Origin: Verrucomicrobiaceae bacterium
Lineage (GTDB): Bacteria; Verrucomicrobiota; Verrucomicrobiia; Verrucomicrobiales; Verrucomicrobiaceae
Assembly: GCA_016795365.1 (NCBI GenBank)
Contig: JAEUHN010000022.1
Location: forward strand, 1-64,000
DNA length: 64,000 nt
Direction of reading: 5' to 3'
In this document: positions 1 through 64,000 of the stretch, piece by piece
Layout of the letters: each line of letters starts with the position of its first letter
Numbering within the stretch: the first letter of the stretch is position 1
Position numbers and translations under genes: made by a program
The notes under the pieces: generated by a model
Databases searched by the model: none
The model's input: the letters and a program-made list of their open reading frames with translations, nothing else
Told to the model about the DNA's origin: nothing

Positions 1-1
1 G

Positions 2-3000
2 CAAATCGGAGCGGCCCTGTGTGTCCTTCCACTCATCGCGCACGCCGACATGGTGGACACGGGGGCGGATCTCAAGGCGCTGCCACAGGTGCCGGAGGGC
101 TTTGAGGTGAAAATCTTCGCGCAGGAGCCCCTGGTGCAGCAGCCGTGCTCGATGACGTTTGATGCCAAAGGCCGCCTCTTCATCGGCATGGGACCGCAGT
201 ATCGCAATCCGAAGCCCGAAACGCCCGGCGACAGCGTTTGCATCATCGTGGACAAGAATGGTGATGGCACCGCCGATGCGAAAAAAGTCTTCGCGACGGG
301 TTTGAATGCCATTCAAGGCCTCGCGTGGCATGGACACGATCTGTGGATCGCGAATGCGCCGGATTTGACCATCGTGCGCGATCTGGATGGTGACGATGTC
401 GCGGACGAATACGTGAAGGTTTTCACCGACCTCGGGAACATCGAGCATGCGCTGCATGGGCTTGTGTGGGCGCCGGATGGCAAGCTCTACATGAGCAAGG
501 GCAACTCAAAGGGGCTCAACAAGGAGCCGAACATCGCGCCTGCGCCGTTTCGCAAGTTGTTCGGGCAAACGACGATGCAGAAGACCACGCCGCCGCAAAC
601 CTTCAAAGCGGCCGACTACAAGCACTCGTATCAGGACCCGCGTGATGATTGGGGCCTCATGGGCGGCATTCTGCGCTGCGATGACATGGGCGAGAACCTG
701 GAGATCGTCGCACGCGGTTTCCGCAATCCGTGGGACATCGCGCATGACGATGGTTTCAACTGGCTGTGCACCGACAACGACCAGAACGAGGGTGATCGTG
801 TGATGATGCCCTTCTACGGCGCGCACTTCGGCTGGAATCATCCGTGGAGCAGCAATTGGACCGGTGAGAATCATCTGCCGACGGCTCCGGTGAGCCATCC
901 AGTGTTTCACGGCAGCGGCACGGGCATCGCGTTCGGGTCGCTGGGCGGGCATCGCGGCGTGTTTTTCATCAACGACTGGCTCAACAAGACGACCTTCATC
1001 TTCAAGCCGAAGTGGGACGGCGCGCTCATGAAGTGCGAGGGCGATGAGTGGAAGCCCTTCATCGTCGGCGGCAAATCGCTATTTCGGCCGACGGACATCG
1101 CGTTTGGACCTGACGGCGCACTCTGGTGCCTGAGCTGGTCGCGCGGCTATGGCGCGGAGTATGACAAAAGCGGTCAGATGACGAGCGAGGGACGCATTTA
1201 TCGCATCGCGGCGAAGGATGCGCACCCGCTGAAGCTTTCGACGAAGCCAATGAGGGACCGCTCAGTGAAAGAACTCGTCGCGGCGTTTAACAGCCCGCTG
1301 CCGGTGCATCGCATCGACGCGCAGGATGAGCTGGTGCGTCGCGGAAAACCGATCCAGAACGACCTCGGCCGCGAGTTGGAGCGCGATGATCTCACCGAGG
1401 CGCAGCAGACCTGGGGCATCGGGGCACTGGGACGCATCGCGCCGATCATGATCGTGAACGACGGCTCTCTCACCGAGGACAATCAGAACATCCAAACGCT
1501 ACGCACCTCGATGCGGAATCCGCGCAGCGTCACCGTGCCCGATGTGTTCCGACTCGCGGCGGCGGAAGGCACGCCACGCATTCGTTTTGAGATCGTGCAG
1601 GCCATCTGGCAGACGCGAAACACCGACATGGTGCCACTGCTGATGGCCATCGCGTCCCGAGAAACGGATCGTCTCGTCTTTTACAGCGCCTGGCGTGCGC
1701 TGCGTGATCTGGCGAGCACGGAACTGCTTAAACGCATGCTAAAGGACTCGCATGACGGCGTGAGACGCGCCGCCTTGCTCGCGCTGCTGGAAGATGGCGC
1801 GTTGAGTCACGATGAAGTGAGCGGTTTGACAAAGGATGCCGACGCGGAGACCGCCAAACTCGCGATTCTCTGGATCAAGAATCACAGCGGCGATGCGCCG
1901 GAGATTTTGGTCAAAGGCAACGGCATCAGCGCGGCCAACGTCGCGCCGATCAAAGGCACGCCGCCGGAGATCAAGCCGCCCAGCACGCCGACAACAGTCG
2001 ATTCGGCGCTCGCCGCGATGAAGGACGCGAATGCGGAGCGTGGCCGACTGCTCGTCCTGCATCCGCAGGGTGCTGGCTGCATCGCGTGTCACCACATCGC
2101 GGGTCGCGGCAACCACTTTGGCCCTGATTTGACCGGCATCGGCGACCGCGCGGAGTTGAAGCACCTGATTCAATCGCTCATCGAGCCGAGCGCGGTGATC
2201 ACGGAGGGATTCAACTCGCACGTCATCACCACCGCGAAGGCCACGCACATGGGCGTGCTGCTCGACGAGAGCGGCCTCGCAGTCACGCTCGGTCTCGTCA
2301 CCGGCCAGCGCCAGCGCATCCTGCGCAGCGACATCACGAAGCAAGAGACGTTGCCCGTGTCCGCGATGCCGCCATTCAATGCGACGCTGAGCGCTCAGCA
2401 GTGTGCCGACATCGCTGCGTGGTTGATGACGCAGAAAGCTGTTGGCGGGAAGAAGGAGAAGACCGCGAAGTCGGAAGGCGTCGAGCCGTTGCGTGTGAAG
2501 AAGGAATCGACGCGGCTGATCATCACGCAGGCGAAGCAGCCCGTGGTGGAGTTTTACTTCTCGGACGCGAAGGTGAAGCGACCATTCTTCGCCGATCTGC
2601 GCGTGCCGGGTGGCATCAAGATCACGCGCAACTTCCCGCCGATCGAAGGCAAGGATTCGACTGATCACGCGGACATGCATCCGGGACTGTGGCTGGGCTT
2701 CGGCGACCTCAACGGCAGCGATTTTTGGCGCAACAAGGCGACGATGCGGCATGATAAGTTCCTCACTGAGCCAGAGTGGAAGAAGGACGCACTCACCTTT
2801 GCCACGCAGTGCACGTTGCTCGGCAACGACGGCCAAGAACTCGGTCGCATGAACACAACATTCACGCTGAAGCCATCCGAGCATGTGCTGGCGATCACTT
2901 GGGATTCGACCTTTCACGCGACAACTGGCGATCTTGTCTTTGGTGATCAAGAAGAGATGGGCTTCGGCGCGCGCGTCGCCACGGCGATCACGGAGAAGAA

Positions 3001-3352
3001 CGGCGGCCTCATCACGAGCAGCACGAAAGAAACGACCGCGAAGAAGACCTGGGGCCAGACTGCTGCGTGGTGCGACTACTCAGGCGTCATCAATGGACGT
3101 AACTTCGGCATCACGCTCGTGCCCGATGCAGCGAATCCACAGCCCGGCTGGTGGCACAATCGCGACTACGGCGTCTTCGTTGCGAACTGCTTTGGCCGCC
3201 AGGCGATGAAGCAGGGCGAGAAAGCCAGCCTCGTCGTGAAACAGGGGCAAACCCTGCGCCTGTGCTACACGGCGTTGCTACACAGCTCAGCGGACGACAA
3301 GTCACTCGACATTTCGAAGCTCGTCCAGACGCTGATCACGATCTCACAGTGA
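2..3352 (+). CDS. PVC-type membrane-bound dehydrogenase / HEAT / cytochrome c / DUF6807 fusion (5' partial)
   Basis: The frame is open to the window edge. The residues before the first ATG (position 50) read IGAALCVLPLIAHAD, the end of a signal peptide, so the true start is upstream and the protein is exported. Counting from position 50: a beta-propeller of the PVC 'putative membrane-bound dehydrogenase' type spans about residues 10-400 (sugar/aldose dehydrogenase-like). HEAT-like helices follow at about 410-630. A class I cytochrome c domain carries CIACH near 676-680 and a later Met (SAMPPFN) as possible distal ligand. The last ~270 residues match DUF6807 (PmoA-like), for example HPGLWLGFGDLNG. 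The likely role is periplasmic oxidation of a sugar or polyol with electrons passed to the heme. The substrate is unknown. Family assignment is from recognised motifs; the function is inferred. Confidence 0.85.
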   Translation, partial: QIGAALCVLPLIAHADMVDTGADLKALPQVPEGFEVKIFAQEPLVQQPCSMTFDAKGRLFIGMGPQYRNPKPETPGDSVCIIVDKNGDGTADAKKVFATGLNAIQGLAWHGHDLWIANAPDLTIVRDLDGDDVADEYVKVFTDLGNIEHALHGLVWAPDGKLYMSKGNSKGLNKEPNIAPAPFRKLFGQTTMQKTTPPQTFKAADYKHSYQDPRDDWGLMGGILRCDDMGENLEIVARGFRNPWDIAHDDGFNWLCTDNDQNEGDRVMMPFYGAHFGWNHPWSSNWTGENHLPTAPVSHPVFHGSGTGIAFGSLGGHRGVFFINDWLNKTTFIFKPKWDGALMKCEGDEWKPFIVGGKSLFRPTDIAFGPDGALWCLSWSRGYGAEYDKSGQMTSEGRIYRIAAKDAHPLKLSTKPMRDRSVKELVAAFNSPLPVHRIDAQDELVRRGKPIQNDLGRELERDDLTEAQQTWGIGALGRIAPIMIVNDGSLTEDNQNIQTLRTSMRNPRSVTVPDVFRLAAAEGTPRIRFEIVQAIWQTRNTDMVPLLMAIASRETDRLVFYSAWRALRDLASTELLKRMLKDSHDGVRRAALLALLEDGALSHDEVSGLTKDADAETAKLAILWIKNHSGDAPEILVKGNGISAANVAPIKGTPPEIKPPSTPTTVDSALAAMKDANAERGRLLVLHPQGAGCIACHHIAGRGNHFGPDLTGIGDRAELKHLIQSLIEPSAVITEGFNSHVITTAKATHMGVLLDESGLAVTLGLVTGQRQRILRSDITKQETLPVSAMPPFNATLSAQQCADIAAWLMTQKAVGGKKEKTAKSEGVEPLRVKKESTRLIITQAKQPVVEFYFSDAKVKRPFFADLRVPGGIKITRNFPPIEGKDSTDHADMHPGLWLGFGDLNGSDFWRNKATMRHDKFLTEPEWKKDALTFATQCTLLGNDGQELGRMNTTFTLKPSEHVLAITWDSTFHATTGDLVFGDQEEMGFGARVATAITEKNGGLITSSTKETTAKKTWGQTAAWCDYSGVINGRNFGITLVPDAANPQPGWWHNRDYGVFVANCFGRQAMKQGEKASLVVKQGQTLRLCYTALLHSSADDKSLDISKLVQTLITISQ

Positions 3353-3406
3353 GCTAATCGCATACTCGCGCTCGTGGCTTTGCTCTCGTTTGGATGAGTC
3401 GCCTGA

Positions 3407-4846
3407 TCAAGCCAGAACGCCTTTCACCAGCTCGCCATGGACGTCCGTGAGCCGGAAGTCGCGGCCTTGGAAGCGGAAGGTGAAGCGCTCGTGGTCGATG
3501 CCGAGCAAGTGCATGATCGTGGCCTGGAGGTCGTGCACATGCACGGGATCCTTGGCCGGATTGTAGGCGAAGTCATCGCTCTCACCGTGCGTGTGGCCAG
3601 CCTTGATGCCCGCACCAGCGAGCCAGCTCGTGTAAACGTAAGGGTGATGATCGCGACCGAGTTGCTTGAGATTGTTCACGTCGCCCTGAATGAATGGCGT
3701 GCGACCGAACTCGCCTGACCACACGACCAGCGTGTCCTCCAGCAGACCGCGTTGCTTCAGATCTTTGACCAAGGCAGCCGCGGGCGCGTCGGTGTCGCGG
3801 CACTGAATCTCGAACTGCGTGCTCAGGTTGCGATGATGATCCCAGCCCGCGTGCATGACTTGGGTGAAACGCACGCCGCGTTCGGCCAGGCGGCGTGCCA
3901 TCAGGCAGTTGTAGGCGAAGCTGCCCTGTCGCTTCACATCCGGGCCATACATGTCCAGGATGTGCTGCGGCTCCTTCGACAGATCGGTCAGCTCGGGCAC
4001 GCTGGCCTGCATCTTGTAGGCCATCTCGTATTGCGCGATGCGCGTCACGATTTCGGGATCGCCCACGTCGTTGAAGCGCTCATGATTCAGCGCCGAGAGC
4101 CCATCGAGCATCACGCGCTTCACGTCGCGGCTCATACCGTCGGGGTTTGCGATGTAGAGCACCGGGTCGCCATTGCCGCGGAACTTCACACCTTGATGCT
4201 TCGAGGGCAGGAAGCCGTTGCCCCAGTAGAAGTCATAGAAGATCTGGCCGCACGACGCCTCCTTGTCGCGCGAGGTCATGACCACGAAGCCAGGCAGTTC
4301 CTCGCCCTCGCTGCCGAGTCCATACGACAGCCACGCGCCCAGGCTCGGGCGTCCGGGTTGCTCTGCGCCGGTCATGGCGAAGGTGATCGCGGGCGCGTGA
4401 TTCACCTGCGTGGTGTGCATCGACTTGATGAAGCACACGTCGTCCACGATCTCCGCCGTGCGCGGCAGGAAGTCGCAGACCGTGGCACCGCACTGGCCGT
4501 ATTGTTTGAAGCCAGTGAACGCAGGCAGCGTCGCCTTGATCTGCTTCGTGGTCATCGAGCTGGTGCGCTTGTTGCCATGCACCGACTCGGGGATCTCCTT
4601 GCCGCGCCACTTCTCCATCTGCGGCTTGTAGTCGAACATGTCCAGATGCGGCGGCCCGCCGTTCATGAGCAGGTAGATGACCTGCTTGGCCTTCGGCGCG
4701 AAATGCGGCAGCCCGCTGATCGCCGGCTTCTGTATCGCCAGTCCCTCGCGCTCCAGCATTGAACCCAGCGCCAGCCCACCCACGCCGAGCGCGGTGCGCC
4801 CGAACAGCGTGCGGCGAGTGAGATGGGTGGAAGGCGAATCGTTCAC
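3407..4846 (-). CDS. DUF1501 domain-containing protein, Tat-exported
   Basis: This is a DUF1501 family protein (alkaline-phosphatase/sulfatase-like fold), abundant in Planctomycetes and Verrucomicrobia and often paired with DUF1553/DUF1549 cytochrome proteins. The N-terminus has a twin-arginine signal, TRRTLFGRTALGVGGLALG. Family motifs include MNGGPPHLDMFD near the start, WSGEFGRTPF and GRDHHPYV towards the end. I chose the GTG at 4846 because it gives a standard short n-region before the RR motif. A TTG at 4879, directly abutting the stop of the upstream DUF2752 gene, would add 11 residues. It converges on the dehydrogenase fusion across 54 bp and may work with it in the periplasm. The biochemical activity of DUF1501 is unknown. 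Confidence 0.85.
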   Translation of the reverse strand: MNDSPSTHLTRRTLFGRTALGVGGLALGSMLEREGLAIQKPAISGLPHFAPKAKQVIYLLMNGGPPHLDMFDYKPQMEKWRGKEIPESVHGNKRTSSMTTKQIKATLPAFTGFKQYGQCGATVCDFLPRTAEIVDDVCFIKSMHTTQVNHAPAITFAMTGAEQPGRPSLGAWLSYGLGSEGEELPGFVVMTSRDKEASCGQIFYDFYWGNGFLPSKHQGVKFRGNGDPVLYIANPDGMSRDVKRVMLDGLSALNHERFNDVGDPEIVTRIAQYEMAYKMQASVPELTDLSKEPQHILDMYGPDVKRQGSFAYNCLMARRLAERGVRFTQVMHAGWDHHRNLSTQFEIQCRDTDAPAAALVKDLKQRGLLEDTLVVWSGEFGRTPFIQGDVNNLKQLGRDHHPYVYTSWLAGAGIKAGHTHGESDDFAYNPAKDPVHVHDLQATIMHLLGIDHERFTFRFQGRDFRLTDVHGELVKGVLA

Positions 4847-4879
4847 GCCGCTATCAACGTGGTCACGAGCGGGCCTCAA

Positions 4880-5293
4880 TCACGGCCATTGCGGACAGGC
4901 GATGATCCGCCAGATGCCATAGCCCATGAAGGCGGCGATGAGGATGAAGGTGATGCCGGTGCGGCGTTCGATGGTCTCCACGAACTCGGCCATGCGATCC
5001 CGCGAAGTCTTTGGTAACAAACATCCAAGCACGATGAACACCGCAGCAACGGCCAGCACCGGGCTGAACGGATGCCAGTGCCAGGCGTCGTGCAGCCGGC
5101 CCCGCACCAGGGCGCTCATGCTTCGCGTGACGCCGCAGCCGGGGCACGGAAGCCCCGTGACATCGTGAAACGCGCAGCGCCAAAGAGGGATGCCGAGCAG
5201 GTTGGCCCCGATCAGCGCCACAGCCATGCTGAGTAAGCCAATGCACACAGGGCGCTGTCGGAGCATGGAGGCGAAGATCGGAGGCAGGCGCAT
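4880..5293 (-). CDS. DUF2752 domain-containing membrane protein
   Basis: A small membrane protein of about 137 residues. The DUF2752 signature is clear: CAFHDVTGLPCPGCGVTRS, followed by an amphipathic stretch with HWHPFSP. Hydrophobic segments lie at the N-terminus (VCIGLLSMAVALIGANLL), the middle (VLAVAAVFIVLGCLL) and the C-terminus (FILIAAFMGYGIWRI). I chose the ATG at 5293 (MRLPPIF). An upstream in-frame start would run into the terminator of aguA at 5341-5375 and is unlikely. The stop lies immediately before a possible TTG start of the DUF1501 gene, so the two may be co-transcribed. The function of the family is unknown; the CPGCG cluster suggests metal or redox chemistry. Confidence 0.8.
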   Translation of the reverse strand: MRLPPIFASMLRQRPVCIGLLSMAVALIGANLLGIPLWRCAFHDVTGLPCPGCGVTRSMSALVRGRLHDAWHWHPFSPVLAVAAVFIVLGCLLPKTSRDRMAEFVETIERRTGITFILIAAFMGYGIWRIIACPQWP

Positions 5294-5340
5294 GGGTGAG
5301 GCGATGAGCTGTCCATCCTGGCGTTGCGATGCGTGCTCTT

Positions 5341-5375
5341 CAAAAAAGAAAAGCTCCGTTCGCACGGAGCTTTTC
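5341..5375 (-). terminator. Rho-independent terminator of the aguB-aguA operon
   Basis: A perfect 12-bp stem (GAAAAGCTCCGT at 5348-5359, complement at 5364-5375) closes a TCGC loop. Read on the minus strand it is followed by a run of six T (5347-5342). It lies 22 bp after the aguA stop codon. Confidence 0.93.
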
Positions 5376-5396
5376 GACGTTTGATGGAGGGCTGGC

Positions 5397-6437
5397 TTAC
5401 TTCGGCTGGTGCATCGAGATGCAATGCAGGGCACCGCCTTCCATGATGAAGTCCTTGCCGTCGAAGGTCATGAGTTCGCGACCGGGGAAGAGTTCGCAGA
5501 TCACGTCTTCGGCCTGGGCGTCCTTCTTCTTCTGTTTGAAGGTGGGGAGGAAGAGACCGTTGTTCGTCAGCATGAAGTTGGCGTAGCTCGCGGGCAGGCG
5601 AGGGAGGCGCCAGTCCTTCACTTCGATGGCGTTGGGCATCTCCAGTTCGATGACTTCGACCTTCTCGCCCTTGGCGGTGCGGAGGTCGTTGAGGCGCTCG
5701 CGGTTCTCCTTGAGCACCTTGAAGTTCTCGTCGTTCTCCTTGGACTCAACCATGCAGAGCACGGCGTCTTCACGCACCCAGCGCACCATGTCATCGACGT
5801 GGCCGCCCGTGTCGTCGCCAGCGATGCCTTTGCCGAGCCAGAAGACGGAGGTGACGCCGAACATGGCCTTGAGTTCCTTCTCGATGTCGGCCTTGCTCTT
5901 GCCGGGGTTACGCTTGGGATCAAGCATGACGGACTCGCTGGTGATGAGCACGCCCTGGCCGTTGCATTCGATCGCACCGCCTTCGAGCACCATTTTGGAG
6001 ACAAAGCGGTCCATCTTGAGCACTTCGGCGGCCTTGGCAGGCACGGCGTCGTCGGAGTCATAAGGGCTGAACTGCTCACCCCAGGCGTTGAACTTCCAGT
6101 CGGTGATGGCGACCTTGCCCGTCTCGTTGTGCTTGATGAAGATGGGGCCGTGGTCACGCATCCACACGTCGTTGGTGGCATAAGGATAGAGGTCCACCTG
6201 GCTGAGATCGCCCTCGTTGTCGGCCACGGAGAGGCGGATGCCCATGTGCATGTTCTCAGGGGCGAGAATGCGCACGCGCTGGTAGCGGGCGATCTGGGAA
6301 ACGATCTCGCCGAACTTATCCTGAAGCCGAAGGTAGGTCTTGGGGCATGCGTCTTTGTTGCACGGCCAGGAGAGCCATGTGGCTTCCTGCGGCTCGAATT
6401 CGGCGGGCAGGCGGTAGTTCTGGGGGTAGTTACTCAT
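5397..6437 (-). CDS. aguA: Agmatine deiminase
   Basis: Agmatine deiminase (EC 3.5.3.12) converts agmatine to N-carbamoylputrescine and ammonia in the cytoplasm. At 346 residues it has normal length for the peptidyl-arginine-deiminase-like fold. The N-terminus (RLPAEFEPQEATWLSWP) and the GDDTGGHVDDMVRW segment with catalytic Asp/His are typical. The nucleophilic Cys is C339 in GGALHCISMHQPK at the extreme C-terminus. The ATG at 6437 lies inside the end of aguB (8-bp overlap), indicating translational coupling. The product is the substrate of the upstream-encoded AguB, so the pair makes putrescine from agmatine. No arginine decarboxylase is in the window. Confidence 0.95.
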   Translation of the reverse strand: MSNYPQNYRLPAEFEPQEATWLSWPCNKDACPKTYLRLQDKFGEIVSQIARYQRVRILAPENMHMGIRLSVADNEGDLSQVDLYPYATNDVWMRDHGPIFIKHNETGKVAITDWKFNAWGEQFSPYDSDDAVPAKAAEVLKMDRFVSKMVLEGGAIECNGQGVLITSESVMLDPKRNPGKSKADIEKELKAMFGVTSVFWLGKGIAGDDTGGHVDDMVRWVREDAVLCMVESKENDENFKVLKENRERLNDLRTAKGEKVEVIELEMPNAIEVKDWRLPRLPASYANFMLTNNGLFLPTFKQKKKDAQAEDVICELFPGRELMTFDGKDFIMEGGALHCISMHQPK

Positions 6438-7296
6438 CGAGATAGCGTTTGGTCAGGGGCTTGTAAGTGTCAATGCGGCGATCACGGAAAAATGGCCAGA
6501 TGCGGCGGAAGTCTTCCACTTCCTGGAGGTCGCAGGGGACAACCAGGACCTCTTCATCACTCACGGACGCTTTCGCTGTAATCACGCCGTAGGGATTGGC
6601 AACAAACGTTTGTCCCCAGAACTCTGTTTCTTCTTCAAAGCCCACGCGATTCACAGCCGCCACATAGCAGCCATTCGCCACGGCGTGACCGCGTTGCACG
6701 GTCTCCCAGGCGACATGCTGGGGCACGCCAAGCGTGGCCTTCTCACTCTTCAGCCAGCCGATCGCCGTTGGGTAGAAAAGGATCTGCGCGCCTGCGAGAG
6801 CAGCGAGACGCGCGGCCTCGGGATACCACTGATCCCAGCAGATCAGCACGCCGATGCGGCCAAATTTGGTGTCCCAGACCTTGTAGCCCGTGTCGCCGGG
6901 CGTGAAGTAGAACTTCTCATTGAAGCCCGGGTCCTCGGGGATATGCGACTTGCGATACTTGCCCAAATACGAGCCGTCGGCGTCGATGATCGCGGCGGTG
7001 TTGTGATAGAGACCGGGGCCGCGTTTTTCAAAGAGGGAGGCGATGATCACCACGCCGAGTTCCTTCGCCAGCGGGCAAAGCGCGGCCGTTGTGGGGCCTG
7101 GAATCGTCTCCGCCAGATCGAAGCGATCCACATCCTCACCCTTGCAGAAGTATTCCGTGAGGAACAACTCCTGGAGACAGACGATCTGGGCACCCCGAGA
7201 GGCTGCCTCGCGGATGAGTTCGATGTGGCGCTCCAGGGACTGGGCCTTGGTGGCGTAGGCGCGGCTCTGCACGAGGCCGAGTGTGACTTTGGACAT
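6430..7296 (-). CDS. aguB: N-carbamoylputrescine amidase (nitrilase superfamily)
   Basis: A carbon-nitrogen hydrolase that hydrolyses N-carbamoylputrescine to putrescine, CO2 and ammonia. From the ATG at 7296 (MSKVTLGLVQ) the catalytic triad is visible: E43 in LQELFLTEYF, K116 in KYRKSHIPEDPG and C153 in VLICWDQWYPEAAR. At 288 residues it has the usual length. The ATG at 7296 was chosen over a longer frame reaching 7362 because that extension is not family-like and enters the divergent GH114 gene. It is the first gene of the aguB-aguA pair, with a divergent neighbour starting 64 bp away. Confidence 0.95.
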   Translation of the reverse strand: MSKVTLGLVQSRAYATKAQSLERHIELIREAASRGAQIVCLQELFLTEYFCKGEDVDRFDLAETIPGPTTAALCPLAKELGVVIIASLFEKRGPGLYHNTAAIIDADGSYLGKYRKSHIPEDPGFNEKFYFTPGDTGYKVWDTKFGRIGVLICWDQWYPEAARLAALAGAQILFYPTAIGWLKSEKATLGVPQHVAWETVQRGHAVANGCYVAAVNRVGFEEETEFWGQTFVANPYGVITAKASVSDEEVLVVPCDLQEVEDFRRIWPFFRDRRIDTYKPLTKRYLDE

Positions 7297-7360
7297 GCGG
7301 TGCATAAAGACGAAGCGACAATCTGAGGCAAGGCCAAATCCAGGAGCTATCGTGCGCGGC

Positions 7361-8215
7361 ATGATGGTTTCGTTTCGCGATGCATTTTCTGGCTTTCGGC
7401 GCTCCGTGCCGCTCCTGCTCGTCGGATGGCTCGGTGCCGGCGGGCTCCGTGCTGAGGATCTTTATGTGGATTACTCGCCGAAGCCGCGCGTGCAGAGGCT
7501 CACACGTCCCACGGTCTGCATCCTTGATCCCCATGCCGAAGTGGACATCGCCACCAGCCACGAGCGAGGCCATCGTCTGCTGGCCTACGTGAGCTTGGTC
7601 GAGGTGGCGCAAGGGTCCGCAGTGGATGGCCTGGCCCAGCGGCACGGACTTCTCGCCGTCGGAACGAACAAGGACTGGAACAGCCACCTGCTGGACATCC
7701 TCAGTCCCGGCTGGGCGGACTTCATCATTGATCAATGTGCCGCCCCAGCCCTGGCCAAGGGCTACGATGGTCTGTTTTTTGATACGCTGGACAGCGTGGA
7801 GCGTCTGGCCGGTGCGGACCTCCCCCTGCTCAAACGCTACCAATCCGCTCTGGCCAAGGTCATTGAGCAGATCGCCAGGCGCTGGCCGGGCAAGCCCCTC
7901 GTGGTGAATCGCGGATTCGCCCTGCTGCCCCGGCTCAAGTCCCACCTGAGCGGGGTGCTCATCGAGAGCGTTTATCACAGCTTCGACCCTGCCACGAAGC
8001 GCTACCGAGTGCTCTCGGAGGCTGACAGTGCGTGGGTGGAGGGCCGGATTCGGATGGTCCAGAACCTTGGGCTGAAAGTGTATGCCGTGGATTACGCCTC
8101 TCCTGTCCAGCGGGCGGACGCACTTCGTGCCGTCAGGCGGCTCAGAGAGCTAGGATGCATCCCGTTCGTCACCAGCCACCGCCTCAACGGCGACATCGTG
8201 GCCCCAGTGCCTTGA
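7361..8215 (+). CDS. Secreted GH114-like (endo-alpha-1,4-polygalactosaminidase-type) TIM-barrel protein
   Basis: A 284-residue exported protein. An N-terminal signal peptide (SVPLLLVGWLGAGGLRAE) is followed by a barrel like GH114/TM1410 proteins. Typical motifs are LLAYVSLVEVA (first strand), GYDGLFFDTLDS with putative catalytic acids, KPLVVNRGF, a VLIESVYHS strand, and AVDYASP near the end. Relatives hydrolyse alpha-1,4-galactosaminoglycans or act in exopolysaccharide export, as in the N-terminal domain of PelA. I chose the start at 7361 (MMVSFRD); an ATG three bases later is equally possible. The gene diverges from aguB and stands alone before rpmB. The fold assignment is fairly safe; the substrate is inferred. 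Confidence 0.75.
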   Translation: MMVSFRDAFSGFRRSVPLLLVGWLGAGGLRAEDLYVDYSPKPRVQRLTRPTVCILDPHAEVDIATSHERGHRLLAYVSLVEVAQGSAVDGLAQRHGLLAVGTNKDWNSHLLDILSPGWADFIIDQCAAPALAKGYDGLFFDTLDSVERLAGADLPLLKRYQSALAKVIEQIARRWPGKPLVVNRGFALLPRLKSHLSGVLIESVYHSFDPATKRYRVLSEADSAWVEGRIRMVQNLGLKVYAVDYASPVQRADALRAVRRLRELGCIPFVTSHRLNGDIVAPVP

Positions 8216-8223
8216 CGAATGAT

Positions 8224-8251
8224 TTGACGAATCGGGCGAACCGGGTAGCAT
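8224..8251 (+). promoter_or_regulatory. Putative sigma-70 promoter of rpmB
   Basis: TTGACG (8224-8229) and TAGCAT (8246-8251) are separated by 16 bp and lie 33 bp before the rpmB start. A purine-rich ribosome binding site (AGAAGGA) precedes the ATG. This is pattern recognition only. Confidence 0.5.
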
Positions 8252-8283
8252 CCCGACCCCACAAAACCAGAAGGAAGCGAACC

Positions 8284-8586
8284 ATGCCTAATTATTGCCA
8301 AATCACCGGAGCCAAGGCCAAGACAGGAAACCGAATCCATCGTAGCGGTTTGGCCAAGAAGAAGGGCGGTATCGGTCGCCACGTCACCAAGGTCGTGAAG
8401 CGCGTTTTCCGTCCGAACCTCCGTAAGAAGCGCATTTTTGTGCCGGAACTCAATGAGTGGGTCAAGGTCACCCTCACCGCTCGTGCATTGAAGACGGTGG
8501 ACAAGAACGGTGCCTACAACACCCTGCTTGAGGCGGGTGTCATCAAGGCTCCCAAGCAGCCGAAGAAGGCTGAGGCCGCCAACTAA
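8284..8586 (+). CDS. rpmB: 50S ribosomal protein L28 (bL28)
   Basis: A 100-residue bL28, part of the large ribosomal subunit. The N-terminal core (CQITGAKAKTGNRIHRSG) and FRPNLRKKRIFV are diagnostic. The usual zinc-type Cys pairs are not complete; only C5 is present. A Lys/Ala-rich C-terminal tail (KQPKKAEAAN) makes it longer than the ~78-residue E. coli protein. It is monocistronic, with an AGAAGGA ribosome binding site and a terminator directly after it. Confidence 0.96.
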   Translation: MPNYCQITGAKAKTGNRIHRSGLAKKKGGIGRHVTKVVKRVFRPNLRKKRIFVPELNEWVKVTLTARALKTVDKNGAYNTLLEAGVIKAPKQPKKAEAAN

Positions 8587-8609
8587 CTTTTTCGGGACAT
8601 CCCTTTTCG

Positions 8610-8643
8610 AAAGCCGGTTCCAGCCAATGGAACTGGCTTTTTT
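8610..8643 (+). terminator. Rho-independent terminator of rpmB
   Basis: A 13-bp stem with one G-T wobble (8610-8622 with 8628-8640) and loop GCCAA, ending in a T run (8638-8643). It starts 23 bp after the rpmB stop. Confidence 0.93.
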
Positions 8644-8787
8644 ATGCCCTGATCGTTCGAAGCCTTGCCGATGCGAGGCCGCAGAACGTTCCCGCATGCG
8701 CAACCGCTTCCTTCATCAAGACACAAAAGATAGTTAGGGACAGTCACTTGCAGTTTGGGCGTTTGCCCTGATTCATGCACACCAGTT

Positions 8788-11700
8788 ATGTCTAACTGGC
8801 TGTCTTTTTTGCAGCCGCGTCGAGTGGGCCGTCTGGCGCGCGCTGTGTTTGGGGAGATGAATTATTCACCTCCGTCTTGGCCGAGGTCTGTCTTCGATAC
8901 GATGCAACGACATCCGGGCCGATGGGCTGCGACGATTGTCGTCATCGGGACCGCGCTCGGTGGTTACATCAAAGGCAATGAATGGTGGCAGGCTCACAAG
9001 CCGAGGCCGCGACAGCTCGTGGAGGCGCGCGAGGTGTCGATCGCGTATCTCACGCCGAACGTCGGGAAGGTCGTCAAAGGCACCGCGATTCCCGATGGGC
9101 TCACGCTGAAGTTCTCGACCGCTGCCGCACGACTCGATCAAGTCAAAGCACCGAACCCAGCGGGCATCACGCTCGCGCCTTCGCATCCAGGTCGCTGGGT
9201 GTGGGAGACGGACAAATTGCTCGCCTTCAAGCCCAGCGCCGACTGGCCGCCGAGTGCGGAGTTCACGGTCACGCTTGATCCTTCTCAACTCGCCAAGGAA
9301 GTGAAGCTCAAGGACAAGCCGAGCTACACCTTCCACATCAGCACGCTTACGCCGAAGTGGTCGAGCCTCGAGTTCTACACCAACCCGAAAGCACCGGAGG
9401 AGCACGAGATCACTGCTGAACTGAGCTTCACGCATCCGATGGCGCTGAGCGAAGTGGAGAAGCACATCAACCTGCGCACGATTGGCGGATCGAACGTTTT
9501 CAAGACAGGCGCGAACACCTTCACTATCAAGGAAGACAAGGACAGCGCGCAGCGTCGCTTCTACCTGCGCAGTGCCAAGATCGCTCTGCCGGACAAGGAA
9601 GACTACGTCGCGCTCACGTTTACCAAGGGCGCATTGAGCACGCTCGGCGGTGCAGCGACTTCGAGTGATGTGACTGACAAGGTGCGCGTGCCCGACATCT
9701 ACTCGGGCTTCACCATTGCCAAGGTCAGCACCGAGCTGATTCGCACCAACGAAGGCGAGCCGGAGCAGTTCTTGTTCATCGACACCGATGGTTACGCGAC
9801 GCCTGAGGTCATCGCGAAGCACGTGAAGGCGTGGTTCCTGCCGGACAAGGCGAACGTGATCAACACCCACTACTGGACGACCACGGGCGATCTCACCTCA
9901 CAATGCGCGAGCCTGGTGAAGCCGGTCGAACTGAAGCTGGTCGAGACCGAGAAGGAAGAAGGCGCGCCGCTCGCGACGCGGCATGGATTCAAGTTCGTCA
10001 ACGAGCAGCCCGGCCAGTTGCTCGTGCAAGTGCAGCGCGGCGCGACCGCGCTTGGTGGCTTCATCCTGGGTCGCACGCACACGGCCAACGTGCGTGTCCC
10101 TGACTTCCCGAAGGAAGTCGAAGTGCTCGGCAAGGGCGGCGTGCTGGCTTTAAACGGCGAGCGCAAGCTCTCGGTGAAGTCGCGCGGCGTGAAGCACCTG
10201 CGCATCACGCTTGGTCGAGTGCCGTCGAGTCAGGTGAACCATCTCGCGCGCTTTAATCAGGGCACGTTCGAGGAGCCAGAGTTCTACTCCATGCTGGACG
10301 AGCACCACCTTGCTCACTTCCATCGCGAAGTGGTCGATGTGCCGATGCGCAACGAGTATCAGGCGGCGTTCTCGACGTTCGACTTCAGCGCTGCGTTGTC
10401 GCGTGAAGATGGCGCTGATCTCGACAAGTCGCGCGGCATGTTCTTCCTCATCGTCGAGGGCGTGGAGCCTCGCCCGAAGAGCGATGATGAAGCCGACGAC
10501 GCTGATCCGTTGATCGCGAAGTGGCGCGAGGTCGAAGGTGCGAGACATCGTCGTTTCATCCTCGTCACCGACTTGGGTTTGATCGCCAAAGTGAACGAAG
10601 ATCACTCGCGTGATGTGTTCGTGCAGAGTGTGAGCAAGGGTGATCCACTAAATGCTGTCGTTGTCACCGTGCTGGCGAAGAATGGTGAGTTCATCGCGCA
10701 AGCGACGACCGATGCGCAGGGGCACGCGGCACTGCCGAACCTGGACATGTATCGTCGTGAGAAGGAGCCCGTGGCAATCACGGCGCGCATCGGCAACGAC
10801 CTCGCCTTCATGCCATTCCGCCGCCACGACCGCAGGCTGGAGATGTCGCGCTTTGACACCGATGGTGTCGTCGCCAGCGAGCAGAAGAACCTGCGCGCCT
10901 TCGTCTTCACCGAGCGTGGTGTGTATCGTCCTGGCGATACGATTCACGTCGGCAGCATCGTGCGCCGACGCGACTGGCAGGGCGAACTCGTGAACCTGCC
11001 GCTGGAGATGAAGGTCTATGATGCGAAGGGCGACGAGGTGAAGAAGGAGGCCGTCAATCTGCCTGCCGATGGCTTCCTCGATTGGACCACGAGCACCGCC
11101 GAGACTGATCCGACCGGCGTTTACGAAGTCACGGTCAGCCGCATCATCACGAAGGAAGCACGTGAGCAAATCGGTCGCGTGGCGTTCCGCGTCGAGGACT
11201 TCCAACCGGATCGCATGAAGATGGCCGCGACGCTGAACAAGCCATCGTCGCTCGCGTGGATTCCGCCGACCGATGTGAAGGCAACGATCAAGCTGGAGAC
11301 CTTGTTCGGCACCGCAGCGGCGGATCGTCGCGTGGTGGGCAAGCTGGACCTCAGCCCGGCGAGCTTCCACTTCGATCAGTTCGCGGACTTCACCTTCCAC
11401 AATCGCAAGGCCTATGAGTTCAAGCGCGGCGCGGATGAAGACGAAAGCGGCGCGGGCAAGAAGGTGGATCTCGGTGAGCTGAAGACGAACGACAAGGGCG
11501 AGGCCGAGTTTGATCTCGCGCTCGAGCGTTTCGACAACGGCAGCTTCGCGATGCGCTTCGCGGCGGAAGCCTTCGAAGCAGATGGTGGTCGCAGCGTGCA
11601 GGCAGCCACGAGTGTGATGGTGTCGTCGATGCCTTACGTCGTCGGTTACAAGGCGCCGTCGCAGCTCGACTACATCGGCCAGGACACGCCGCTCGCGCTG

Positions 11701-14613
11701 AAGTTCCTCTGCATTGGTCCCGACCTGAAACCGATGAACGCGCCTGCGCTCAAGGCGCGCATCATTCGCGCTCGTTATGTGTCGGTGCTGACGAAGCAAG
11801 AGAACGGCAACTATGAGTATGTCTCCACACGCCGCGAGAAGATCGAGAGCGAGAACGCCTTCACCTTGCCAGCCGCAGGCGCAGAACTCGCACTGCCCAC
11901 GAACACCGCAGGCGAGCATCGACTCGAAGTGCTCGATGGCGACACGCTCGTCAGCGTGTGCAGCTTCACCATCGTCGGCAAAGGCGATCCGGGCCGCAGT
12001 CTCGAACGCGATGCAGAACTCGAATTGAAACTCGCGCGTCGCGACTGGAACAGCGGCGAGTCCATCGCGATGAATTTCAATGCGCCTTACACTGGCGCAG
12101 GCCTCATCACCATTGAGCGCGAGAAGGTCCTATCGTGGCAGTGGTTCAAGAGCCCGACCACGAGCGTGAACGCCAGCATCCTGGTCCCGCCGGGCATGGA
12201 AGGGACAGGCTACGTGAGCGTGGCGTATGTGCGCGCGCTGGATTCGCCGGAGATCTTCACCAGCCCGCTGAGCTTTGCCGTGCATCCGTTCATGGCGAAC
12301 AAGGACGCGCGGAAACTCGCGGTCACACTCACCGCACCCGAGCGCGTGAAGCCGGGTGAGGCGCTGCACATCGGCTACACCAGCGCGCTGCCGGGCCGTG
12401 TGGTGATCTTTGCCGTCGATGAAGGCATTCACCAGATCACGAACTACAGGCTGCCGCAGCCGCTCACGCACTTCCTGGAGAAGCGCGCGCTGGAGGTGGA
12501 CACGTATCAGTTGCTCGACCTCATTCTGCCGGAGTTCTCGATGGTGGCGAAGCAGTCCGCTTACGGTGGCGATGACGATGCGCTGCGTGTGAACCTCAAT
12601 CCCTTCAAACGCAAGCGCGAGGCTCCGGTTGTGTTCTGGAGCGGCATCGTCGCGAGCGGACCTCAGGCGAAGGAAGTGGTCTATAACGTGCCCGACTACT
12701 TCGATGGCCGGCTGAAGATCATGGCCGTGGCGGTTACGGATCAGAAGCTTGGCTCCGCAGAGACGCAGTCGCTCGTGCGAGGTCCGATGGTGCTCACGCC
12801 GAACGTGCCGACCTTCGTTGCGCCAGGCGATGAGTTCACGGCTTCACTGAGCGTGGCGAACAACCTCGACACTGCCAACGAAGTGCAGCTTAAGGTGCAG
12901 GCGTCGGAGCAGCTCGAACTGCTCGATGCATCCGAGTCGAAGCTCGCCGTCGCGCCGGGCAAGGAGGCGACCACGCGCTTCCGCTTCAAGGCGCGAGGCA
13001 ACCTCGGCGGTGCGGAGATCACGTTCACATCGAGCGCAGGCACCGAGTCGGTCACACGTCGAGCCACCTTAAGCGTGCGGCCTTCCGCACCGTATCTCAC
13101 GGAGGTGGTCAGCGGCTACTTCCGATTGGGCAAGCAGGAGGTGAAGATGAACCGCGAAGTCTATCCGCACTTCCGCAAGTCGGACGCCGTGGTGAGTGCG
13201 CTGCCGCTCGGCCTCGCGCGTGGACTGGAGGCCTACCTCGCGGATTATCCACACGGCTGCTCCGAGCAGATCACCAGCCGCGCGATGTCGCGATTGCTGC
13301 TGATGACGGAGGCGGACTTCGGCTTCGATCAAGCCGAGAGCGCGGCGCAGCTTCAGAGCGCGTTGCGCTTGCTCACCACGCGGCAGAACTCGGACGGCGG
13401 CTTCGGTTACTGGGCGGGCGATGCGACGACGGACTACCTCAGCGTGTATGTGACCACCTTCCTCACCGAGGCGAAGGAGGCAAGCCATGCGCTGCCCGCA
13501 GGTTTGCTCGATGGCGCGCTCAATCGCATGAAGCAGATCGCGCGCGCCAAGGACGGCAATGCCCAACTGCAAGCGGCGGCGATTTATCTGCTAACACGCA
13601 ATGGCGAAGTGACGAGCAACTACGTGCTCAACCTGCGCGACACCTTGGAACAGACGAGCAAGGGCAAGTGGCAGAGCACGCTCACCGGCGCGTATCTGGC
13701 CAGCACGTATGCGCTGCTGCAGAAGCGCAACGAAGCCGACTCGATCATGCGCACCTACTGGAACGCGGCGGACAAAACGCCCAAGCTCTCGCGCTGGTAT
13801 TATGACTGGTTCAATGAGCCGCAGGTGCAGCAGGCGCAGGGCTTCACGCTGCTGTGCCGCCACTTCCCCGCGATCGCGACGAAGCTCGGCTACGACGACC
13901 TCACGATGATCACCGATCCGATCCGCGTGAACCACTTCAACACCTACTCCGCCGCGTGGGGCGTGCTGGCGTTGAAGTCGTATTCGAAGCTCGTGCAGCA
14001 GGCGAACGTGAAGCTCGCTATCGAGACACTGCCCGCGAAGGGCGAGCCCGTGATGCTGCTGCCCGAGGGCACCGGCTTGCGTCGCACCAAGTTCGACGCT
14101 GGCACACCGGGCCTGCGCTTCCTGCTCGACAAGAACGGCAGCGATCTCGGCGCGTTCTACCAAGTCGCGGAGTCGGGCTTCGACAAGACGCCGCCCACAA
14201 AGGTCATCGCCGATGGACTCGAAGTCGTGCGCGAGATCGTCGATGCCCAAGGCAAGCCGATCAGCGCGGTCGCCGTTGGTGAAGTCGCGACGGTGCGCAT
14301 TCGCGTGCGCAACATCAGCCCCGAGCCGCTGAGCAACATCGCCGTGCTCGATCTGCTGCCTGGTGGTTTCCTGCTCGCACCAAATGGGCTCAAGCCCGGA
14401 CGCGGCACTGTGCCCGGCGCGACGTATGTCGATGTGCGCGAGGACCGCACGATCTTCTTCACCGACCTCGGCAAGGCCGAAACCAAGACCTTCAGCTACG
14501 GCATCAAGCCAGTGTGCGCCGGCGCGTTCAAGGTGCCGCCCGTGTTTGCCGAGTGCATGTATGATCGCGGTGTGAAGGGCCGCTCCGGTGGCGGCAGTGT
14601 CGAGGTGAAATGA
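8788..14613 (+). CDS. Bacterial alpha-2-macroglobulin family protein
   Basis: A very large envelope protein (1941 residues from the ATG at 8788), resembling E. coli YfhM but longer. An N-terminal hydrophobic anchor (AATIVVIGTALGGYI, about residues 58-72) is followed by MG-type beta domains, the MG2 region with FVFTERGVYRPGDTIHV, and the A2M region with a bait-like stretch. A thioester motif GCSEQ (Cys at about residue 1491) sits in YPHGCSEQITSR, followed by the alpha/alpha thioester domain (QNSDGGFGYW). Bacterial A2Ms are thought to trap attacking proteases in the periplasm. The stop overlaps the pbpC start (ATGA), the widespread yfhM-pbpC arrangement in which PBP1C repairs the wall after breach. 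A TTG at 8755 would add 11 residues; the ATG is preferred. Confidence 0.93.
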   Translation: MSNWLSFLQPRRVGRLARAVFGEMNYSPPSWPRSVFDTMQRHPGRWAATIVVIGTALGGYIKGNEWWQAHKPRPRQLVEAREVSIAYLTPNVGKVVKGTAIPDGLTLKFSTAAARLDQVKAPNPAGITLAPSHPGRWVWETDKLLAFKPSADWPPSAEFTVTLDPSQLAKEVKLKDKPSYTFHISTLTPKWSSLEFYTNPKAPEEHEITAELSFTHPMALSEVEKHINLRTIGGSNVFKTGANTFTIKEDKDSAQRRFYLRSAKIALPDKEDYVALTFTKGALSTLGGAATSSDVTDKVRVPDIYSGFTIAKVSTELIRTNEGEPEQFLFIDTDGYATPEVIAKHVKAWFLPDKANVINTHYWTTTGDLTSQCASLVKPVELKLVETEKEEGAPLATRHGFKFVNEQPGQLLVQVQRGATALGGFILGRTHTANVRVPDFPKEVEVLGKGGVLALNGERKLSVKSRGVKHLRITLGRVPSSQVNHLARFNQGTFEEPEFYSMLDEHHLAHFHREVVDVPMRNEYQAAFSTFDFSAALSREDGADLDKSRGMFFLIVEGVEPRPKSDDEADDADPLIAKWREVEGARHRRFILVTDLGLIAKVNEDHSRDVFVQSVSKGDPLNAVVVTVLAKNGEFIAQATTDAQGHAALPNLDMYRREKEPVAITARIGNDLAFMPFRRHDRRLEMSRFDTDGVVASEQKNLRAFVFTERGVYRPGDTIHVGSIVRRRDWQGELVNLPLEMKVYDAKGDEVKKEAVNLPADGFLDWTTSTAETDPTGVYEVTVSRIITKEAREQIGRVAFRVEDFQPDRMKMAATLNKPSSLAWIPPTDVKATIKLETLFGTAAADRRVVGKLDLSPASFHFDQFADFTFHNRKAYEFKRGADEDESGAGKKVDLGELKTNDKGEAEFDLALERFDNGSFAMRFAAEAFEADGGRSVQAATSVMVSSMPYVVGYKAPSQLDYIGQDTPLALKFLCIGPDLKPMNAPALKARIIRARYVSVLTKQENGNYEYVSTRREKIESENAFTLPAAGAELALPTNTAGEHRLEVLDGDTLVSVCSFTIVGKGDPGRSLERDAELELKLARRDWNSGESIAMNFNAPYTGAGLITIEREKVLSWQWFKSPTTSVNASILVPPGMEGTGYVSVAYVRALDSPEIFTSPLSFAVHPFMANKDARKLAVTLTAPERVKPGEALHIGYTSALPGRVVIFAVDEGIHQITNYRLPQPLTHFLEKRALEVDTYQLLDLILPEFSMVAKQSAYGGDDDALRVNLNPFKRKREAPVVFWSGIVASGPQAKEVVYNVPDYFDGRLKIMAVAVTDQKLGSAETQSLVRGPMVLTPNVPTFVAPGDEFTASLSVANNLDTANEVQLKVQASEQLELLDASESKLAVAPGKEATTRFRFKARGNLGGAEITFTSSAGTESVTRRATLSVRPSAPYLTEVVSGYFRLGKQEVKMNREVYPHFRKSDAVVSALPLGLARGLEAYLADYPHGCSEQITSRAMSRLLLMTEADFGFDQAESAAQLQSALRLLTTRQNSDGGFGYWAGDATTDYLSVYVTTFLTEAKEASHALPAGLLDGALNRMKQIARAKDGNAQLQAAAIYLLTRNGEVTSNYVLNLRDTLEQTSKGKWQSTLTGAYLASTYALLQKRNEADSIMRTYWNAADKTPKLSRWYYDWFNEPQVQQAQGFTLLCRHFPAIATKLGYDDLTMITDPIRVNHFNTYSAAWGVLALKSYSKLVQQANVKLAIETLPAKGEPVMLLPEGTGLRRTKFDAGTPGLRFLLDKNGSDLGAFYQVAESGFDKTPPTKVIADGLEVVREIVDAQGKPISAVAVGEVATVRIRVRNISPEPLSNIAVLDLLPGGFLLAPNGLKPGRGTVPGATYVDVREDRTIFFTDLGKAETKTFSYGIKPVCAGAFKVPPVFAECMYDRGVKGRSGGGSVEVK

Positions 14614-16880
14614 ACTCGCGGAAGTCCATCGCAAAGAAGGCGGCCATCACCTGCGCGATCGCAGGCGTGGTGGCTGCCGTCGCCTGGTGCTGCTGCCCGA
14701 GGCCGTCGCTGTATCCCGAGACGATCACGTTCTCGCGTGGCGTCGAAGATCGCGAGGGCATGTTGGTGCATCTCACGCTCAACAGTGATAGCAAGTATCG
14801 ACTGCGCACGTCCCTCCGCGACATCAGTCCCGCGATGATCAAGGCGACGCTAGCGCTGGAGGATCAGCACTATTACGATCATCCCGGCATCAATCCGTGG
14901 TCGATCCTGCGCGCGACGTGGGGCGTGGTGAGCGGCACGCGACAAGGCGGGGGATCGACGATCACGATGCAGCTCGCGCGCTTGCGCTGGCAGTTGAAGA
15001 CCACGTCGCTCACCGGCAAGGCGACACAGATGCTGCGTGCGTTGCAGTTGGAGCGCCACTACTCGAAGGACGAGTTGCTGGAAGCCTACTTCAACCTCGC
15101 ACCCTACGGCGGCAACGTGGAGGGCGTGGGCGCAGCAAGCGTGCTGTGGTGCGGCAAGAGTGTGCATGATCTCAATCTTCGCGAAGCGGTCGCGCTCGCG
15201 GTGCTGCCGCAGAGTCCGACTCGCCGCCGGCCTATCGTTGGCAAAGAGAACGAGGCGCACAGCATCGCCGCACATCGTCTGTGGCAGCGACTTGATGAGC
15301 GCCACGATGCGCTCGATGAAGACTATGCGCTGCGACCGGATGCCGTCGTTCCTCGTGAGGTGCCGCATCTGGCGCGACGCTTGTTGAAGGCGAATCCACA
15401 GGCCGATCGGATTCGAACCACGATTGATTCGCAGGCGCAACGCACCGTCGAGCAATCGCTCACGAATTACATCTCGCAGCATCGCGATGTGGGCATCACG
15501 AATGGTTGTGCGCTGCTCGTTCACGCGCCGACGCGCGAGGTGCTTGCGTATGCGGGCTCAGCGCAGTTCTTGAACGATGAGATCCACGGCCAGGTCGATG
15601 GCATCACCGCTCGCCGCTCGCCGGGCTCGGCCTTGAAGCCGTTCGTCTATGCGCTGGCGATGCAGCAGGGCGTCATCCATCCGCGCTCGCTGGTGCGCGA
15701 TGGCAAGCTCACCTTTGCCGACTACAACCCCGAGAACTTCGATCGCGAGTTCATCGGTCCGATACCGGCGAGCGAGGCTTTGTATCGCAGCCGCAATCTG
15801 CCGGCGATTGCTTTGACGGAGAAGCTGGCAGCGCCGGGGCTCTACGGCTTCCTCACGCGTGCTGGAGTGAAGCTACCAAAGCCGGCGTCGTTCTACGGAC
15901 TCTCGCTGCCGCTCGGTGGCGCAGAGGTGAGCATGGAAGAACTCGCGCAGCTCTACACGATGCTCGCCGACGATGGCTGCGTGCGACCGCTCGGCATGAT
16001 CAAGACGGAAGCGAGCACGCACTCACGCACAGCTTTGCTTAGCGAGGAAAGCCGCTGGCTCACGCGCGAGATGCTGCGAGGACCCGAGCGCAGTGACCTG
16101 GCATCGAAGACGGGCACGTCGCATGGCTTCCGCGATGCGTGGTGCGCCGGGATGCGTGGCGACTACGTGCTGGTCGTGTGGCTCGGCAACTTCAGCGGCC
16201 AGGGTAATCCCGCGCTGGTTGCGCGACGCAGTGCGGCACCGTTGTTGTTCAGCATGATGGAACGCTTGAATCTGCCGCTGCGCAAAGCCGAGACGCCGTC
16301 CGGTGTGCGCAAGGTGGAGCTGTGCGCGGTGTCTGGGGAGCTGCCGACGGCGACGTGCCAGCATCGCACGCAGGGCTGGTTCATCCCCGGCGTGTCACCG
16401 ATCAAACCATGCCGTCTGCATCGCGAGATCCTCGTCGATGTCGCCACCGGACTGCGTGTCGCGCGCGATGATGGCACACGCCCTGTGCGTCGCGAGATCT
16501 GCGAATGCTGGCCACCCGACATGCTGGAACTCTTCCGCCAGGCCGGGCTGCCGCGCCGTCCCGTGCCTGCGTTTGCCGATGGCGAAGCGCCTTCCTCCAT
16601 GTCCGATGGCGAGGCGAGCCCGCGCATCGTCTCGCCCATCGTGAAGCGCACCTACACGCTCCGTGCACACGACAAGACCAAGCAAACGATACCGCTCCGC
16701 GCCGAGACCGCGGCGGGCGTGCGACAGGTCTTCTGGTTCGCTGGCACCGAGTTCATCGGTAGCGGATCACCCATCGAATCACTGCTGTGGAAAGCCACGC
16801 CCGGCACCTGGAAACTCCAGGCGCTCGACGATCACGGCCGCAGCAGCGTGTGCGAGGTGAAGGTGGAGATGGTGGAGTGA
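14610..16880 (+). CDS. pbpC: Penicillin-binding protein 1C (bifunctional transglycosylase/transpeptidase)
   Basis: A class A PBP of 756 residues that polymerises and crosslinks peptidoglycan at the outer face of the inner membrane. It has an N-terminal membrane anchor (AAITCAIAGVVAAVAW). The GT51 domain has catalytic E84 in LALEDQHYYDHPG and the RQGGGSTITMQLAR motif. The transpeptidase has the nucleophile in S340-x-x-K343 (SALK), an SRN motif in YRSRNLPA and K500-T-G. A C-terminal BiPBP_C-like beta domain starts near residue 685 and ends in WKLQALDDHGRSSVCEV. Its ATGA overlap with the upstream A2M gene couples the two. It converges on the STAS/ATPase gene. Confidence 0.95.
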   Translation: MNSRKSIAKKAAITCAIAGVVAAVAWCCCPRPSLYPETITFSRGVEDREGMLVHLTLNSDSKYRLRTSLRDISPAMIKATLALEDQHYYDHPGINPWSILRATWGVVSGTRQGGGSTITMQLARLRWQLKTTSLTGKATQMLRALQLERHYSKDELLEAYFNLAPYGGNVEGVGAASVLWCGKSVHDLNLREAVALAVLPQSPTRRRPIVGKENEAHSIAAHRLWQRLDERHDALDEDYALRPDAVVPREVPHLARRLLKANPQADRIRTTIDSQAQRTVEQSLTNYISQHRDVGITNGCALLVHAPTREVLAYAGSAQFLNDEIHGQVDGITARRSPGSALKPFVYALAMQQGVIHPRSLVRDGKLTFADYNPENFDREFIGPIPASEALYRSRNLPAIALTEKLAAPGLYGFLTRAGVKLPKPASFYGLSLPLGGAEVSMEELAQLYTMLADDGCVRPLGMIKTEASTHSRTALLSEESRWLTREMLRGPERSDLASKTGTSHGFRDAWCAGMRGDYVLVVWLGNFSGQGNPALVARRSAAPLLFSMMERLNLPLRKAETPSGVRKVELCAVSGELPTATCQHRTQGWFIPGVSPIKPCRLHREILVDVATGLRVARDDGTRPVRREICECWPPDMLELFRQAGLPRRPVPAFADGEAPSSMSDGEASPRIVSPIVKRTYTLRAHDKTKQTIPLRAETAAGVRQVFWFAGTEFIGSGSPIESLLWKATPGTWKLQALDDHGRSSVCEVKVEMVE

Positions 16881-16927
16881 TGGGGGACCGCTGGAGCACT
16901 AGGGACTCAACGGAACGCTTCCAAATC

Positions 16928-18214
16928 TCAATCCCCGTATGGCGAGGCTTGAGCAACACGCTGAAAAATGGCTTTGTCGATCAACTGCCGGACGAGTGGA
17001 ACCATGCCCACCAAAGTGCATTGAGCGCTGAATGTGGCAAAACCGAGTTCTACCACCATCTTCGCAACGAACTCGTCTGCATAGCTGCTGGAGATCACGG
17101 AGACGCCGGCCCAATCAAGCACCAGGCGCTTGCTTGGCTCCATCCGAATCAGGTTAAGACATTTTGTCCGCAAAGCCTTGCCGGCGTGCCGGGAGCCGAA
17201 TCCGCTCGTTTCAGAGGCCATGCGAACTACAAATGATTTCGCGTCATCCGACTCGTATCGGCTTTCGATTACATCATTGGCAAACACGTCAGTCGAGGGT
17301 GAGGCAAACCCCAGCGCATCAGCCAGTCGAAACGCAGGATTCTTCAGAATCTGGGAACCCACAAATGTGCCCGGATAGCGTTCGGCAGCCGAATGAACGA
17401 TCTTTCGGTTTTTGGCCAAGCCATCAGTCGTATCAATGAACACGTCATAACCTCCCTGGCCCGAGTGGGCGCTGAATGTCCCGCCTGAGAGCAAGCTTAT
17501 GCTCAGGGTGCCAGCGAGACCATTTCCTTGGCCTACCTCCTTGTTCCGCGTGACACCCGCCTTGACCGCCTCGGCAACGGCTTCCGTGTCGTTGGCGAGC
17601 ATCGGGAAACCTTCGCGCAGAGACGCTAGAATACCTTGCCCAGTGTCTGCCACCGCCCACGCTATGCGATCCGGCAATACGACCGCCTGCACAAAGCCCC
17701 CTTGATCGCTGTCTGCGTGATTCAGCACGTTGTCCATCACTTCGTTTGTTGCCCATTCCAGACCAGTGAGAAAGTCGTGTGTGGCACCCGGCAATGCACG
17801 AATTGCCAGCTCGACGAACTCTCGCGATAACTCATGCACTTCGTGATATGTGCTGAACTTGGTGATCGGAAGGTTGCGATCTGATCGGCTAGAGCGACGA
17901 AACACTTCGGGCTGGATGATGTGCAGAAGGCCTGACTGGTCTAGGATCTTACGGGCTCTGGTCTCCAACGGTGGCAACGCAGAAAACGAAACTCCTTTGT
18001 CTCGAATGCTGGTAACCAGAGCTGCTATTGGGACTAGTCCATCAGGGAATGCACCTGTGCAGCCCGAAAGATCAACCGAGGCAATGCTTGTGCCGCGAGT
18101 CTCTATCTCTGCCATCCTATAGCAGAACTCTGGGAGAGTCGTCCGGCTAATGGCGCCTGTGATAGCTATCACATTACCATCTGCACGAAACGAAACGATA
18201 GAATCAGGAGGCAT
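16928..18214 (-). CDS. STAS-like / GHKL ATPase / DUF4325 three-domain regulatory protein
   Basis: A 428-residue soluble protein. Residues 1-110 look STAS-like (VDLSGCTGAFPDGLVPIAAL). Residues 125-265 form a histidine-kinase-like ATPase of the anti-sigma-factor kind: N-box EWATNEVMDNVLNHA (N157, N162), G1 box D190-TGQG, and a G2-like GQGNGLAG. There is no phospho-acceptor His domain or receiver. Residues 310-420 match the DUF4325 STAS-like domain (VLDWAGVSVISSSYADEFV). It starts 12 bp after thrS on the same strand. Two 60-base stretches counted by hand are 47-48% G+C, against 70% in a thrS stretch, which suggests acquisition. The function is probably a protein-interaction or phosphorylation switch of the RsbT/SpoIIAB type; the partner is unknown. 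Confidence 0.75.
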   Translation of the reverse strand: MPPDSIVSFRADGNVIAITGAISRTTLPEFCYRMAEIETRGTSIASVDLSGCTGAFPDGLVPIAALVTSIRDKGVSFSALPPLETRARKILDQSGLLHIIQPEVFRRSSRSDRNLPITKFSTYHEVHELSREFVELAIRALPGATHDFLTGLEWATNEVMDNVLNHADSDQGGFVQAVVLPDRIAWAVADTGQGILASLREGFPMLANDTEAVAEAVKAGVTRNKEVGQGNGLAGTLSISLLSGGTFSAHSGQGGYDVFIDTTDGLAKNRKIVHSAAERYPGTFVGSQILKNPAFRLADALGFASPSTDVFANDVIESRYESDDAKSFVVRMASETSGFGSRHAGKALRTKCLNLIRMEPSKRLVLDWAGVSVISSSYADEFVAKMVVELGFATFSAQCTLVGMVPLVRQLIDKAIFQRVAQASPYGD

Positions 18215-18226
18215 AGTTGCGAACCT

Positions 18227-20182
<1,956 letters not shown>

Positions 20183-20251
20183 GGAGAAAATAGAGCGGAG
20201 GGCTTAGAGCGGAGAGGGGGACAAGGCAAGTAGCGAAGCACGCGCGTTGCG

Positions 20252-20650
20252 TCACGGAATCAGGAAGCCAACGTCGGCGTGCGTGGCGACGAGTCCGGTG
20301 TCGAGCGTGGCCAACCGTGCTCCGTGACGACGTGCGAGTTCCGCCAGCCAAGCGTCGGTGACTTGCTTGTGACCCTGGATCAGGTGGGTCGAGACTCCGG
20401 CGTAGCTGAAGCCGTCGTCGAGGAAGGTGTGGCGCGGATGACTCTGAAACTGAGCCAAAGTGGTCCAAGCTGCCTTCGCAGATGTGTCAGCAGCCAGTCG
20501 CATGTGCAGGCGAAGAAAGGTTCCCTCGGTGACGGAGCAGGTGGCGAATGGATCGGTGAGCGATGCGAACCAGTGCTTTGTGCGCAGATGATGGACATGA
20601 GTGTCGATCATCAGCGCGCTGAGGATGTTGCCATCGAGAAGCCAGATCAT
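20252..20650 (-). CDS. PIN-domain ribonuclease toxin (VapC-like), module 1
   Basis: A 132-residue PIN domain. The acidic quartet that binds the metal in VapC nucleases is present: D6 (LLDGNIL), E42 (VTEGTFLRL), D99 (QVTDAWLAELA) and D117 (LATLDTGL). The fold order and spacing are VapC-like, so it probably cleaves RNA when free of antitoxin. Its ATG overlaps the antitoxin stop (ATGA), standard for antitoxin-toxin operons with the antitoxin first. The chromosomal target is unknown. Confidence 0.85.
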   Translation of the reverse strand: MIWLLDGNILSALMIDTHVHHLRTKHWFASLTDPFATCSVTEGTFLRLHMRLAADTSAKAAWTTLAQFQSHPRHTFLDDGFSYAGVSTHLIQGHKQVTDAWLAELARRHGARLATLDTGLVATHADVGFLIP

Positions 20651-20901
20651 CGGCAGTCGTCCTCAGCCTCCCACCGTGCGACATCCTCAGTGGAAAATGG
20701 GCGAGTTCCTCTCACGACCGGCAAGGTCCAGGACTCAATTGGGGAAGAAGGCGTAGGCTGATCAGGGCCGGGACCTTTGTGCCCAGGTTTCAGTCCTCGA
20801 ACGAACTCGCTGAACAGGCTCCCCAGGCTGCGCTGCTCGCGCTTTGCCACCGCCTCGGCTTTGGCCAGGACATCATCTGGAACATCAAGGGTGATTTGCA
20901 T
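20647..20901 (-). CDS. Antitoxin of PIN module 1 (ribbon-helix-helix-like)
   Basis: An 84-residue protein starting MQITLDVPDDVLAKAEAVA, a strand-helix pattern typical of ribbon-helix-helix antitoxins that bind their own promoter. The acidic, Pro-rich C-terminal half (PIESWTLPVVRGTRPFS) probably wraps the toxin. The ATG at 20901 was chosen because the preceding in-frame residues are not antitoxin-like. It overlaps the PIN gene by 4 bp, which is the main evidence for the pairing. Confidence 0.75.
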   Translation of the reverse strand: MQITLDVPDDVLAKAEAVAKREQRSLGSLFSEFVRGLKPGHKGPGPDQPTPSSPIESWTLPVVRGTRPFSTEDVARWEAEDDCR

Positions 20902-20930
20902 GTCGCAGTTTCCTTCACCTCGCGGGGCTG

Positions 20931-22538
20931 TCAATGCACCACCATCTCCGTGAACGGCCACACGTAGGCCTGCAGCATCACGAGCATGCCCACCAGCGCG
21001 GCGAGCACGAGGCTGTGCCAGAAGACGAAACGCAGGATGCTGCTCTCGTGGCCGAACCAGCCGGTCGCGGTGCTGGCGACCACGATGCTCTGCGCATCGA
21101 TCATCTTGCCCATCACGCCGCCGGAGCTATTGGCGGCAGCGAGCAGCACGGGGCTCACGCCGACCTGCTGCGCGGTGATGGTTTGCAGCGAGCCGAAGAG
21201 CACGTTGCTGGCCGTGTCGCTGCCGGTCAAAGCCACGCCCAGCCAGCCGAGCAGCGCGCTGAAGAACGGGTAGAACCAACCCGTCTTCGCCAGTGCGAGG
21301 CCGAGCGTCGCATCCATGCCCGAGTAACGGGTGAGGAAGCCGAGCGCGAGCATCGCGGCGATGGTGAGCAGCGACAGCCGCAGCCTGACGAGTGTCTCGC
21401 CAAAGAGCTTCAGCATCCGCAGGGGCGTGAAGCCCATCAGCAGTCCCGAGATGATCGACACGAACAGAATGCCCGTGCCCGTGCTGGACAGCAGGTTGAT
21501 CTTGAAGATCGCGTCCTCAGGCTTCGCATCCGCGAGGGCGACCGGTGGTGTGCGCAGCACCGCTTGATGCAAGCCGGGCACCTCCACCTTGAGCAAGGAG
21601 ATCTTGTCCAGCGCATCCTTCACACCCGGTTGGCCCCAGGTAAAAACCACGGCGCACAGCAGCAGCCACGGCAGCCAGCACTTCACGCCATCGCGATGCG
21701 GCTCGCGTTTTCCAGGCTCGGTGCCTGCGGGCCGCCACACGCGCAGCAGAGCTACCAGCGCGGCCATCGAGCACAGCGACGCGATGATGTCCACCAGCCA
21801 CGGCCCGTGGTAGTTCGACACCACGAACTGCGGCACCGCAAACGCGAGTCCCGCAGTCAACGCCGCGGGCCACACGCCTAGCATTCCACGCCAGCCGCTG
21901 TAAGCCGCGACCACCCAGAACGGCACGATCAGTGAGAAGACCGGCAGTTGTCGGCCTGCCATCTGAGACAGCAGATGCAAGTCGATGCCCGTGACCCCAT
22001 TGAGCGCGATCAGCGGCGTGCCGAGCGAACCAAACGCGACGGGTGCCGTGTTCGCGATCAGCGATACACCGCACGCCTTCAGCGGCGAGAAGCCGAGCTG
22101 CATCAGCATCGCGGCCGTCACCGCCACTGGCGCGCCGAATCCCGCCGTGCCCTCGAAGAATGCACCGAAGCAAAACGCGATCAGAATCACCTGCACACGC
22201 GGGTCAGGAGCGATGTGAGCGAGCTGTCCCTTGAGCACATCGAACCAGCCCTTCTCCACCGTGAGTCGATGCAGGAAGAGAATGTTGACGATCATCCATC
22301 CGATCGGCAGCAGCCCATACGCCGCGCCATTTCCCGCCGCTGCCACCGCCGTCGTCCAAGGCATGCCATACACTCCGCACGCCACCGCCGCCGCCAGCAC
22401 GAGAGCCACCACCGCCGCGCGATGGATTGCCATTTTCCCCGACGCAATCAGCGCCAGCAGTGCCACAACGGGAACGGAAGCCACGAGCGTCGAGAGCGTG
22501 GCGTTGTGCAGCGGATCGTAAGTTTGGTGCCAGGGCAT
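20931..22538 (-). CDS. lctP: L-lactate permease (LctP/LldP family)
   Basis: A 535-residue inner-membrane lactate/glycolate:proton symporter of the LctP family. More than ten hydrophobic helices are visible. Signature segments are GTAGFGAPVAVTAAMLMQLG and NTAPVAFGSLGTPLIAL in the first half and ALTGSDTASNVLFGSLQ plus ANSSGGVMGKMI in the second, as in lactate permeases. The ATG at 22538 (MPWHQTYDP) matches the usual N-terminus; a longer frame to 22592 lacks support. No lactate dehydrogenase (lldD or lutABC) is adjacent. The gene sits between two PIN toxin-antitoxin modules on the same strand. Confidence 0.92.
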   Translation of the reverse strand: MPWHQTYDPLHNATLSTLVASVPVVALLALIASGKMAIHRAAVVALVLAAAVACGVYGMPWTTAVAAAGNGAAYGLLPIGWMIVNILFLHRLTVEKGWFDVLKGQLAHIAPDPRVQVILIAFCFGAFFEGTAGFGAPVAVTAAMLMQLGFSPLKACGVSLIANTAPVAFGSLGTPLIALNGVTGIDLHLLSQMAGRQLPVFSLIVPFWVVAAYSGWRGMLGVWPAALTAGLAFAVPQFVVSNYHGPWLVDIIASLCSMAALVALLRVWRPAGTEPGKREPHRDGVKCWLPWLLLCAVVFTWGQPGVKDALDKISLLKVEVPGLHQAVLRTPPVALADAKPEDAIFKINLLSSTGTGILFVSIISGLLMGFTPLRMLKLFGETLVRLRLSLLTIAAMLALGFLTRYSGMDATLGLALAKTGWFYPFFSALLGWLGVALTGSDTASNVLFGSLQTITAQQVGVSPVLLAAANSSGGVMGKMIDAQSIVVASTATGWFGHESSILRFVFWHSLVLAALVGMLVMLQAYVWPFTEMVVH

Positions 22539-22595
22539 GAGCGCGAGTCGGGAGGTTGAGAGCCGCACATCAACGAGGGCTCCGGCGCACAACTC

Positions 22596-23018
22596 TCAAT
22601 CCAACCAGTTCTCCACTCGCAGCTCTGGCACCTTGGCGAAATCCGAGAGATTGCGTGTGAGTAGCAAGGCCGAGTGCGACATGGTGATGGCTGCGATCTT
22701 CAAGTCCATGGTGCCGATTCGTGGGCGCAGACTCTGGAGCCGATGAAAATGCTCGGCTGCATCATCGTCGAAGGGAAGGATGGTGATGCGCTCGAAGGCC
22801 TTCAGCGCAATCAGGAACAACCCATAGGCATGAACTTGGTCGCGCCCGGCTCTCCGTCGATTGAGTTCGGCGGACCAGCCTTCGGTGATCTCTTGAGCGG
22901 TGACGATCGTCGTGAAGACATCGGCATCGCTTGCGTCCAGCCGCTGCATGAGGTGCTCGCCCAGACTCGTCTCGTGAATCAGTTCACGATAGTGATTCGT
23001 GTCCAGAACGACGAACAT
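22596..23018 (-). CDS. PIN-domain ribonuclease toxin (VapC-like), module 2
   Basis: A 140-residue PIN domain with the expected acidic residues D6 (VVLDTNHY), E43 (TAQEITEGW), D105 (GTMDLKIAA) and D126 (TRNLSDFAKV). The last motif is the typical VapC 'TRNxxDF' ending. It starts 4 bp after the stop of a small upstream gene that is the likely antitoxin. It is only distantly similar to the other PIN protein at 20252-20650, so this is not a tandem duplication. Confidence 0.85.
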   Translation of the reverse strand: MFVVLDTNHYRELIHETSLGEHLMQRLDASDADVFTTIVTAQEITEGWSAELNRRRAGRDQVHAYGLFLIALKAFERITILPFDDDAAEHFHRLQSLRPRIGTMDLKIAAITMSHSALLLTRNLSDFAKVPELRVENWLD

Positions 23019-23022
23019 CCGG

Positions 23023-23214
23023 TCAGCGGCCTTCGCGGTTCATGCGCTCGCGCCATTCAGCACCCAGGCGGAAGGCGTCTTCTGAGACCTCGCTGCCCTT
23101 CAGCATGCCGACGATCTTCTTCCACGATCCTTTGGGCTTGGCCTCAAATCTCGGCTTCGTTGGCGTGGTCGAAACGTCGGTATCAGCCGCTGCGGTTTCG
23201 GTTTTGCTGCTCAT
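23023..23214 (-). CDS. Small protein, probable antitoxin of PIN module 2
   Basis: A 63-residue protein (MSSKTETAAADTD start) with a Ser/Thr/Ala-rich N-terminus and a conserved-looking C-terminal part (WKKIVGMLKGSEVSEDAFRLG, then a basic helix). It precedes the PIN toxin by 4 bp, the position of VapB antitoxins. The C-terminal segment resembles the tails of small antitoxins found before PIN genes. The ATG at 23214 was chosen as the closest start before the conserved part. There is no recognisable DNA-binding fold, so the assignment rests mainly on context. Confidence 0.6.
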   Translation of the reverse strand: MSSKTETAAADTDVSTTPTKPRFEAKPKGSWKKIVGMLKGSEVSEDAFRLGAEWRERMNREGR

Positions 23215-23367
23215 GGGAGAATCATGCACTCGGCACCGCGAAGGGGCAATCCCAAACCTGGACTCGGGCTCCTTCACTTCATCTGTCTCGCCTCTTGCCC
23301 GCGCGCGAGGCTTGCTCCACAATCGCCCCCTTTCTCATCCTATCCCAACCCAACAACACACACTCAC

Positions 23368-24531
23368 ATGAGCCGGAAAATTCGTTATGGCATGGTTGGC
23401 GGCGGTCGTGGTGCCTTCATCGGCGCCGTGCATCGCATCGCCGCTGCGATTGATCAGCAGGTCGAACTCGTCTGCGGAGCCTTCTCCTCGGACCCCGAGC
23501 GCTCGAAGGCGAGCGGTGCAGATCTGTTCCTGCCGCCGGATCGTTGCTACGGCAGCTTCGAGGAGATGATCAAAGCCGAAGCCGCACTGCCAGCGGATCA
23601 GCGCATGGACTTCGTTGCCATCGTGACGCCGAACCACATGCACTTCCCGCCTGCGAAGATGGCGTTGGAAAACGGCTTCCATGTGCTGAGCGACAAGCCC
23701 GCGACGCTGAACCTGAAGGAAGCGAAGGAACTCGCCGCGATCGTGAAGAAGACCGGCCTGCTCTATGGCCTGACGCACAACTACACCGGCTACCCGCTGG
23801 TGAAGCAGGCGCGCGACATGATCAAGGAAGGCAAGCTCGGCAAGATCCGCAAAGTGGTCGTGGAGTATCCGCAGGGCTGGCTCGCCACGCGCCTTGAAGA
23901 GAGCGGTCAGAAGCAAGCCGCCTGGCGCACTGATCCGAAGAAGAGCGGCGCGGGTGGTTGCGTGGGCGACATCGGCACGCACGCCGAGAACCTGGCTGAA
24001 TACATCACCGGCCTGAAGATCAAAGAACTCGCCGCCGACATCACGAGCTTCGTGAAGGGCCGCAAGCTCGACGACGATGCGAACGTGCTGCTGCGCTTCC
24101 AAGGCGGTGCCAAGGGCGTGCTGCACAGCTCGCAGATCAGCGTGGGCGAAGAGAACAATCTCAACATCCGCGTCTATGGCGAACTCGGTGGCATCGAGTG
24201 GCACCAGAAGGAACCGAACACGATGCTTGTGAAGTGGCTCGACCAGCCGATGCAGGTCTATCGCACCGCCAACGGCTACCTCGGCAAGAATGCACTCGCC
24301 GCTGGCCGCACGCCGCCCGCGCATCCCGAGGGCTACCTCGAAGCCTTCGCGAACATCTACAAGAACTTCGCCAACGCCATCCGCGCGCGCATTGCGAAGA
24401 CCAAGCTCGCGAAAGACGATCCCGCCAACGACTTCCCCAAGATCGACGACGGTGTCCGCGGCATGGCCTTCATCGAGGCGGTCGTTGCTTCGTCGAAGAA
24501 GAACGCGGCTTGGACGAAGCTCGACGTCTAG
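23368..24531 (+). CDS. Gfo/Idh/MocA family oxidoreductase
   Basis: A 387-residue NAD(P)-dependent sugar or cyclitol dehydrogenase. The Rossmann start [19 protein letters not shown] carries the dinucleotide glycines. [15 protein letters not shown] and LSDKPATLN (catalytic-type Lys of the EKP-like motif) follow. The C-terminal domain contains [14 protein letters not shown] with the conserved Asp/His. The substrate cannot be read from sequence. It opens a plus-strand run with a cupin isomerase, an M81 protein and RidA. A perfect hairpin terminator follows, so it may be transcribed on its own. Confidence 0.92.
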
Positions 24532-24556
24532 TCGCTCTTCAACGATTCGATTCACG

Positions 24557-24586
24557 CAAGGCGCTGGGAGACCAGCGCCTTGTTTG
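24557..24586 (+). terminator. Rho-independent terminator after the Gfo/Idh/MocA gene
   Basis: A perfect 11-bp stem (CAAGGCGCTGG at 24557-24567, complement at 24572-24582) closes a GAGA loop, followed by TTTG. It starts 25 bp after the stop codon. Confidence 0.85.
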
Positions 24587-24632
24587 TGTAGAACGAATTG
24601 GAAACTCGTTTCAGCAATGCCACCATCCCGCC

Positions 24633-25361
24633 ATGTCCGACACTCTTTGGAAAGCACTCAGTCCTCTCGCTAAACAAGAACTCGCCACGCGTGACTACAA
24701 CGCAGGCGACATGCAGACGAAACTCCACACCGGTCGCGCCGATGCTCGCGAGTTGGTGGGCGATGCCTTGCCTGCCGAGCTGCGCATCCCCGGCGTGGAA
24801 GTGTTTCATCGCCGCGTGTTCCAGCAGCGCTACCGCGGTTACTTCGGCGAGTTCGCGCGCCAGGGCGAAGGCTTGCTGGGCAAGATCGGCATGTGGCCAA
24901 AGCAGTGGGCCACGGCGCTGATGTATTCAGGCACGAGCAAAGGTTTTCATATCCATCCACCCGCGATCCCCGAGGGCACAACGCCCGAGGCGTGGTTCCA
25001 GCGACTCTTCATCGACGAGCCAACCAATTACGCGCTGCGTCCCTATGACCTGGAGCAGTGGGACTGCATGTTCTTCATCAGCGGCATCGCCGAGATGTTC
25101 CTCATCGACGAACGCACGGGCATGCCACGCAAGAAGATGCGCTTCATCATTGAAGGCGATGACATGCCGGGACCGAACAACGTCGGCGTCGTGATCCCTG
25201 CGGGCGTCGCACATGCGATTCGCTGCGCCAGCTCGAAAGACCTCATCATGGTCTATGGCACGAGCACGGTATTCGCGCCGGAGAACGAAGGCCGCATCGC
25301 GCATGGCATCGAAACGCCCACGATGCCCGAGGATTGGGAAGCCTTCTGGAACAAGGCCTAG
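24633..25361 (+). CDS. Cupin-fold protein, dTDP-sugar epimerase/isomerase-like
   Basis: A 242-residue cupin. Visible elements are KGFHIHPPAIPEG (possible metal or substrate His pair), EQWDCMFFISGIAEMFLID, the strand MRFIIEGDDM, PNNVGVVIPAGVAHAIR and LIMVYGTSTVF. The pattern is closest to the dTDP-4-dehydrorhamnose 3,5-epimerase (RmlC) superfamily, but no rml genes are nearby, so it may act on another sugar or acyl substrate. The ATG at 24633 begins the family-like part; the same frame is open further upstream only through the oxidoreductase gene. It is followed 9 bp later by a small HNH-like gene. Confidence 0.7.
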   Translation: MSDTLWKALSPLAKQELATRDYNAGDMQTKLHTGRADARELVGDALPAELRIPGVEVFHRRVFQQRYRGYFGEFARQGEGLLGKIGMWPKQWATALMYSGTSKGFHIHPPAIPEGTTPEAWFQRLFIDEPTNYALRPYDLEQWDCMFFISGIAEMFLIDERTGMPRKKMRFIIEGDDMPGPNNVGVVIPAGVAHAIRCASSKDLIMVYGTSTVFAPENEGRIAHGIETPTMPEDWEAFWNKA

Positions 25362-25370
25362 CCGCTCGCG

Positions 25371-25691
25371 ATGGACGACGACGCGCCAGAGTTCGGCTAC
25401 GATCGCACCGTGGTGGACCATGTCTGGTCGCTCGCGCAGGCGATCCCCGGCAATGATCCCGCCGTGTGGCGCAAGGATGAGCATGGCGCGTGGATTCATC
25501 GTCTGGACTATCGCAACCGTCACTCGCAGTTCGGCTGGGAGATCGCGGAGCACGGGTTCTACCTGCGTCGTGCAGGCGTCGAAGCGTTGCGTCCGCTGCA
25601 CTGGCAGAACTACGTCGATTTCATGATTGCCTCCCGCAGCAATGCCGTGATCACCGCCGACGGACTCAACAATGTGCGCAAGCTCTTGTGA
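25371..25691 (+). CDS. Small HNH-like protein, probably degenerate
   Basis: A 106-residue protein. The segment WRKDEHGAWIHRLDYRNRHS, followed by FGWEI and later RPLHWQNYVDF, resembles small HNH-type proteins in which GWEIDH and LHW carry the metal-binding His. Here the DH pair is replaced (GWEIAEHGF), so nuclease activity is doubtful. It sits between the cupin gene (9 bp upstream) and the M81 gene (21 bp downstream) on the same strand and is probably co-transcribed. The similarity is from memory of the motif, not from a search. It may instead be an uncharacterised binding protein. Confidence 0.5.
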   Translation: MDDDAPEFGYDRTVVDHVWSLAQAIPGNDPAVWRKDEHGAWIHRLDYRNRHSQFGWEIAEHGFYLRRAGVEALRPLHWQNYVDFMIASRSNAVITADGLNNVRKLL

Positions 25692-25712
25692 GTTCGCGGC
25701 GCTTTGAGAGAC

Positions 25713-27185
25713 ATGCCACGCATTCTCATCGCCGGACTGTTTCACGAAACGCACACCTTCCTGGAAGGCAGCACGTCGCTCGCCGATTTCTTCATTCTTC
25801 GCGATGAGCAGATGCTTGCGTGCTGCGGCGATAGCTCACCACTCGGCGGCGTGCTGGAGATCGGCAAACAATTCGGCTGGGACTTCGTGCCGACCATTGA
25901 TTACCGAGCCCAGCCGAGTGCGATCGTCGAAGATGCCGTGATCGATCAGTTCTGGAACGAACTCGAACAACGTGCGCGGCCTGCTTTGCAGCAAGGCATC
26001 GACGCTATCTACCTCGTGCTGCACGGCGCGATGGTCGCGCAGTCGTATCTCGATGTGGAAGGCGAGATCCTCGCGCGCCTGCGTGCGCTGTCCGGTGCGG
26101 AAAAGCTGCCGATCTTCGGCGTGTTCGATCTGCACGCGAACTTCTCACAGCGCATGGCCGACCTCGCGAACTGCCTCGTCGGCTACCGCGAGAACCCGCA
26201 CACCGATGCGCGCCAGGCAGGTGTCATTGCGGCCGAGTTGTTGCAGCGCAGCCTCACCACGGGCGAGCGTCCGTTCATGCGTCGCCAACACGCAGGCATT
26301 ATCTGGCCACCGACCGGCACGGGCACGGCGAACGATCCGATGAAGACCCTGGAAGCCGAAGCACGCGCGCTGGAGCAATTGCCCGAGCTGTGGTCCGTCA
26401 GCATAGTTGGAGGCTTCTCGTTCGCCGACACACCGGACTCGGGTGTGTGCTTCGTCGTGTGTGGCACAGAGGGTCCGATCGACGAGGCTCTCACGAAGCT
26501 CTGCACCATCGCTCATCGTTTGCGTGAGCAAGGCAACGTCACCGATCCGCCCGTGGATGAAGTGCTCGCCAAACTCACGCCCGCACCCGAGGGCCTCACG
26601 GTGCTCGTCGAGCCCTCCGACAACGTCGGCGGCGGCGCGCCCGGCGACTGCACGGGCTTATTGCGCGCGATGATCGCGCATGGACTCACCAACGCCGCCA
26701 TCGCGATCAATGATCCCGCCGCTGTGCAGCAACTCGCCAGCATCGAACCCGGTCAGCGCACCACAATTTCTCTCGGCGGTAAGGGCAGCCAACTCGATGC
26801 TGGCCCCATCACTCTCGAAGTCGAACTCATCTCCAAGCAAAGCGGCCGCTTTGAACTCGAGGACAAGCAAAGCCACCTCGCCAGCATGTGCGGCGATGTC
26901 TTCGACATGGGACCGTGCGCGATCGTGAAGCACGCGGGCATCACCATTCTCGTCAGCAGCGTGAAGACGCCGCCCTTCGATCTCGGGCAATGGCGCAGCC
27001 AGGGCATCGAGCCCACCGCGCTCTCCTTCATCGCCGTGAAAGCCGCCGTCGCTCACCGTCGCGCCTACGACCAGATCGCTGCCCGCATGTTGTGGGTGGA
27101 CACGCCCGGCCCTTGCAGCAGCAATGTCCGGGCGCTGCCTTATCGACATCTCACACGCCCCATCTATCCTCTCGATCTCGCATGA
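25713..27185 (+). CDS. M81 family metallopeptidase (MlrC/microcystinase C-like)
   Basis: A 490-residue M81 protein. The N-terminal DUF1485 domain has ILIAGLFHETHTF. Zinc ligands are expected in LVLHGAMV and FDLHANFS (Asp/His) and YRENPHTDARQ (His). The C-terminal MlrC_C domain includes DNVGGGAPGDCTGLLRAM, SSVKTPPFDLG and WVDTPGPCSSN. MlrC hydrolyses linearised microcystin, but most members act on unknown amide or peptide substrates. Its stop overlaps the start of ridA (ATGA), so the two are translationally coupled, pointing to an enamine or amino-acid-like product. Confidence 0.93.
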   Translation: MPRILIAGLFHETHTFLEGSTSLADFFILRDEQMLACCGDSSPLGGVLEIGKQFGWDFVPTIDYRAQPSAIVEDAVIDQFWNELEQRARPALQQGIDAIYLVLHGAMVAQSYLDVEGEILARLRALSGAEKLPIFGVFDLHANFSQRMADLANCLVGYRENPHTDARQAGVIAAELLQRSLTTGERPFMRRQHAGIIWPPTGTGTANDPMKTLEAEARALEQLPELWSVSIVGGFSFADTPDSGVCFVVCGTEGPIDEALTKLCTIAHRLREQGNVTDPPVDEVLAKLTPAPEGLTVLVEPSDNVGGGAPGDCTGLLRAMIAHGLTNAAIAINDPAAVQQLASIEPGQRTTISLGGKGSQLDAGPITLEVELISKQSGRFELEDKQSHLASMCGDVFDMGPCAIVKHAGITILVSSVKTPPFDLGQWRSQGIEPTALSFIAVKAAVAHRRAYDQIAARMLWVDTPGPCSSNVRALPYRHLTRPIYPLDLA

Positions 27186-27571
27186 ACCATCCCCTTGTCA
27201 GCTACCCTCAGGACGCCAGCACTCCCACATCGCATCTGCCCTTCAGCCCCTGCGTTCAGGTCGGCGAGCTGTTGTTTGTTTCGGGTCAGGCCTCCGTGGA
27301 CGAGAAAGGCGCGATTGTCGGCGACTCGTTTGAGGGCGAGTTCCGTCGGAGCGTGGAGAACTTGCGCAAGGTCCTCGAGTCTGCGGGCAGTGACCTCCAG
27401 CATGTGGTGCAGACTCGAAATTATGTCCGCGATGCCGTGGACGTGCCGCTCTTCAACCAGCTCTACCGCGAGTATTTCAGCGCGCCTTTTCCCGCTCGAA
27501 CCACGATCACCAATTGCCTTCCTCCAACACTCCGATTTGAAATCGAAGCGGTGGCGGTGAAGCGGAAATAA
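27182..27571 (+). CDS. RidA family protein (reactive enamine/imine deaminase)
   Basis: A 129-residue YjgF/YER057c/UK114 protein. RidA members form trimers and hydrolyse reactive enamines or imines released by PLP enzymes. Family positions include PFSPCVQVGELLFVSGQ, NLRKVLESAGSDL, VVQTRNYV, FPARTTI (the catalytic Arg) and a C-terminal FEIEAVAVK. The 4-bp overlap with the M81 gene suggests it clears an intermediate of that pathway. A terminator follows at once. Confidence 0.93.
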   Translation: MNHPLVSYPQDASTPTSHLPFSPCVQVGELLFVSGQASVDEKGAIVGDSFEGEFRRSVENLRKVLESAGSDLQHVVQTRNYVRDAVDVPLFNQLYREYFSAPFPARTTITNCLPPTLRFEIEAVAVKRK

Positions 27572-27601
27572 AAAAGGCAGGCCGTTTCCAGCCTGCCTTT
27601 T
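27572..27601. terminator. Bidirectional terminator between ridA and tkt
   Basis: An 11-bp perfect stem (AAAAGGCAGGC and its complement) with an 8-base loop. There are A runs on one side and T runs on the other, so it works for ridA on the plus strand and for the convergent transketolase gene on the minus strand. Confidence 0.9.
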
Positions 27602-27623
27602 CGAAGAAGTTATCGTTGGTCGA

Positions 27624-29606
27624 TTACGCCTGCCGCGCTGCTTCGACGACGGCTTCGGTTGTGATACCCAGTTCCTTGAAGACCTGGTTGCCAGGGGCGC
27701 TGATGCCGAAGCGGTCGATGCCGATCACTTTGCCGTTGAGGCCCACATACTTCCACCAAAGGTCGGTCACGCCGGCTTCAATGGCAATGCGCTTGGTGCA
27801 GTTCCAAGGCAGGAGTTCGTGCTTATACTCGGCGGACTGACGGTCGAAGCGCTCCATGCATGGCACGCTGATGACGCGGGTGCCGGTGCCCAGGAGCTTG
27901 GCGGCTTCCACGGCCCACTGCACTTCACTGCCGCTGGCGAGGAGGATGGTGTCGAGCGAGGACGTTTCCTTGACGAGGATGTAGGCACCCTTGAGCACGC
28001 CTTCGCGACGGGTCTTGGCATCGACGAAGCCCATGATGGGCAGGTCTTGACGGCTGAAGCTGAAGAGCGTGGGGCCGTCTTTGCGAGTGAGGGCTGCGAC
28101 GAAGGCTCCGGCGCTTTCTTCGGCGTCGCCGGGGCGAATCACGTCGAGGTTCGGGATCACGCGCAAGCCACTGACGGTTTCCACCGGCTGGTGGGTCGGA
28201 CCATCTTCGCCGACGCCCACGGAGTCATGTGTGAAGATGTAAGTGACGGGGAGCTTGGCCAGCGCGGCGAGGCGGATGCTCGGGCGGCAGTAGTCGGCGA
28301 AGACGAGGAAGGTCGCGTTGCTGATGCGGAACAGACCATCGTAAGCGATGCCATTGCTGATCGCGCCCATGGCGTGCTCGCGAATGCCGAACCAGATGTT
28401 GCGGCCGGTCGGGTTCTTCGCGGAGTAGTCGCCGCCGTTCTTGATATAGTTCTTGGTGGAACCAAAGAGGTCGGCGCTGCCCGTGATGAAGTGAGGCACG
28501 GCGCTTGCCACGGCCTGGATGACGTCGCCGCCGCTGTTGCGGGTGGCGGACTTTCCTTCGGTCGGGAAAGCGGGGATGCGTTCGAGGATGTCGGACGGGA
28601 TGACGTCGTTGATGGCGTTGTCGAGCTGCTTGGCCTTCTCAGGATTGGCGGCTTCCCAGGCGGAGAAGGTGCGCTTCCAGCGTTTCTGGATGCGGGCGCG
28701 CTTGGCTTTGAGGTCGGCAAAGTAGGCCTTCACGTCGTCGCTGACGAAGAAGTGCTGATCGGCTGGCAGGCCGAGTCCGGCGCGGGCTGCGTCGATGAAC
28801 TTCGCGCCGCCTTCGCCGTGGCCCTTGGCGGTGCCGGCGACCTCAGGGATGCCCTTGGCGATGATCGTCTTGGCAATGATGAGCTTGGGCTTGCCGTTGT
28901 CCGTCTTCTTGGCGCGTTTGATCGCCTTTTCGATCTGGGCGAAGTCATGGCCATCGATCTGCACCACGTCCCAGCCGATGGCCTTGAACTTGGCGGCAGT
29001 GTTTTCGCTTTGTGTGACATCGGCCATCGCATCGAGTGTCACATCGTTCGAATCGTAGATGAGGATGAGGTTATCCAGCTGGTTGTGGGCGGCGAAGCTG
29101 ATGCTTTCCAGCGCCACGCCTTCCTGAAGGCAGCCGTCGCCAGCGAGGGCGATCACGTGGTGGTCGAAGATGGTGTGCTCAGGCGTGTTGTAGGTGGCCG
29201 CAGCCATCTTGCCGGAGAGCGCGTAGCCCACGGCATTGCCAACGCCCTGGCCGAGAGGACCGGTGGTGCACTCAACGCCGGGCGTCTCGTGGAACTCGGG
29301 ATGTCCTGGGGTGATCGAGTGAAGCACGCGGAACTTCGCCACGTCATCGATGCTCACTTTGTAACCGGCGAGGTGCAGCCAGCCATAGATGAACATGGAG
29401 CCGTGACCGGCGCTGAGGATGAAACGGTCGCGATTCAGCCAGTTCGGATCGGACGGATCGCACTGGAGGAGTTCGCCGAAGAGGGCTGCGCCAACTTCTG
29501 CCGCGCCGAGCGGGAGGCCGAGGTGGCCGGAATTGCACTTGTGGACGGCGTCCATGGCGAGGCCACGGGCTTGGTTGGCGGCTTTCTGGAGGATTTCAGT
29601 ATTCAT
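27624..29606 (-). CDS. tkt: Transketolase
   Basis: A 660-residue thiamine diphosphate enzyme that moves two-carbon units in the pentose phosphate pathway. The start [20 protein letters not shown] and [11 protein letters not shown] are typical. The TPP motif is [14 protein letters not shown] with IYDSND. The second domain has [30 protein letters not shown] and [15 protein letters not shown]. The ATG at 29606 was chosen; the frame is open further upstream but that part is not transketolase. No other pentose-phosphate gene is adjacent. It shares the bidirectional terminator with ridA. Confidence 0.96.
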
Positions 29607-29706
29607 GTGGAAAGAGGGAGAGGGATGAAAGACGCCGGGGGCCCGGCGCGGGGGCCGGATTAGTGCTGGCAATGCCTCAGTTTCGCAAGGGCGAAAACGG
29701 CTGCGC

Positions 29707-31716
29707 TCAAGGCTTGGGCGTGGCTTTGCCCCGGTAGCGGAAGATTTCCAGCGTGTGGATGTCTTCTTCGGCCCAAAGAATGTCCTTGAGTTCGAAAAGC
29801 TGCGGGTCACGGAGCAGCGCATACACCTCGGCTTGAAGTTCATGGAAGAGCTTTCGTTGGCCGACGACGTAGTAGAGTGCGCCGCCGTTTTGGTCCACCT
29901 CGGCCATGCGCTCGCGCAACCGCTTGGCATCGCGGACGTAGGTGTCGGCGCGGGGATCGTAGAGATCAATGTGACGCCACAGGTGGCAGGTGACGACCTT
30001 GGAAGGTCCATCGAATCCCCAGGGTTCGTGCTGGCCGCGCGTGAGCTGGAAGGCCTGGCGATGGCTCTCGTAGGGCTGGGCGTGCATCAGCTGGATCTGC
30101 GGTCTCGCCACCTCGGCCATGGCCAGGGGAGCGAGCAGACCGAGCAAGAGACAAAGCGCTCCCATCGCCCGAGTGAGCGGCGTGGCCTGTGGCAGACGAA
30201 GCGTTTCCGCCTTGCTCCACAGTGCATCCAGTCCCAGGCCGGTGAAGACGGCGAGGGGCAGGATGATAAAAAAGAAATACCAAAAGATCCACTCGATGCC
30301 CATCACCCACTTGAACACGCTGGCTCCCAACGCTCCGGCCGCGAAAACGGACAGCCACATCCAGCCCTGGAGCGGGCGATGCCGGAAAAGCGTGCTGGCA
30401 CCAGTGACGAGGAGGCCTAGCGCTGCCAGCAGGCCGAATCGGACGGTGAGGGGCTTGGCGGCTATGGCTTCCTTCAGCGGCACTTCGGTCGGGTTCTCGG
30501 GGTCGCTACGGAACCAGGGCGCCCCGATGAGGAGGCCGCTGAGGCTGTTGTAGAACCATTGAGTCTCCATGGGTTTGCCCGTGTGTTTCAGGCGTTCGAT
30601 GGCACGCGGCGACTGCAGGCTGCATGGGGCCACCATGAAGATAAACAGCGCCCCCGCCGTGAGGCCAACGACCAGCGGACGGGCCAGGCGTGACACTCGC
30701 TCTACGATCGAAACGGGCCCTGCATCTCGCTTCAACAGCAGACCCAGCGAGATGACGCTGGTGATCGTGAGGAAGGGCAGGGCTGCGACTTTCCAGGAGT
30801 AAACCGCCAGGAATTGCAGGGCTCCGAGCCAAAGCCAGCCACGCCACCGGTTGCTGCGCAGAGCATACAAGAGAGCCCACACCGCCAGCGTGAAGAACAG
30901 CACCATCAGGATGTAACCCCGCGCCTCCGTGCTGTAGCGAATGTGCCAGGGATGAATGGAAAAGAAGGCAGCGGCGAAGAGCCCGGCCCGTGGACGCCCC
31001 AGCCAGCGGAGGAACAAAGCGATCGCCACGATGGAGGCGAGTCCGCCCACGAGCAGCGGCAGACGGGACACAGCCTCGTCAAAGGCGGTGACGGGCAGCC
31101 CCTTCCAACTCCGCCAGGTGTCCATGGTCAGCTTTTGCAGGATGCTGAACAGGTAGTGATTGCCGCCCGTCTGATCGTCCCACAGCACATGGGACCAGGT
31201 GACGGGTTTGAACTTGAGCGGTCCCTGCATGTCGTCACCGGTCACCGGCTCGTATTTCCCGTGTCCGTAGTAACGAAGCGCCCAGCCCTCGTCGCCCCAG
31301 TAGGAGTGAGCCATCCGTGGCAGGCGGAGGGAGGTCGCGCCTACGATGATGACGAGCAGCACGGGCCAGAACCACCAGCGACTGGGTTGTGGATCAGGAA
31401 GCTGGGTTTCGATAAGACAAGGTTTAGCCCGGCTCCACCACCGCACGCTGCCAACGATCAGGGCGCTGACAAGGGCGTGGATGATCCCGCCTTTCCACAG
31501 CCCCATCTGAAGAATGGCGCTGAACTTGGGGGGCTTGCCGAAGACCAAATCGGTCGGCCAGTCGGAGGGAACCTTCCAGTCCTTCAGCATCAGGATCAGT
31601 CCGATCAAAGCGATGAAGTGCCAAGTCCATAGAGCGCGGGCTCCGTGGGACTGGCCAGGGACGCGGGACCAAGCGGTGGCGAGCAGGGAGCGGATTCGAC
31701 GGAACTGGGAGGGCAT
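29707..31716 (-). CDS. Membrane glycosyltransferase, GT39/ArnT-like (PMT family)
   Basis: A 669-residue GT-C type integral membrane protein with about ten hydrophobic helices. The conserved acidic loop after the second helix is [14 protein letters not shown], where the Asp/Glu are the expected catalytic residues of PMT/ArnT enzymes using polyprenyl-phosphate sugars. A luminal loop contains [18 protein letters not shown], a hallmark of PMT_2 proteins. The soluble C-terminal part (about 560-669) is small. The acceptor is unknown: protein or cell-surface glycan. It diverges from the large exported GloVer protein, which could in principle be a substrate. Confidence 0.82.
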
Positions 31717-31846
31717 CGGGATGAAATGCTAGTCGGATGACTACATGGCATCCAACCCGAGTTGTCGATTGGGAGAATCCCTTATCATCCAGTGGCTTTG
31801 GGCGACGGGCAAGAATCCGGCCAGCCTTGAGCAAAAGAGCGGGAAT

Positions 31847-31905
31847 TTGAAAAATTAATTAACTTTACAAAAATAATAACACATACGAAATAAATAACTC
31901 TTCCT
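31847..31905 (+). promoter_or_regulatory. AT-rich upstream region, probable promoter of the GloVer-repeat gene
   Basis: About 60 bases that are very AT-rich in a G+C-rich genome. They hold TTGAAA (31847), TTTACA (31864) and TAATAA/TAAATAA boxes, but no single pair has canonical spacing. Its position just before the ATG at 31911 suggests promoter and untranslated leader. Confidence 0.45.
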
Positions 31906-31910
31906 CTAAA

Positions 31911-34900
31911 ATGAAATCTTCTCTAGCTCTTCTTGCTTCGGCATTGATTCTCCAAGGTTTCGCAGGTCAGGCGTGGTCCCAGGCTGAGTTTCAGACGCTG
32001 GCTACCTTTCCGCAAACTCCCGGCTACCCGAAGCACGGAGTGATCCGCGCAGCCGACGGGACCTTCTACGGCGTGTCCAGATTCGGAGGCACCGGCGATG
32101 CTGGCGCTCTCTTCGCCATCGACGAAACAGCTGGCACGGTGACCGACGTCGCCAACTTCGCCACCATTGGCGTCGAACTCGGCGACGAGCGTCTGGGCCT
32201 AGCCACCGACGACTCGGACGCCATCTTTGGCATTGCGGCGTATGGCGGTGCCAATGGAGACGGAGCGATCTGGAAGTGGACGGCTGCGGGCGGATTGGTG
32301 CGCCTCGCCAGCTTCGATGAAACCGCCAACGGCCAGAACCCTCGGGGCGAACTGGTGACCGATGGAGCCGGGAATTTCTACGGGATCTGCGTGGCGGGCG
32401 GTGCTTTTGGCGATGGAACCCTGTGGAAGTGGTCGGCCACGGGCGGACTCGTGCGGCTGTATTCGTTCCAGAACTATGGAGATGCTCTGTCGCTTGGAGG
32501 TCGCCCCCGCTCCATCGCACTGGTGAATGACGCACTTTATGGAGTGACTGCCGAAAAGGACAATGGCACCGGCCCGGACATTCCCGTGCTGTGGTCCCGG
32601 AGCGCGGCGGGCGTGATGAAGCAGGCAGCCGTGTTCGATACGGACATCCTCGGCTACCCGCAGGGCGGGATCGTGGTCACAGGGTCGGGCGTGGCTGGGA
32701 TCTCCTACACGAACTCCACGGCGGAAACCGGCACGCCCAGGCTCTGGGTTTATCCAGGCACGGGCACCGTGATTACCAATGCGCACACCTTTGCCGCCAC
32801 GGATGCGCGGCTGACGATTGGTTCCGACGGCGAGGAAATCTATGGCACGACCGAGGCCGGACGAGTCTGGCATCGCTCCTTGGGTGGGGCGTTTGCGCTC
32901 GAAGGAACCTATGCGCCCGCCTCGGTGGGCAAGCCCGCAGGCAGCCTCGTGGTGCTGGGCACAGGCGATGTCTTTGGCACGGCGATCTTGGACACCGATG
33001 GATCGGGCACCTTCTGGAAGTGGAACGAAACCGACGGCACCTCCCTCAAGGCCAATTTCCCGGCGCTCACCCTCGGCGGCGATCCGAACGGCGTCCATGT
33101 GGACAGCCAGGGCAACGTGTATGGCATTGAGATGATCCGGCAGTTCCTCTGGCGCTGGAGTGATGCAACGGGACCCGCCCCCCAGAAGGTGGCTGATGTG
33201 GAGACGCCGCTCGTGGGCTTCGTCACCTTCGGTGGTGTCGTGGGGGATGATAATGGCAATGTCTTTGGCTTCACCAAGCTCGGTGCTTCGGGCACAGCGG
33301 GTAGCCTGTGGCGATGGAATGCCCTGAGCGGTCTGGTCAAGGTGGGAGCCTTCGGCACGGCTCTGGTGCCGGGGAATGCGACGGGACATATCGCTCGCGA
33401 TCCGGAGTCCGGAGCAATCTGGGGAACTACCGAACAGATTTCAGGAACCAAAAAAATCATCCACCTCTGGCGTTGGACCTCGGCCCTCGGCCTTCGAAAG
33501 GTGGCGACGCTGCCTTCGGCTGACGGCGAGGGACCCGTGAAAGCCCTCACCGTGGGACTTGGCGGCGCGATCTACGGCGTGTGTGCGGGTGGCGGCACCG
33601 CTGGCAAGGGAACCCTGTGGGCCTGGATTGATTCCACGGGTCTCAACAATCTGGCTGACTTTGGCGCGCCGACGCCGATCACGACTTCTCCAGGGGCTGG
33701 CCTCGCTGTGACACCCTTGGGCACGGTTTATGGAGTGACGGAGACGGGTGGCGCTGACAATGCCGGGCGCATCTGGCGCTGGGTGCCAGTGGTGGGGCTC
33801 ACGGTGGTGAAGGACTTCGCCACGGCAACGACTGGAGCAATGGATGAGACGGACACGGGCATGATCGTCGCCACCGATGGCGCGCTCTACGGCTGCGCTT
33901 CCGGTGGCGGTAGCCGTGGAGTGGGCACACTCTGGAAATGCACGCTCGGCGGCACGCCTGCGCTGACGGCGCTGCACCACTTCGATCCCACGGTGATGTC
34001 CCATCCTCAGCCTAACCGGCTGGTGCAGGCTACGGATGGCATGATCTACGGCGTGGCGCTTCATGGCGTGTGGCGATACGGCGTAGCCCCCAGCACGCCG
34101 CAGGGTCCTGTGGCCGTCACCTTGCCGATGGGTTACCTCTCCGCCTCACGTGTGGTGCTGGAAGGGTCCATCAATGCGCGGAGCAATGACACGACGGTGA
34201 CGTTTGAACTAGGCACCCAGGCGGATGACTTCACGGTGTCCGAGGCGGCCACGCCTGGCACGGTGTCTGGCAGCAGTGCCACGCCTGTGAGCGTCGAGTT
34301 CACCGGACTGCTCGCGAAGACGACCTACTTCTATCGCATCAAGGCCGAGAACAGCGTGGGCAGCAGTTACAGTGCGGTGGCCAGCTTCACGACCTCCGCC
34401 ACGCTGGCTCCTCTCGTCGTGACCAAGGTGGCAACACTCCCCACGCCTGCGAGCCTCACCCTCAATGCGACAGTCACACCGCGCTCGTCATTGGACACGC
34501 TGGTCTTCTTCGATGTAGGCACGTCGGCGACGGCGCTCACGACTGTTGTGCCTGTCACCACTGGAGCGATTTCCGGCAATGCAGCTATCAACGTCAGCGC
34601 TGTCGCGGGCAGTCTTTTGCCACACACCAAGTATTACTTCCGGGCTCGCGCGCAGCATGACAATGGCTCGGCGGTGGGTGCCGTGCTCAGCGCGGTGACG
34701 GGGAATAACCATCCTGTCGCTGTCGATGATGCCTTCGTCGTTCTGCCGAGTGCCACTGTCGATCTGACCGTGCTCGGCAATGACACGGATGCCGACTCGG
34801 ATGCACTTTCAGCTCTGTCGTTCAGCATTCCTCCCGCAGCTGCGGGCAAGGTGTTGAAAGTCGGCAACGTGCTTCGTTTCACGGCTACCGCAGCCTTCAC

Positions 34901-36611
34901 CAGCGCCACGATCAACTACACGGTGAGCGATGGGTTTGGCGGCACTGACACGGGCGTTTGCACCCTCACGCGCGGCACGGCGACGCTCTCGGAGACGGCG
35001 CACACCCTGGGCTCGGAAGGAGGCAGTTACTCGGTGGGGATCACAACGCCGTCGAACTGGGCCACCGTCGAGGCCTTGACCTGGGCCAGCACGGCTCCCG
35101 TAGCAGGCTCGGGCAATGGCACGACCACGATCACCGTGCTGCCCAATCCGGCAGCCGTGGCACGCATCGGCACCGTGGTCATTGGTGGCGTGGCACACAA
35201 CATCACACAGAACGGTGTCGTCGCGCCCACCGTGGCCATGCCCGATCCTCTTCCTGCGGGCATCGTTGGTGCGCCTTACTCCATCAGCGTTCCCACGACT
35301 GGACGACCCGTGACTTACAAGGTGGTGGGCACGCTGCCTCCAGGCCTGGTCTTTGGCCCCTTGGGAACGATCACCGGCATTCCTACCAAGTCGGGTGATT
35401 ACCCGCTGACTGTGCGGGCGATCAACGCGGCGAACACGAGCGCGCCCGTGACCTTCACCATTCACATCGACCCGCTGCCGACGAGCGTGATTGGAGCCTT
35501 CACTGCACTCCTTGATCGCGGCACCTTGAATCGCGATTTGGGCGGCTGGCTGACGCTTTCCACCACATCGACAGGCTCAGCGTCTGGCACACTGCGGTTG
35601 GCGGAGTTGAGCTACCCGTTCAGTGGCAAGATGGTGTCGAGCACCGATGTCTCCGTTGATCCAGTGGCTGACTTCATCATCGCACGTCGCGGCACCACGG
35701 CACTCACGGTGAAAGTGAAGTTTGATCATCCAGGCACCAACAAGATCAGCGTGGAAGTGAACACCGCAGGGAGCGCCACCGCCCCGCTGCTGGGCCTCGG
35801 CTCACGCATACTCGGCACGACGACCATCGCGGCGGCCAGCTACAATGCGATTTTCGAACCGGCCTCCGACCCCGATGAGCCACAGGGCGATGGCTACGCA
35901 ACGTTCAAGACTTCGACCACCGGCGCAGTCACATGGTCGGGCAGGCTTGCTGATGGCACGGTGCTCACTGGTGCTGGGTTGCTCGATCCTGACAATGCCC
36001 TGCCGATGTGGCATGTGCTCTACGCGAATCAGGGCTGCGTGCATGGTCGCGCCACCTTCGCTGGTGCGCCGACACAGACTGTGGGAGGCACATTCACCTG
36101 GTTCAAGAAGCCGCAGCCTGGCAGGCTCTACCGTGACGGCATCGGCCCGATGGACTGCACCATTGCGGGCAATCTTTGGACGGCGCCGCTCACTGGCGAG
36201 ATCGTGCTGGGCCTCACGGACAAGGTGGACAACGCACGCCTGGAGTTCTTCGCAGGTGGTATTGGCAGCTCGGAGCAGGCGGCAGCTACGCGGCAGATCT
36301 TCACCATCAACACGCTCAACAAGCCATTGCTCGACCTTCCTGGTTCGGCGGACAATCTGACCAGCGTGAAGCTCACCCTGACGCCATCCACCGGATACTT
36401 CATGGGCAGTTTCACGTTGCGCGACTCGAATGTCCTCGACCCTGCACACCCTCATCTGCGGCCCGTCACTTTCCAGGGTTTGCTGGTGAACTCGCTAGGC
36501 AAGGGTGCCGGTTACTTCCTGCTCAACCAGCTTCCTTCGGCGGGCAAGACGCTGCTCACCTCGGATATCTTATCTGGGCAGGTCGTGCTGGATGCCGCAC
36601 CTTCGCCTTGA
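31911..36611 (+). CDS. Large exported GloVer-repeat protein with Fn3-like, cadherin-like, BACON-like and putative-Ig domains
   Basis: A 1566-residue exported protein. The signal peptide ends near AGQAWSQA. Residues 30-720 are a series of ~60-residue GloVer-type repeats (variants of GDGTLWKWSATGGLVRLYSF with preceding YG-containing strands), probably forming a beta-propeller. Two Fn3-like domains follow (~740-930; TYFYRIKAENSVGS, KYYFRARAQHDNGS). Then come a cadherin-like repeat (NHPVAVDDAFVVLP, TINYTVSDGFGG), a BACON-like domain (GSYSVGITTPSNW, then IGTVVIGGVAHNITQNG) and a putative-Ig domain (GAPYSISVPTTG). A Verrucomicrobia-type C-terminal beta region follows. There is no PEP-CTERM, LPXTG or type-9 tail. 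Likely cell-surface or adhesive; function not known. It diverges from the GT39 gene. Confidence 0.82.
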   Translation: MKSSLALLASALILQGFAGQAWSQAEFQTLATFPQTPGYPKHGVIRAADGTFYGVSRFGGTGDAGALFAIDETAGTVTDVANFATIGVELGDERLGLATDDSDAIFGIAAYGGANGDGAIWKWTAAGGLVRLASFDETANGQNPRGELVTDGAGNFYGICVAGGAFGDGTLWKWSATGGLVRLYSFQNYGDALSLGGRPRSIALVNDALYGVTAEKDNGTGPDIPVLWSRSAAGVMKQAAVFDTDILGYPQGGIVVTGSGVAGISYTNSTAETGTPRLWVYPGTGTVITNAHTFAATDARLTIGSDGEEIYGTTEAGRVWHRSLGGAFALEGTYAPASVGKPAGSLVVLGTGDVFGTAILDTDGSGTFWKWNETDGTSLKANFPALTLGGDPNGVHVDSQGNVYGIEMIRQFLWRWSDATGPAPQKVADVETPLVGFVTFGGVVGDDNGNVFGFTKLGASGTAGSLWRWNALSGLVKVGAFGTALVPGNATGHIARDPESGAIWGTTEQISGTKKIIHLWRWTSALGLRKVATLPSADGEGPVKALTVGLGGAIYGVCAGGGTAGKGTLWAWIDSTGLNNLADFGAPTPITTSPGAGLAVTPLGTVYGVTETGGADNAGRIWRWVPVVGLTVVKDFATATTGAMDETDTGMIVATDGALYGCASGGGSRGVGTLWKCTLGGTPALTALHHFDPTVMSHPQPNRLVQATDGMIYGVALHGVWRYGVAPSTPQGPVAVTLPMGYLSASRVVLEGSINARSNDTTVTFELGTQADDFTVSEAATPGTVSGSSATPVSVEFTGLLAKTTYFYRIKAENSVGSSYSAVASFTTSATLAPLVVTKVATLPTPASLTLNATVTPRSSLDTLVFFDVGTSATALTTVVPVTTGAISGNAAINVSAVAGSLLPHTKYYFRARAQHDNGSAVGAVLSAVTGNNHPVAVDDAFVVLPSATVDLTVLGNDTDADSDALSALSFSIPPAAAGKVLKVGNVLRFTATAAFTSATINYTVSDGFGGTDTGVCTLTRGTATLSETAHTLGSEGGSYSVGITTPSNWATVEALTWASTAPVAGSGNGTTTITVLPNPAAVARIGTVVIGGVAHNITQNGVVAPTVAMPDPLPAGIVGAPYSISVPTTGRPVTYKVVGTLPPGLVFGPLGTITGIPTKSGDYPLTVRAINAANTSAPVTFTIHIDPLPTSVIGAFTALLDRGTLNRDLGGWLTLSTTSTGSASGTLRLAELSYPFSGKMVSSTDVSVDPVADFIIARRGTTALTVKVKFDHPGTNKISVEVNTAGSATAPLLGLGSRILGTTTIAAASYNAIFEPASDPDEPQGDGYATFKTSTTGAVTWSGRLADGTVLTGAGLLDPDNALPMWHVLYANQGCVHGRATFAGAPTQTVGGTFTWFKKPQPGRLYRDGIGPMDCTIAGNLWTAPLTGEIVLGLTDKVDNARLEFFAGGIGSSEQAAATRQIFTINTLNKPLLDLPGSADNLTSVKLTLTPSTGYFMGSFTLRDSNVLDPAHPHLRPVTFQGLLVNSLGKGAGYFLLNQLPSAGKTLLTSDILSGQVVLDAAPSP

Positions 36612-37079
36612 TCAACGGCTCAGTTCGTCCTGGGACAGGGTTTTGAACCCCGCCTGGGCGAGTGCTGAGCTGGCGACGTCGGCATCGTCCGTGTGCAGCA
36701 CCATCACTGGCCACTCGGCGGGCCGGATCAGCAGCGGATAGCACTGGCGCACATTCACCTCGGCAGCGAGCAGGCCGCTCAGGCAGTGATTGAGATCCTG
36801 GGCGCCGCCTTTGAGTTCCACGATGACCACGGTGCTCTCGGAGTGAGCGATGCCGCGTTCGATGAACAAGGTCTGCGCGGACTCGGGATCATTCACCACC
36901 ATGCGCAGCAGAGTGATCTCGGCCGACTCCTGGAGGCTGAGGCCGAGCACCACGATCTGGTGCTCGCGCAGCAGCTTGAGCAAGGCAAGCATGGTGCCCA
37001 CGCGATTGTCCAAAAACACCGTCAACTGCCGCACCGGCTGGCGGGCATTCGTGATGGTGGTGGATTCCTGGACGATCAT
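36612..37079 (-). CDS. Tandem ACT-domain protein
   Basis: A 155-residue protein with two ACT-like units. The first is RQLTVFLDNRVGTMLALLKLL, the classic 'ligand-loop' opening, with TLLRMVVNDPESA. The second begins near STVVIVELKGGAQDLNHCL. ACT domains bind small effectors such as amino acids and control enzymes. It is last in a three-gene operon with an EboD-like cyclase and a DUF6941-like protein (5 bp spacing). Its TGA abuts the TGA of the convergent GloVer gene within a shared TGATCA. The ligand is unknown. Confidence 0.85.
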   Translation of the reverse strand: MIVQESTTITNARQPVRQLTVFLDNRVGTMLALLKLLREHQIVVLGLSLQESAEITLLRMVVNDPESAQTLFIERGIAHSESTVVIVELKGGAQDLNHCLSGLLAAEVNVRQCYPLLIRPAEWPVMVLHTDDADVASSALAQAGFKTLSQDELSR

Positions 37080-37084
37080 AAGGC

Positions 37085-37543
37085 TCAGCCAAAGGGTGAC
37101 GTGGACCGATGCGGATCTTCGTAGAGCATCACGCGCAGAGGCACGCTCGTGAGTTCGATATCGTCGTGCTCGACAACGAAGCGATAGAGCCCTGGCTTCT
37201 CGAATTTCATCCGCTGGAGATTCAGCACGATGTTGCGGCTGATGAAGGGCGGGCCACCGGGAGGAATCGTCGCATCAATGTCGGCCGGGAAGGGCGGCAT
37301 GATGTCCTCGTCTTCAGGTCCCAGCGCGCGGATCTTCATCTTGTAAGTGCCGCTGTCTTCGTGATCGAAGAACAGACGAAGAGCGAAGGAGCACTGCGGA
37401 TGATGCACGGGGAACTCCCGGGTGCAGAGGGTGTCGAAGGCACCGAGGATGCAGAGCTTGCCCTGATAGTCCGCAGCGAAGTCACAAAGCGTGGCGAGGA
37501 GAATTTGCACGGCGCACAGTGGGGCACGGTTCCTGAAATGCAA
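37085..37543 (-). CDS. DUF6941-like protein
   Basis: A 152-residue soluble beta-rich protein. LLATLCDFAADYQGKLCILGAFDTL near the N-terminus and the later ISRNIVLNLQRMKFEKPGLY, YRFVVEHDD pattern match the DUF6941 family of short bacterial proteins of unknown function. The ATG at 37543 lies 3 bp after the upstream EboD-like stop. A GTG at 37510 would give an N-terminus closer to the family (VQILLATLC). Its position between a cyclase and an ACT protein is the only functional hint. Confidence 0.7.
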   Translation of the reverse strand: MHFRNRAPLCAVQILLATLCDFAADYQGKLCILGAFDTLCTREFPVHHPQCSFALRLFFDHEDSGTYKMKIRALGPEDEDIMPPFPADIDATIPPGGPPFISRNIVLNLQRMKFEKPGLYRFVVEHDDIELTSVPLRVMLYEDPHRSTSPFG

Positions 37544-37546
37544 TCG

Positions 37547-38746
37547 CTAGACCTTCGTGGCGATCAAAGGCTGAACGAAGGGCAGCACACGTCCGCGGTT
37601 GCGCTCGCGGAGGTCTTGCACGGCCTCTACGATGAGGCTGCGATCCATCTCGTGGACCTCGATCTTGCGGCCAATCTCTGGCACGAGCGTGATGGTGAGC
37701 TGACCGCCCAGATGCTCGCGGAATTCTTCGAGGCCAGCGAGGATGGTCATTTCTCCACCTGCGTTTTTCTCCAGCAGATGCGGGGCATACGTGACGAAGC
37801 CGATACGCTCGATCAGCGAGATGATTCGCTCCGCTGTGGGTGCATCCAGGATGCCGCGCTTCACGCTGTAAAGCAGATCGACGGCCATGCCGATGGCTAC
37901 GGCTTCCCCATGGGAAACGGCGAATCCCGAGACCTGCTCCAGCTTGTGCGCGGCCCAGTGGCCGAAGTCGAGCGGGCGCGCACTGCCCATTTCAAAGGGA
38001 TCGCCACCGGTGCTGATGTGCTCCACATGCAACTCGGCACTGCGCTGAATCGTGCGCTCAAGTGCAGACGACTCCAGGCGGGAGAGGGACTCGGCCATGC
38101 TTTCGAGTTCGTTGTAAAACGCTGCATCGCGAATGAGTGCGACCTTGATCGCCTCAATGATGCCGCCGCGACGATCGCGCTCGGGCAGCGAGTCGAGGAA
38201 GGCGAAATCATTGATGACCGCATATGGCACGGCGAAGGAGCCCACCCAGTTCTTCTTGCCCACGTAGTTAACCCCGTTCTTCACGCCCACGCCACCATCG
38301 CCCTGGCTGAGGGTGGTGGTGGGGAAGCGGATGTGACGGATGCCGCGATGGGCGGTGGCAGCCGCGAAGCACACGAGATCAAGAACCGCGCCGCCGCCGA
38401 TGACGAAGACATACGAGTGCCTGTCCAGGCCTGCCTCGTTGATCGCTTTCCAGCATTGCTCCACGAGGCGGAAGTCATTCTTGCACGCCTCGCCACCGGG
38501 CAGCACGAAGGGCTCCGCTGTGAGGTGAAAAGCGTCACTGTGCGCGGCGGCATAGCCCTGCACCTGGGTGCTGAGATCGGGGTTGGCCAGCGCCACGCGA
38601 TCATCAATGAAGACGAGCACCTTCGGCTTGCGGCCATTCTGGGAGAGTTCCAGCACGTCGCGCACCGTGGTGTTCAGCGATGAAAACGCATCGCGGGTGA
38701 ACAGGATCCGGTGGGTGTGCTCGATGGTGATCGTGCGTTGAAGCAT
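37547..38746 (-). CDS. 3-dehydroquinate synthase-like sugar-phosphate cyclase (EboD-like)
   Basis: A 399-residue member of the dehydroquinate synthase fold. The NAD-binding GGGAVLD (117-123), TAHRGIRHIRFPTTTLSQ, metal and catalytic residues E198 and K201 (GIIEAIKVALIRD), and the later DFGHWAAHKLE and HGEAVAIGM His are all present. It therefore looks catalytically intact. It is longer than housekeeping AroB (~360 residues). The segments VLPGGEACKND and GVGVKNGVNYVGKKN are those of the EboD group, linked elsewhere to eboABCEF clusters for export or modification of secondary products. No other ebo gene is here. First gene of an operon with DUF6941-like and ACT proteins. Canonical AroB is the alternative. 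Confidence 0.85.
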   Translation of the reverse strand: MLQRTITIEHTHRILFTRDAFSSLNTTVRDVLELSQNGRKPKVLVFIDDRVALANPDLSTQVQGYAAAHSDAFHLTAEPFVLPGGEACKNDFRLVEQCWKAINEAGLDRHSYVFVIGGGAVLDLVCFAAATAHRGIRHIRFPTTTLSQGDGGVGVKNGVNYVGKKNWVGSFAVPYAVINDFAFLDSLPERDRRGGIIEAIKVALIRDAAFYNELESMAESLSRLESSALERTIQRSAELHVEHISTGGDPFEMGSARPLDFGHWAAHKLEQVSGFAVSHGEAVAIGMAVDLLYSVKRGILDAPTAERIISLIERIGFVTYAPHLLEKNAGGEMTILAGLEEFREHLGGQLTITLVPEIGRKIEVHEMDRSLIVEAVQDLRERNRGRVLPFVQPLIATKV

Positions 38747-38963
38747 GGGGGTGTGGAGTCAACGCGGTTCGGTTCCGCGTTCAATCCGAATTCAAAACGT
38801 TCGCGCCCTGATGCCGGACTCTCGTCAGCCCTCAGCGTTCAGTCGATCACCGATGGAAGTCTGAAGTGGTATTCTCATGAACTGGACAAGGATGACAATG
38901 CGGCAATGCGCGTCCGGTCCAGGATTGACGCACCAGGGCCGCTCCGCATAGCCTGCCCCACGA

Positions 38964-40070
38964 ATGAATTATCACGTCGAGCGCAACGGTAAACCTCTGG
39001 GCATTTACGCCGAGGAGGACATTCCCGAAGCGCTGTTCTCTGGCGATTTGCAGCTCACCGACCTTGCATGGTGCGATGGCATGGAGGGATGGGAGCCCGT
39101 GTCCGAACTCGTCGAGATCGAAGAACTCCCGCAGCACATCCGCCCGGCGGGTCCGCGTCGGCCGCCCTCGTTCGTGAAGGGAGCACCGGTCGTGTTCTCG
39201 CCCCTGCCAGCCTTTTCCCCACCACCACCACCTCCTTCCGTATTCACGGCACCCAAAGCCGAGGAATCCTCAGGCTATGCGATCGTGAGTCTGGCGCTTG
39301 GCATCAGCAGCCTTTGCGCCGGGCTCGTTACCGGGCTGCCCGCGATCATCTTCGGCATCGTCGCGCTGAAGAAGATCAAAGCCTCGCGCGGAAGGCAGGG
39401 CGGACGCGGTCTCGCCATTGGGGGAATGGCCGCCGGCTTGGTGCTGGGGCTGGCTGGCACTGCTCTGCTGATGGCCTTGCTGGTGCCCGCCTACGAGGCC
39501 GTTCAGGTGCGTGCGCGCTTGCTGCAATCGGCCACCCATGCGCGGCAGATCATGATGGCGATGAAGAGCTACTCCAGTGACAATGGCGGTCTCTATCCCG
39601 ATGCCGATCCGCGCGTGAATCCGGCGAACTCCAACCACGCCTTCCGCGAGTTGTTCAAGCGCCGCTACCTTGAGGACGAGAGCATCTTCGCCACGCCTTC
39701 GGGCGAAGGTGATCCTGACCGCGACATCGGCACGCCACCCGACTTTGCGGAAGCTCTGCAACGCGGCGAGAACGGCTGGGCCATGAGCAAGGGCATGAGC
39801 GACGCGTCTTCGGCCAGTGCTCCATTGATCTTCGAAGCGCCCACCATCGCCGTATGGCCGCCCCGCTGGCGTGTGACTTCCGTGAGCGATCCCGGCGATG
39901 TCGAGCGCCCTCTGGGCAAGGTGGTCATCGGGCGCAACGACGGCAGTGTGGCGAGCGAACCGCTCCAACGTCCTCGCGCTTTCGAGCCCGTGCCTCTGCT
40001 GCCCTCGGCGGACGGCACCAGTGCGTTCGATCTCGTGCCGAGCAAAGAGATGCTGCTCCCCGAGCGATGA
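38964..40070 (+). CDS. GYF_2 / DUF4190 membrane protein with pseudopilin-like region
   Basis: A 368-residue protein. Residues 1-50 are a GYF_2 domain (MNYHVERNGKPLGIYAEEDI, then WCDGMEGWEPV). A Pro-rich linker (PLPAFSPPPPPPS) precedes the DUF4190 double-helix unit (SGYAIVSLALGISSLCAGL, IIFGIVALKKIK). A third hydrophobic helix (LAGTALLMALLVPAYEAVQ) is followed by HARQIMMAMKSYSSDNGG, resembling the body of Verrucomicrobia/Planctomycetes pseudopilin-like (DUF1559/T2SS G-type) proteins but without a prepilin N-terminus. The cellular role is unknown. It is divergent from the EboD-like operon across a 217-bp gap that contains only a short inverted repeat. Confidence 0.8.
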   Translation: MNYHVERNGKPLGIYAEEDIPEALFSGDLQLTDLAWCDGMEGWEPVSELVEIEELPQHIRPAGPRRPPSFVKGAPVVFSPLPAFSPPPPPPSVFTAPKAEESSGYAIVSLALGISSLCAGLVTGLPAIIFGIVALKKIKASRGRQGGRGLAIGGMAAGLVLGLAGTALLMALLVPAYEAVQVRARLLQSATHARQIMMAMKSYSSDNGGLYPDADPRVNPANSNHAFRELFKRRYLEDESIFATPSGEGDPDRDIGTPPDFAEALQRGENGWAMSKGMSDASSASAPLIFEAPTIAVWPPRWRVTSVSDPGDVERPLGKVVIGRNDGSVASEPLQRPRAFEPVPLLPSADGTSAFDLVPSKEMLLPER

Positions 40071-40120
40071 GATGATTTCACGGAAGAGGCGGGCGGGGCG
40101 AAACGTCTTCCCTCGCCTCC

Positions 40121-41095
40121 ATGAAGCGCTCGCTCACTCTCCTCGCCGTCCTCGGATTTGTCTCCGGTTCCTTGTTCGCCCAGACTGCTGAAAAGCCGAA
40201 GGCTCCCGCCAAGCCCGCCGCACCAGCCATCAAGCCCACGCTCGTCGATGTGGCTTACGGCACCGATCCCGATCAAAAGCTGGACTTCTACAAGGTGGAT
40301 TCCACCTCGCCCACGCCGCTGATGTTTTTCATTCATGGTGGCGGCTGGGTGGCAGGCTCGAAGAGCCAGGTGACGGACTTGAAGAAGGTTCTCGATGCGG
40401 GCATCTCCGTTGTGTCCGTGGAGTATCGCTTCATTCAAAAGGCGATCCACGCAGGCGTGAAGCCGCCTGTCGAGTGGCCGTTGCACGATGCCGCGCGTGC
40501 GCTGCAATTTGTGAAGAGCAAGGCCGCCGAGTGGAACATCGACAAGAATCGCATCGGTGCCTGCGGTGGCAGTGCTGGTGCGTGCAGCAGCCTGTGGCTG
40601 GCCTTCCACGACGACCTCGCTGATCCCAAGAGCAGTGATCCGATCGCGCGCGAATCCACGCGTCTGTTCTGCGCTGCCGTGATCGGTGCGCAGACATCGC
40701 TCGATCCGAAGCAACTCAAGGAATGGACACCTAACAGCCGCTACGGTGGTCACGCTTTCGGCTTTTTCCCCAATCCCGATGATCGCAAAACGCGCGACAC
40801 TGACTTCGCGAACTTCCTGGCCAATCGCGAGAAGCTGATTCCCTGGATCAAGGAGTATTCGCCCATCGAACTCGTGAGCGCTGGCGATTCCGCCATCTAC
40901 CTCACTTACACCGACGTGCCCGAACTTGGCAAAGAGAAGAAGGATCCCACGCACACCTCGAATTACGGGGTGCATCTTCAGGAGAAGTGCAAGTCCGTCG
41001 GCGTGCCCTGCGAGTTCTACTATCCCGGGGCGCCCGAGGCACCGCACAAGAGCGCTGCCGATTATTTGATCGCCAAACTCAAGGCCGCCAACTGA
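40121..41095 (+). CDS. Secreted alpha/beta-hydrolase (carboxylesterase-like)
   Basis: A 324-residue exported hydrolase. The signal peptide is SLTLLAVLGFVSGSLFAQ, and a Lys/Pro/Ala linker follows. The oxyanion motif HGGG (72-75) and the nucleophile S151 in GGSAG place it with the BD-FAE / hormone-sensitive-lipase-like esterases. The catalytic His is probably in PEAPHKSAADY near the C-terminus. It may deacetylate polysaccharides or cleave other esters outside the cytoplasm. It stands alone, converging on a TMEM175 gene with 18 bp between the stops. Confidence 0.88.
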   Translation: MKRSLTLLAVLGFVSGSLFAQTAEKPKAPAKPAAPAIKPTLVDVAYGTDPDQKLDFYKVDSTSPTPLMFFIHGGGWVAGSKSQVTDLKKVLDAGISVVSVEYRFIQKAIHAGVKPPVEWPLHDAARALQFVKSKAAEWNIDKNRIGACGGSAGACSSLWLAFHDDLADPKSSDPIARESTRLFCAAVIGAQTSLDPKQLKEWTPNSRYGGHAFGFFPNPDDRKTRDTDFANFLANREKLIPWIKEYSPIELVSAGDSAIYLTYTDVPELGKEKKDPTHTSNYGVHLQEKCKSVGVPCEFYYPGAPEAPHKSAADYLIAKLKAAN

Positions 41096-41113
41096 TCGCG
41101 ATGAGTCGCAAGA

Positions 41114-41716
41114 TCAGTGCTTACGATCATCTTCTTTGAGCACCTTCTCGATGCGCTGGTCGGGGATCAACCAGATCAGCGCCACGAGAACGTAGAGCGA
41201 GTTCGCGAAGAGCGGGTATTTCATCGCGGTCGCGATCGCCAGCACATAGAAGAAAGGCGAGATCTTGCCCTTCAAGTCGCGTCCCAGTGCCCTGGCCAGC
41301 AGCGAGTCCTTGCCATGCTCGGCGATGATCGCCTTTTGCAGGATCCAGTAGGCGATCGCTGCCATGAGCAGCACCACGCCATACAGGGCCGTGGGCGCTG
41401 GAGCGAAGCCCGTTTCACCGGTCCATCCGGCACCGAAGGGAATCAGTGAGAGCCAGAACAGCAGGTGCAGATTGGCCCACAGGATGCCTCCATTGATCCG
41501 GTCTGCGGCCTTGATGAGGTGGTGATGGTTGTTCCAGTAAATGCCGACATAAACGAAGCTGAGGATGTAGCTGAGAAACTTGGGCCACAGGTCGTGATCG
41601 TGGTCGCGCAGGGTGGCGAAGGTGTCGCCGTGCGGGACCTTCAATTCGAGGACCATGATGGTGATGATGATGGCGATGACGCCATCGCTGAAGGCTTCCA
41701 ATCTTCCTTTTTCCAT
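41114..41716 (-). CDS. TMEM175-like potassium channel (DUF1211)
   Basis: A 200-residue membrane protein of the TMEM175 family. The signature RLEAFSDGVIAIIITIMVLEL (FSD motif in the first helix) is present. Five further hydrophobic helices follow, including FLSYILSFVYVGIYWNNHHHL with the conserved W-NNHHHL. Bacterial TMEM175 proteins form tetrameric K+ channels. The length is that of the bacterial single-repeat form. Single gene, no evident regulator. Confidence 0.92.
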   Translation of the reverse strand: MEKGRLEAFSDGVIAIIITIMVLELKVPHGDTFATLRDHDHDLWPKFLSYILSFVYVGIYWNNHHHLIKAADRINGGILWANLHLLFWLSLIPFGAGWTGETGFAPAPTALYGVVLLMAAIAYWILQKAIIAEHGKDSLLARALGRDLKGKISPFFYVLAIATAMKYPLFANSLYVLVALIWLIPDQRIEKVLKEDDRKH

Positions 41717-41860
41717 GAGCTATGAGAGTTGCATGGTTTTAGCGGAGGGTTACTCCGCAGGCCAGCACTATCCCGGTCGCGTCAGCGTGTGGCACGAGTA
41801 GAAAATGAGCCCGATTCAATAAGTGGACGTCACACGGTGCAGCCCTCACACTCCGTGCTC

Positions 41861-42988
41861 ATGATCGCCAGAATTGCCCTCTTTGCTTTCCTCAGCTTGT
41901 TTGGCGGCGTGTTTGTGCTGGCGGGCTATCAAGCGTGGAAGCGCGATGTTACCAGGCACTACTCGCCCACTGAGGCGGTGGTTGTGGGGCATGAGATGGT
42001 GATCGATCAGACAAGGTGGATCGAGCACCAACAGGAGGCTGTGAGGGTGGACACTCGGCTCCAGCTGGCGCACCAGGGAAGTGCGGAGGCCGTGGTGGCT
42101 GGCTTCTTCAAGGACACTGACGCCGCATGGAAATTCATGCTCGCGAATCCTCCAGGGAAGTCCGTGAGCTGCCTTGTGTCACCATTGGGCAAGGAGGTGG
42201 TATGGGATCAGTTTTGGTCGAGTGCTGTGGTTTGGCTGACGTTTATTGGTTCGGTGTTCATGGCCTTCGGTTTCTGGCAGCTCGTGCGTTGGCCGAGGTT
42301 CCAACTATCGGATGACACGAAGCCCATTTTGTTCTGCTCGGTGTTTTTGATCGCAGGAATGTTGGCGGCTTCGCTGATGTGGCCTGCGGCGGTGACTCAC
42401 GTGAGGGCTACTGGCTGGGATTTGGTCCCGTGCAAATCCGTCGAAAGGCGCAGTGTCTCGTCCGGCAAATCGTCCACCGCACAGTTTTCCTTTCGCTACA
42501 CTTACCAAGGCAAAGACTATCTCGCGGTGAAGATGGCGAATGCCTTCGATGAGTGGAGCTGCGGGCCGAAGCCGTCGGCCTGTCGGGTGAATCCCGAAGT
42601 TCCCTGGCGGGCAGAGCTGAGCTGGGGCTGGCGACCTGGCCTGGGAATCGTTTTGTTTCCATTGCCCTTCCTCGCGGTGGGCATCTTCGCTTTCATCATT
42701 CCCTTCTCATCGCGAATGCAGCGATTGATCGCGGAGGCTCGGGCGAGTCAGCCGGGAAGCCAGTTTCATATCCCGGCAGATCGCATGACCGACATTGGAG
42801 GACGGCTGTTTGCCTTCGTCTTCGCAGGCTCCATCGTGGGACTCTTTGTGTCAGTGTGCGGTGAGATGTGGATCGCCGACCACGAGCACAAGTGGTGGCT
42901 GACGATCTTCCTCATCCCGTTTGTGTTCGCTGTGCTGTTCCTTGCCAAAGGCCTCGTGGAGAAGGTCTGGGAATCCTGGCGAAGCTGA
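41861..42988 (+). CDS. DUF3592-like membrane protein
   Basis: A 375-residue protein with N-terminal helix IALFAFLSLFGGVFVLAGY, a pair of helices near 125-190 and two C-terminal helices (LGIVLFPLPFLAVGIFAF, FVFAGSIVGLFVSVC). The extracytoplasmic loop with ATGWDLVPCKSVERRS, FRYTYQGKDY and NPEVPWRAELSWG is the DUF3592 pattern. The ATG at 41861 was chosen because earlier in-frame residues are not hydrophobic. Its base composition is less G+C-rich than the neighbours. The function is unknown. Confidence 0.75.
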   Translation: MIARIALFAFLSLFGGVFVLAGYQAWKRDVTRHYSPTEAVVVGHEMVIDQTRWIEHQQEAVRVDTRLQLAHQGSAEAVVAGFFKDTDAAWKFMLANPPGKSVSCLVSPLGKEVVWDQFWSSAVVWLTFIGSVFMAFGFWQLVRWPRFQLSDDTKPILFCSVFLIAGMLAASLMWPAAVTHVRATGWDLVPCKSVERRSVSSGKSSTAQFSFRYTYQGKDYLAVKMANAFDEWSCGPKPSACRVNPEVPWRAELSWGWRPGLGIVLFPLPFLAVGIFAFIIPFSSRMQRLIAEARASQPGSQFHIPADRMTDIGGRLFAFVFAGSIVGLFVSVCGEMWIADHEHKWWLTIFLIPFVFAVLFLAKGLVEKVWESWRS

Positions 42989-42994
42989 CCCGCA

Positions 42995-44311
42995 TCAGGA
43001 GTCCACCGTCAGTTGCGCCAGCCGCTGCTGAATCTCGGGGAACAAGGGACGTGATGCGACATCGAGCGACAGGCACTCGGATTGCAGAGCCTTCATCGCA
43101 TGGATGCAGGTGCTGCTGGGGTTGGTGGTCGCAAGACGGCTCGTCAGTTCTTCCAAAAGGTAACCCAAGGCACGCACCTCGATCTGTTGCAGCGCATGGC
43201 CGCTCGCGGACGAGTAGAAGGACGCGGCACCGAAGTCGCCGAGAAGACATCCGCCCGTGCGGTTGGTGAGCACATTGTGCGCGTAGAAGTCGCCGTGCAT
43301 GACATAGTGCTGGTGCAGATGAGCTGCGGCGGCAGCAAGACCCTGGGCGATGTGCAGCGCATCGTCATTGGTAAAGCTGCGGTCGTGAGCATACACATCG
43401 CGAGTGCAGGAATCGAAGGACGGTGGACCTGCGAGCGAGGTGAACTCGGGGGGGATTAATGCCATCACGAGGCCTGGGGCACCGCTGGGATGGTGAACCA
43501 CGCGTCCGAGGATTTCGATGAGGTTAGGGTGTGCACCTGTGGTTAGGCTGGCAGCGACTTCGCATGACGGCAGGCCATCGCTGGTCATGGCTCCTTTGAA
43601 AATCTTCACGGCCACTTCGCGAGGTTGGGCGCATTCAGTTGCTCGCCAATGCGCTCGATGGATGAAGCCGGAAGCACCTTCGCCCAGGAGGTCGATCAGA
43701 TGCAGGTCGTTCCATTCGATGGCTGACGGCAGCGAATCGAGCGCGGGAGCCGGAGCACACGGATTGCCTGCCAAGGCAAGCCAGGCGAGACGCGGCAGGC
43801 TGAGCAACCACGAGGGCAGCGTCTCGAACTCGTTCGCCGCGAGGCGGATCATCTCGAGGTTCTCGCAGTGTGCCATCGAGGCCGGAAGTGTCCGGAGGCG
43901 ATTGCCGGAGAGCATGAGCTTTTGCAGTCTCGTGCATCGACCCAATGACGAAGGCAGCACCTCGATTCGATTATCCGTGAGGATGAGCCAACGAAGCGCC
44001 AGGGGCAGAGCCTTGTCAGACACCGTCTCGATGGCATTGGCCTTGAAGCCGACCATGCTCAGCTGCGGACAGGCACCGATGACTTCGGGCAAGTGCGTGA
44101 AGCGATTCTCGGAGCAGAACAGGATGCGCAGCTTTTGCAGCCGGGCGAAGTCATCGGGGAGCGATTGGAGGCGATTGCCGGTGAGATTGAGCACCTCCAG
44201 GGTGTCGGCGAGATCAAAGACTTCTGGGGGCACCTCTTCCAGCCCACACGACAGATCGAGGCGACGTGCGCCTGCCAGTTTGCCTGCCCGGAGTTGGGAG
44301 AGTGTGTGCAT
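42995..44311 (-). CDS. Leucine-rich-repeat protein kinase
   Basis: A 438-residue protein. Residues 15-185 are about seven leucine-rich repeats (for example LEVLNLTGNRLQSLPDDF, LQKLMLSGNRLRTLPASM). Residues 200-435 form a eukaryote-like kinase: glycine loop LGEGASGFIHRAHW, K236 (VAVKIF), catalytic HGD at 339-341 with N346, and D359-F-G. The HGD variant of HRD implies no activation-loop phosphorylation, but the catalytic Asp is kept and the kinase is probably active. There is no membrane segment. This LRR-kinase family is scattered among bacteria. The target is unknown. The DUF2490 gene upstream is 81 bp away. Confidence 0.88.
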   Translation of the reverse strand: MHTLSQLRAGKLAGARRLDLSCGLEEVPPEVFDLADTLEVLNLTGNRLQSLPDDFARLQKLRILFCSENRFTHLPEVIGACPQLSMVGFKANAIETVSDKALPLALRWLILTDNRIEVLPSSLGRCTRLQKLMLSGNRLRTLPASMAHCENLEMIRLAANEFETLPSWLLSLPRLAWLALAGNPCAPAPALDSLPSAIEWNDLHLIDLLGEGASGFIHRAHWRATECAQPREVAVKIFKGAMTSDGLPSCEVAASLTTGAHPNLIEILGRVVHHPSGAPGLVMALIPPEFTSLAGPPSFDSCTRDVYAHDRSFTNDDALHIAQGLAAAAAHLHQHYVMHGDFYAHNVLTNRTGGCLLGDFGAASFYSSASGHALQQIEVRALGYLLEELTSRLATTNPSSTCIHAMKALQSECLSLDVASRPLFPEIQQRLAQLTVDS

Positions 44312-44392
44312 GATTTGATCGAGTGTGAGGGCCGCGATCTTGGCCAGTGTTCCGCGTTGCGCCAGCGGACATGCACGGGATCAAAACGATCA

Positions 44393-45034
44393 TCAGAACC
44401 GAACTCGGAGGTAGGTGCCGATTACGGATTCCGTCTGCCAGTCGTCATGCTGATGATGCGAAAGCAGCATGTAGAACAGATCGAGATCGGTGTGTGCTGA
44501 AGTCGCAAAGCTGAGGCCAGCGGGGACGAGCCGGTTCTCGCTTAATTCGCCGTGGTGGAGGTCGATCAAGCATTCGTTGCTCACAAACACACGCTTCAGC
44601 GGGCCGATGGCATGGGGCAGTGTCCAGGTGAGTTGCAAGCGATGACGCGTGCGATGCACCGTGAGGGACTCGCCTTCGTTCCACCGCCACTCCATTCGAT
44701 TTCGCCATTCCAGACGGAGATGCTCGGAGAGGGAACACTTGGGGTTCAGTTCGAGTTCGGGGCGGAACTGCGAGTATCGCATACCGCTCGTGTTTTCGAT
44801 GCTCAGAGCCGAGAGCGCGAGCCCGGCATCGAGCCAGGGCGTGAGTTCATACTTCACGCGTGGACTGATCATTTGCACGAAGGGACCATCCTCGAAGTCC
44901 AAACGATTGACCATCAGCACTCCGGCGCTCCAGGGAGCCTCGTGATAAACATCCAACAGGGTCCAGGCCCACCATTCATTCGCCTGCGCAGCGAGGGCAG
45001 GGAGCAGGGCGAGACAGAGAATGACGAAGCGCAT
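44393..45034 (-). CDS. DUF2490 domain-containing exported protein
   Basis: A 213-residue protein with signal peptide RFVILCLALLPALAAQA and beta-rich repeats of the DUF2490 family: RYSQFRPELELNP, LEWRNRMEWRWNEG, HRLQLTWTLPH, then FVSNECLIDL. It ends in the aromatic IGTYLRVRF, which looks like an outer-membrane beta-strand. Probably an outer-membrane barrel. The ATG at 45034 was chosen because it starts the signal peptide. It lies 20 bp after the phosphofructokinase gene on the same strand and may be co-transcribed. Confidence 0.8.
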   Translation of the reverse strand: MRFVILCLALLPALAAQANEWWAWTLLDVYHEAPWSAGVLMVNRLDFEDGPFVQMISPRVKYELTPWLDAGLALSALSIENTSGMRYSQFRPELELNPKCSLSEHLRLEWRNRMEWRWNEGESLTVHRTRHRLQLTWTLPHAIGPLKRVFVSNECLIDLHHGELSENRLVPAGLSFATSAHTDLDLFYMLLSHHQHDDWQTESVIGTYLRVRF

Positions 45035-45054
45035 GAGGAGTGATGGATGCCTTG

Positions 45055-46356
45055 TCAGCGCATCACGGCTGGCTGTCCAGTGGACTCCAGAACCGAGTGC
45101 CAAAGCTCCTGCGTGGGGTCCACCTTGCGCCGGCCATGGATCACCAGTTCCAGCGGCAGATGAACGAAGGAGCCATGCCAGCGACCGACGAGCATTCCTG
45201 TCTTGCCCGCCACGGCGGCGTGAACGGCGGCCTGGGCGAGGCGGGAGCAATATACGTTGTCCTGCGCGTTCGCGGGCACGCTGCGAACGATGTAACTCGG
45301 ATCGATGTATTTGAGGTTCACCTCGGTGCGCCGTTCTTTGAAGAAGGCATTGATCCGATCCTTCAAGTAGAGACCGATGTCGCCATAGCGCTGATTGCCG
45401 CTGGCATCGGTTTCGCCGCTGGATTGCATGAGGTGCTGGCCTGCACCTTCAGCCACGACGACGACGGCGCTGCCGCGTTTCATCAGCCGGTAGCGCAGGG
45501 CTTCGAGCAGGCCGCGCGGGCCGTCGAGTTCGAACGGGACCTCGGGGATCAAGACGAAGTCCACATTGCTCCCCGCCAGTGCGGCGAAGCACGAGATGAA
45601 GCCCGAGTCGCGCCCCATGAGTTTCACCAAGCCGATGCCATTCACGGCTCCATTTGCCTCGACATACGCGCACGTCACTGCCTGGACTGCGGCGGCGAAA
45701 GCCGTCTCGAAGCCGAAGCTCTTGTCCAGATACATGATGTCGTTATCGATGGTCTTGGGGATGCCCACGACGGCTTTCTTTAAGCCTCGGCGGTCGATCT
45801 CCGCGACGATCTCGGCAGCGCCTCGGAGCGTGCCATCACCACCGATCACGAAAAGGATGTCCACCTTCATCTCCTCCAGCGTGTCCACCATCTCGCCGAT
45901 GTCCTGCTTGCCACGCGAGCTGCCGAGTAAAGTGCCTCCAAAGTGATGAGCCTGCTCCACGGATGAGGGTTTCAAAACCAGCGGCGTGTGGCCAAAGCGC
46001 TGCACCAGACCCTCGTAACCATATCGAAAGCCGTAGATGCGGGTGATGCCATACTGGCGGTGGCACTGATTGACGATGCCGCGAATGATGTCGTTCAGCC
46101 CAGGGCACAATCCGCCGCAGGTGACAATGCCGACCGTGGTGCGCGATGGATCGAAGTAGATCGTCTCGCGAGCCCCAGCCTCCTCAAAGCTGACATCAGA
46201 CACGCTCTGGCCATCGAGCGGCACATGCGTGTGGAAGAGCACGCGATTGGCATCCGTCTTGAACGGAGCCTCAATGGAGCCGATGCGTTGCAGCGGCGAT
46301 GGAATGGTGCACGGACCCAACGATGGAATCCGTGTGACGGCAGGAGGACGATTCAT
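45055..46356 (-). CDS. ATP-dependent 6-phosphofructokinase (plant-type/TP0108-type)
   Basis: A 433-residue phosphofructokinase. Key motifs are CGGLCPGLNDIIRGIV (79-94), GGDGT (172-176), PKTIDND (200-206) and MGRDSGF. A Gly in GGDGT is the ATP-type residue, while Lys in PKTIDND is found in both PPi enzymes and plant-type ATP enzymes. The combination marks the plant-type ATP-PFK group. It commits fructose 6-phosphate to glycolysis. A perfect 10-bp hairpin ends directly before the ATG, leaving no room for a ribosome binding site. It is the fourth gene of a minus-strand series after sufT. Confidence 0.93.
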   Translation of the reverse strand: MNRPPAVTRIPSLGPCTIPSPLQRIGSIEAPFKTDANRVLFHTHVPLDGQSVSDVSFEEAGARETIYFDPSRTTVGIVTCGGLCPGLNDIIRGIVNQCHRQYGITRIYGFRYGYEGLVQRFGHTPLVLKPSSVEQAHHFGGTLLGSSRGKQDIGEMVDTLEEMKVDILFVIGGDGTLRGAAEIVAEIDRRGLKKAVVGIPKTIDNDIMYLDKSFGFETAFAAAVQAVTCAYVEANGAVNGIGLVKLMGRDSGFISCFAALAGSNVDFVLIPEVPFELDGPRGLLEALRYRLMKRGSAVVVVAEGAGQHLMQSSGETDASGNQRYGDIGLYLKDRINAFFKERRTEVNLKYIDPSYIVRSVPANAQDNVYCSRLAQAAVHAAVAGKTGMLVGRWHGSFVHLPLELVIHGRRKVDPTQELWHSVLESTGQPAVMR

Positions 46357-46380
46357 GAAGAGCAGGCTTTCCTGCTCTTC
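46357..46380 (-). promoter_or_regulatory. Perfect hairpin abutting the phosphofructokinase start
   Basis: A 10-bp perfect inverted repeat (GAAGAGCAGG, 4-base loop, CCTGCTCTTC) ends at the base before the ATG at 46356. On the minus strand no T run follows, so it is not a standard terminator for sufT (stop at 46417). It would mask the translation start region. It could be a translational control element or a rho-assisted terminator. Confidence 0.6.
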
Positions 46381-46416
46381 GAAGCAGATGGAGTGCCATC
46401 TGCCCTGAGCGCGAAC

Positions 46417-46971
46417 TCAAATCATCCCGAGCTTCATCTTCCCCTCGACGCTGATCATGCCCTGATTCCACGGCGGATCCCAGACGAGTTCAACCGCGGC
46501 ATCGTCCATGTCCTCAATGGTCATGATGCGGCTCTGCGCGTCGGCGGCGATGGTGGGGCCCATGCCACATCCGGGGGCGGTGAGCGTCATTTTGATGAGC
46601 GCCTTGTTCTTGCCGTCGGTGTTCTCCACGCGGCAATCATAGACGAGGCCGAGATCGACGATGTTGACCGGGATTTCCGGGTCATAGACGTTCTTGAGCT
46701 GGTTCCAGACTTCCATTTCGAGGTCCGAGGCTTCCATCGGGATGTTGGAAGACGTGCTCGCGTCGGCGGCCTTGTCGGCTTTCGGATCAATGCCGAGCGC
46801 GTCAGCGTCCAGGGCATTGATGCGGGCCAGACCGAAGTCGGTCGCCACGGTGTAGGTGCCGCCGAGCGACTGGGTGATGATGACCTTCAGACCCTGAGGC
46901 AGCTTGACCATGTCGCCGCTGGGAATCTGAATGGCATCGACTTCGCGTTTGAGTTCGAGAGAGCTATGCAT
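46417..46971 (-). CDS. sufT: Fe-S cluster assembly protein SufT
   Basis: A 184-residue protein. The N-terminal part (LKREVDAIQIPSG, KVIITQSLGGTYTV, ARINALDADALG) and the C-terminal MIP18/DUF59 domain (VWNQLKNVYDPEIPVNIVDL, LTAPGCGMGPTIA, ELVWDPPWNQGMIS) are exactly the SufT arrangement. SufT helps maturation of Fe-S proteins under high demand. The ATG at 46971 was chosen; the longer frame is not family-like. It follows the IscU/SufU scaffold by 52 bp. No SufB, C, D or S genes are in the window. Confidence 0.93.
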   Translation of the reverse strand: MHSSLELKREVDAIQIPSGDMVKLPQGLKVIITQSLGGTYTVATDFGLARINALDADALGIDPKADKAADASTSSNIPMEASDLEMEVWNQLKNVYDPEIPVNIVDLGLVYDCRVENTDGKNKALIKMTLTAPGCGMGPTIAADAQSRIMTIEDMDDAAVELVWDPPWNQGMISVEGKMKLGMI

Positions 46972-47023
46972 GTGAGAAAGAGGAACGTGAGAGTGAGGCC
47001 GCGAGTTACGTGTGCGGGAGCGA

Positions 47024-47512
47024 TCAGGACTGTGAAGCCGGCTTTTCGCCAAAGACAATCTTCACCTTGCCTGCCGTCTTGCCAGCGGCGGAGAGGGCAT
47101 CGGCCAAGGTCGGGCCCACTGGCGTGGCGGGTGCGGAGGAGACGGGCACCGCTGCGGACTCGCCTTCGAGCGCGGCTCGAAGCGCGCCTTCAACCATCTG
47201 GCCGCAGTGAATCTTCATCGGTGGCAGCGGGCCGAGCGGTTGGGAGAGTTCAGCGGCGGACATTTGCAGCGCTTCCTCGCGTGTCTTGCCGCGAATCAAT
47301 TCGGTGGCCATGCTGGCAACGGCGATGGCGGTCTGGCACCCGAAGGATTGGAAGCTCGCCTTGTCGATGACCTTGCGACCGTCCTTCTCCTTGTATTTGA
47401 TCCACAGGCGCACCATGTCGCCGCAGTCCGGGCTGCCCACGGTGCCCACGGAGTCGGCGTCGGTCATTTCACCGAGGTTCTGCGGATTGGCGATGGCGTC
47501 TTCTAAATTCAT
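47024..47512 (-). CDS. IscU/SufU/NifU-N-type iron-sulfur scaffold protein
   Basis: A 162-residue U-type scaffold. Cluster-ligand Cys are C30 (GSPDCGD), C59 (SFGCQTAIAVAS) and C103 (IHCGQM). The order DCGD ... GCQTAIA ... HC is that of NifU/IscU. About 45 extra residues at the C-terminus are Ala/Pro-rich and end in KVKIVFGEKPASQS. It lies between rhodanese-like and sufT genes. A long inverted repeat ends 8 bp before its start codon. The Fe-S role is safe; the subgroup is less so. Confidence 0.92.
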   Translation of the reverse strand: MNLEDAIANPQNLGEMTDADSVGTVGSPDCGDMVRLWIKYKEKDGRKVIDKASFQSFGCQTAIAVASMATELIRGKTREEALQMSAAELSQPLGPLPPMKIHCGQMVEGALRAALEGESAAVPVSSAPATPVGPTLADALSAAGKTAGKVKIVFGEKPASQS

Positions 47513-47520
47513 GTCGGGGC

Positions 47521-47593
47521 GTTCTCGGTTCAGAGTTCTCTGTTCTCCGTTTTTGGGTGCTGCTGTTTTAACTGAGAACCCTGAACCGAGAAC
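47521..47593. repeat. Long inverted repeat with iterated GTTCTC/GAGAAC
   Basis: The arms 47521-47540 (GTTCTCGGTTCAGAGTTCTC) and 47574-47593 are complementary over 20 bases with one mismatch, with a 33-base spacer. GTTCTC occurs three times in and next to the left arm, and GAGAAC three times in and next to the right arm (to 47600). The element fills the gap between the rhodanese-like stop and the scaffold start. Confidence 0.85.
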
Positions 47594-47602
47594 TGAGAAC
47601 GG

Positions 47603-48145
47603 TTACTCCAGTTCGATAAAGTAGCGTGGCAGCGAAGGATCTACCTGTTCGCTATACGCATTGATGCCACCGGCGAGGCACTTGGTTTCGCTGAAACCGT
47701 GGCCGATGAAGTAGGCCGCGATGTCGAGCGACTGTGCGCCCATGTGATCGTAGAAGAGCACGGGCTGGGTCTTGTCCCAGGTGCTGAAGGCTTCCTGGAT
47801 GAGTTCCTGAGTGAGCCGTGCGGAGCCGGGAATCTTCACCGCGTCGTGCTCTTCCTGCGTGCGGACATCCAGCACGCGTGCGTTGGGCTTGTCCTTCCAC
47901 TCGGCGAACTCGGCGGGGCTGAGCTGAATCTTTGCATCGGCATCGTGGCTGGATTGGATATGCGCGATGGCTTCCTCGACAGGGATGTTCTCATTGCGCG
48001 CGCAGACACCGGCCAGCGTCTCGTTCGGGCTGAAGCCGCAGCTCTTGCAGCCGCCGATGTGGTAGCGGGCAAACAGGGCACGTTGCGCGCCGGGGTAGGC
48101 TTGCAGCAGTTCGCCCATGGTAGTGTCGCCTGAGAGTGGGGTCAT
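47603..48145 (-). CDS. Rhodanese-like protein without catalytic Cys, with N-terminal ScdA/DUF1858-like domain
   Basis: A 180-residue protein. Residues 1-65 resemble the DUF1858/ScdA N-terminal helical domain (MGELLQAYPGAQRALF, HIGGCKSCGF with C33 and C36). Residues 75-180 are a rhodanese domain (NARVLDVRTQEEHDAVKIPGS, LFYDHMGAQSLDIAAYF, CLAGGINAY). The active-site loop normally has a nucleophilic Cys; here it is YDHMGAQS, with Asp at that place, so sulfurtransferase activity is unlikely. Position before the IscU and SufT genes suggests a role in Fe-S assembly as a binding or redox partner. The ATG at 48145 was chosen; a start 9 bp upstream is possible. Confidence 0.85.
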   Translation of the reverse strand: MTPLSGDTTMGELLQAYPGAQRALFARYHIGGCKSCGFSPNETLAGVCARNENIPVEEAIAHIQSSHDADAKIQLSPAEFAEWKDKPNARVLDVRTQEEHDAVKIPGSARLTQELIQEAFSTWDKTQPVLFYDHMGAQSLDIAAYFIGHGFSETKCLAGGINAYSEQVDPSLPRYFIELE

Positions 48146-48242
48146 GGGGCGCACGGTAGGGGGGAGGGGAGCAGTTACAAGTTTCGGGTTTGAACTTTCC
48201 CGCTAGATTGGCGTGCTTCCGGCCACTCCTCCTTTCTTTCCC

Positions 48243-49064
48243 ATGAGCGAACCTCGAATTCCTGTGCTCCCCACGCTGATGACAGCGGGCAACATGCTGT
48301 GCGGCTTTGTGGCCATCCTTCAAATCTTCGACGGCCGACATTTGGCGGAGGTCAGCCACTATCACAATGCGATCCTGCTCATCCTGGCGGCCTGTTTGTT
48401 CGATGCGCTTGATGGACGGGTGGCAAGGTTCTCGGGCACCGAGTCGGCGTTTGGTCGCGAGTTTGATTCCATCGCAGACATCGTCTCGTTTGGCGTCGCT
48501 CCGGCGCTGCTGGTGCATGACATCGTGCTTAAGGACCTCAATACGCCCAAAGGTCTCGGCTGGTTCATCTCGTGCCTCTACCTCGTTTGCGGCGGCATTC
48601 GACTCGCTCGCTTCAACTGCCTGGCCACGATGGACACCAAGAGCAGCAGCAAGAACTTCTCCGGCTGCCCCATCCCTGCCGCAGCAGGTGTGATCTCGTC
48701 ATTGACCCTGCTGGTCATCTGGCTGGACAGCAATGAGCGCGAGATCGGCAACTGGAAGTATGCGCTCGCCGCGCTGATGGTCATGCTCTCGCTCATCATG
48801 ATCAGCACGCTGGAGTATCCCAGCTTCAAGAGCGTGAACTGGCGCACGCGTCGCTCGATCAATTGGGTGCTCGCAGCGATCACCCTGATGGTGCTCACCG
48901 TCATGTTCTGGCAGTGGATGCCGGCAGTGATTTTTGTCAGCTACCTGCTCTACGGCCTCGTTCGTCCGTGGATCTCGCGCAAATGGCAGCAGGAGATCGA
49001 GGAGGAGGCGCCGGAGGAACTAGAGGACAATGGCGACACCTCCGATCCTGCGGCGAAGATTTAG
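48243..49064 (+). CDS. pssA: CDP-diacylglycerol-serine O-phosphatidyltransferase
   Basis: A 273-residue CDP-alcohol phosphatidyltransferase of the membrane, making phosphatidylserine. The catalytic motif DALDGRVARF...G...D...D is complete (residues about 56-80). N-terminal PTLMTAGNMLCGFVAI and CGGIRLARFN are typical of type II PssA. Five or six hydrophobic helices follow. The acidic C-terminal tail (EEEAPEELEDNG) is soluble. No psd gene is adjacent. Confidence 0.92.
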   Translation: MSEPRIPVLPTLMTAGNMLCGFVAILQIFDGRHLAEVSHYHNAILLILAACLFDALDGRVARFSGTESAFGREFDSIADIVSFGVAPALLVHDIVLKDLNTPKGLGWFISCLYLVCGGIRLARFNCLATMDTKSSSKNFSGCPIPAAAGVISSLTLLVIWLDSNEREIGNWKYALAALMVMLSLIMISTLEYPSFKSVNWRTRRSINWVLAAITLMVLTVMFWQWMPAVIFVSYLLYGLVRPWISRKWQQEIEEEAPEELEDNGDTSDPAAKI

Positions 49065-49129
49065 TGTGCCATTCGTGCTCAAGGCTTGCGTGTCTCATGC
49101 GTGCTCGCTAGAAGCCTGCGCACCTCTCC

Positions 49130-50350
49130 ATGCCTGATTTCTACCAGCACGCGCGCCTGCCGACGTTGCATCACCTCGCCGACAGCGACGTGATGGCGCG
49201 CGAGGCAGAGCTGGCGGAGTGGAGCAAGAACAAGGCGATTGTGCTCCTGCTCCCGGCTTTGTATTCCGAGTTCAACGCCACCGCACTCCCGCGTATGATG
49301 CGTGAGATTTCGGGCGTGCCGTATGTGAGCGAAGTGGTGCTCACCGTGAACCAGGCGAGCGCGGAGCAGATCGACAAGGCGCGTTCCCAGGTCGCTCATC
49401 TGCTGGGCGACAAACCTTTCACCCTGCTCTGGAACGATGGCCCTGCGCTCCAGGACGTGCATCGTCAGCTCGAGGCCCGTGGTCTGCCCGACTTCCGGCA
49501 CGGTAAAGGGTCCAATATCTGGATGGGCGTGGCGCATCTCAAAGCGCGCGGCACACCGCTCACCGTCGCCAGTCACGACACCGACATCCTCAGCTACGAG
49601 CGCGGTATGTTGTGGCGTCTCTGCTACCCCGTCGCGCATCCCGACATGCCTTACCAGTTCGCTAAAGGTTACTACGGACGCGTGGGCGAACGCCTCTATG
49701 GACGCATGACGCGGCTCATGATTTTCCCGCTCATCCAGGCCTTCATCTCCGTGATGGGCAACAGCCCGCTACTCGATCATCTGGAAGGTTTTCGCTATCC
49801 GCTCAGCGGTGAGTTTTGTGCCGACCTCGATGCCCTCAGCGCCGTCTCCATGCCGTCTGGCTGGGGCTTGGAAGTCTGCCTGCTCAGCGAGATGTTCCGC
49901 ACGCTCAAACCCGAGCGCATGTGTCAGGTGGATCTCGGCTCCAACTTCGAGCACCGCCATCGCACCGTCTCCAACACACCCGCTACTGCCGCTGCGGCCG
50001 AAGGCTTGATCGACTCCGCGATCGAGGTCAGCCGCACCCTTGCCAATCACCTTCTCCGCGAAAAGAAGGTCACCACCACCATCCTCGATCAGGTCCAGCA
50101 GCGCTACGTCGAGCTGGCCAATCAATGGGTGCCCCGCTACCAGCATGACGCCATGCTCAATGGCCTCCGCTACGATGTGGAAGACGAGCAGAACGCCGTG
50201 CAGGTCTTCGTCGAGGCTCTTCGCCAAGCTTTCGGCAGCAATGGCCAAAGCGTCCACGCCCTCCAGTGCGTCGAGCGCCCCGCCTGTGGTCCGATCATCG
50301 ACCAAGATCCCGCTCTGCGTGAGGCTCTGGTCGCTGCGGCGATTCGCTAA
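49130..50350 (+). CDS. Glycosyltransferase, glucosyl-3-phosphoglycerate synthase-like (GT81)
   Basis: A 406-residue GT-A enzyme. Features are VVLTVNQASAEQ (nucleotide-binding strand), HGKGSNIWMGVAHL, the metal-binding HDTDI, and the conserved FAKGYYGRVGERLYGRMT followed by YPLSGEFCADLDAL and GWGLEVCLLSEMF. These match GpgS/MpgS-type enzymes that make glucosyl- or mannosyl-3-phosphoglycerate, a compatible solute or polysaccharide precursor. The sugar donor is not readable. A GpgP phosphatase is not seen nearby. Its start is 65 bp after pssA. Confidence 0.8.
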   Translation: MPDFYQHARLPTLHHLADSDVMAREAELAEWSKNKAIVLLLPALYSEFNATALPRMMREISGVPYVSEVVLTVNQASAEQIDKARSQVAHLLGDKPFTLLWNDGPALQDVHRQLEARGLPDFRHGKGSNIWMGVAHLKARGTPLTVASHDTDILSYERGMLWRLCYPVAHPDMPYQFAKGYYGRVGERLYGRMTRLMIFPLIQAFISVMGNSPLLDHLEGFRYPLSGEFCADLDALSAVSMPSGWGLEVCLLSEMFRTLKPERMCQVDLGSNFEHRHRTVSNTPATAAAAEGLIDSAIEVSRTLANHLLREKKVTTTILDQVQQRYVELANQWVPRYQHDAMLNGLRYDVEDEQNAVQVFVEALRQAFGSNGQSVHALQCVERPACGPIIDQDPALREALVAAAIR

Positions 50351-50398
50351 CTCACGGCTTTCACCCTTCCGTCTTCATACTTCATCCTTAAAGCGAAG

Positions 50399-50472
50399 TG
50401 GTTGCCCTCCAAGGACTCGAACCTTGAACGAGAGATTCAGAATCTCCTGTGTTACCATTACACCAAAGGGCA
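50399..50472 (-). tRNA. tRNA-Gln (anticodon CUG)
   Basis: On the minus strand the 74-nt sequence folds into a full cloverleaf. The 7-bp acceptor is TGCCCTT/GAGGGCA, and the T arm contains GGTTCGAGTCC. A 5-bp anticodon stem closes the 7-base loop TTCTGAA, giving anticodon CTG. Discriminator A is followed by an encoded CCA (50399-50401). Confidence 0.95.
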
Positions 50473-50642
50473 GTTGGCGGATGCGGGCGAGATCAATAGC
50501 CGCATCGGGCGCGGTGTCAAACTACGGGTGCGCTCCGGTGGCTGGAAGTGATTCGTGAGCGCAGGACGACGATGCAGGGTCTGCGAGTTCAAATCATCAC
50601 TCGTCGCGTGAATACGTGGCGGGCGGAATCCGTCGATGCGCC

Positions 50643-51566
50643 ATGCCCTTGCCCTCCTATTCACCTGTTCGGTTGGATGCTGCTCCGGTTTATGTGATCA
50701 GCAGCACCCCTGGGAAAAGCTTGACGAGATCTGCGCCCAGGGTGCCGCGTAAGCCGCAGGGGATCGCAGCGGCGGGGCGAGATTCGTCGTCTTCGATGGC
50801 CACGGGATTGTCTGCAGCCACAGTGGCGCTTGTTTTGGTGGTCGTGTTTGTGGTGTGGAAGTGGCAGCAGGCCAGCACGGCGGCCGAAGCGGAGCATCGT
50901 CGGGCGGAGATTTCCTGGGCCTTCGCCGATGAGGTGCTACGCGATCTGAACGGATTGCGGAATGATGCCAGCCGGCTCGACGCCGAGCGCAAGGCCTTGC
51001 TGAAAGCCCTCGATCAGGCCCAGCGGAATGGAATTGCTCTCGAAGCGGATCTCACCGTCTGGCAGCGCACGCATCAGCAGTTGCAAAACGAATCCACCCA
51101 GGCTCTCACACAGTGGTCCAGCTACAGTGAAAAGCTTCAGCAATCCCTCGGCAGCACGCAAAACCAGCTCCAGCAGACCAGCACGGTGCTCGAACAGGAA
51201 AGGCAGACGGCAGCCCAGAGCATCGCGCAGCTGGACTCTGAGAAGAACGCGATCGCTGAACAGAAGGCCGCCGTGGAACGCGAGGCTGATGCCCTCGATC
51301 GGAAGGCGCGCGATCTGAGCAGTGAGAACAGCTCCTTGCACAACGACAACGCCTCCCTGCGCAGCGATCTCAGCAGTGCGCGCAGCAGTGTCAGTTCGCT
51401 CGAAAGCCGCAACGCCCAGTTGTGCAGCGAGATCAACTGCCTCAACGGCACCATCAGTTCCCTGCACAGCCGCATCAGTTGTCTCGAGAGCGAGTTGAGT
51501 CGCGCTCGTTCCGATAGCAGCAATAGCAATGGTGGAGACGGCGAGCATCATCGGGGACGTCGCTGA
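50643..51566 (+). CDS. Membrane-anchored coiled-coil protein
   Basis: A 307-residue protein with a basic cytoplasmic N-terminus, one transmembrane helix (TVALVLVVVFVVWKW, about residues 59-73) and a long extracytoplasmic coiled coil (about 75-290) rich in Gln, Ser, Glu and Leu (for example NSSLHNDNASLRSDLSSAR, SRISCLESELSRARS). Cys residues recur near the C-terminus (C258, C263 region), and the tail is Ser/Asn/Gly-rich. There is no enzyme motif. Probably structural or a spacer in the envelope. The ATG at 50643 was chosen; an earlier in-frame start adds nine residues. The following MalQ-like gene starts 82 bp downstream. Confidence 0.75.
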   Translation: MPLPSYSPVRLDAAPVYVISSTPGKSLTRSAPRVPRKPQGIAAAGRDSSSSMATGLSAATVALVLVVVFVVWKWQQASTAAEAEHRRAEISWAFADEVLRDLNGLRNDASRLDAERKALLKALDQAQRNGIALEADLTVWQRTHQQLQNESTQALTQWSSYSEKLQQSLGSTQNQLQQTSTVLEQERQTAAQSIAQLDSEKNAIAEQKAAVEREADALDRKARDLSSENSSLHNDNASLRSDLSSARSSVSSLESRNAQLCSEINCLNGTISSLHSRISCLESELSRARSDSSNSNGGDGEHHRGRR

Positions 51567-51648
51567 GACCGGGGCAAATCTTGGGGCTTTCATCCTTCAG
51601 CATTCCCCTTTGACCCTCGCGCATTTCTCGAAACCATGCGCACTCTCC

Positions 51649-52539
51649 ATGACCGACCTCTCCCGCACCAGCGGCATCGTGCTGCATCCCGCCTCTCTGC
51701 CGGGACGCTTTGGCGTGGGTGAATTTGGCCCCGAGGCCCATCGCTGGCTTGAGTGTCTCTCGCGCATGGGACAGTCCATCTGGCATCTCAACGTGGCGGA
51801 CTCCGCCTTTCCTGTTCAGATCGGCAGCGCCGGAAATCCCCTGCTGCTTAGCTTCGATGCGTTGCGCAATGATGGAGTCCTGCAGCCTTCCGATCTCGCC
51901 ATGCTGCCGGCTTTCAATGATGAGCGAATCGATGCGGCTCCGGTGATCGAAGTGCGCACAGCCTTCCTTCGACTCGCCGCTCGTCGATTCCTTGGCCAGG
52001 CCAATGCCAGCCCGCTGCTGCATCATGCATTTGAGCGCTTCTGCGAAGCGGCCGTGCAGTGGCTTGATGACCATGCCCTGAGTGCTGCGCTCAAGACGGC
52101 GGCGGACCTCGAAGAATGGCAAGGCTCGTGCGATCTCTCCACGATGGATGCCGACACGATCACTCGCCTGCGTGACGAGTTCAGCCATGAGATCGACGAG
52201 CAGAAGGCGCTCCAGTTCTTGTTCTTCCGGCAATGGCATCGCCTTCGTGCCAGCGCGCACGATCTGGGCATTCGAGTGCTCGTGGATGCTGATGATGCCA
52301 CGCATCGGATCGGCGATGTGGTGGAGGGTCGCGATCAAATGATCACCATGGAAGCATCTGCTGGGTGGACTGGCATTGAGGCCGCCTGGCACTCTGAATC
52401 TTCCATCGTGCTCTGCCCAGCGCAGGCGATGTTTGAGAACATCACGCCCGCATCTGGCTGGAGGTTTACGTGGGAGCAGTTCACGCCCGAGAAGCAGCTT
52501 CGACTGCGCACGCTCACCGCGAAGACGGGAAGACTGTAA
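51649..52539 (+). CDS. 4-alpha-glucanotransferase (GH77) remnant lacking the catalytic core
   Basis: A 296-residue protein starting TDLSRTSGIVLHPASLPGRFGVGE, the hallmark of MalQ, then RMGQSIWHL and SAGNPLLLSFDAL. It continues through the helical part to FFRQWHRLRASAHDLGIRVLVDAD. Normal MalQ (about 500 residues) then has the nucleophile Asp, GEDLG and HDND motifs. These are missing, and the sequence passes to a short tail (ASGWRFTWEQFTPEKQLRLRTL) that resembles the MalQ C-terminus. The frame is intact, so it looks like an internally deleted pseudoenzyme rather than a frameshifted pseudogene. A binding or regulatory role is possible. A longer frame begins at 51529, but its N-terminus is not MalQ-like. 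Confidence 0.75.
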   Translation: MTDLSRTSGIVLHPASLPGRFGVGEFGPEAHRWLECLSRMGQSIWHLNVADSAFPVQIGSAGNPLLLSFDALRNDGVLQPSDLAMLPAFNDERIDAAPVIEVRTAFLRLAARRFLGQANASPLLHHAFERFCEAAVQWLDDHALSAALKTAADLEEWQGSCDLSTMDADTITRLRDEFSHEIDEQKALQFLFFRQWHRLRASAHDLGIRVLVDADDATHRIGDVVEGRDQMITMEASAGWTGIEAAWHSESSIVLCPAQAMFENITPASGWRFTWEQFTPEKQLRLRTLTAKTGRL

Positions 52540-52569
52540 GAACGAGCGCGTCGCGGATGTTGAAGCGCC

Positions 52570-54153
52570 ATGCTCGTTCGCCTCGCTCTCCTTTGTCTCG
52601 CCATCGTCTCCGTCGCCACTGCCGCCGACCGGCCAAACTTCGTCTTCATCCTCTGTGATGACCTGGGATATGGCGATGTGAAGTGCAACAACCCTGAGGG
52701 CAAGATCGCCACGCCACACATGGATGCGATCGCCGCTCGGGGCATGAGATTCACGGATGCGCATTCATCGTCCGCCGTGTGCAGCCCCACGCGCTACGGC
52801 GTGATGACTGGGCGCTACAACTGGCGCACAAAACTCCAGAGCGGCGTGCTCGGTGGTCTCAGTCCGCGCCTCATCGAGGAGGGGCGCATGACCGTTGCTG
52901 CGATGCTCAAGGCGCAGGGCTACAAGACGGCTGCCGTCGGCAAGTGGCACCTCGGCATGGACTGGGTGAAGCACGCAGGCAAGGATGTGGCCGAACTGAA
53001 CATCGAGGCCGCCAACCAGGTGAACAACGTGGACTTTACCAAGCCCGCCACGAACACGCCCACCGCCGTCGGCTTTGACTACTACTTCGGCATCAGTGCC
53101 AGCCTGGACATGGTGCCATACTGCTTCATCGAAAACGATCGCGTCACGGAGCTGCCAACCGCCACGATGTCGTTGCTCATGAACGCAACCCCCGGCAAGA
53201 ACGGCACCACACGCGAGGGTCCGGGCGTCCCAGGATTCAAAGGCGAAGACGTGCTGCCCACGTTGACGAAGAAAGCCATCGAAGTCATCGGCAAGCACGC
53301 CGCCGCGAAGGAGAACTTCTTCCTCTACCTGCCGCTGAACTCACCACACACGCCGATCCTTCCCAGCAAGGAATGGCAGGGCAAAAGCGGCATTAGCCTG
53401 TATGCGGACTTCGTGATGCAGACGGACGATGCCATCGGTCAGATCGTGAAGGCGCTCGAAGCGGGCGGCATAGGGGACAACACCGTGGTCGTCGTCACCA
53501 GCGACAATGGCTGCTCACCTAGCGCCGACTTCAAGCAGCTCGCCGAGCACGGTCACAACCCGAGCTATGTCTTCCGTGGCAACAAGGCGGACATCTTCGA
53601 CGGCGGCCATCGTGTGCCCTTCCTCGTCCAGTGGCCCGCGCAGGTGAAAGGCGGCACGACTTACGATCATCCGGTGTGCCTGCTCGACTTCATGGCCACC
53701 GCTGCCGACATCACCGGCACGAAGATTCCCGACAACGCCGCCGAAGACAGCGTGAGCTTCCTGCCCGCACTCAAGGGCAAAAACGAGCCCGTCCGCGAAG
53801 CAATCGTGCATCACTCGATCAATGGCTCGTTCTCGATTCGGCAGGCCAACTGGAAGCTCGAACTCTGCCCCGACTCCGGCGGCTGGAGCGATCCACGTCC
53901 CGGCGGTGGCGGCAAAGGGAAAGGCAAGGGCAAGAAAGGACCTGCCACACCAGCGCCCGCGCTCGCTCCCCTTCAGCTCTATGATTTGAGCCAGGACATT
54001 GGCGAGAAGACCAACGTGCAGGCCGAGCACCCTGAGATTGTCGAGCGCCTCAGCAAGCTCCTGGAGAAGTATGTCGCCGATGGCCGCAGCACTCCCGGCG
54101 CTCCTCAGAAAAACACCGTCGATCCCAATATCTGGAAGTATTCGCGGAAGTAG
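52570..54153 (+). CDS. Exported sulfatase (S1 family, arylsulfatase-like)
   Basis: A 527-residue secreted sulfatase. The signal peptide is LALLCLAIVSVATAAD. Metal-binding Asp are in FVFILCDDLGYGD. The formylglycine motif is C71-SPTR with GVMTGRYNWRT. GKWHLGMDW, SPHTPI and VTSDNGCS follow. C71 must be converted by a formylglycine-generating enzyme encoded elsewhere. It hydrolyses sulfate esters, probably of algal or animal polysaccharides. A Gly/Lys-rich insertion (GGGGKGKGKGKKGPATP) interrupts the C-terminal domain, as often seen in Verrucomicrobia sulfatases. Starts 30 bp after the MalQ-like gene and converges on a small membrane protein gene. Confidence 0.93.
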   Translation: MLVRLALLCLAIVSVATAADRPNFVFILCDDLGYGDVKCNNPEGKIATPHMDAIAARGMRFTDAHSSSAVCSPTRYGVMTGRYNWRTKLQSGVLGGLSPRLIEEGRMTVAAMLKAQGYKTAAVGKWHLGMDWVKHAGKDVAELNIEAANQVNNVDFTKPATNTPTAVGFDYYFGISASLDMVPYCFIENDRVTELPTATMSLLMNATPGKNGTTREGPGVPGFKGEDVLPTLTKKAIEVIGKHAAAKENFFLYLPLNSPHTPILPSKEWQGKSGISLYADFVMQTDDAIGQIVKALEAGGIGDNTVVVVTSDNGCSPSADFKQLAEHGHNPSYVFRGNKADIFDGGHRVPFLVQWPAQVKGGTTYDHPVCLLDFMATAADITGTKIPDNAAEDSVSFLPALKGKNEPVREAIVHHSINGSFSIRQANWKLELCPDSGGWSDPRPGGGGKGKGKGKKGPATPAPALAPLQLYDLSQDIGEKTNVQAEHPEIVERLSKLLEKYVADGRSTPGAPQKNTVDPNIWKYSRK

Positions 54154-54161
54154 CGACCTGA

Positions 54162-54563
54162 TCAGAACTTGATGGCCCGGCTTACGCCATTGAGCACATC
54201 AAACAAGGGCTGGATCAAAGCCGAGCCCACGAGGTGCATCTGCACAACCATCAGCACGAGACAGATCATCACCGCCGTGAGCGCGTGAAGATGATTTTTG
54301 GTCTTCAGCCCCAGCACACCCGCTGCAAGAGGTAGAACCGCCGAGCAAACAGCAAGCGCGAACCGATACTTGAAAACCCACGGCGCATCGCAAGATGCCA
54401 CTGCCAGCTTGCCATAAACCGTGTCCTCGACCTGAAACAACCGCATGACAATCAGCGCGTTGTAGGTCGCCAGCACGAGGCTGAACATGATCGTCACGGC
54501 ACGAACGCCAGTGGCGAGTTGATTGAATTCGGCGCGAAGGTCGGGGGAGGATTCGTCAGACAT
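54162..54563 (-). CDS. Small membrane protein of unknown function
   Basis: A 133-residue protein with three to four hydrophobic helices (VTIMFSLVLATYNALIVM, YRFALAVCSAVLPLAAGVLGL, LTAVMICLVLMVVQMHLVG). It has a soluble acidic N-terminus (MSDESSPDLRAEFNQ). I recognise no family. The ATG at 54563 was chosen; an upstream in-frame start adds eight residues. It stands alone, converging on the sulfatase. Confidence 0.6.
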   Translation of the reverse strand: MSDESSPDLRAEFNQLATGVRAVTIMFSLVLATYNALIVMRLFQVEDTVYGKLAVASCDAPWVFKYRFALAVCSAVLPLAAGVLGLKTKNHLHALTAVMICLVLMVVQMHLVGSALIQPLFDVLNGVSRAIKF

Positions 54564-54645
54564 GGATCGATGACACACAATCGCCACTGACGAGTCAATG
54601 CTTGGCGTCGGGGCTGTCGAGATTGTAATGCGACGCCCTCCACCA

Positions 54646-54683
54646 ACAAAAAGCCCACACCGCTGCGAGAGCGATGTGGGCTT
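54646..54683 (-). terminator. Rho-independent terminator of mdh
   Basis: A 9-bp outer stem (AAGCCCACA at 54651-54659 with TGTGGGCTT at 54675-54683) and an inner 4-bp stem, separated by one mismatch. Read on the minus strand a T run follows. It begins 18 bp after the mdh stop. Confidence 0.9.
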
Positions 54684-54701
54684 CGAATCGAATTAGAGAA
54701 C

Positions 54702-55688
54702 TTAGATCAGGCCCAGCGCCTGCACGGCAGCGCGCTCTTCCTTCAGCTCGTTCTCTGTCACATTGATCTTGGACTGCGAGAACTCATTCACCGGCACGCC
54801 CTGCACGATCTCCCACTTGCCGCCTGCGGCCTTGATCGGGTAGGAGAACATGAGGCCCTCAGCAATGCCGTAGCTGCCATCAGAGCACACGGCCACGCTG
54901 GTGAAGTCGCCAGCCGGTGTGCCGAGCGCGAGGCTGCGCACGGTGTCGCAGGCGGCGTTTGCAGCGGAGGCGGCGGAGCTGAGGCCGCGGGCCTTGATGA
55001 TCGCTGCGCCGCGCTGCTGCACGGTGCTGATGAAGTCGCCCTGAAGCCAGGCGCTGTCGGTGATGACATCGGTCGCGGCCTTGCCGCTGATCTTCGTGTT
55101 GTAGAAGTCGGGATACATCGTGGAGCTGTGGTTGCCCCAGATGGCCAGATTGGTCACCTCGGAGACCTGCACGCCCGCCTTCTGCGCGAGCTGAGTCTTG
55201 GCGCGGTTCTCGTCCAGGCGAGTCATGGCGAACCAGCGATCCGCAGGCACGTCCTTCGCGTTGTTCATCGCGATCAGGCAGTTCGTGTTGCAGGGATTGC
55301 CAACGACCAGCACGCGCACATCGCTGGCGGCGTTGTTCTGGATCGCCTTGCCCTGGCCGATGAAGATGTTGCCATTGATCTTGAGCAAGTCGGAGCGCTC
55401 CATGCCTGCCTTGCGCGGCACCGAGCCAACGAGGATCGCCCAGTTCACGCCCTTGAAGCCTTCGTCCAGGCTGGCGGTCGGCGTCACGCTGTGCAGCAGC
55501 GGGAAGGCGCAGTCATCGAGTTCCATGCACACGCCGCCGAGCGCAGGCAGGGCGGGCTCGATTTCGATCAAGCGCAGCGCCACCGGCTGATCCGGGCCGA
55601 ACAAGGCTCCCGAAGCGATGCGGAAAAGAAGGGAGTAACCGATTTGTCCGGCAGCTCCGGTGACAGCGACTGTGATGGGCGTTTTCAT
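54702..55688 (-). CDS. mdh: Malate dehydrogenase
   Basis: A 328-residue NAD-dependent malate dehydrogenase of the cytosolic/type 2 kind. [17 protein letters not shown] is the NAD site. [15 protein letters not shown], the Arg-containing [11 protein letters not shown] and the catalytic His in [12 protein letters not shown] are present. It interconverts malate and oxaloacetate in the TCA cycle. The ATG at 55688 was chosen over a longer frame to 55805. It is monocistronic with its own terminator. Confidence 0.95.
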
Positions 55689-55802
55689 ACGTGTGAGGAT
55701 GGGTAAAGAGAGCGCCGAGTGTGTAGCGATGCCGCCGGGGCGCAACCTGATTCCGTGTGCGAGTTCTGCGGTTTGGGAGGCTCCTGGCCTCGCGCTGCGT
55801 CC

Positions 55803-55823
55803 CATGGACAGCCTTTGTCCATG
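55803..55823. promoter_or_regulatory. Palindromic candidate operator upstream of padR
   Basis: A perfect 8-bp inverted repeat CATGGACA-GCCTT-TGTCCATG. A further half-like copy (GTCCATG) lies at 55829-55835. It overlaps a weak promoter-like pair, TTGTCC (55815) and TAGACC (55837) with 16-bp spacing. The position suggests binding of the PadR regulator encoded 52 bp downstream. Confidence 0.5.
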
Positions 55824-55874
55824 ATGCGGTCCATGCTAGACCACCGAATGCAGGAGTGTTAAAAACTCGCACCT

Positions 55875-56186
55875 GTGGACCTAAAGCTCGTCAACCGTGA
55901 AATCCTGCTCTCCTTCTGGAAGGTGCATGTCCTGCACCATGCCGCGGAAGGCGATGTCATTGGACGCTGGATGCTGCAGGAGCTGAAGCACCACGGCTAC
56001 GACGTGAGCCCTGGCACGCTCTACCCGCTGCTCAAGCGCATGGAAACCAATGGCTGGCTCACGTCCAAAGCGGACCCGAAGAAGGGTCCGAAGGCTCCGC
56101 GCGCCTACTCGATCACGAAGGAAGGCCGTGCGGTGCTGAAGATCGTGCGCAAGCAACTGCGCGAGCTGGGTGTGGAAGTTTCGTGA
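55875..56186 (+). CDS. PadR family transcriptional regulator
   Basis: A 103-residue PadR winged-helix repressor. The helix region EGDVIGRWMLQELKHHGYDVSPGTLYPLLKRME, quoted here as its two halves WMLQELKHHGYDVS and PGTLYPLLKRM, is the signature. PRAYSITKEGRAVL forms the wing and following helix. It starts with GTG at 55875. It is short, without the C-terminal dimer extension of longer PadR proteins. It precedes an RND efflux operon by 84 bp and probably represses it in response to a toxic ligand. Confidence 0.9.
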   Translation: MDLKLVNREILLSFWKVHVLHHAAEGDVIGRWMLQELKHHGYDVSPGTLYPLLKRMETNGWLTSKADPKKGPKAPRAYSITKEGRAVLKIVRKQLRELGVEVS

Positions 56187-56270
56187 GCAGAAATCATTTG
56201 TGAAAGACGGGCGACTCGCTCCCGTCTTTACGGCCCCCGTAATCGACGCCCGTTCTAGTTTCACTCTCGC

Positions 56271-59200
56271 ATGTCTCTTCCCCGCCTCGCTCTCCGCCAT
56301 CCCTGGACCATCCTGGTCATCGTCGTTGCGGTGTTGCTCGGGGCATGGATGGCGACCAAGAAGATGGCGCGCGATGTGTTCCCGCCGCTGGGCATTCCCA
56401 CGATCTATGTGGCGCAACCGTATGGCGGCATGGACGCACTCCAGATGGAGGGCTACCTGACCTACTACTACGAGTATCATTTCCTCTACATCGCGGGCAT
56501 CGAGCACGTGGAGTCGAAGAACATCCAGGGCGCTTCGATCATGAAGCTGCAATTCCATCCCGGCACGGACATGTCGGCAGCGCTGTCGGAGACCATCGCG
56601 TATGTGAACCGCTCGCGCTCGTTCATGCCGCCGGGCACGCCGGGGGCGTTCGTCACGCGCTTCGATGCGGGCAGTGTGCCGGTGGGGAATCTGGTCTTCT
56701 CGACGGAGAATCCGAATCGCACCGTGGGGCAAATGCAGGATGCCGCGCTAAACATGGTGCGGCCGCTCTTTGCCACGCTGCCGGGCGTCTCGGCACCGCC
56801 GCCGTTCGGAGGCAGCGCTCGCACCATTCTCATTAACGTGAAGCCGGACCGCCTGCGCGCTTATGGATTGTCGCCGGACGATGTGGTGAAGGCGATGACC
56901 GAGGCGAACACGATGAGCCCGAGCGGCAATCTCGCCTTGCCGGGTAGCTATCCCATCGTGCCGACGAACGCGGTGGTGAAAAGCATCCAGGACCTCGCCG
57001 CCGTGCCGCTGAAGGTCACGGACCAAGGCGCGGTGTATGTGCGCGATGTCGGCGAGGTGAGCGACGGCAGCGACCTCGTGACCAGCATCGCCATCGTGAA
57101 CGGCAAGCGCACGGTTTACATGCCCGTGACGAAGCGCAGCGATGCCTCGACGCTCAGCGTCGTCGAGCTGGTGAAGGCGAACCTCGGCAAGTTCAAGGCC
57201 GCGTGCCCGGAGGACATCAACGTCACCTTCGAGTTCGACCAAAGCCCGTGGATCATCCGCGCTATTGAAGACCTCGTGAAGGAAGGCATCCTCGGCGCGT
57301 GTCTCACGGGCTTGATGGTGCTGATCTTCCTGCGCGACTTGCGCAGCGTGTTCATCGTCGTGCTGAACATTCCCATCGCGCTCGCGTCGTCGGTGCTCGC
57401 GCTGTGGATCGGTGGTCACTCGATCAACCTCATGACGCTCGGCGGACTCGCGCTCGCGGTCGGCATCCTCGTCGATGAAGCGACCGTGGAGATCGAGAAC
57501 ATCCATCGTCATCTCAAGATGGGCGGCAAGAGTCTTGCGCGCTGTGTGCTCGATGCGTCGGAGGAAACCATCGGCCCGCGCTCGCTCTCGATGCTGTGCA
57601 TTCTCGCGGTGTTCGTGCCCAGCTTCTTCATGACCGGCGCAGCGAAGGCGCTCTTCCTGCCGCTCTCGCTCGCGGTGGGCTTCAGCATGATCGGCAGCTA
57701 TTTGCTTTCATCGACACTCGTGCCGGTGCTCAGCATCTGGTGGCATCGCGAGCCGAAAGCGCACGCCGAATCCAAGCCAGCCAACGAGTCCGCGCTGCGC
57801 TGGCTTTTCCTGCCCTCGATCACCACACGCCACATCCTCGTGCCTGCGTATCTCGGCGGCACCGTGTTCGCCATCACGCTCGTGTTGCCCTTCCTCGGCA
57901 CGGAGATTTTCCCGCAGATCGACGCCGGACAGCTTCAGCTTCGTCTGCGCGCACCGACCGCCACGCGACTCGAAACCACCGAGCAAATCGCCACGCGCAC
58001 GCTCGCGATTATTGGCGAGGAATCGCCCATCGCGACGAGCATGGGCCTGATCGGCGTTCATGCGCCGAACTACCCGGTGAACCTCATCCACCAGTGGAAC
58101 AGCGGTCCTGAGGAAGCCACTCTGCAAGTGCAGCTCAAGCCCGGCTCCAAGTCCATCGCCGAGCTGCGCGAGAAACTTCGCACGCGCCTGAAGGCAGAGC
58201 TTCCCAATGTGCTCTTCTCCTTTGAACCCGCCGACATCGTCAGCCGCGTGATGGCGCTCGGTTCGCCCACGCCGATTGAAGTCGCAGTCAGTGGCAAGGA
58301 CTTCGCCGCCAGCCGCGCGCACGCCACGTTGCTCAAAGACAAGCTAGCCGAGTTGAAGGACCTGCGCGATGTGCAGTTCAGCCAGACACTCGATTATCCG
58401 AGCGTGGACGTGAACATTGATCGCGAGCGCGCGGGCTTGCTCGGCGTGAAGATGAGCGACGCCACGCGCAGCCTCGTTGCTGCCACCGCGAGCAGCCGAT
58501 TCACCGTGCCGAACTACTATGCCGACCCGAAGACCGGCCAGAGCATGAGCCTGCAAGTGCAGGTGCCGCAGACCATGATGAAGGGCCTCGAAGACCTGCG
58601 CAATCTGCCCGTCACCAGCAGCCACGGCAGCACCGTGCCGCTGCGCAACGTCGCGAAAGTCAGCGAGGGCACCACCCTTGGCCAATACGACCGCTACAAC
58701 ATGGCGCGCACCGTCTCGATCACCGCGAACCTGCACGACCAGCCGCTCGGCAGCATCGCGAAGCAGGTGGAAAAAGTCATCGCCGACAACCCCGCGCCCA
58801 CCGGCACCAACGTCGCCCTACGCGGCCAAGTGCCACCGATGAAGGAACTCGTGGACGGCCTGGAAACCGGCCTGCTCATCGCCATCGTGACCATCTTTCT
58901 CCTGCTGGTTGCCAACTTCCAAAGTGTGCGCCTCGCGGTGATCGTGCTCACCACCATTCCTGCCGCGCTGCTCGGCGTCGTGCTCGCGCTCAAGCTCACC
59001 GGCACCACGCTGAACATCCAAAGCTTCATGGGCGCGATCATGTCCGTCGGCGTCGCCGTTGCGAATGCGATCCTTCTCGTCACCTTCGCGCATCGCGCGC
59101 AACTTGGAGGCATGGCGAAACGCGATGCTGCCCTCGAAAGCGCGACCACACGCCTCCGCCCCATCTTGATGACCAGCCTCGCGATGATCGCGGGCATGAT

Positions 59201-59369
59201 CCCCATGGCGTTGGCGAAATCTCAGACGAGTCCGCTCGCCATCGCAACCATCGGTGGCTTGGCACTCGCCACCGTCGCGACGCTGCTCGTGCTACCCGCC
59301 GTGTATGCGCTGCTCGCCTCAAAGCACGCCAAGAACGCTTCACTGGAACCTGACGAAGCAACCGCCTAA
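56271..59369 (+). CDS. RND efflux pump inner-membrane transporter (AcrB/MdtB-like)
   Basis: A 1032-residue HAE-type resistance-nodulation-division pump, using the proton gradient to export drugs or other compounds. The N-terminal helix (HPWTILVIVVAVLLGAW), two periplasmic porter loops and twelve-helix layout are visible. Helix 4 has GILVDEATVEIENIHRH with the proton-relay acidic residues. The second half repeats the pattern with GAIMSVGVAVANAILLVTFAH. Length is close to the usual 1030-1050. It is followed 17 bp later by its adaptor, and TolC overlaps the adaptor. Confidence 0.95.
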   Translation: MSLPRLALRHPWTILVIVVAVLLGAWMATKKMARDVFPPLGIPTIYVAQPYGGMDALQMEGYLTYYYEYHFLYIAGIEHVESKNIQGASIMKLQFHPGTDMSAALSETIAYVNRSRSFMPPGTPGAFVTRFDAGSVPVGNLVFSTENPNRTVGQMQDAALNMVRPLFATLPGVSAPPPFGGSARTILINVKPDRLRAYGLSPDDVVKAMTEANTMSPSGNLALPGSYPIVPTNAVVKSIQDLAAVPLKVTDQGAVYVRDVGEVSDGSDLVTSIAIVNGKRTVYMPVTKRSDASTLSVVELVKANLGKFKAACPEDINVTFEFDQSPWIIRAIEDLVKEGILGACLTGLMVLIFLRDLRSVFIVVLNIPIALASSVLALWIGGHSINLMTLGGLALAVGILVDEATVEIENIHRHLKMGGKSLARCVLDASEETIGPRSLSMLCILAVFVPSFFMTGAAKALFLPLSLAVGFSMIGSYLLSSTLVPVLSIWWHREPKAHAESKPANESALRWLFLPSITTRHILVPAYLGGTVFAITLVLPFLGTEIFPQIDAGQLQLRLRAPTATRLETTEQIATRTLAIIGEESPIATSMGLIGVHAPNYPVNLIHQWNSGPEEATLQVQLKPGSKSIAELREKLRTRLKAELPNVLFSFEPADIVSRVMALGSPTPIEVAVSGKDFAASRAHATLLKDKLAELKDLRDVQFSQTLDYPSVDVNIDRERAGLLGVKMSDATRSLVAATASSRFTVPNYYADPKTGQSMSLQVQVPQTMMKGLEDLRNLPVTSSHGSTVPLRNVAKVSEGTTLGQYDRYNMARTVSITANLHDQPLGSIAKQVEKVIADNPAPTGTNVALRGQVPPMKELVDGLETGLLIAIVTIFLLLVANFQSVRLAVIVLTTIPAALLGVVLALKLTGTTLNIQSFMGAIMSVGVAVANAILLVTFAHRAQLGGMAKRDAALESATTRLRPILMTSLAMIAGMIPMALAKSQTSPLAIATIGGLALATVATLLVLPAVYALLASKHAKNASLEPDEATA

Positions 59370-59386
59370 CCCAGCCTCTTTTCATC

Positions 59387-60418
59387 ATGCGATTCCTCGT
59401 TGTTCTCAGTCTCTTCGCTTCGACCGCTCTCGCGCTTGAGCTTCCTGTCGCCAAACCCACCACAGGCACCATCCATCGTTGGGTCGCGTTGCCATCCACG
59501 CTCGCGCCTTGGCAGCAGGCGACTCTCTACGCGAAGGTCACCGGTTACATCAAGAAGGTCACCGTCGATAAAGGAGACTCGGTCAAAGCTGGCCAAGTGA
59601 TCGCGGAGATTGAGGTGCCGGAGCTTGAGGCGGAGATGGTGAAGTTCGAGGCCGAGTCCTCGGCGTTGAAGCCCGCATTCGAGTTTGCGCAGCAGGAATA
59701 CGACCGGCTTATCAAGGCGCAAAAGTCGTCGCCGGACTTGATCCTGCCGCAGATGCTGGAGAAGGCGAAGGCAGAACTCGACAAGGCGAAGGCGTCGTTT
59801 GATGTCGTGGATGCGAATGCGAAGCGCGCCCGTGTGATGATCGGCTACGCGAAGATCACCGCGCCGTTCGACGGCATCATCTCCGCACGTTTCGTCGATG
59901 CCGGTGCGCTGGTGAACGCGAGCACGAGCAAGGTCGTGGACCTTGTCGATGCTAGCACGATCCGTTTGCAGATTCCCGTCACCGAACTGGAGACCTCGCT
60001 CGTGCAAGTCGGCAAGCCCGTGAAGGCCACCATCGATGCCGTCGGTGCCACGCCGATCGAAGCTACGATCTCGCGCATCAGCTACGCGCTCGATCCCGCC
60101 ACACGCACGATGCTTGCCGAAGCCGATCTCAAGAACGCCGACCTCAAGCTCCGCCCCGGCATGTATGCGATGGCGAAGATCGGCGTGGAGAAGCACGAGA
60201 ACGCGATGCTCATCCCCGTGACCGCGCTCGCGATGGAAAAGACCAACGCCTTCGTCTTCAAACCCGCCGACGGCAAAGCCATCAAGACCGCCATCACCAT
60301 TGGATTCAACGACGGCGCGAACGTCGAAGTGCTCACCGGTCTCGATAAGGACAGCGCCGTGTTCCTGCCGGACAAGGTGGCGCTGACGGACAAACAACCT
60401 GTGACGATCAAGCCATGA
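59387..60418 (+). CDS. RND efflux periplasmic adaptor subunit (membrane fusion protein)
   Basis: A 343-residue exported adaptor linking the pump to TolC. Signal peptide FLVVLSLFASTALAL. The lipoyl-like domain contains TLYAKVTGYIKKVTVDKGD and ITAPFDGIISARFVDAG. A helical hairpin (about 85-150) and beta-barrel (LVDASTIRLQIPVTELE) follow, then a C-terminal membrane-proximal part. No lipobox Cys is seen. Its stop overlaps the TolC start (ATGA). Confidence 0.94.
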   Translation: MRFLVVLSLFASTALALELPVAKPTTGTIHRWVALPSTLAPWQQATLYAKVTGYIKKVTVDKGDSVKAGQVIAEIEVPELEAEMVKFEAESSALKPAFEFAQQEYDRLIKAQKSSPDLILPQMLEKAKAELDKAKASFDVVDANAKRARVMIGYAKITAPFDGIISARFVDAGALVNASTSKVVDLVDASTIRLQIPVTELETSLVQVGKPVKATIDAVGATPIEATISRISYALDPATRTMLAEADLKNADLKLRPGMYAMAKIGVEKHENAMLIPVTALAMEKTNAFVFKPADGKAIKTAITIGFNDGANVEVLTGLDKDSAVFLPDKVALTDKQPVTIKP

Positions 60419-61704
60419 CGAAGCATTTCCTTTCTGTGTTGTCCGTTTGTTCAGTGGTTCTCCACGCCGAGCCCATCGACTTGCCCACAACGCTTCGTCT
60501 CGCAGGCGCTAACGCCATCGACGTGCAGCTCGCGCAGCAGAAGCTGGAAGAGGCACGTGGCAACGAAGAGCAGCGCGTGCTCGCGTTCATCCCGACGCTG
60601 ACCGTGGGCGTCGGCTACAAGAACCATCAGGGCGCAGTGCAGGAGGTGGGTGGCAATGTGATCGATGTCTCGAAGCAGAGCTACAATCTCGGCGGCACGG
60701 CGTCGATGGACCTCAACTTCGGCGATGCGTGGTATAAGCGGCTGGCGGCGAAGCAGCAGGCAGAGGCAGCATCGAAGAGTGTGGAGGCGCAAAGGTTGAG
60801 CACGCAGGCGAAGGCGGCGGCGGCTTACTTTGAACTCGTGCGCGCGCAGGCTTCGGTTGCGGTGGCGGATGAGGCGGTGCGCATCTCGCAGGACTATGGC
60901 AAGCAGGTGGCGAATGCGGTGCAGGCAGGCGTGGCGTTCAAGGGTGATGCCTTGCGTGTGGATGTGCAGACGCGGCGCAACCAGCTCGATCTCGAACGCG
61001 CTCGCGGTGCGGTGAAGCAGGCGAGCGTGCAACTCGCGGCGATCCTTCGCCTTGATCCGTCGGTGGAACTCAAGGCGGCGGATGGCGAGCCTGCGGTGCT
61101 GAAGCTGACGAATGCGACTGCGGATGCGAAGTCACTCACGCAGAAGGCGCTAACGCAGCGTCCTGAGATCGCACAGCAGCTCGCGCAACTCGCGGCGGTT
61201 CGTCACGAACGCGATGCGGCGGTGAAGGGTCCGTGGGTGCCAACGTTCACGGCGCAGGTCTTTGCTGGTGGACTCGATGGCGGTGTGAACACGAGCACGC
61301 GTGGTCTGGGCGACAGCGAGGACTACTTCGTTGGCTTGTCGTGGAAAATTGGTGCGGGTGGTCTCTTCGATAAAGGCCGCACTCGCGTTGCGGAGGCGAA
61401 GGTGAAGCAAGCCGAGCTGGAAGAAGCGAAGATCAAAGAAGCGATCGTGGCTGAAGTCGTCGCCGCGCAGGAGCAGGTCAAAACTTTAGCGAAGGAAGTC
61501 GAAGCCTCACGCGAGGCGGTGAAGGCGGCGGAGCAGAACAACAAGCTGACGCACGAGCGCCAGGAGTTCGCCGTTGGCATCGTTTTGGAGACGGTGCTTG
61601 CCGAGCAAGAGTTGACGAAGGCGCGGCTCGACTACCTGAATGCGGTCACGGCGCACAACGCTGCGCAGTATCTCTTCATGAAGTCTTTGGGAACGCTCCG
61701 TTGA
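60415..61704 (+). CDS. TolC family outer-membrane efflux protein
   Basis: A 429-residue outer-membrane channel with signal peptide (HFLSVLSVCSVVLHAEP). It shows the repeated alpha-barrel pattern of TolC: SYNLGGTASMDLNFGD and YFVGLSWKIGAGGLFDKG strands, with long helices such as LAAKQQAEAASKSVEAQR and EQVKTLAKEVEASREAV. The internal repeat is visible (first half to ~215, second half from ~225). It completes the tripartite pump. Confidence 0.93.
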   Translation: MTKHFLSVLSVCSVVLHAEPIDLPTTLRLAGANAIDVQLAQQKLEEARGNEEQRVLAFIPTLTVGVGYKNHQGAVQEVGGNVIDVSKQSYNLGGTASMDLNFGDAWYKRLAAKQQAEAASKSVEAQRLSTQAKAAAAYFELVRAQASVAVADEAVRISQDYGKQVANAVQAGVAFKGDALRVDVQTRRNQLDLERARGAVKQASVQLAAILRLDPSVELKAADGEPAVLKLTNATADAKSLTQKALTQRPEIAQQLAQLAAVRHERDAAVKGPWVPTFTAQVFAGGLDGGVNTSTRGLGDSEDYFVGLSWKIGAGGLFDKGRTRVAEAKVKQAELEEAKIKEAIVAEVVAAQEQVKTLAKEVEASREAVKAAEQNNKLTHERQEFAVGIVLETVLAEQELTKARLDYLNAVTAHNAAQYLFMKSLGTLR

Positions 61705-61756
61705 ATTGCCTGGCGGCTAACGTGGTGCAGCCTTTGCTTTGGGCCGAGGCATCCGC

Positions 61757-64000
61757 CTAAGGCACGGGGTGGTTGAGCTGCTGGAGCTTTTGACTCCACT
61801 GCCGCAGTTTCTCCTGATGTTGCATCCGTGCCTGTGGGCCTGCTTTTTCAATGATGGCGATCAACTTCTCATAGATCTGTTTTTCTCCCCCAGGATCGAC
61901 TGCATAGGCTTGCGGGTGCTCGCGGAGCAATTCGTCTAAACGGAGGGCGGAGGCGATGGCTTGATCATGCTTTCCCAGCTTGCTCTGCAGACTGGCGAGA
62001 GCCCCGAGGTCGTCCATCCAAACCGCCGGATGCGGTGCATGTTCGCGGCCAATGATTTCACAAGCCTCCCGGTGCGGTAGAGCCTCCACGAGTTTGCCCG
62101 CCTGCTCGAGCATTTCACCCATGGCGCGGTGGCCATGCATCTGCTCGACGGAATCTCCGGTCTTTCGGGCAATGCGAAGAGCTTCATTGATGGAGGCCTG
62201 GCTTTCGTCCACTCGCTTGAGTCGCGCATACACGCGGGACATCTCGATGAGCGGATCGATCAGTCGGTTGCTGTCCTTGCCCCGATGCTCGCGGTCGAGG
62301 GCGATGGATTCTTCGAAGGAATTGATGGAGGCCTCAAGGTTGCCGCGCTCGACTTCGAGCCTTGCACTGGCGACAAGCAGAGTCACGCGAGCAGCTCGTT
62401 TGCTGCGAGAGGTGTCGTTGGGATCGATTTGCTCGAGAGCTTCTCGCAGGGTCTGCGCGGATTCGTCGAGTCGACCGGCCCGTCGTTGAACTTCGGCCAC
62501 AGTGCGCAGGAAGCGGCCGTCTTCGCTGGCCGGGATGTTGCGGCCATTGCGCCGCTTCATGAGTTGATCCACCACAGCCAGGGCTTCGTCGTGACGGCCG
62601 ACGTAGGACAGCTCCGAGGCCATGACCCGGCAGTTGTTGAACCAGTCCGGACCATTGCCGTAACCGCCTTTCTCAAGGAGGTCCGCAGCGGTCTTCAGAA
62701 GCTTTAGCGCGGCACTTCGATCGCCGGTCACATCGATCTCTGCCTTCGCGATCGGAAGCGAGAGGCTTTGGGTGCGATGATCCTCGAAGCCGTAGAGCTT
62801 CTCGAACAGCGCCTGTTGTTTTTTCAGCAGCGGCAGGGCGCGGGCGGAGTCACCCATGGTCACATAGACATTCACAAGACTGCTGCACAGGGCGGCTTGA
62901 ATCTCTGGTTGGTGATCGAAGCGGTCCAGATCACGCGTGCTTTCATCCAGGGCGAGCCTCAGTGCCTCGGGGTTCTTGCCGTCATCCACATGCTTGCCGG
63001 CTTCTGACAGGAGGCGGCTGAGGAAGACGGTGAGATGCCCGGCTTTTTGGTTCTCGGACAAAGCTGTGGCCTCGCTTTGCTCCGCTCTTTGCAGGGCCTC
63101 CTCGGCTACGCTGCGGGCTCGCGACTCGCGATTGAGAAGGACGAGGCTGACCAAGGCGATGACGATTACGCCGCCGATGGCCGTGGAACCGAGGGCGAAC
63201 CCGACCTGATGACGTTGTGCGAGCTTTCGCAGGCGATACCACGCGCTGGGCGGGCCGACGCTGAGGGGCTCCTTGTTGAGGTATCGCCGCAGATCGTCAG
63301 CAAAAGCAGCCACGGTGGGGTAGCGATCGTCGGGCGATTTCTCGAGGGCCTTGAGCACGAGCCAGTCGATTTCATCACTGAGCTGGAGCGCCAGATGGTA
63401 GGTCGATTCATCGAGGTTCCCTGCCTTCAAGACGCGGGTGCTGGGACGGACCGGATCAGTCGCGCACATGCGGCGGAACAGCTCATTGGCCGGGAGTGAC
63501 TCCGCGTCCTGGATCTCGATCGCCGGGCAGCAGGTGAGCATCTCGTAGAGAATGGCTCCGAGCGAATACACGTCGGCTCGGAAGTCCACCTGATCAGTGC
63601 CCAGGGTGGCGTTCTCGGGAGCCATATAGCGCGGTGTGCCCAGCATGATGCCGCGAGCGGTGAAGGCGAGGCTTTCAGCGCTCTGGGCTTCGGCTTGAAG
63701 GATCTTTGCGATGCCGAAGTCGATCACCGTGGGCACGGGCAGGCCGTGGGATTCGGTGACGAGGATGTTGGAGGGTTTGAGGTCGCGATGGAGCACGCCT
63801 TTGACGTGCGCATACTGAATGGCCTCGCAGACGTCGAGCATCAACTCGAGGCACTGATGCAGCCCCAGGCGGTGATCGCGGACATACTGCGTGATGGGCA
63901 CTCCATGGACCAGCTCCATGGCAAAGTAGGGCCGGTGATCCTTTGTCGCGCCTGCGTCCAGCACACTGGCAATGAAGCGATGAGACATCAAGGCGAGTGC
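61757..64000 (-). CDS. Serine/threonine protein kinase with TPR-like tail (5' partial)
   Basis: The frame runs past the window end, so the N-lobe with the Gly loop and ATP-binding Lys is missing. Within the window the first residues (ALALMSHRFIASVLDAG) are the kinase N/C-lobe junction. HRDLKPSN and IDFGIAKILQ (DFG), GTPRYMAPEN and the rest of the C-lobe follow, showing an active PknB-type kinase. After the kinase comes a transmembrane helix (GSTAIGGVIVIALVSLVLL). An extracytoplasmic tail of about 450 residues holds TPR-like helical repeats (for example AGRLDESAQTLREALEQ, GKLVEALPHREACEI). This is the Planctomycetes/Verrucomicrobia kinase-TPR layout. The target is unknown. Confidence 0.9.
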   Translation of the reverse strand, partial: ALALMSHRFIASVLDAGATKDHRPYFAMELVHGVPITQYVRDHRLGLHQCLELMLDVCEAIQYAHVKGVLHRDLKPSNILVTESHGLPVPTVIDFGIAKILQAEAQSAESLAFTARGIMLGTPRYMAPENATLGTDQVDFRADVYSLGAILYEMLTCCPAIEIQDAESLPANELFRRMCATDPVRPSTRVLKAGNLDESTYHLALQLSDEIDWLVLKALEKSPDDRYPTVAAFADDLRRYLNKEPLSVGPPSAWYRLRKLAQRHQVGFALGSTAIGGVIVIALVSLVLLNRESRARSVAEEALQRAEQSEATALSENQKAGHLTVFLSRLLSEAGKHVDDGKNPEALRLALDESTRDLDRFDHQPEIQAALCSSLVNVYVTMGDSARALPLLKKQQALFEKLYGFEDHRTQSLSLPIAKAEIDVTGDRSAALKLLKTAADLLEKGGYGNGPDWFNNCRVMASELSYVGRHDEALAVVDQLMKRRNGRNIPASEDGRFLRTVAEVQRRAGRLDESAQTLREALEQIDPNDTSRSKRAARVTLLVASARLEVERGNLEASINSFEESIALDREHRGKDSNRLIDPLIEMSRVYARLKRVDESQASINEALRIARKTGDSVEQMHGHRAMGEMLEQAGKLVEALPHREACEIIGREHAPHPAVWMDDLGALASLQSKLGKHDQAIASALRLDELLREHPQAYAVDPGGEKQIYEKLIAIIEKAGPQARMQHQEKLRQWSQKLQQLNHPVP

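What the first reader, a model, noticed from the sequence alone, without database searches (positions are those of the whole stretch)
51649..52539. MalQ-derived protein with the catalytic core deleted in frame
It keeps the N-terminal ~240 residues and a C-terminal tail of GH77 but none of the catalytic motifs, in an intact 296-codon frame. A kept reading frame suggests a non-catalytic glucan-binding or regulatory role. It lies between a coiled-coil envelope protein and a sulfatase, downstream of a GT81-like gene.
Basis: partly seen in the sequence, partly recalled or inferred. Interest (0 to 1): 0.5.

Follow-up and report, generated by a model that had tools for sequence, protein, structure and literature searches.

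The report
Selected, catalytically dead half-MalQ protein
A sugar-enzyme gene in a Verrucomicrobiaceae bacterium has lost the half that does the chemistry, yet it is kept intact by strong natural selection in two related species, and a similar short gene sits in a related genus, so it is probably a repurposed non-enzyme protein and not a dying gene.

Summary
Window 51649-52539 encodes 296 aa: residues 1-213 match the N-terminal part of GH77 amylomaltase (MalQ), residues 214-296 its C-terminus. About 200 residues with the whole catalytic core are missing, and two substrate-contact loops outside it are damaged. It is the only GH77 hit in its genome. The same form occurs in a second species of the genus (96% identity); a 261-aa form is the only GH77 hit of a genome of a related genus. 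No other short form was seen in 386 order genomes or 387 phylum genomes (overlapping samples, capped listings). dN/dS between the two close species is 0.069, and 0.020 over residues 1-213, so it is not a decaying gene. AlphaFold predicts a compact protein with barrel strands 1, 2, 3 and 8, a contiguous half-barrel. In both genera the gene follows a coiled-coil gene (membrane coiled coil, or PspA). The three short-form genomes also show no full-score GlgP and carry a GT5-type glycogen synthase. A new variant of a known kind (pseudoenzyme).

The parts
51649..52539 (+). short GH77-derived gene, 296 aa, stop TAA included
   Evidence: same form in G001 and a 261-aa form in G003
51649..52287 (+). 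residues 1-213: GH77 barrel strands 1-3 with the helical insertion; the strongly constrained part
   Evidence: alignment; dN/dS 0.020; model strands 7-11, 44-47, 209-212
51784..51828 (+). residues 46-60: eroded remnant of the LPLGPTGYGxSPYQ loop, six residues deleted and most of the rest changed
52285..52290 (+). junction D213/A214, where about 200 residues holding the catalytic core are missing
52288..52536 (+). residues 214-296: remainder of the GH77 C-terminus with the WRFTW motif; gatepost loop deleted; less constrained (dN/dS 0.21)
51567..51648 (+). 82-bp leader, 77 of 82 bases identical in G001, no gaps; could be regulatory, or part of an N-terminal extension from ATG 51529
50616..51566 (+). 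upstream neighbour: hydrophobic N-terminal segment (read from the sequence) and long coiled coil, 316 aa
   Evidence: dN/dS 0.093; homologues in five other family genomes are not next to a GH77 gene
52570..54153 (+). downstream neighbour: sulfatase, 30 bp after the stop codon
   Evidence: same order in G001
49130..50350 (+). GpgS/GT81-like glucosyltransferase; in G001 about 1.8 kb from the coiled-coil gene

Best explanation
It is a pseudoenzyme derived from a MalQ-type GH77 amylomaltase. Probably in the common ancestor of two Verrucomicrobiaceae genera, an in-frame loss of barrel strands 4-7 removed the catalytic centre. The rest (strands 8-1-2-3 and the helical subdomain) still folds as a compact half-barrel and works by binding, not catalysis. 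I think it most likely a protein-protein adaptor for a membrane-associated coiled-coil partner encoded just upstream. Shown: GH77 origin, loss of catalytic residues, purifying selection, no other GH77 hit. Predicted: the fold. Inferred: a single origin (moderate support), the binding role and its partner.
For: Alignment with full-length relatives shows three losses, all of active-site material. Of 60 N-part columns conserved in at least 94% of 35 full-length rows, the window protein keeps 37 of 43 outside the platform loop but 4 of 17 inside it; the G003 form keeps 33 of 43 and 2 of 17. dN/dS is 0.069 for the gene and 0.020 for residues 1-213, against 0.034-0.134 for seven nearby genes; 14 or fewer nonsynonymous of 68 changes has P about 7e-21 under neutrality with an assumed 75% nonsynonymous share. 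The short forms are one clade in the GH77 tree, 93/85, and their hosts G000 and G003 are sisters among the 13 family genomes in the RpoB tree, 100/99. AlphaFold gives pLDDT 84.0, pTM 0.85 for the window form and 83.3, 0.83 for G003, with matching strands; 287 of 296 residues superpose on Thermus amylomaltase 2owc, Z 27.8, rmsd 2.5. In G003 the gene starts directly after the stop codon of a PspA gene; in G000 and G001 it follows a coiled-coil gene by 82 bp.
Against: The two upstream genes are not known to be homologous (PF04012 does not match the window's one), so the shared coiled-coil neighbour may be chance; I computed no background rate. The relative of the window's coiled-coil protein in G003 is on another contig. 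The G003 form is shorter and on a long branch (1.02), so its function may have shifted or weakened, and long-branch attraction could inflate the clade. G002, whose full-length MalQ sits close to the short forms in the GH77 tree, had no usable RpoB, so that the two genera are true sisters is not settled. The C-terminal part of the G003 form is no closer to the window form than to some full-length enzymes (scores 68.5 against 69.0). The folds were predicted with full-length relatives in the alignment, which favours a barrel-like answer. The dN/dS rests on one species pair. No expression data.
Confidence: 0.5

Rival explanations
1. A glucan-binding or glycogen-regulating pseudoenzyme: the remnant still binds alpha-glucan or a glycogen enzyme and tunes the replaced glycogen system of this lineage.
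For: All three short-form genomes have a GT5 GlgA (120-124 bits; the other 13 of 16 genomes searched have no hit above 33 bits) and no full-score GlgP was found in them, so glycogen metabolism differs in the same lineage. Non-catalytic regulators are known in starch metabolism (BAM9, PMC8774843; ISA1/ISA2, PMC12510319; both seen as search listing with start of abstract only). AGNP of the loop and the LHPxSLPG motif are kept in the window form.
Against: Platform tyrosine loop, gate region and gatepost loop are gone or broken; the G003 form also lost AGNP. The gene is not beside the GlgA or phosphorylase genes, which lie on contigs C30 and C46 of G000.
Confidence: 0.25
2. A decaying gene caught before its frame breaks.
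For: Catalytic core lost; the G003 form is shorter still and evolves fast (GH77 to RpoB distance ratio median 4.87 to full-length rows, against 2.41 for full-full pairs).
Against: dN/dS 0.069 and 56 of 68 changes at third codon positions; no stop inside the frame in 3 of 3 genomes. The window form's ratio is 3.10, inside the full-full range of 1.42-9.47.
Confidence: 0.05
3. A protein with a new small-ligand or catalytic activity in the half-barrel, different from amylomaltase.
For: Very strong constraint on residues 1-213; the LHPxSLPGRFGxGE motif is kept in all three short forms.
Against: Most of the motif is equally conserved in full-length enzymes, so it may be structural; I did not look systematically for a new conserved polar cluster.
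Confidence: 0.12
4. Selection acts on something else in the same DNA, such as the 429-aa antisense ORF 51475-52764 or an RNA, and the sense frame is a bystander.
For: The antisense frame is open, and the antisense reading whose third positions coincide with those of the sense frame gives dN/dS 0.12.
Against: The sense frame gives the lower value (0.069) and has GH77 relatives; the antisense value is what mirrored third positions produce. No RNA-family search was made.
Confidence: 0.03

Closest known systems
GH77 4-alpha-glucanotransferase / amylomaltase MalQ (Pfam PF02446; Thermus structures 1cwy, 2owc)
   Same: N-terminal 213 and C-terminal ~83 residues are homologous; the model superposes over 287 of 296 residues on 2owc, Z 27.8.
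   Different: No strands 4-7, no catalytic nucleophile, acid/base or transition-state stabiliser, broken substrate loops, 296 instead of about 510 aa.
rBAT, a GH13-like transporter subunit (7nf7, 6li9)
   Same: A clan-mate fold (Z 10.9-11.2 with our model) in a protein that works as a partner of a membrane protein; that rBAT is non-catalytic is recalled.
   Different: Keeps a full barrel (recalled); a eukaryotic ectodomain; different partner.
Non-catalytic starch regulators BAM9 and the non-catalytic functions of ISA1/ISA2 (PMC8774843, PMC12510319; listing only)
   Same: Carbohydrate-active enzyme relatives with a non-enzymatic role.
   Different: Plant proteins of other families. That they keep most of the parental domain is recalled.
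PspA/IM30 family (PF04012), the gene beside the G003 form
   Same: Directly precedes the short form in G003.
   Different: Not homologous to the short form; PF04012 not found in G000 or G001.

Membership tests
GH77 amylomaltase (active enzyme) | Match to the GH77 profile | tested here: met
   PF02446 111.3 bits, cut-off 25, but only positions 1-199 of 465
GH77 amylomaltase (active enzyme) | Passes a curated whole-enzyme cut-off of NCBIfam | tested here: not met
   best NF011080 167 bits against 477; TIGR00217 malQ 69.8 against 205.65
GH77 amylomaltase (active enzyme) | Catalytic Asp, Glu and Asp (ends of strands 4 and 5, and the stabiliser) | tested here: not met
   the columns are deleted; residue roles from PMC4705983 passages
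GH77 amylomaltase (active enzyme) | Platform tyrosine loop and gatepost loop | tested here: not met
   platform loop keeps 4 of 17 conserved columns; GLGSEARMNxPG loop deleted; assignment of these stretches to the named loops is inferred
GH77 amylomaltase (active enzyme) | Complete eight-stranded barrel | tested here: not met
   model has four strands of at least four residues, 7-11, 44-47, 209-212, 253-257, plus one short strand 231-233; prediction only
Pseudoenzyme of GH77 | Homologous fold with catalytic residues lost | tested here: met
   fold predicted, not solved
Pseudoenzyme of GH77 | Kept by purifying selection | tested here: met
   dN/dS 0.069, bootstrap 0.034-0.121; one species pair only
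Pseudoenzyme of GH77 | Non-catalytic function shown by experiment | not testable with these tools
   none

The most novel reading that the evidence does not exclude
A natural half-barrel: an internal deletion cut a (beta/alpha)8 glucanotransferase down to the contiguous strands 8-1-2-3, and the product became a stable, strongly selected new protein that docks to membrane coiled-coil or PspA-type proteins in two Verrucomicrobiaceae genera.
Probability: 0.3. Interest if true: 0.65.

Novelty: new variant of a known kind. Interest (0 to 1): 0.42.

Why it matters
Most pseudoenzymes differ from their parent by point changes in a whole domain (recalled). Here half of a TIM barrel is gone and the rest is still under strong selection, which gives a natural test of whether half-barrels can live alone as functional proteins. 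It also warns that annotation as 4-alpha-glucanotransferase would credit these bacteria with a reaction for which no other GH77 gene was found in them.

Tried and rejected
Decaying gene: rejected for the window genus by dN/dS. Assembly error: rejected; the same 296-aa form lies in another assembly, KLAP44. Another full MalQ elsewhere: none found in G000, G001 or G003 (G001 is 87% complete). More short forms: none seen in 386 order genomes (224 with a match, the place list was cut short so the weakest were not read), in 387 phylum genomes (97 with a match at E <= 1e-20; overlaps the order set) or in the genome-contig scan (30 loci, two of which, L052 and L062, are the G001 and G003 copies). Short frames were checked: G661 and G376 run off a contig end, G029 is full-length with one in-frame TAG, and L077 (321-aa frame) is a full-length gene split by a frame change; L073, L080 and L081 are cut by contig ends.

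Neighbour conservation as a clue to partner: weak. Homologues of the coiled-coil protein exist in 5 other family genomes of 67 searched, none with a GH77 gene in the 9-16 kb fetched around it. Promoter and terminator scan: 0 promoter-like and 1 terminator-like site, no more than in shuffles. Sequence proof of a single deletion from the C-terminal part of G003: not obtained.

Papers: searches for a truncated, inactive or pseudo GH77 and for natural half-barrels showed none describing this among the 20 of 160, 12 of 145, 10 of 38 and 12 of 39 papers listed; many subscription journals are not in the library, and no listed paper was opened.

Tree choices: of 58 GH77 rows, 12 were dropped before (five duplicates of other loci, L052-L055 and L062; fragments or broken L073, L077, L080, L081; L020 with a run of N; distant L078, L079). 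The RpoB tree held three outgroup rows read in a wrong frame; redid it with 15 of the 21 genomes searched (G001 had no match; G002 and G004 only partial; G071, G072, G090 dropped).

Full report
What is there. The ORF at 51649-52539 is intact and encodes 296 residues. Pfam finds only the first 199 of 465 GH77 positions (E 7.4e-32), and PDB amylomaltases match residues 3-213. Alignment with full-length MalQ of the same bacterial family shows that residues 1-213 follow MalQ from its start to the end of the strand that reads GIxIIGD in the relatives. The protein then jumps about 200 residues and continues with the last ~83 residues, which include the family's WRFTW segment. Two more losses lie outside the core: the LPLGPTGYGxSPYQ loop (six residues deleted, most others changed) and the GLGSEARMNxPG loop. 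In GH77 structures the nucleophile and acid/base sit at the ends of strands 4 and 5, and the -1 sugar stacks on a platform tyrosine, with a gate and a gatepost loop closing on the glucan (PMC4705983, passages read). All of this material is missing or broken here; matching the eroded stretches to those named loops is my inference.

Distribution. It is the only GH77 hit in its genome. In the bacterial family, 62 of 68 genomes have a GH77 match; the six without are all under 90% complete. Three of the 62 have only a short form: G000 (window), G001 (same genus, 96% identity; named KLAP44) and G003 (another genus, 261 aa; 'new MAG-17'). Of the other 59, 25 carry the related type of about 510 aa (45-52% identity to residues 1-213 or so), one of them (G004) interrupted by a run of N, and 34 only a longer, more distant GH77 type, in one (G050) split between two contigs. 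Searches of 386 genomes of the order and 387 of the phylum with a profile of the three short forms showed no further short form. Apparent short frames in G661, G376, G029 and L077 are contig ends or a broken full-length gene.

Selection. Between G000 and G001 there are 54 synonymous and 14 nonsynonymous changes: dS 0.307, dN 0.021, ratio 0.069 with bootstrap range 0.034-0.121. Residues 1-213 have ratio 0.020 and residues 214-296 0.21. Seven nearby genes range from 0.034 to 0.134. Changes by codon position are 9, 3 and 56. A decaying gene would not look like this. This is one species pair and a simple counting method.

History. A tree of 46 GH77 rows on 192 retained columns puts the three short forms in one clade, 93/85, next to the full-length genes of G002 and G008. 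Among the 13 family genomes in the RpoB tree, G000 and G003 are sisters at 100/99 with 89% identity. So one origin in the ancestor of two genera is the simplest reading. It is not proven: branches are long, G002 could not be placed by RpoB, and the C-terminal part of the G003 form does not resemble the window form more than it resembles some full-length enzymes.

Fold. AlphaFold, given 38 aligned rows of which 35 are full-length, predicts the window protein with pLDDT 84.0 and pTM 0.85. Its strands of four or more residues are 7-11, 44-47, 209-212 and 253-257; a further short strand is at 231-233. By position these are barrel strands 1, 2, 3 and 8, which are neighbours in a closed barrel, so what is left is a contiguous half. 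The G003 form has matching strands 7-9, 42-45, 198-201 and 225-227 (pLDDT 83.3). Foldseek's 33 hits at E <= 0.001 for the window model are all amylomaltases or plant D-enzymes; for the G003 model the 30 such hits are too. VIA-align superposes 287 of 296 window residues on Thermus amylomaltase 2owc at Z 27.8, rmsd 2.5. Full-length relatives in the alignment favour this answer. The rest of the N-part is conserved normally: of 43 family-conserved columns outside the platform loop the window protein keeps 37, inside the loop 4 of 17; the G003 form keeps 33 and 2.

Context. In G000 and G001 the order is coiled-coil protein, short GH77, sulfatase. In G003 the gene starts directly after the stop of a PspA/IM30 gene with different neighbours. 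The only shared theme is a coiled-coil partner upstream, which is suggestive but rests on two cases. Among 16 family genomes, a GlgP of full score, in one piece or in two, is present in 12 of the 13 with full-length MalQ (not in G019). None was found in G003; G000 and G001 have only a divergent 845-codon frame (74 bits), whose product in G000 belongs to the DUF3417 type. A GT5-type GlgA above 100 bits was found only in the three short-form genomes, with a branching-enzyme-like gene directly after it in G000 and a homologue of that gene in the same place in G003 (73% identity). So the lineage seems to have changed its glycogen system, which may explain why amylomaltase catalysis became dispensable.

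Mechanism. I commit to a non-catalytic binding protein, most likely an adaptor for a membrane-associated coiled-coil partner (about 0.5). A glucan-sensing or glycogen-regulating role is the main rival (about 0.25): it gains from the glycogen switch and loses from the missing substrate loops.

Novelty. Pseudoenzymes are a known kind (reviews PMC5106787 and PMC10211241, listing with start of abstract only). The papers listed include none on a half-barrel GH77 as far as titles and abstract starts show. I rate it a new variant of a known kind.

Noticed in passing
G000 contig C30 (locus L143:5556-13534) and L146:6679-10391 of G003: A GT5 GlgA followed by a branching-enzyme-like gene, present in the short-form genomes and not found at similar score in 13 relatives; in G000 a GDE-type debranching gene lies upstream, in G003 the GDE hit is on another contig. 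The lineage seems to have replaced its glycogen system.
   Followed up: partly
window 51567-51648: The leader before the short GH77 gene is 94% identical between species without gaps; it may be regulatory or belong to an N-terminal extension starting at 51529.
   Followed up: partly
L029:715-1485 and L029:1486-2271: A PspA gene and the G003 short GH77 gene abut with no bases between stop and start codon.
   Followed up: partly
L142:6399-8039 and L100:524-2238: In G008 and G002 the PspA gene lies directly after a gene for a ~300-aa protein with a hydrophobic N-terminal segment; the G008 one has no Pfam match.
   Followed up: no
window 51475-52764, minus strand: A 429-aa antisense ORF covers the whole short GH77 gene; best explained as a by-product of G+C-rich third codon positions.
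   Followed up: partly
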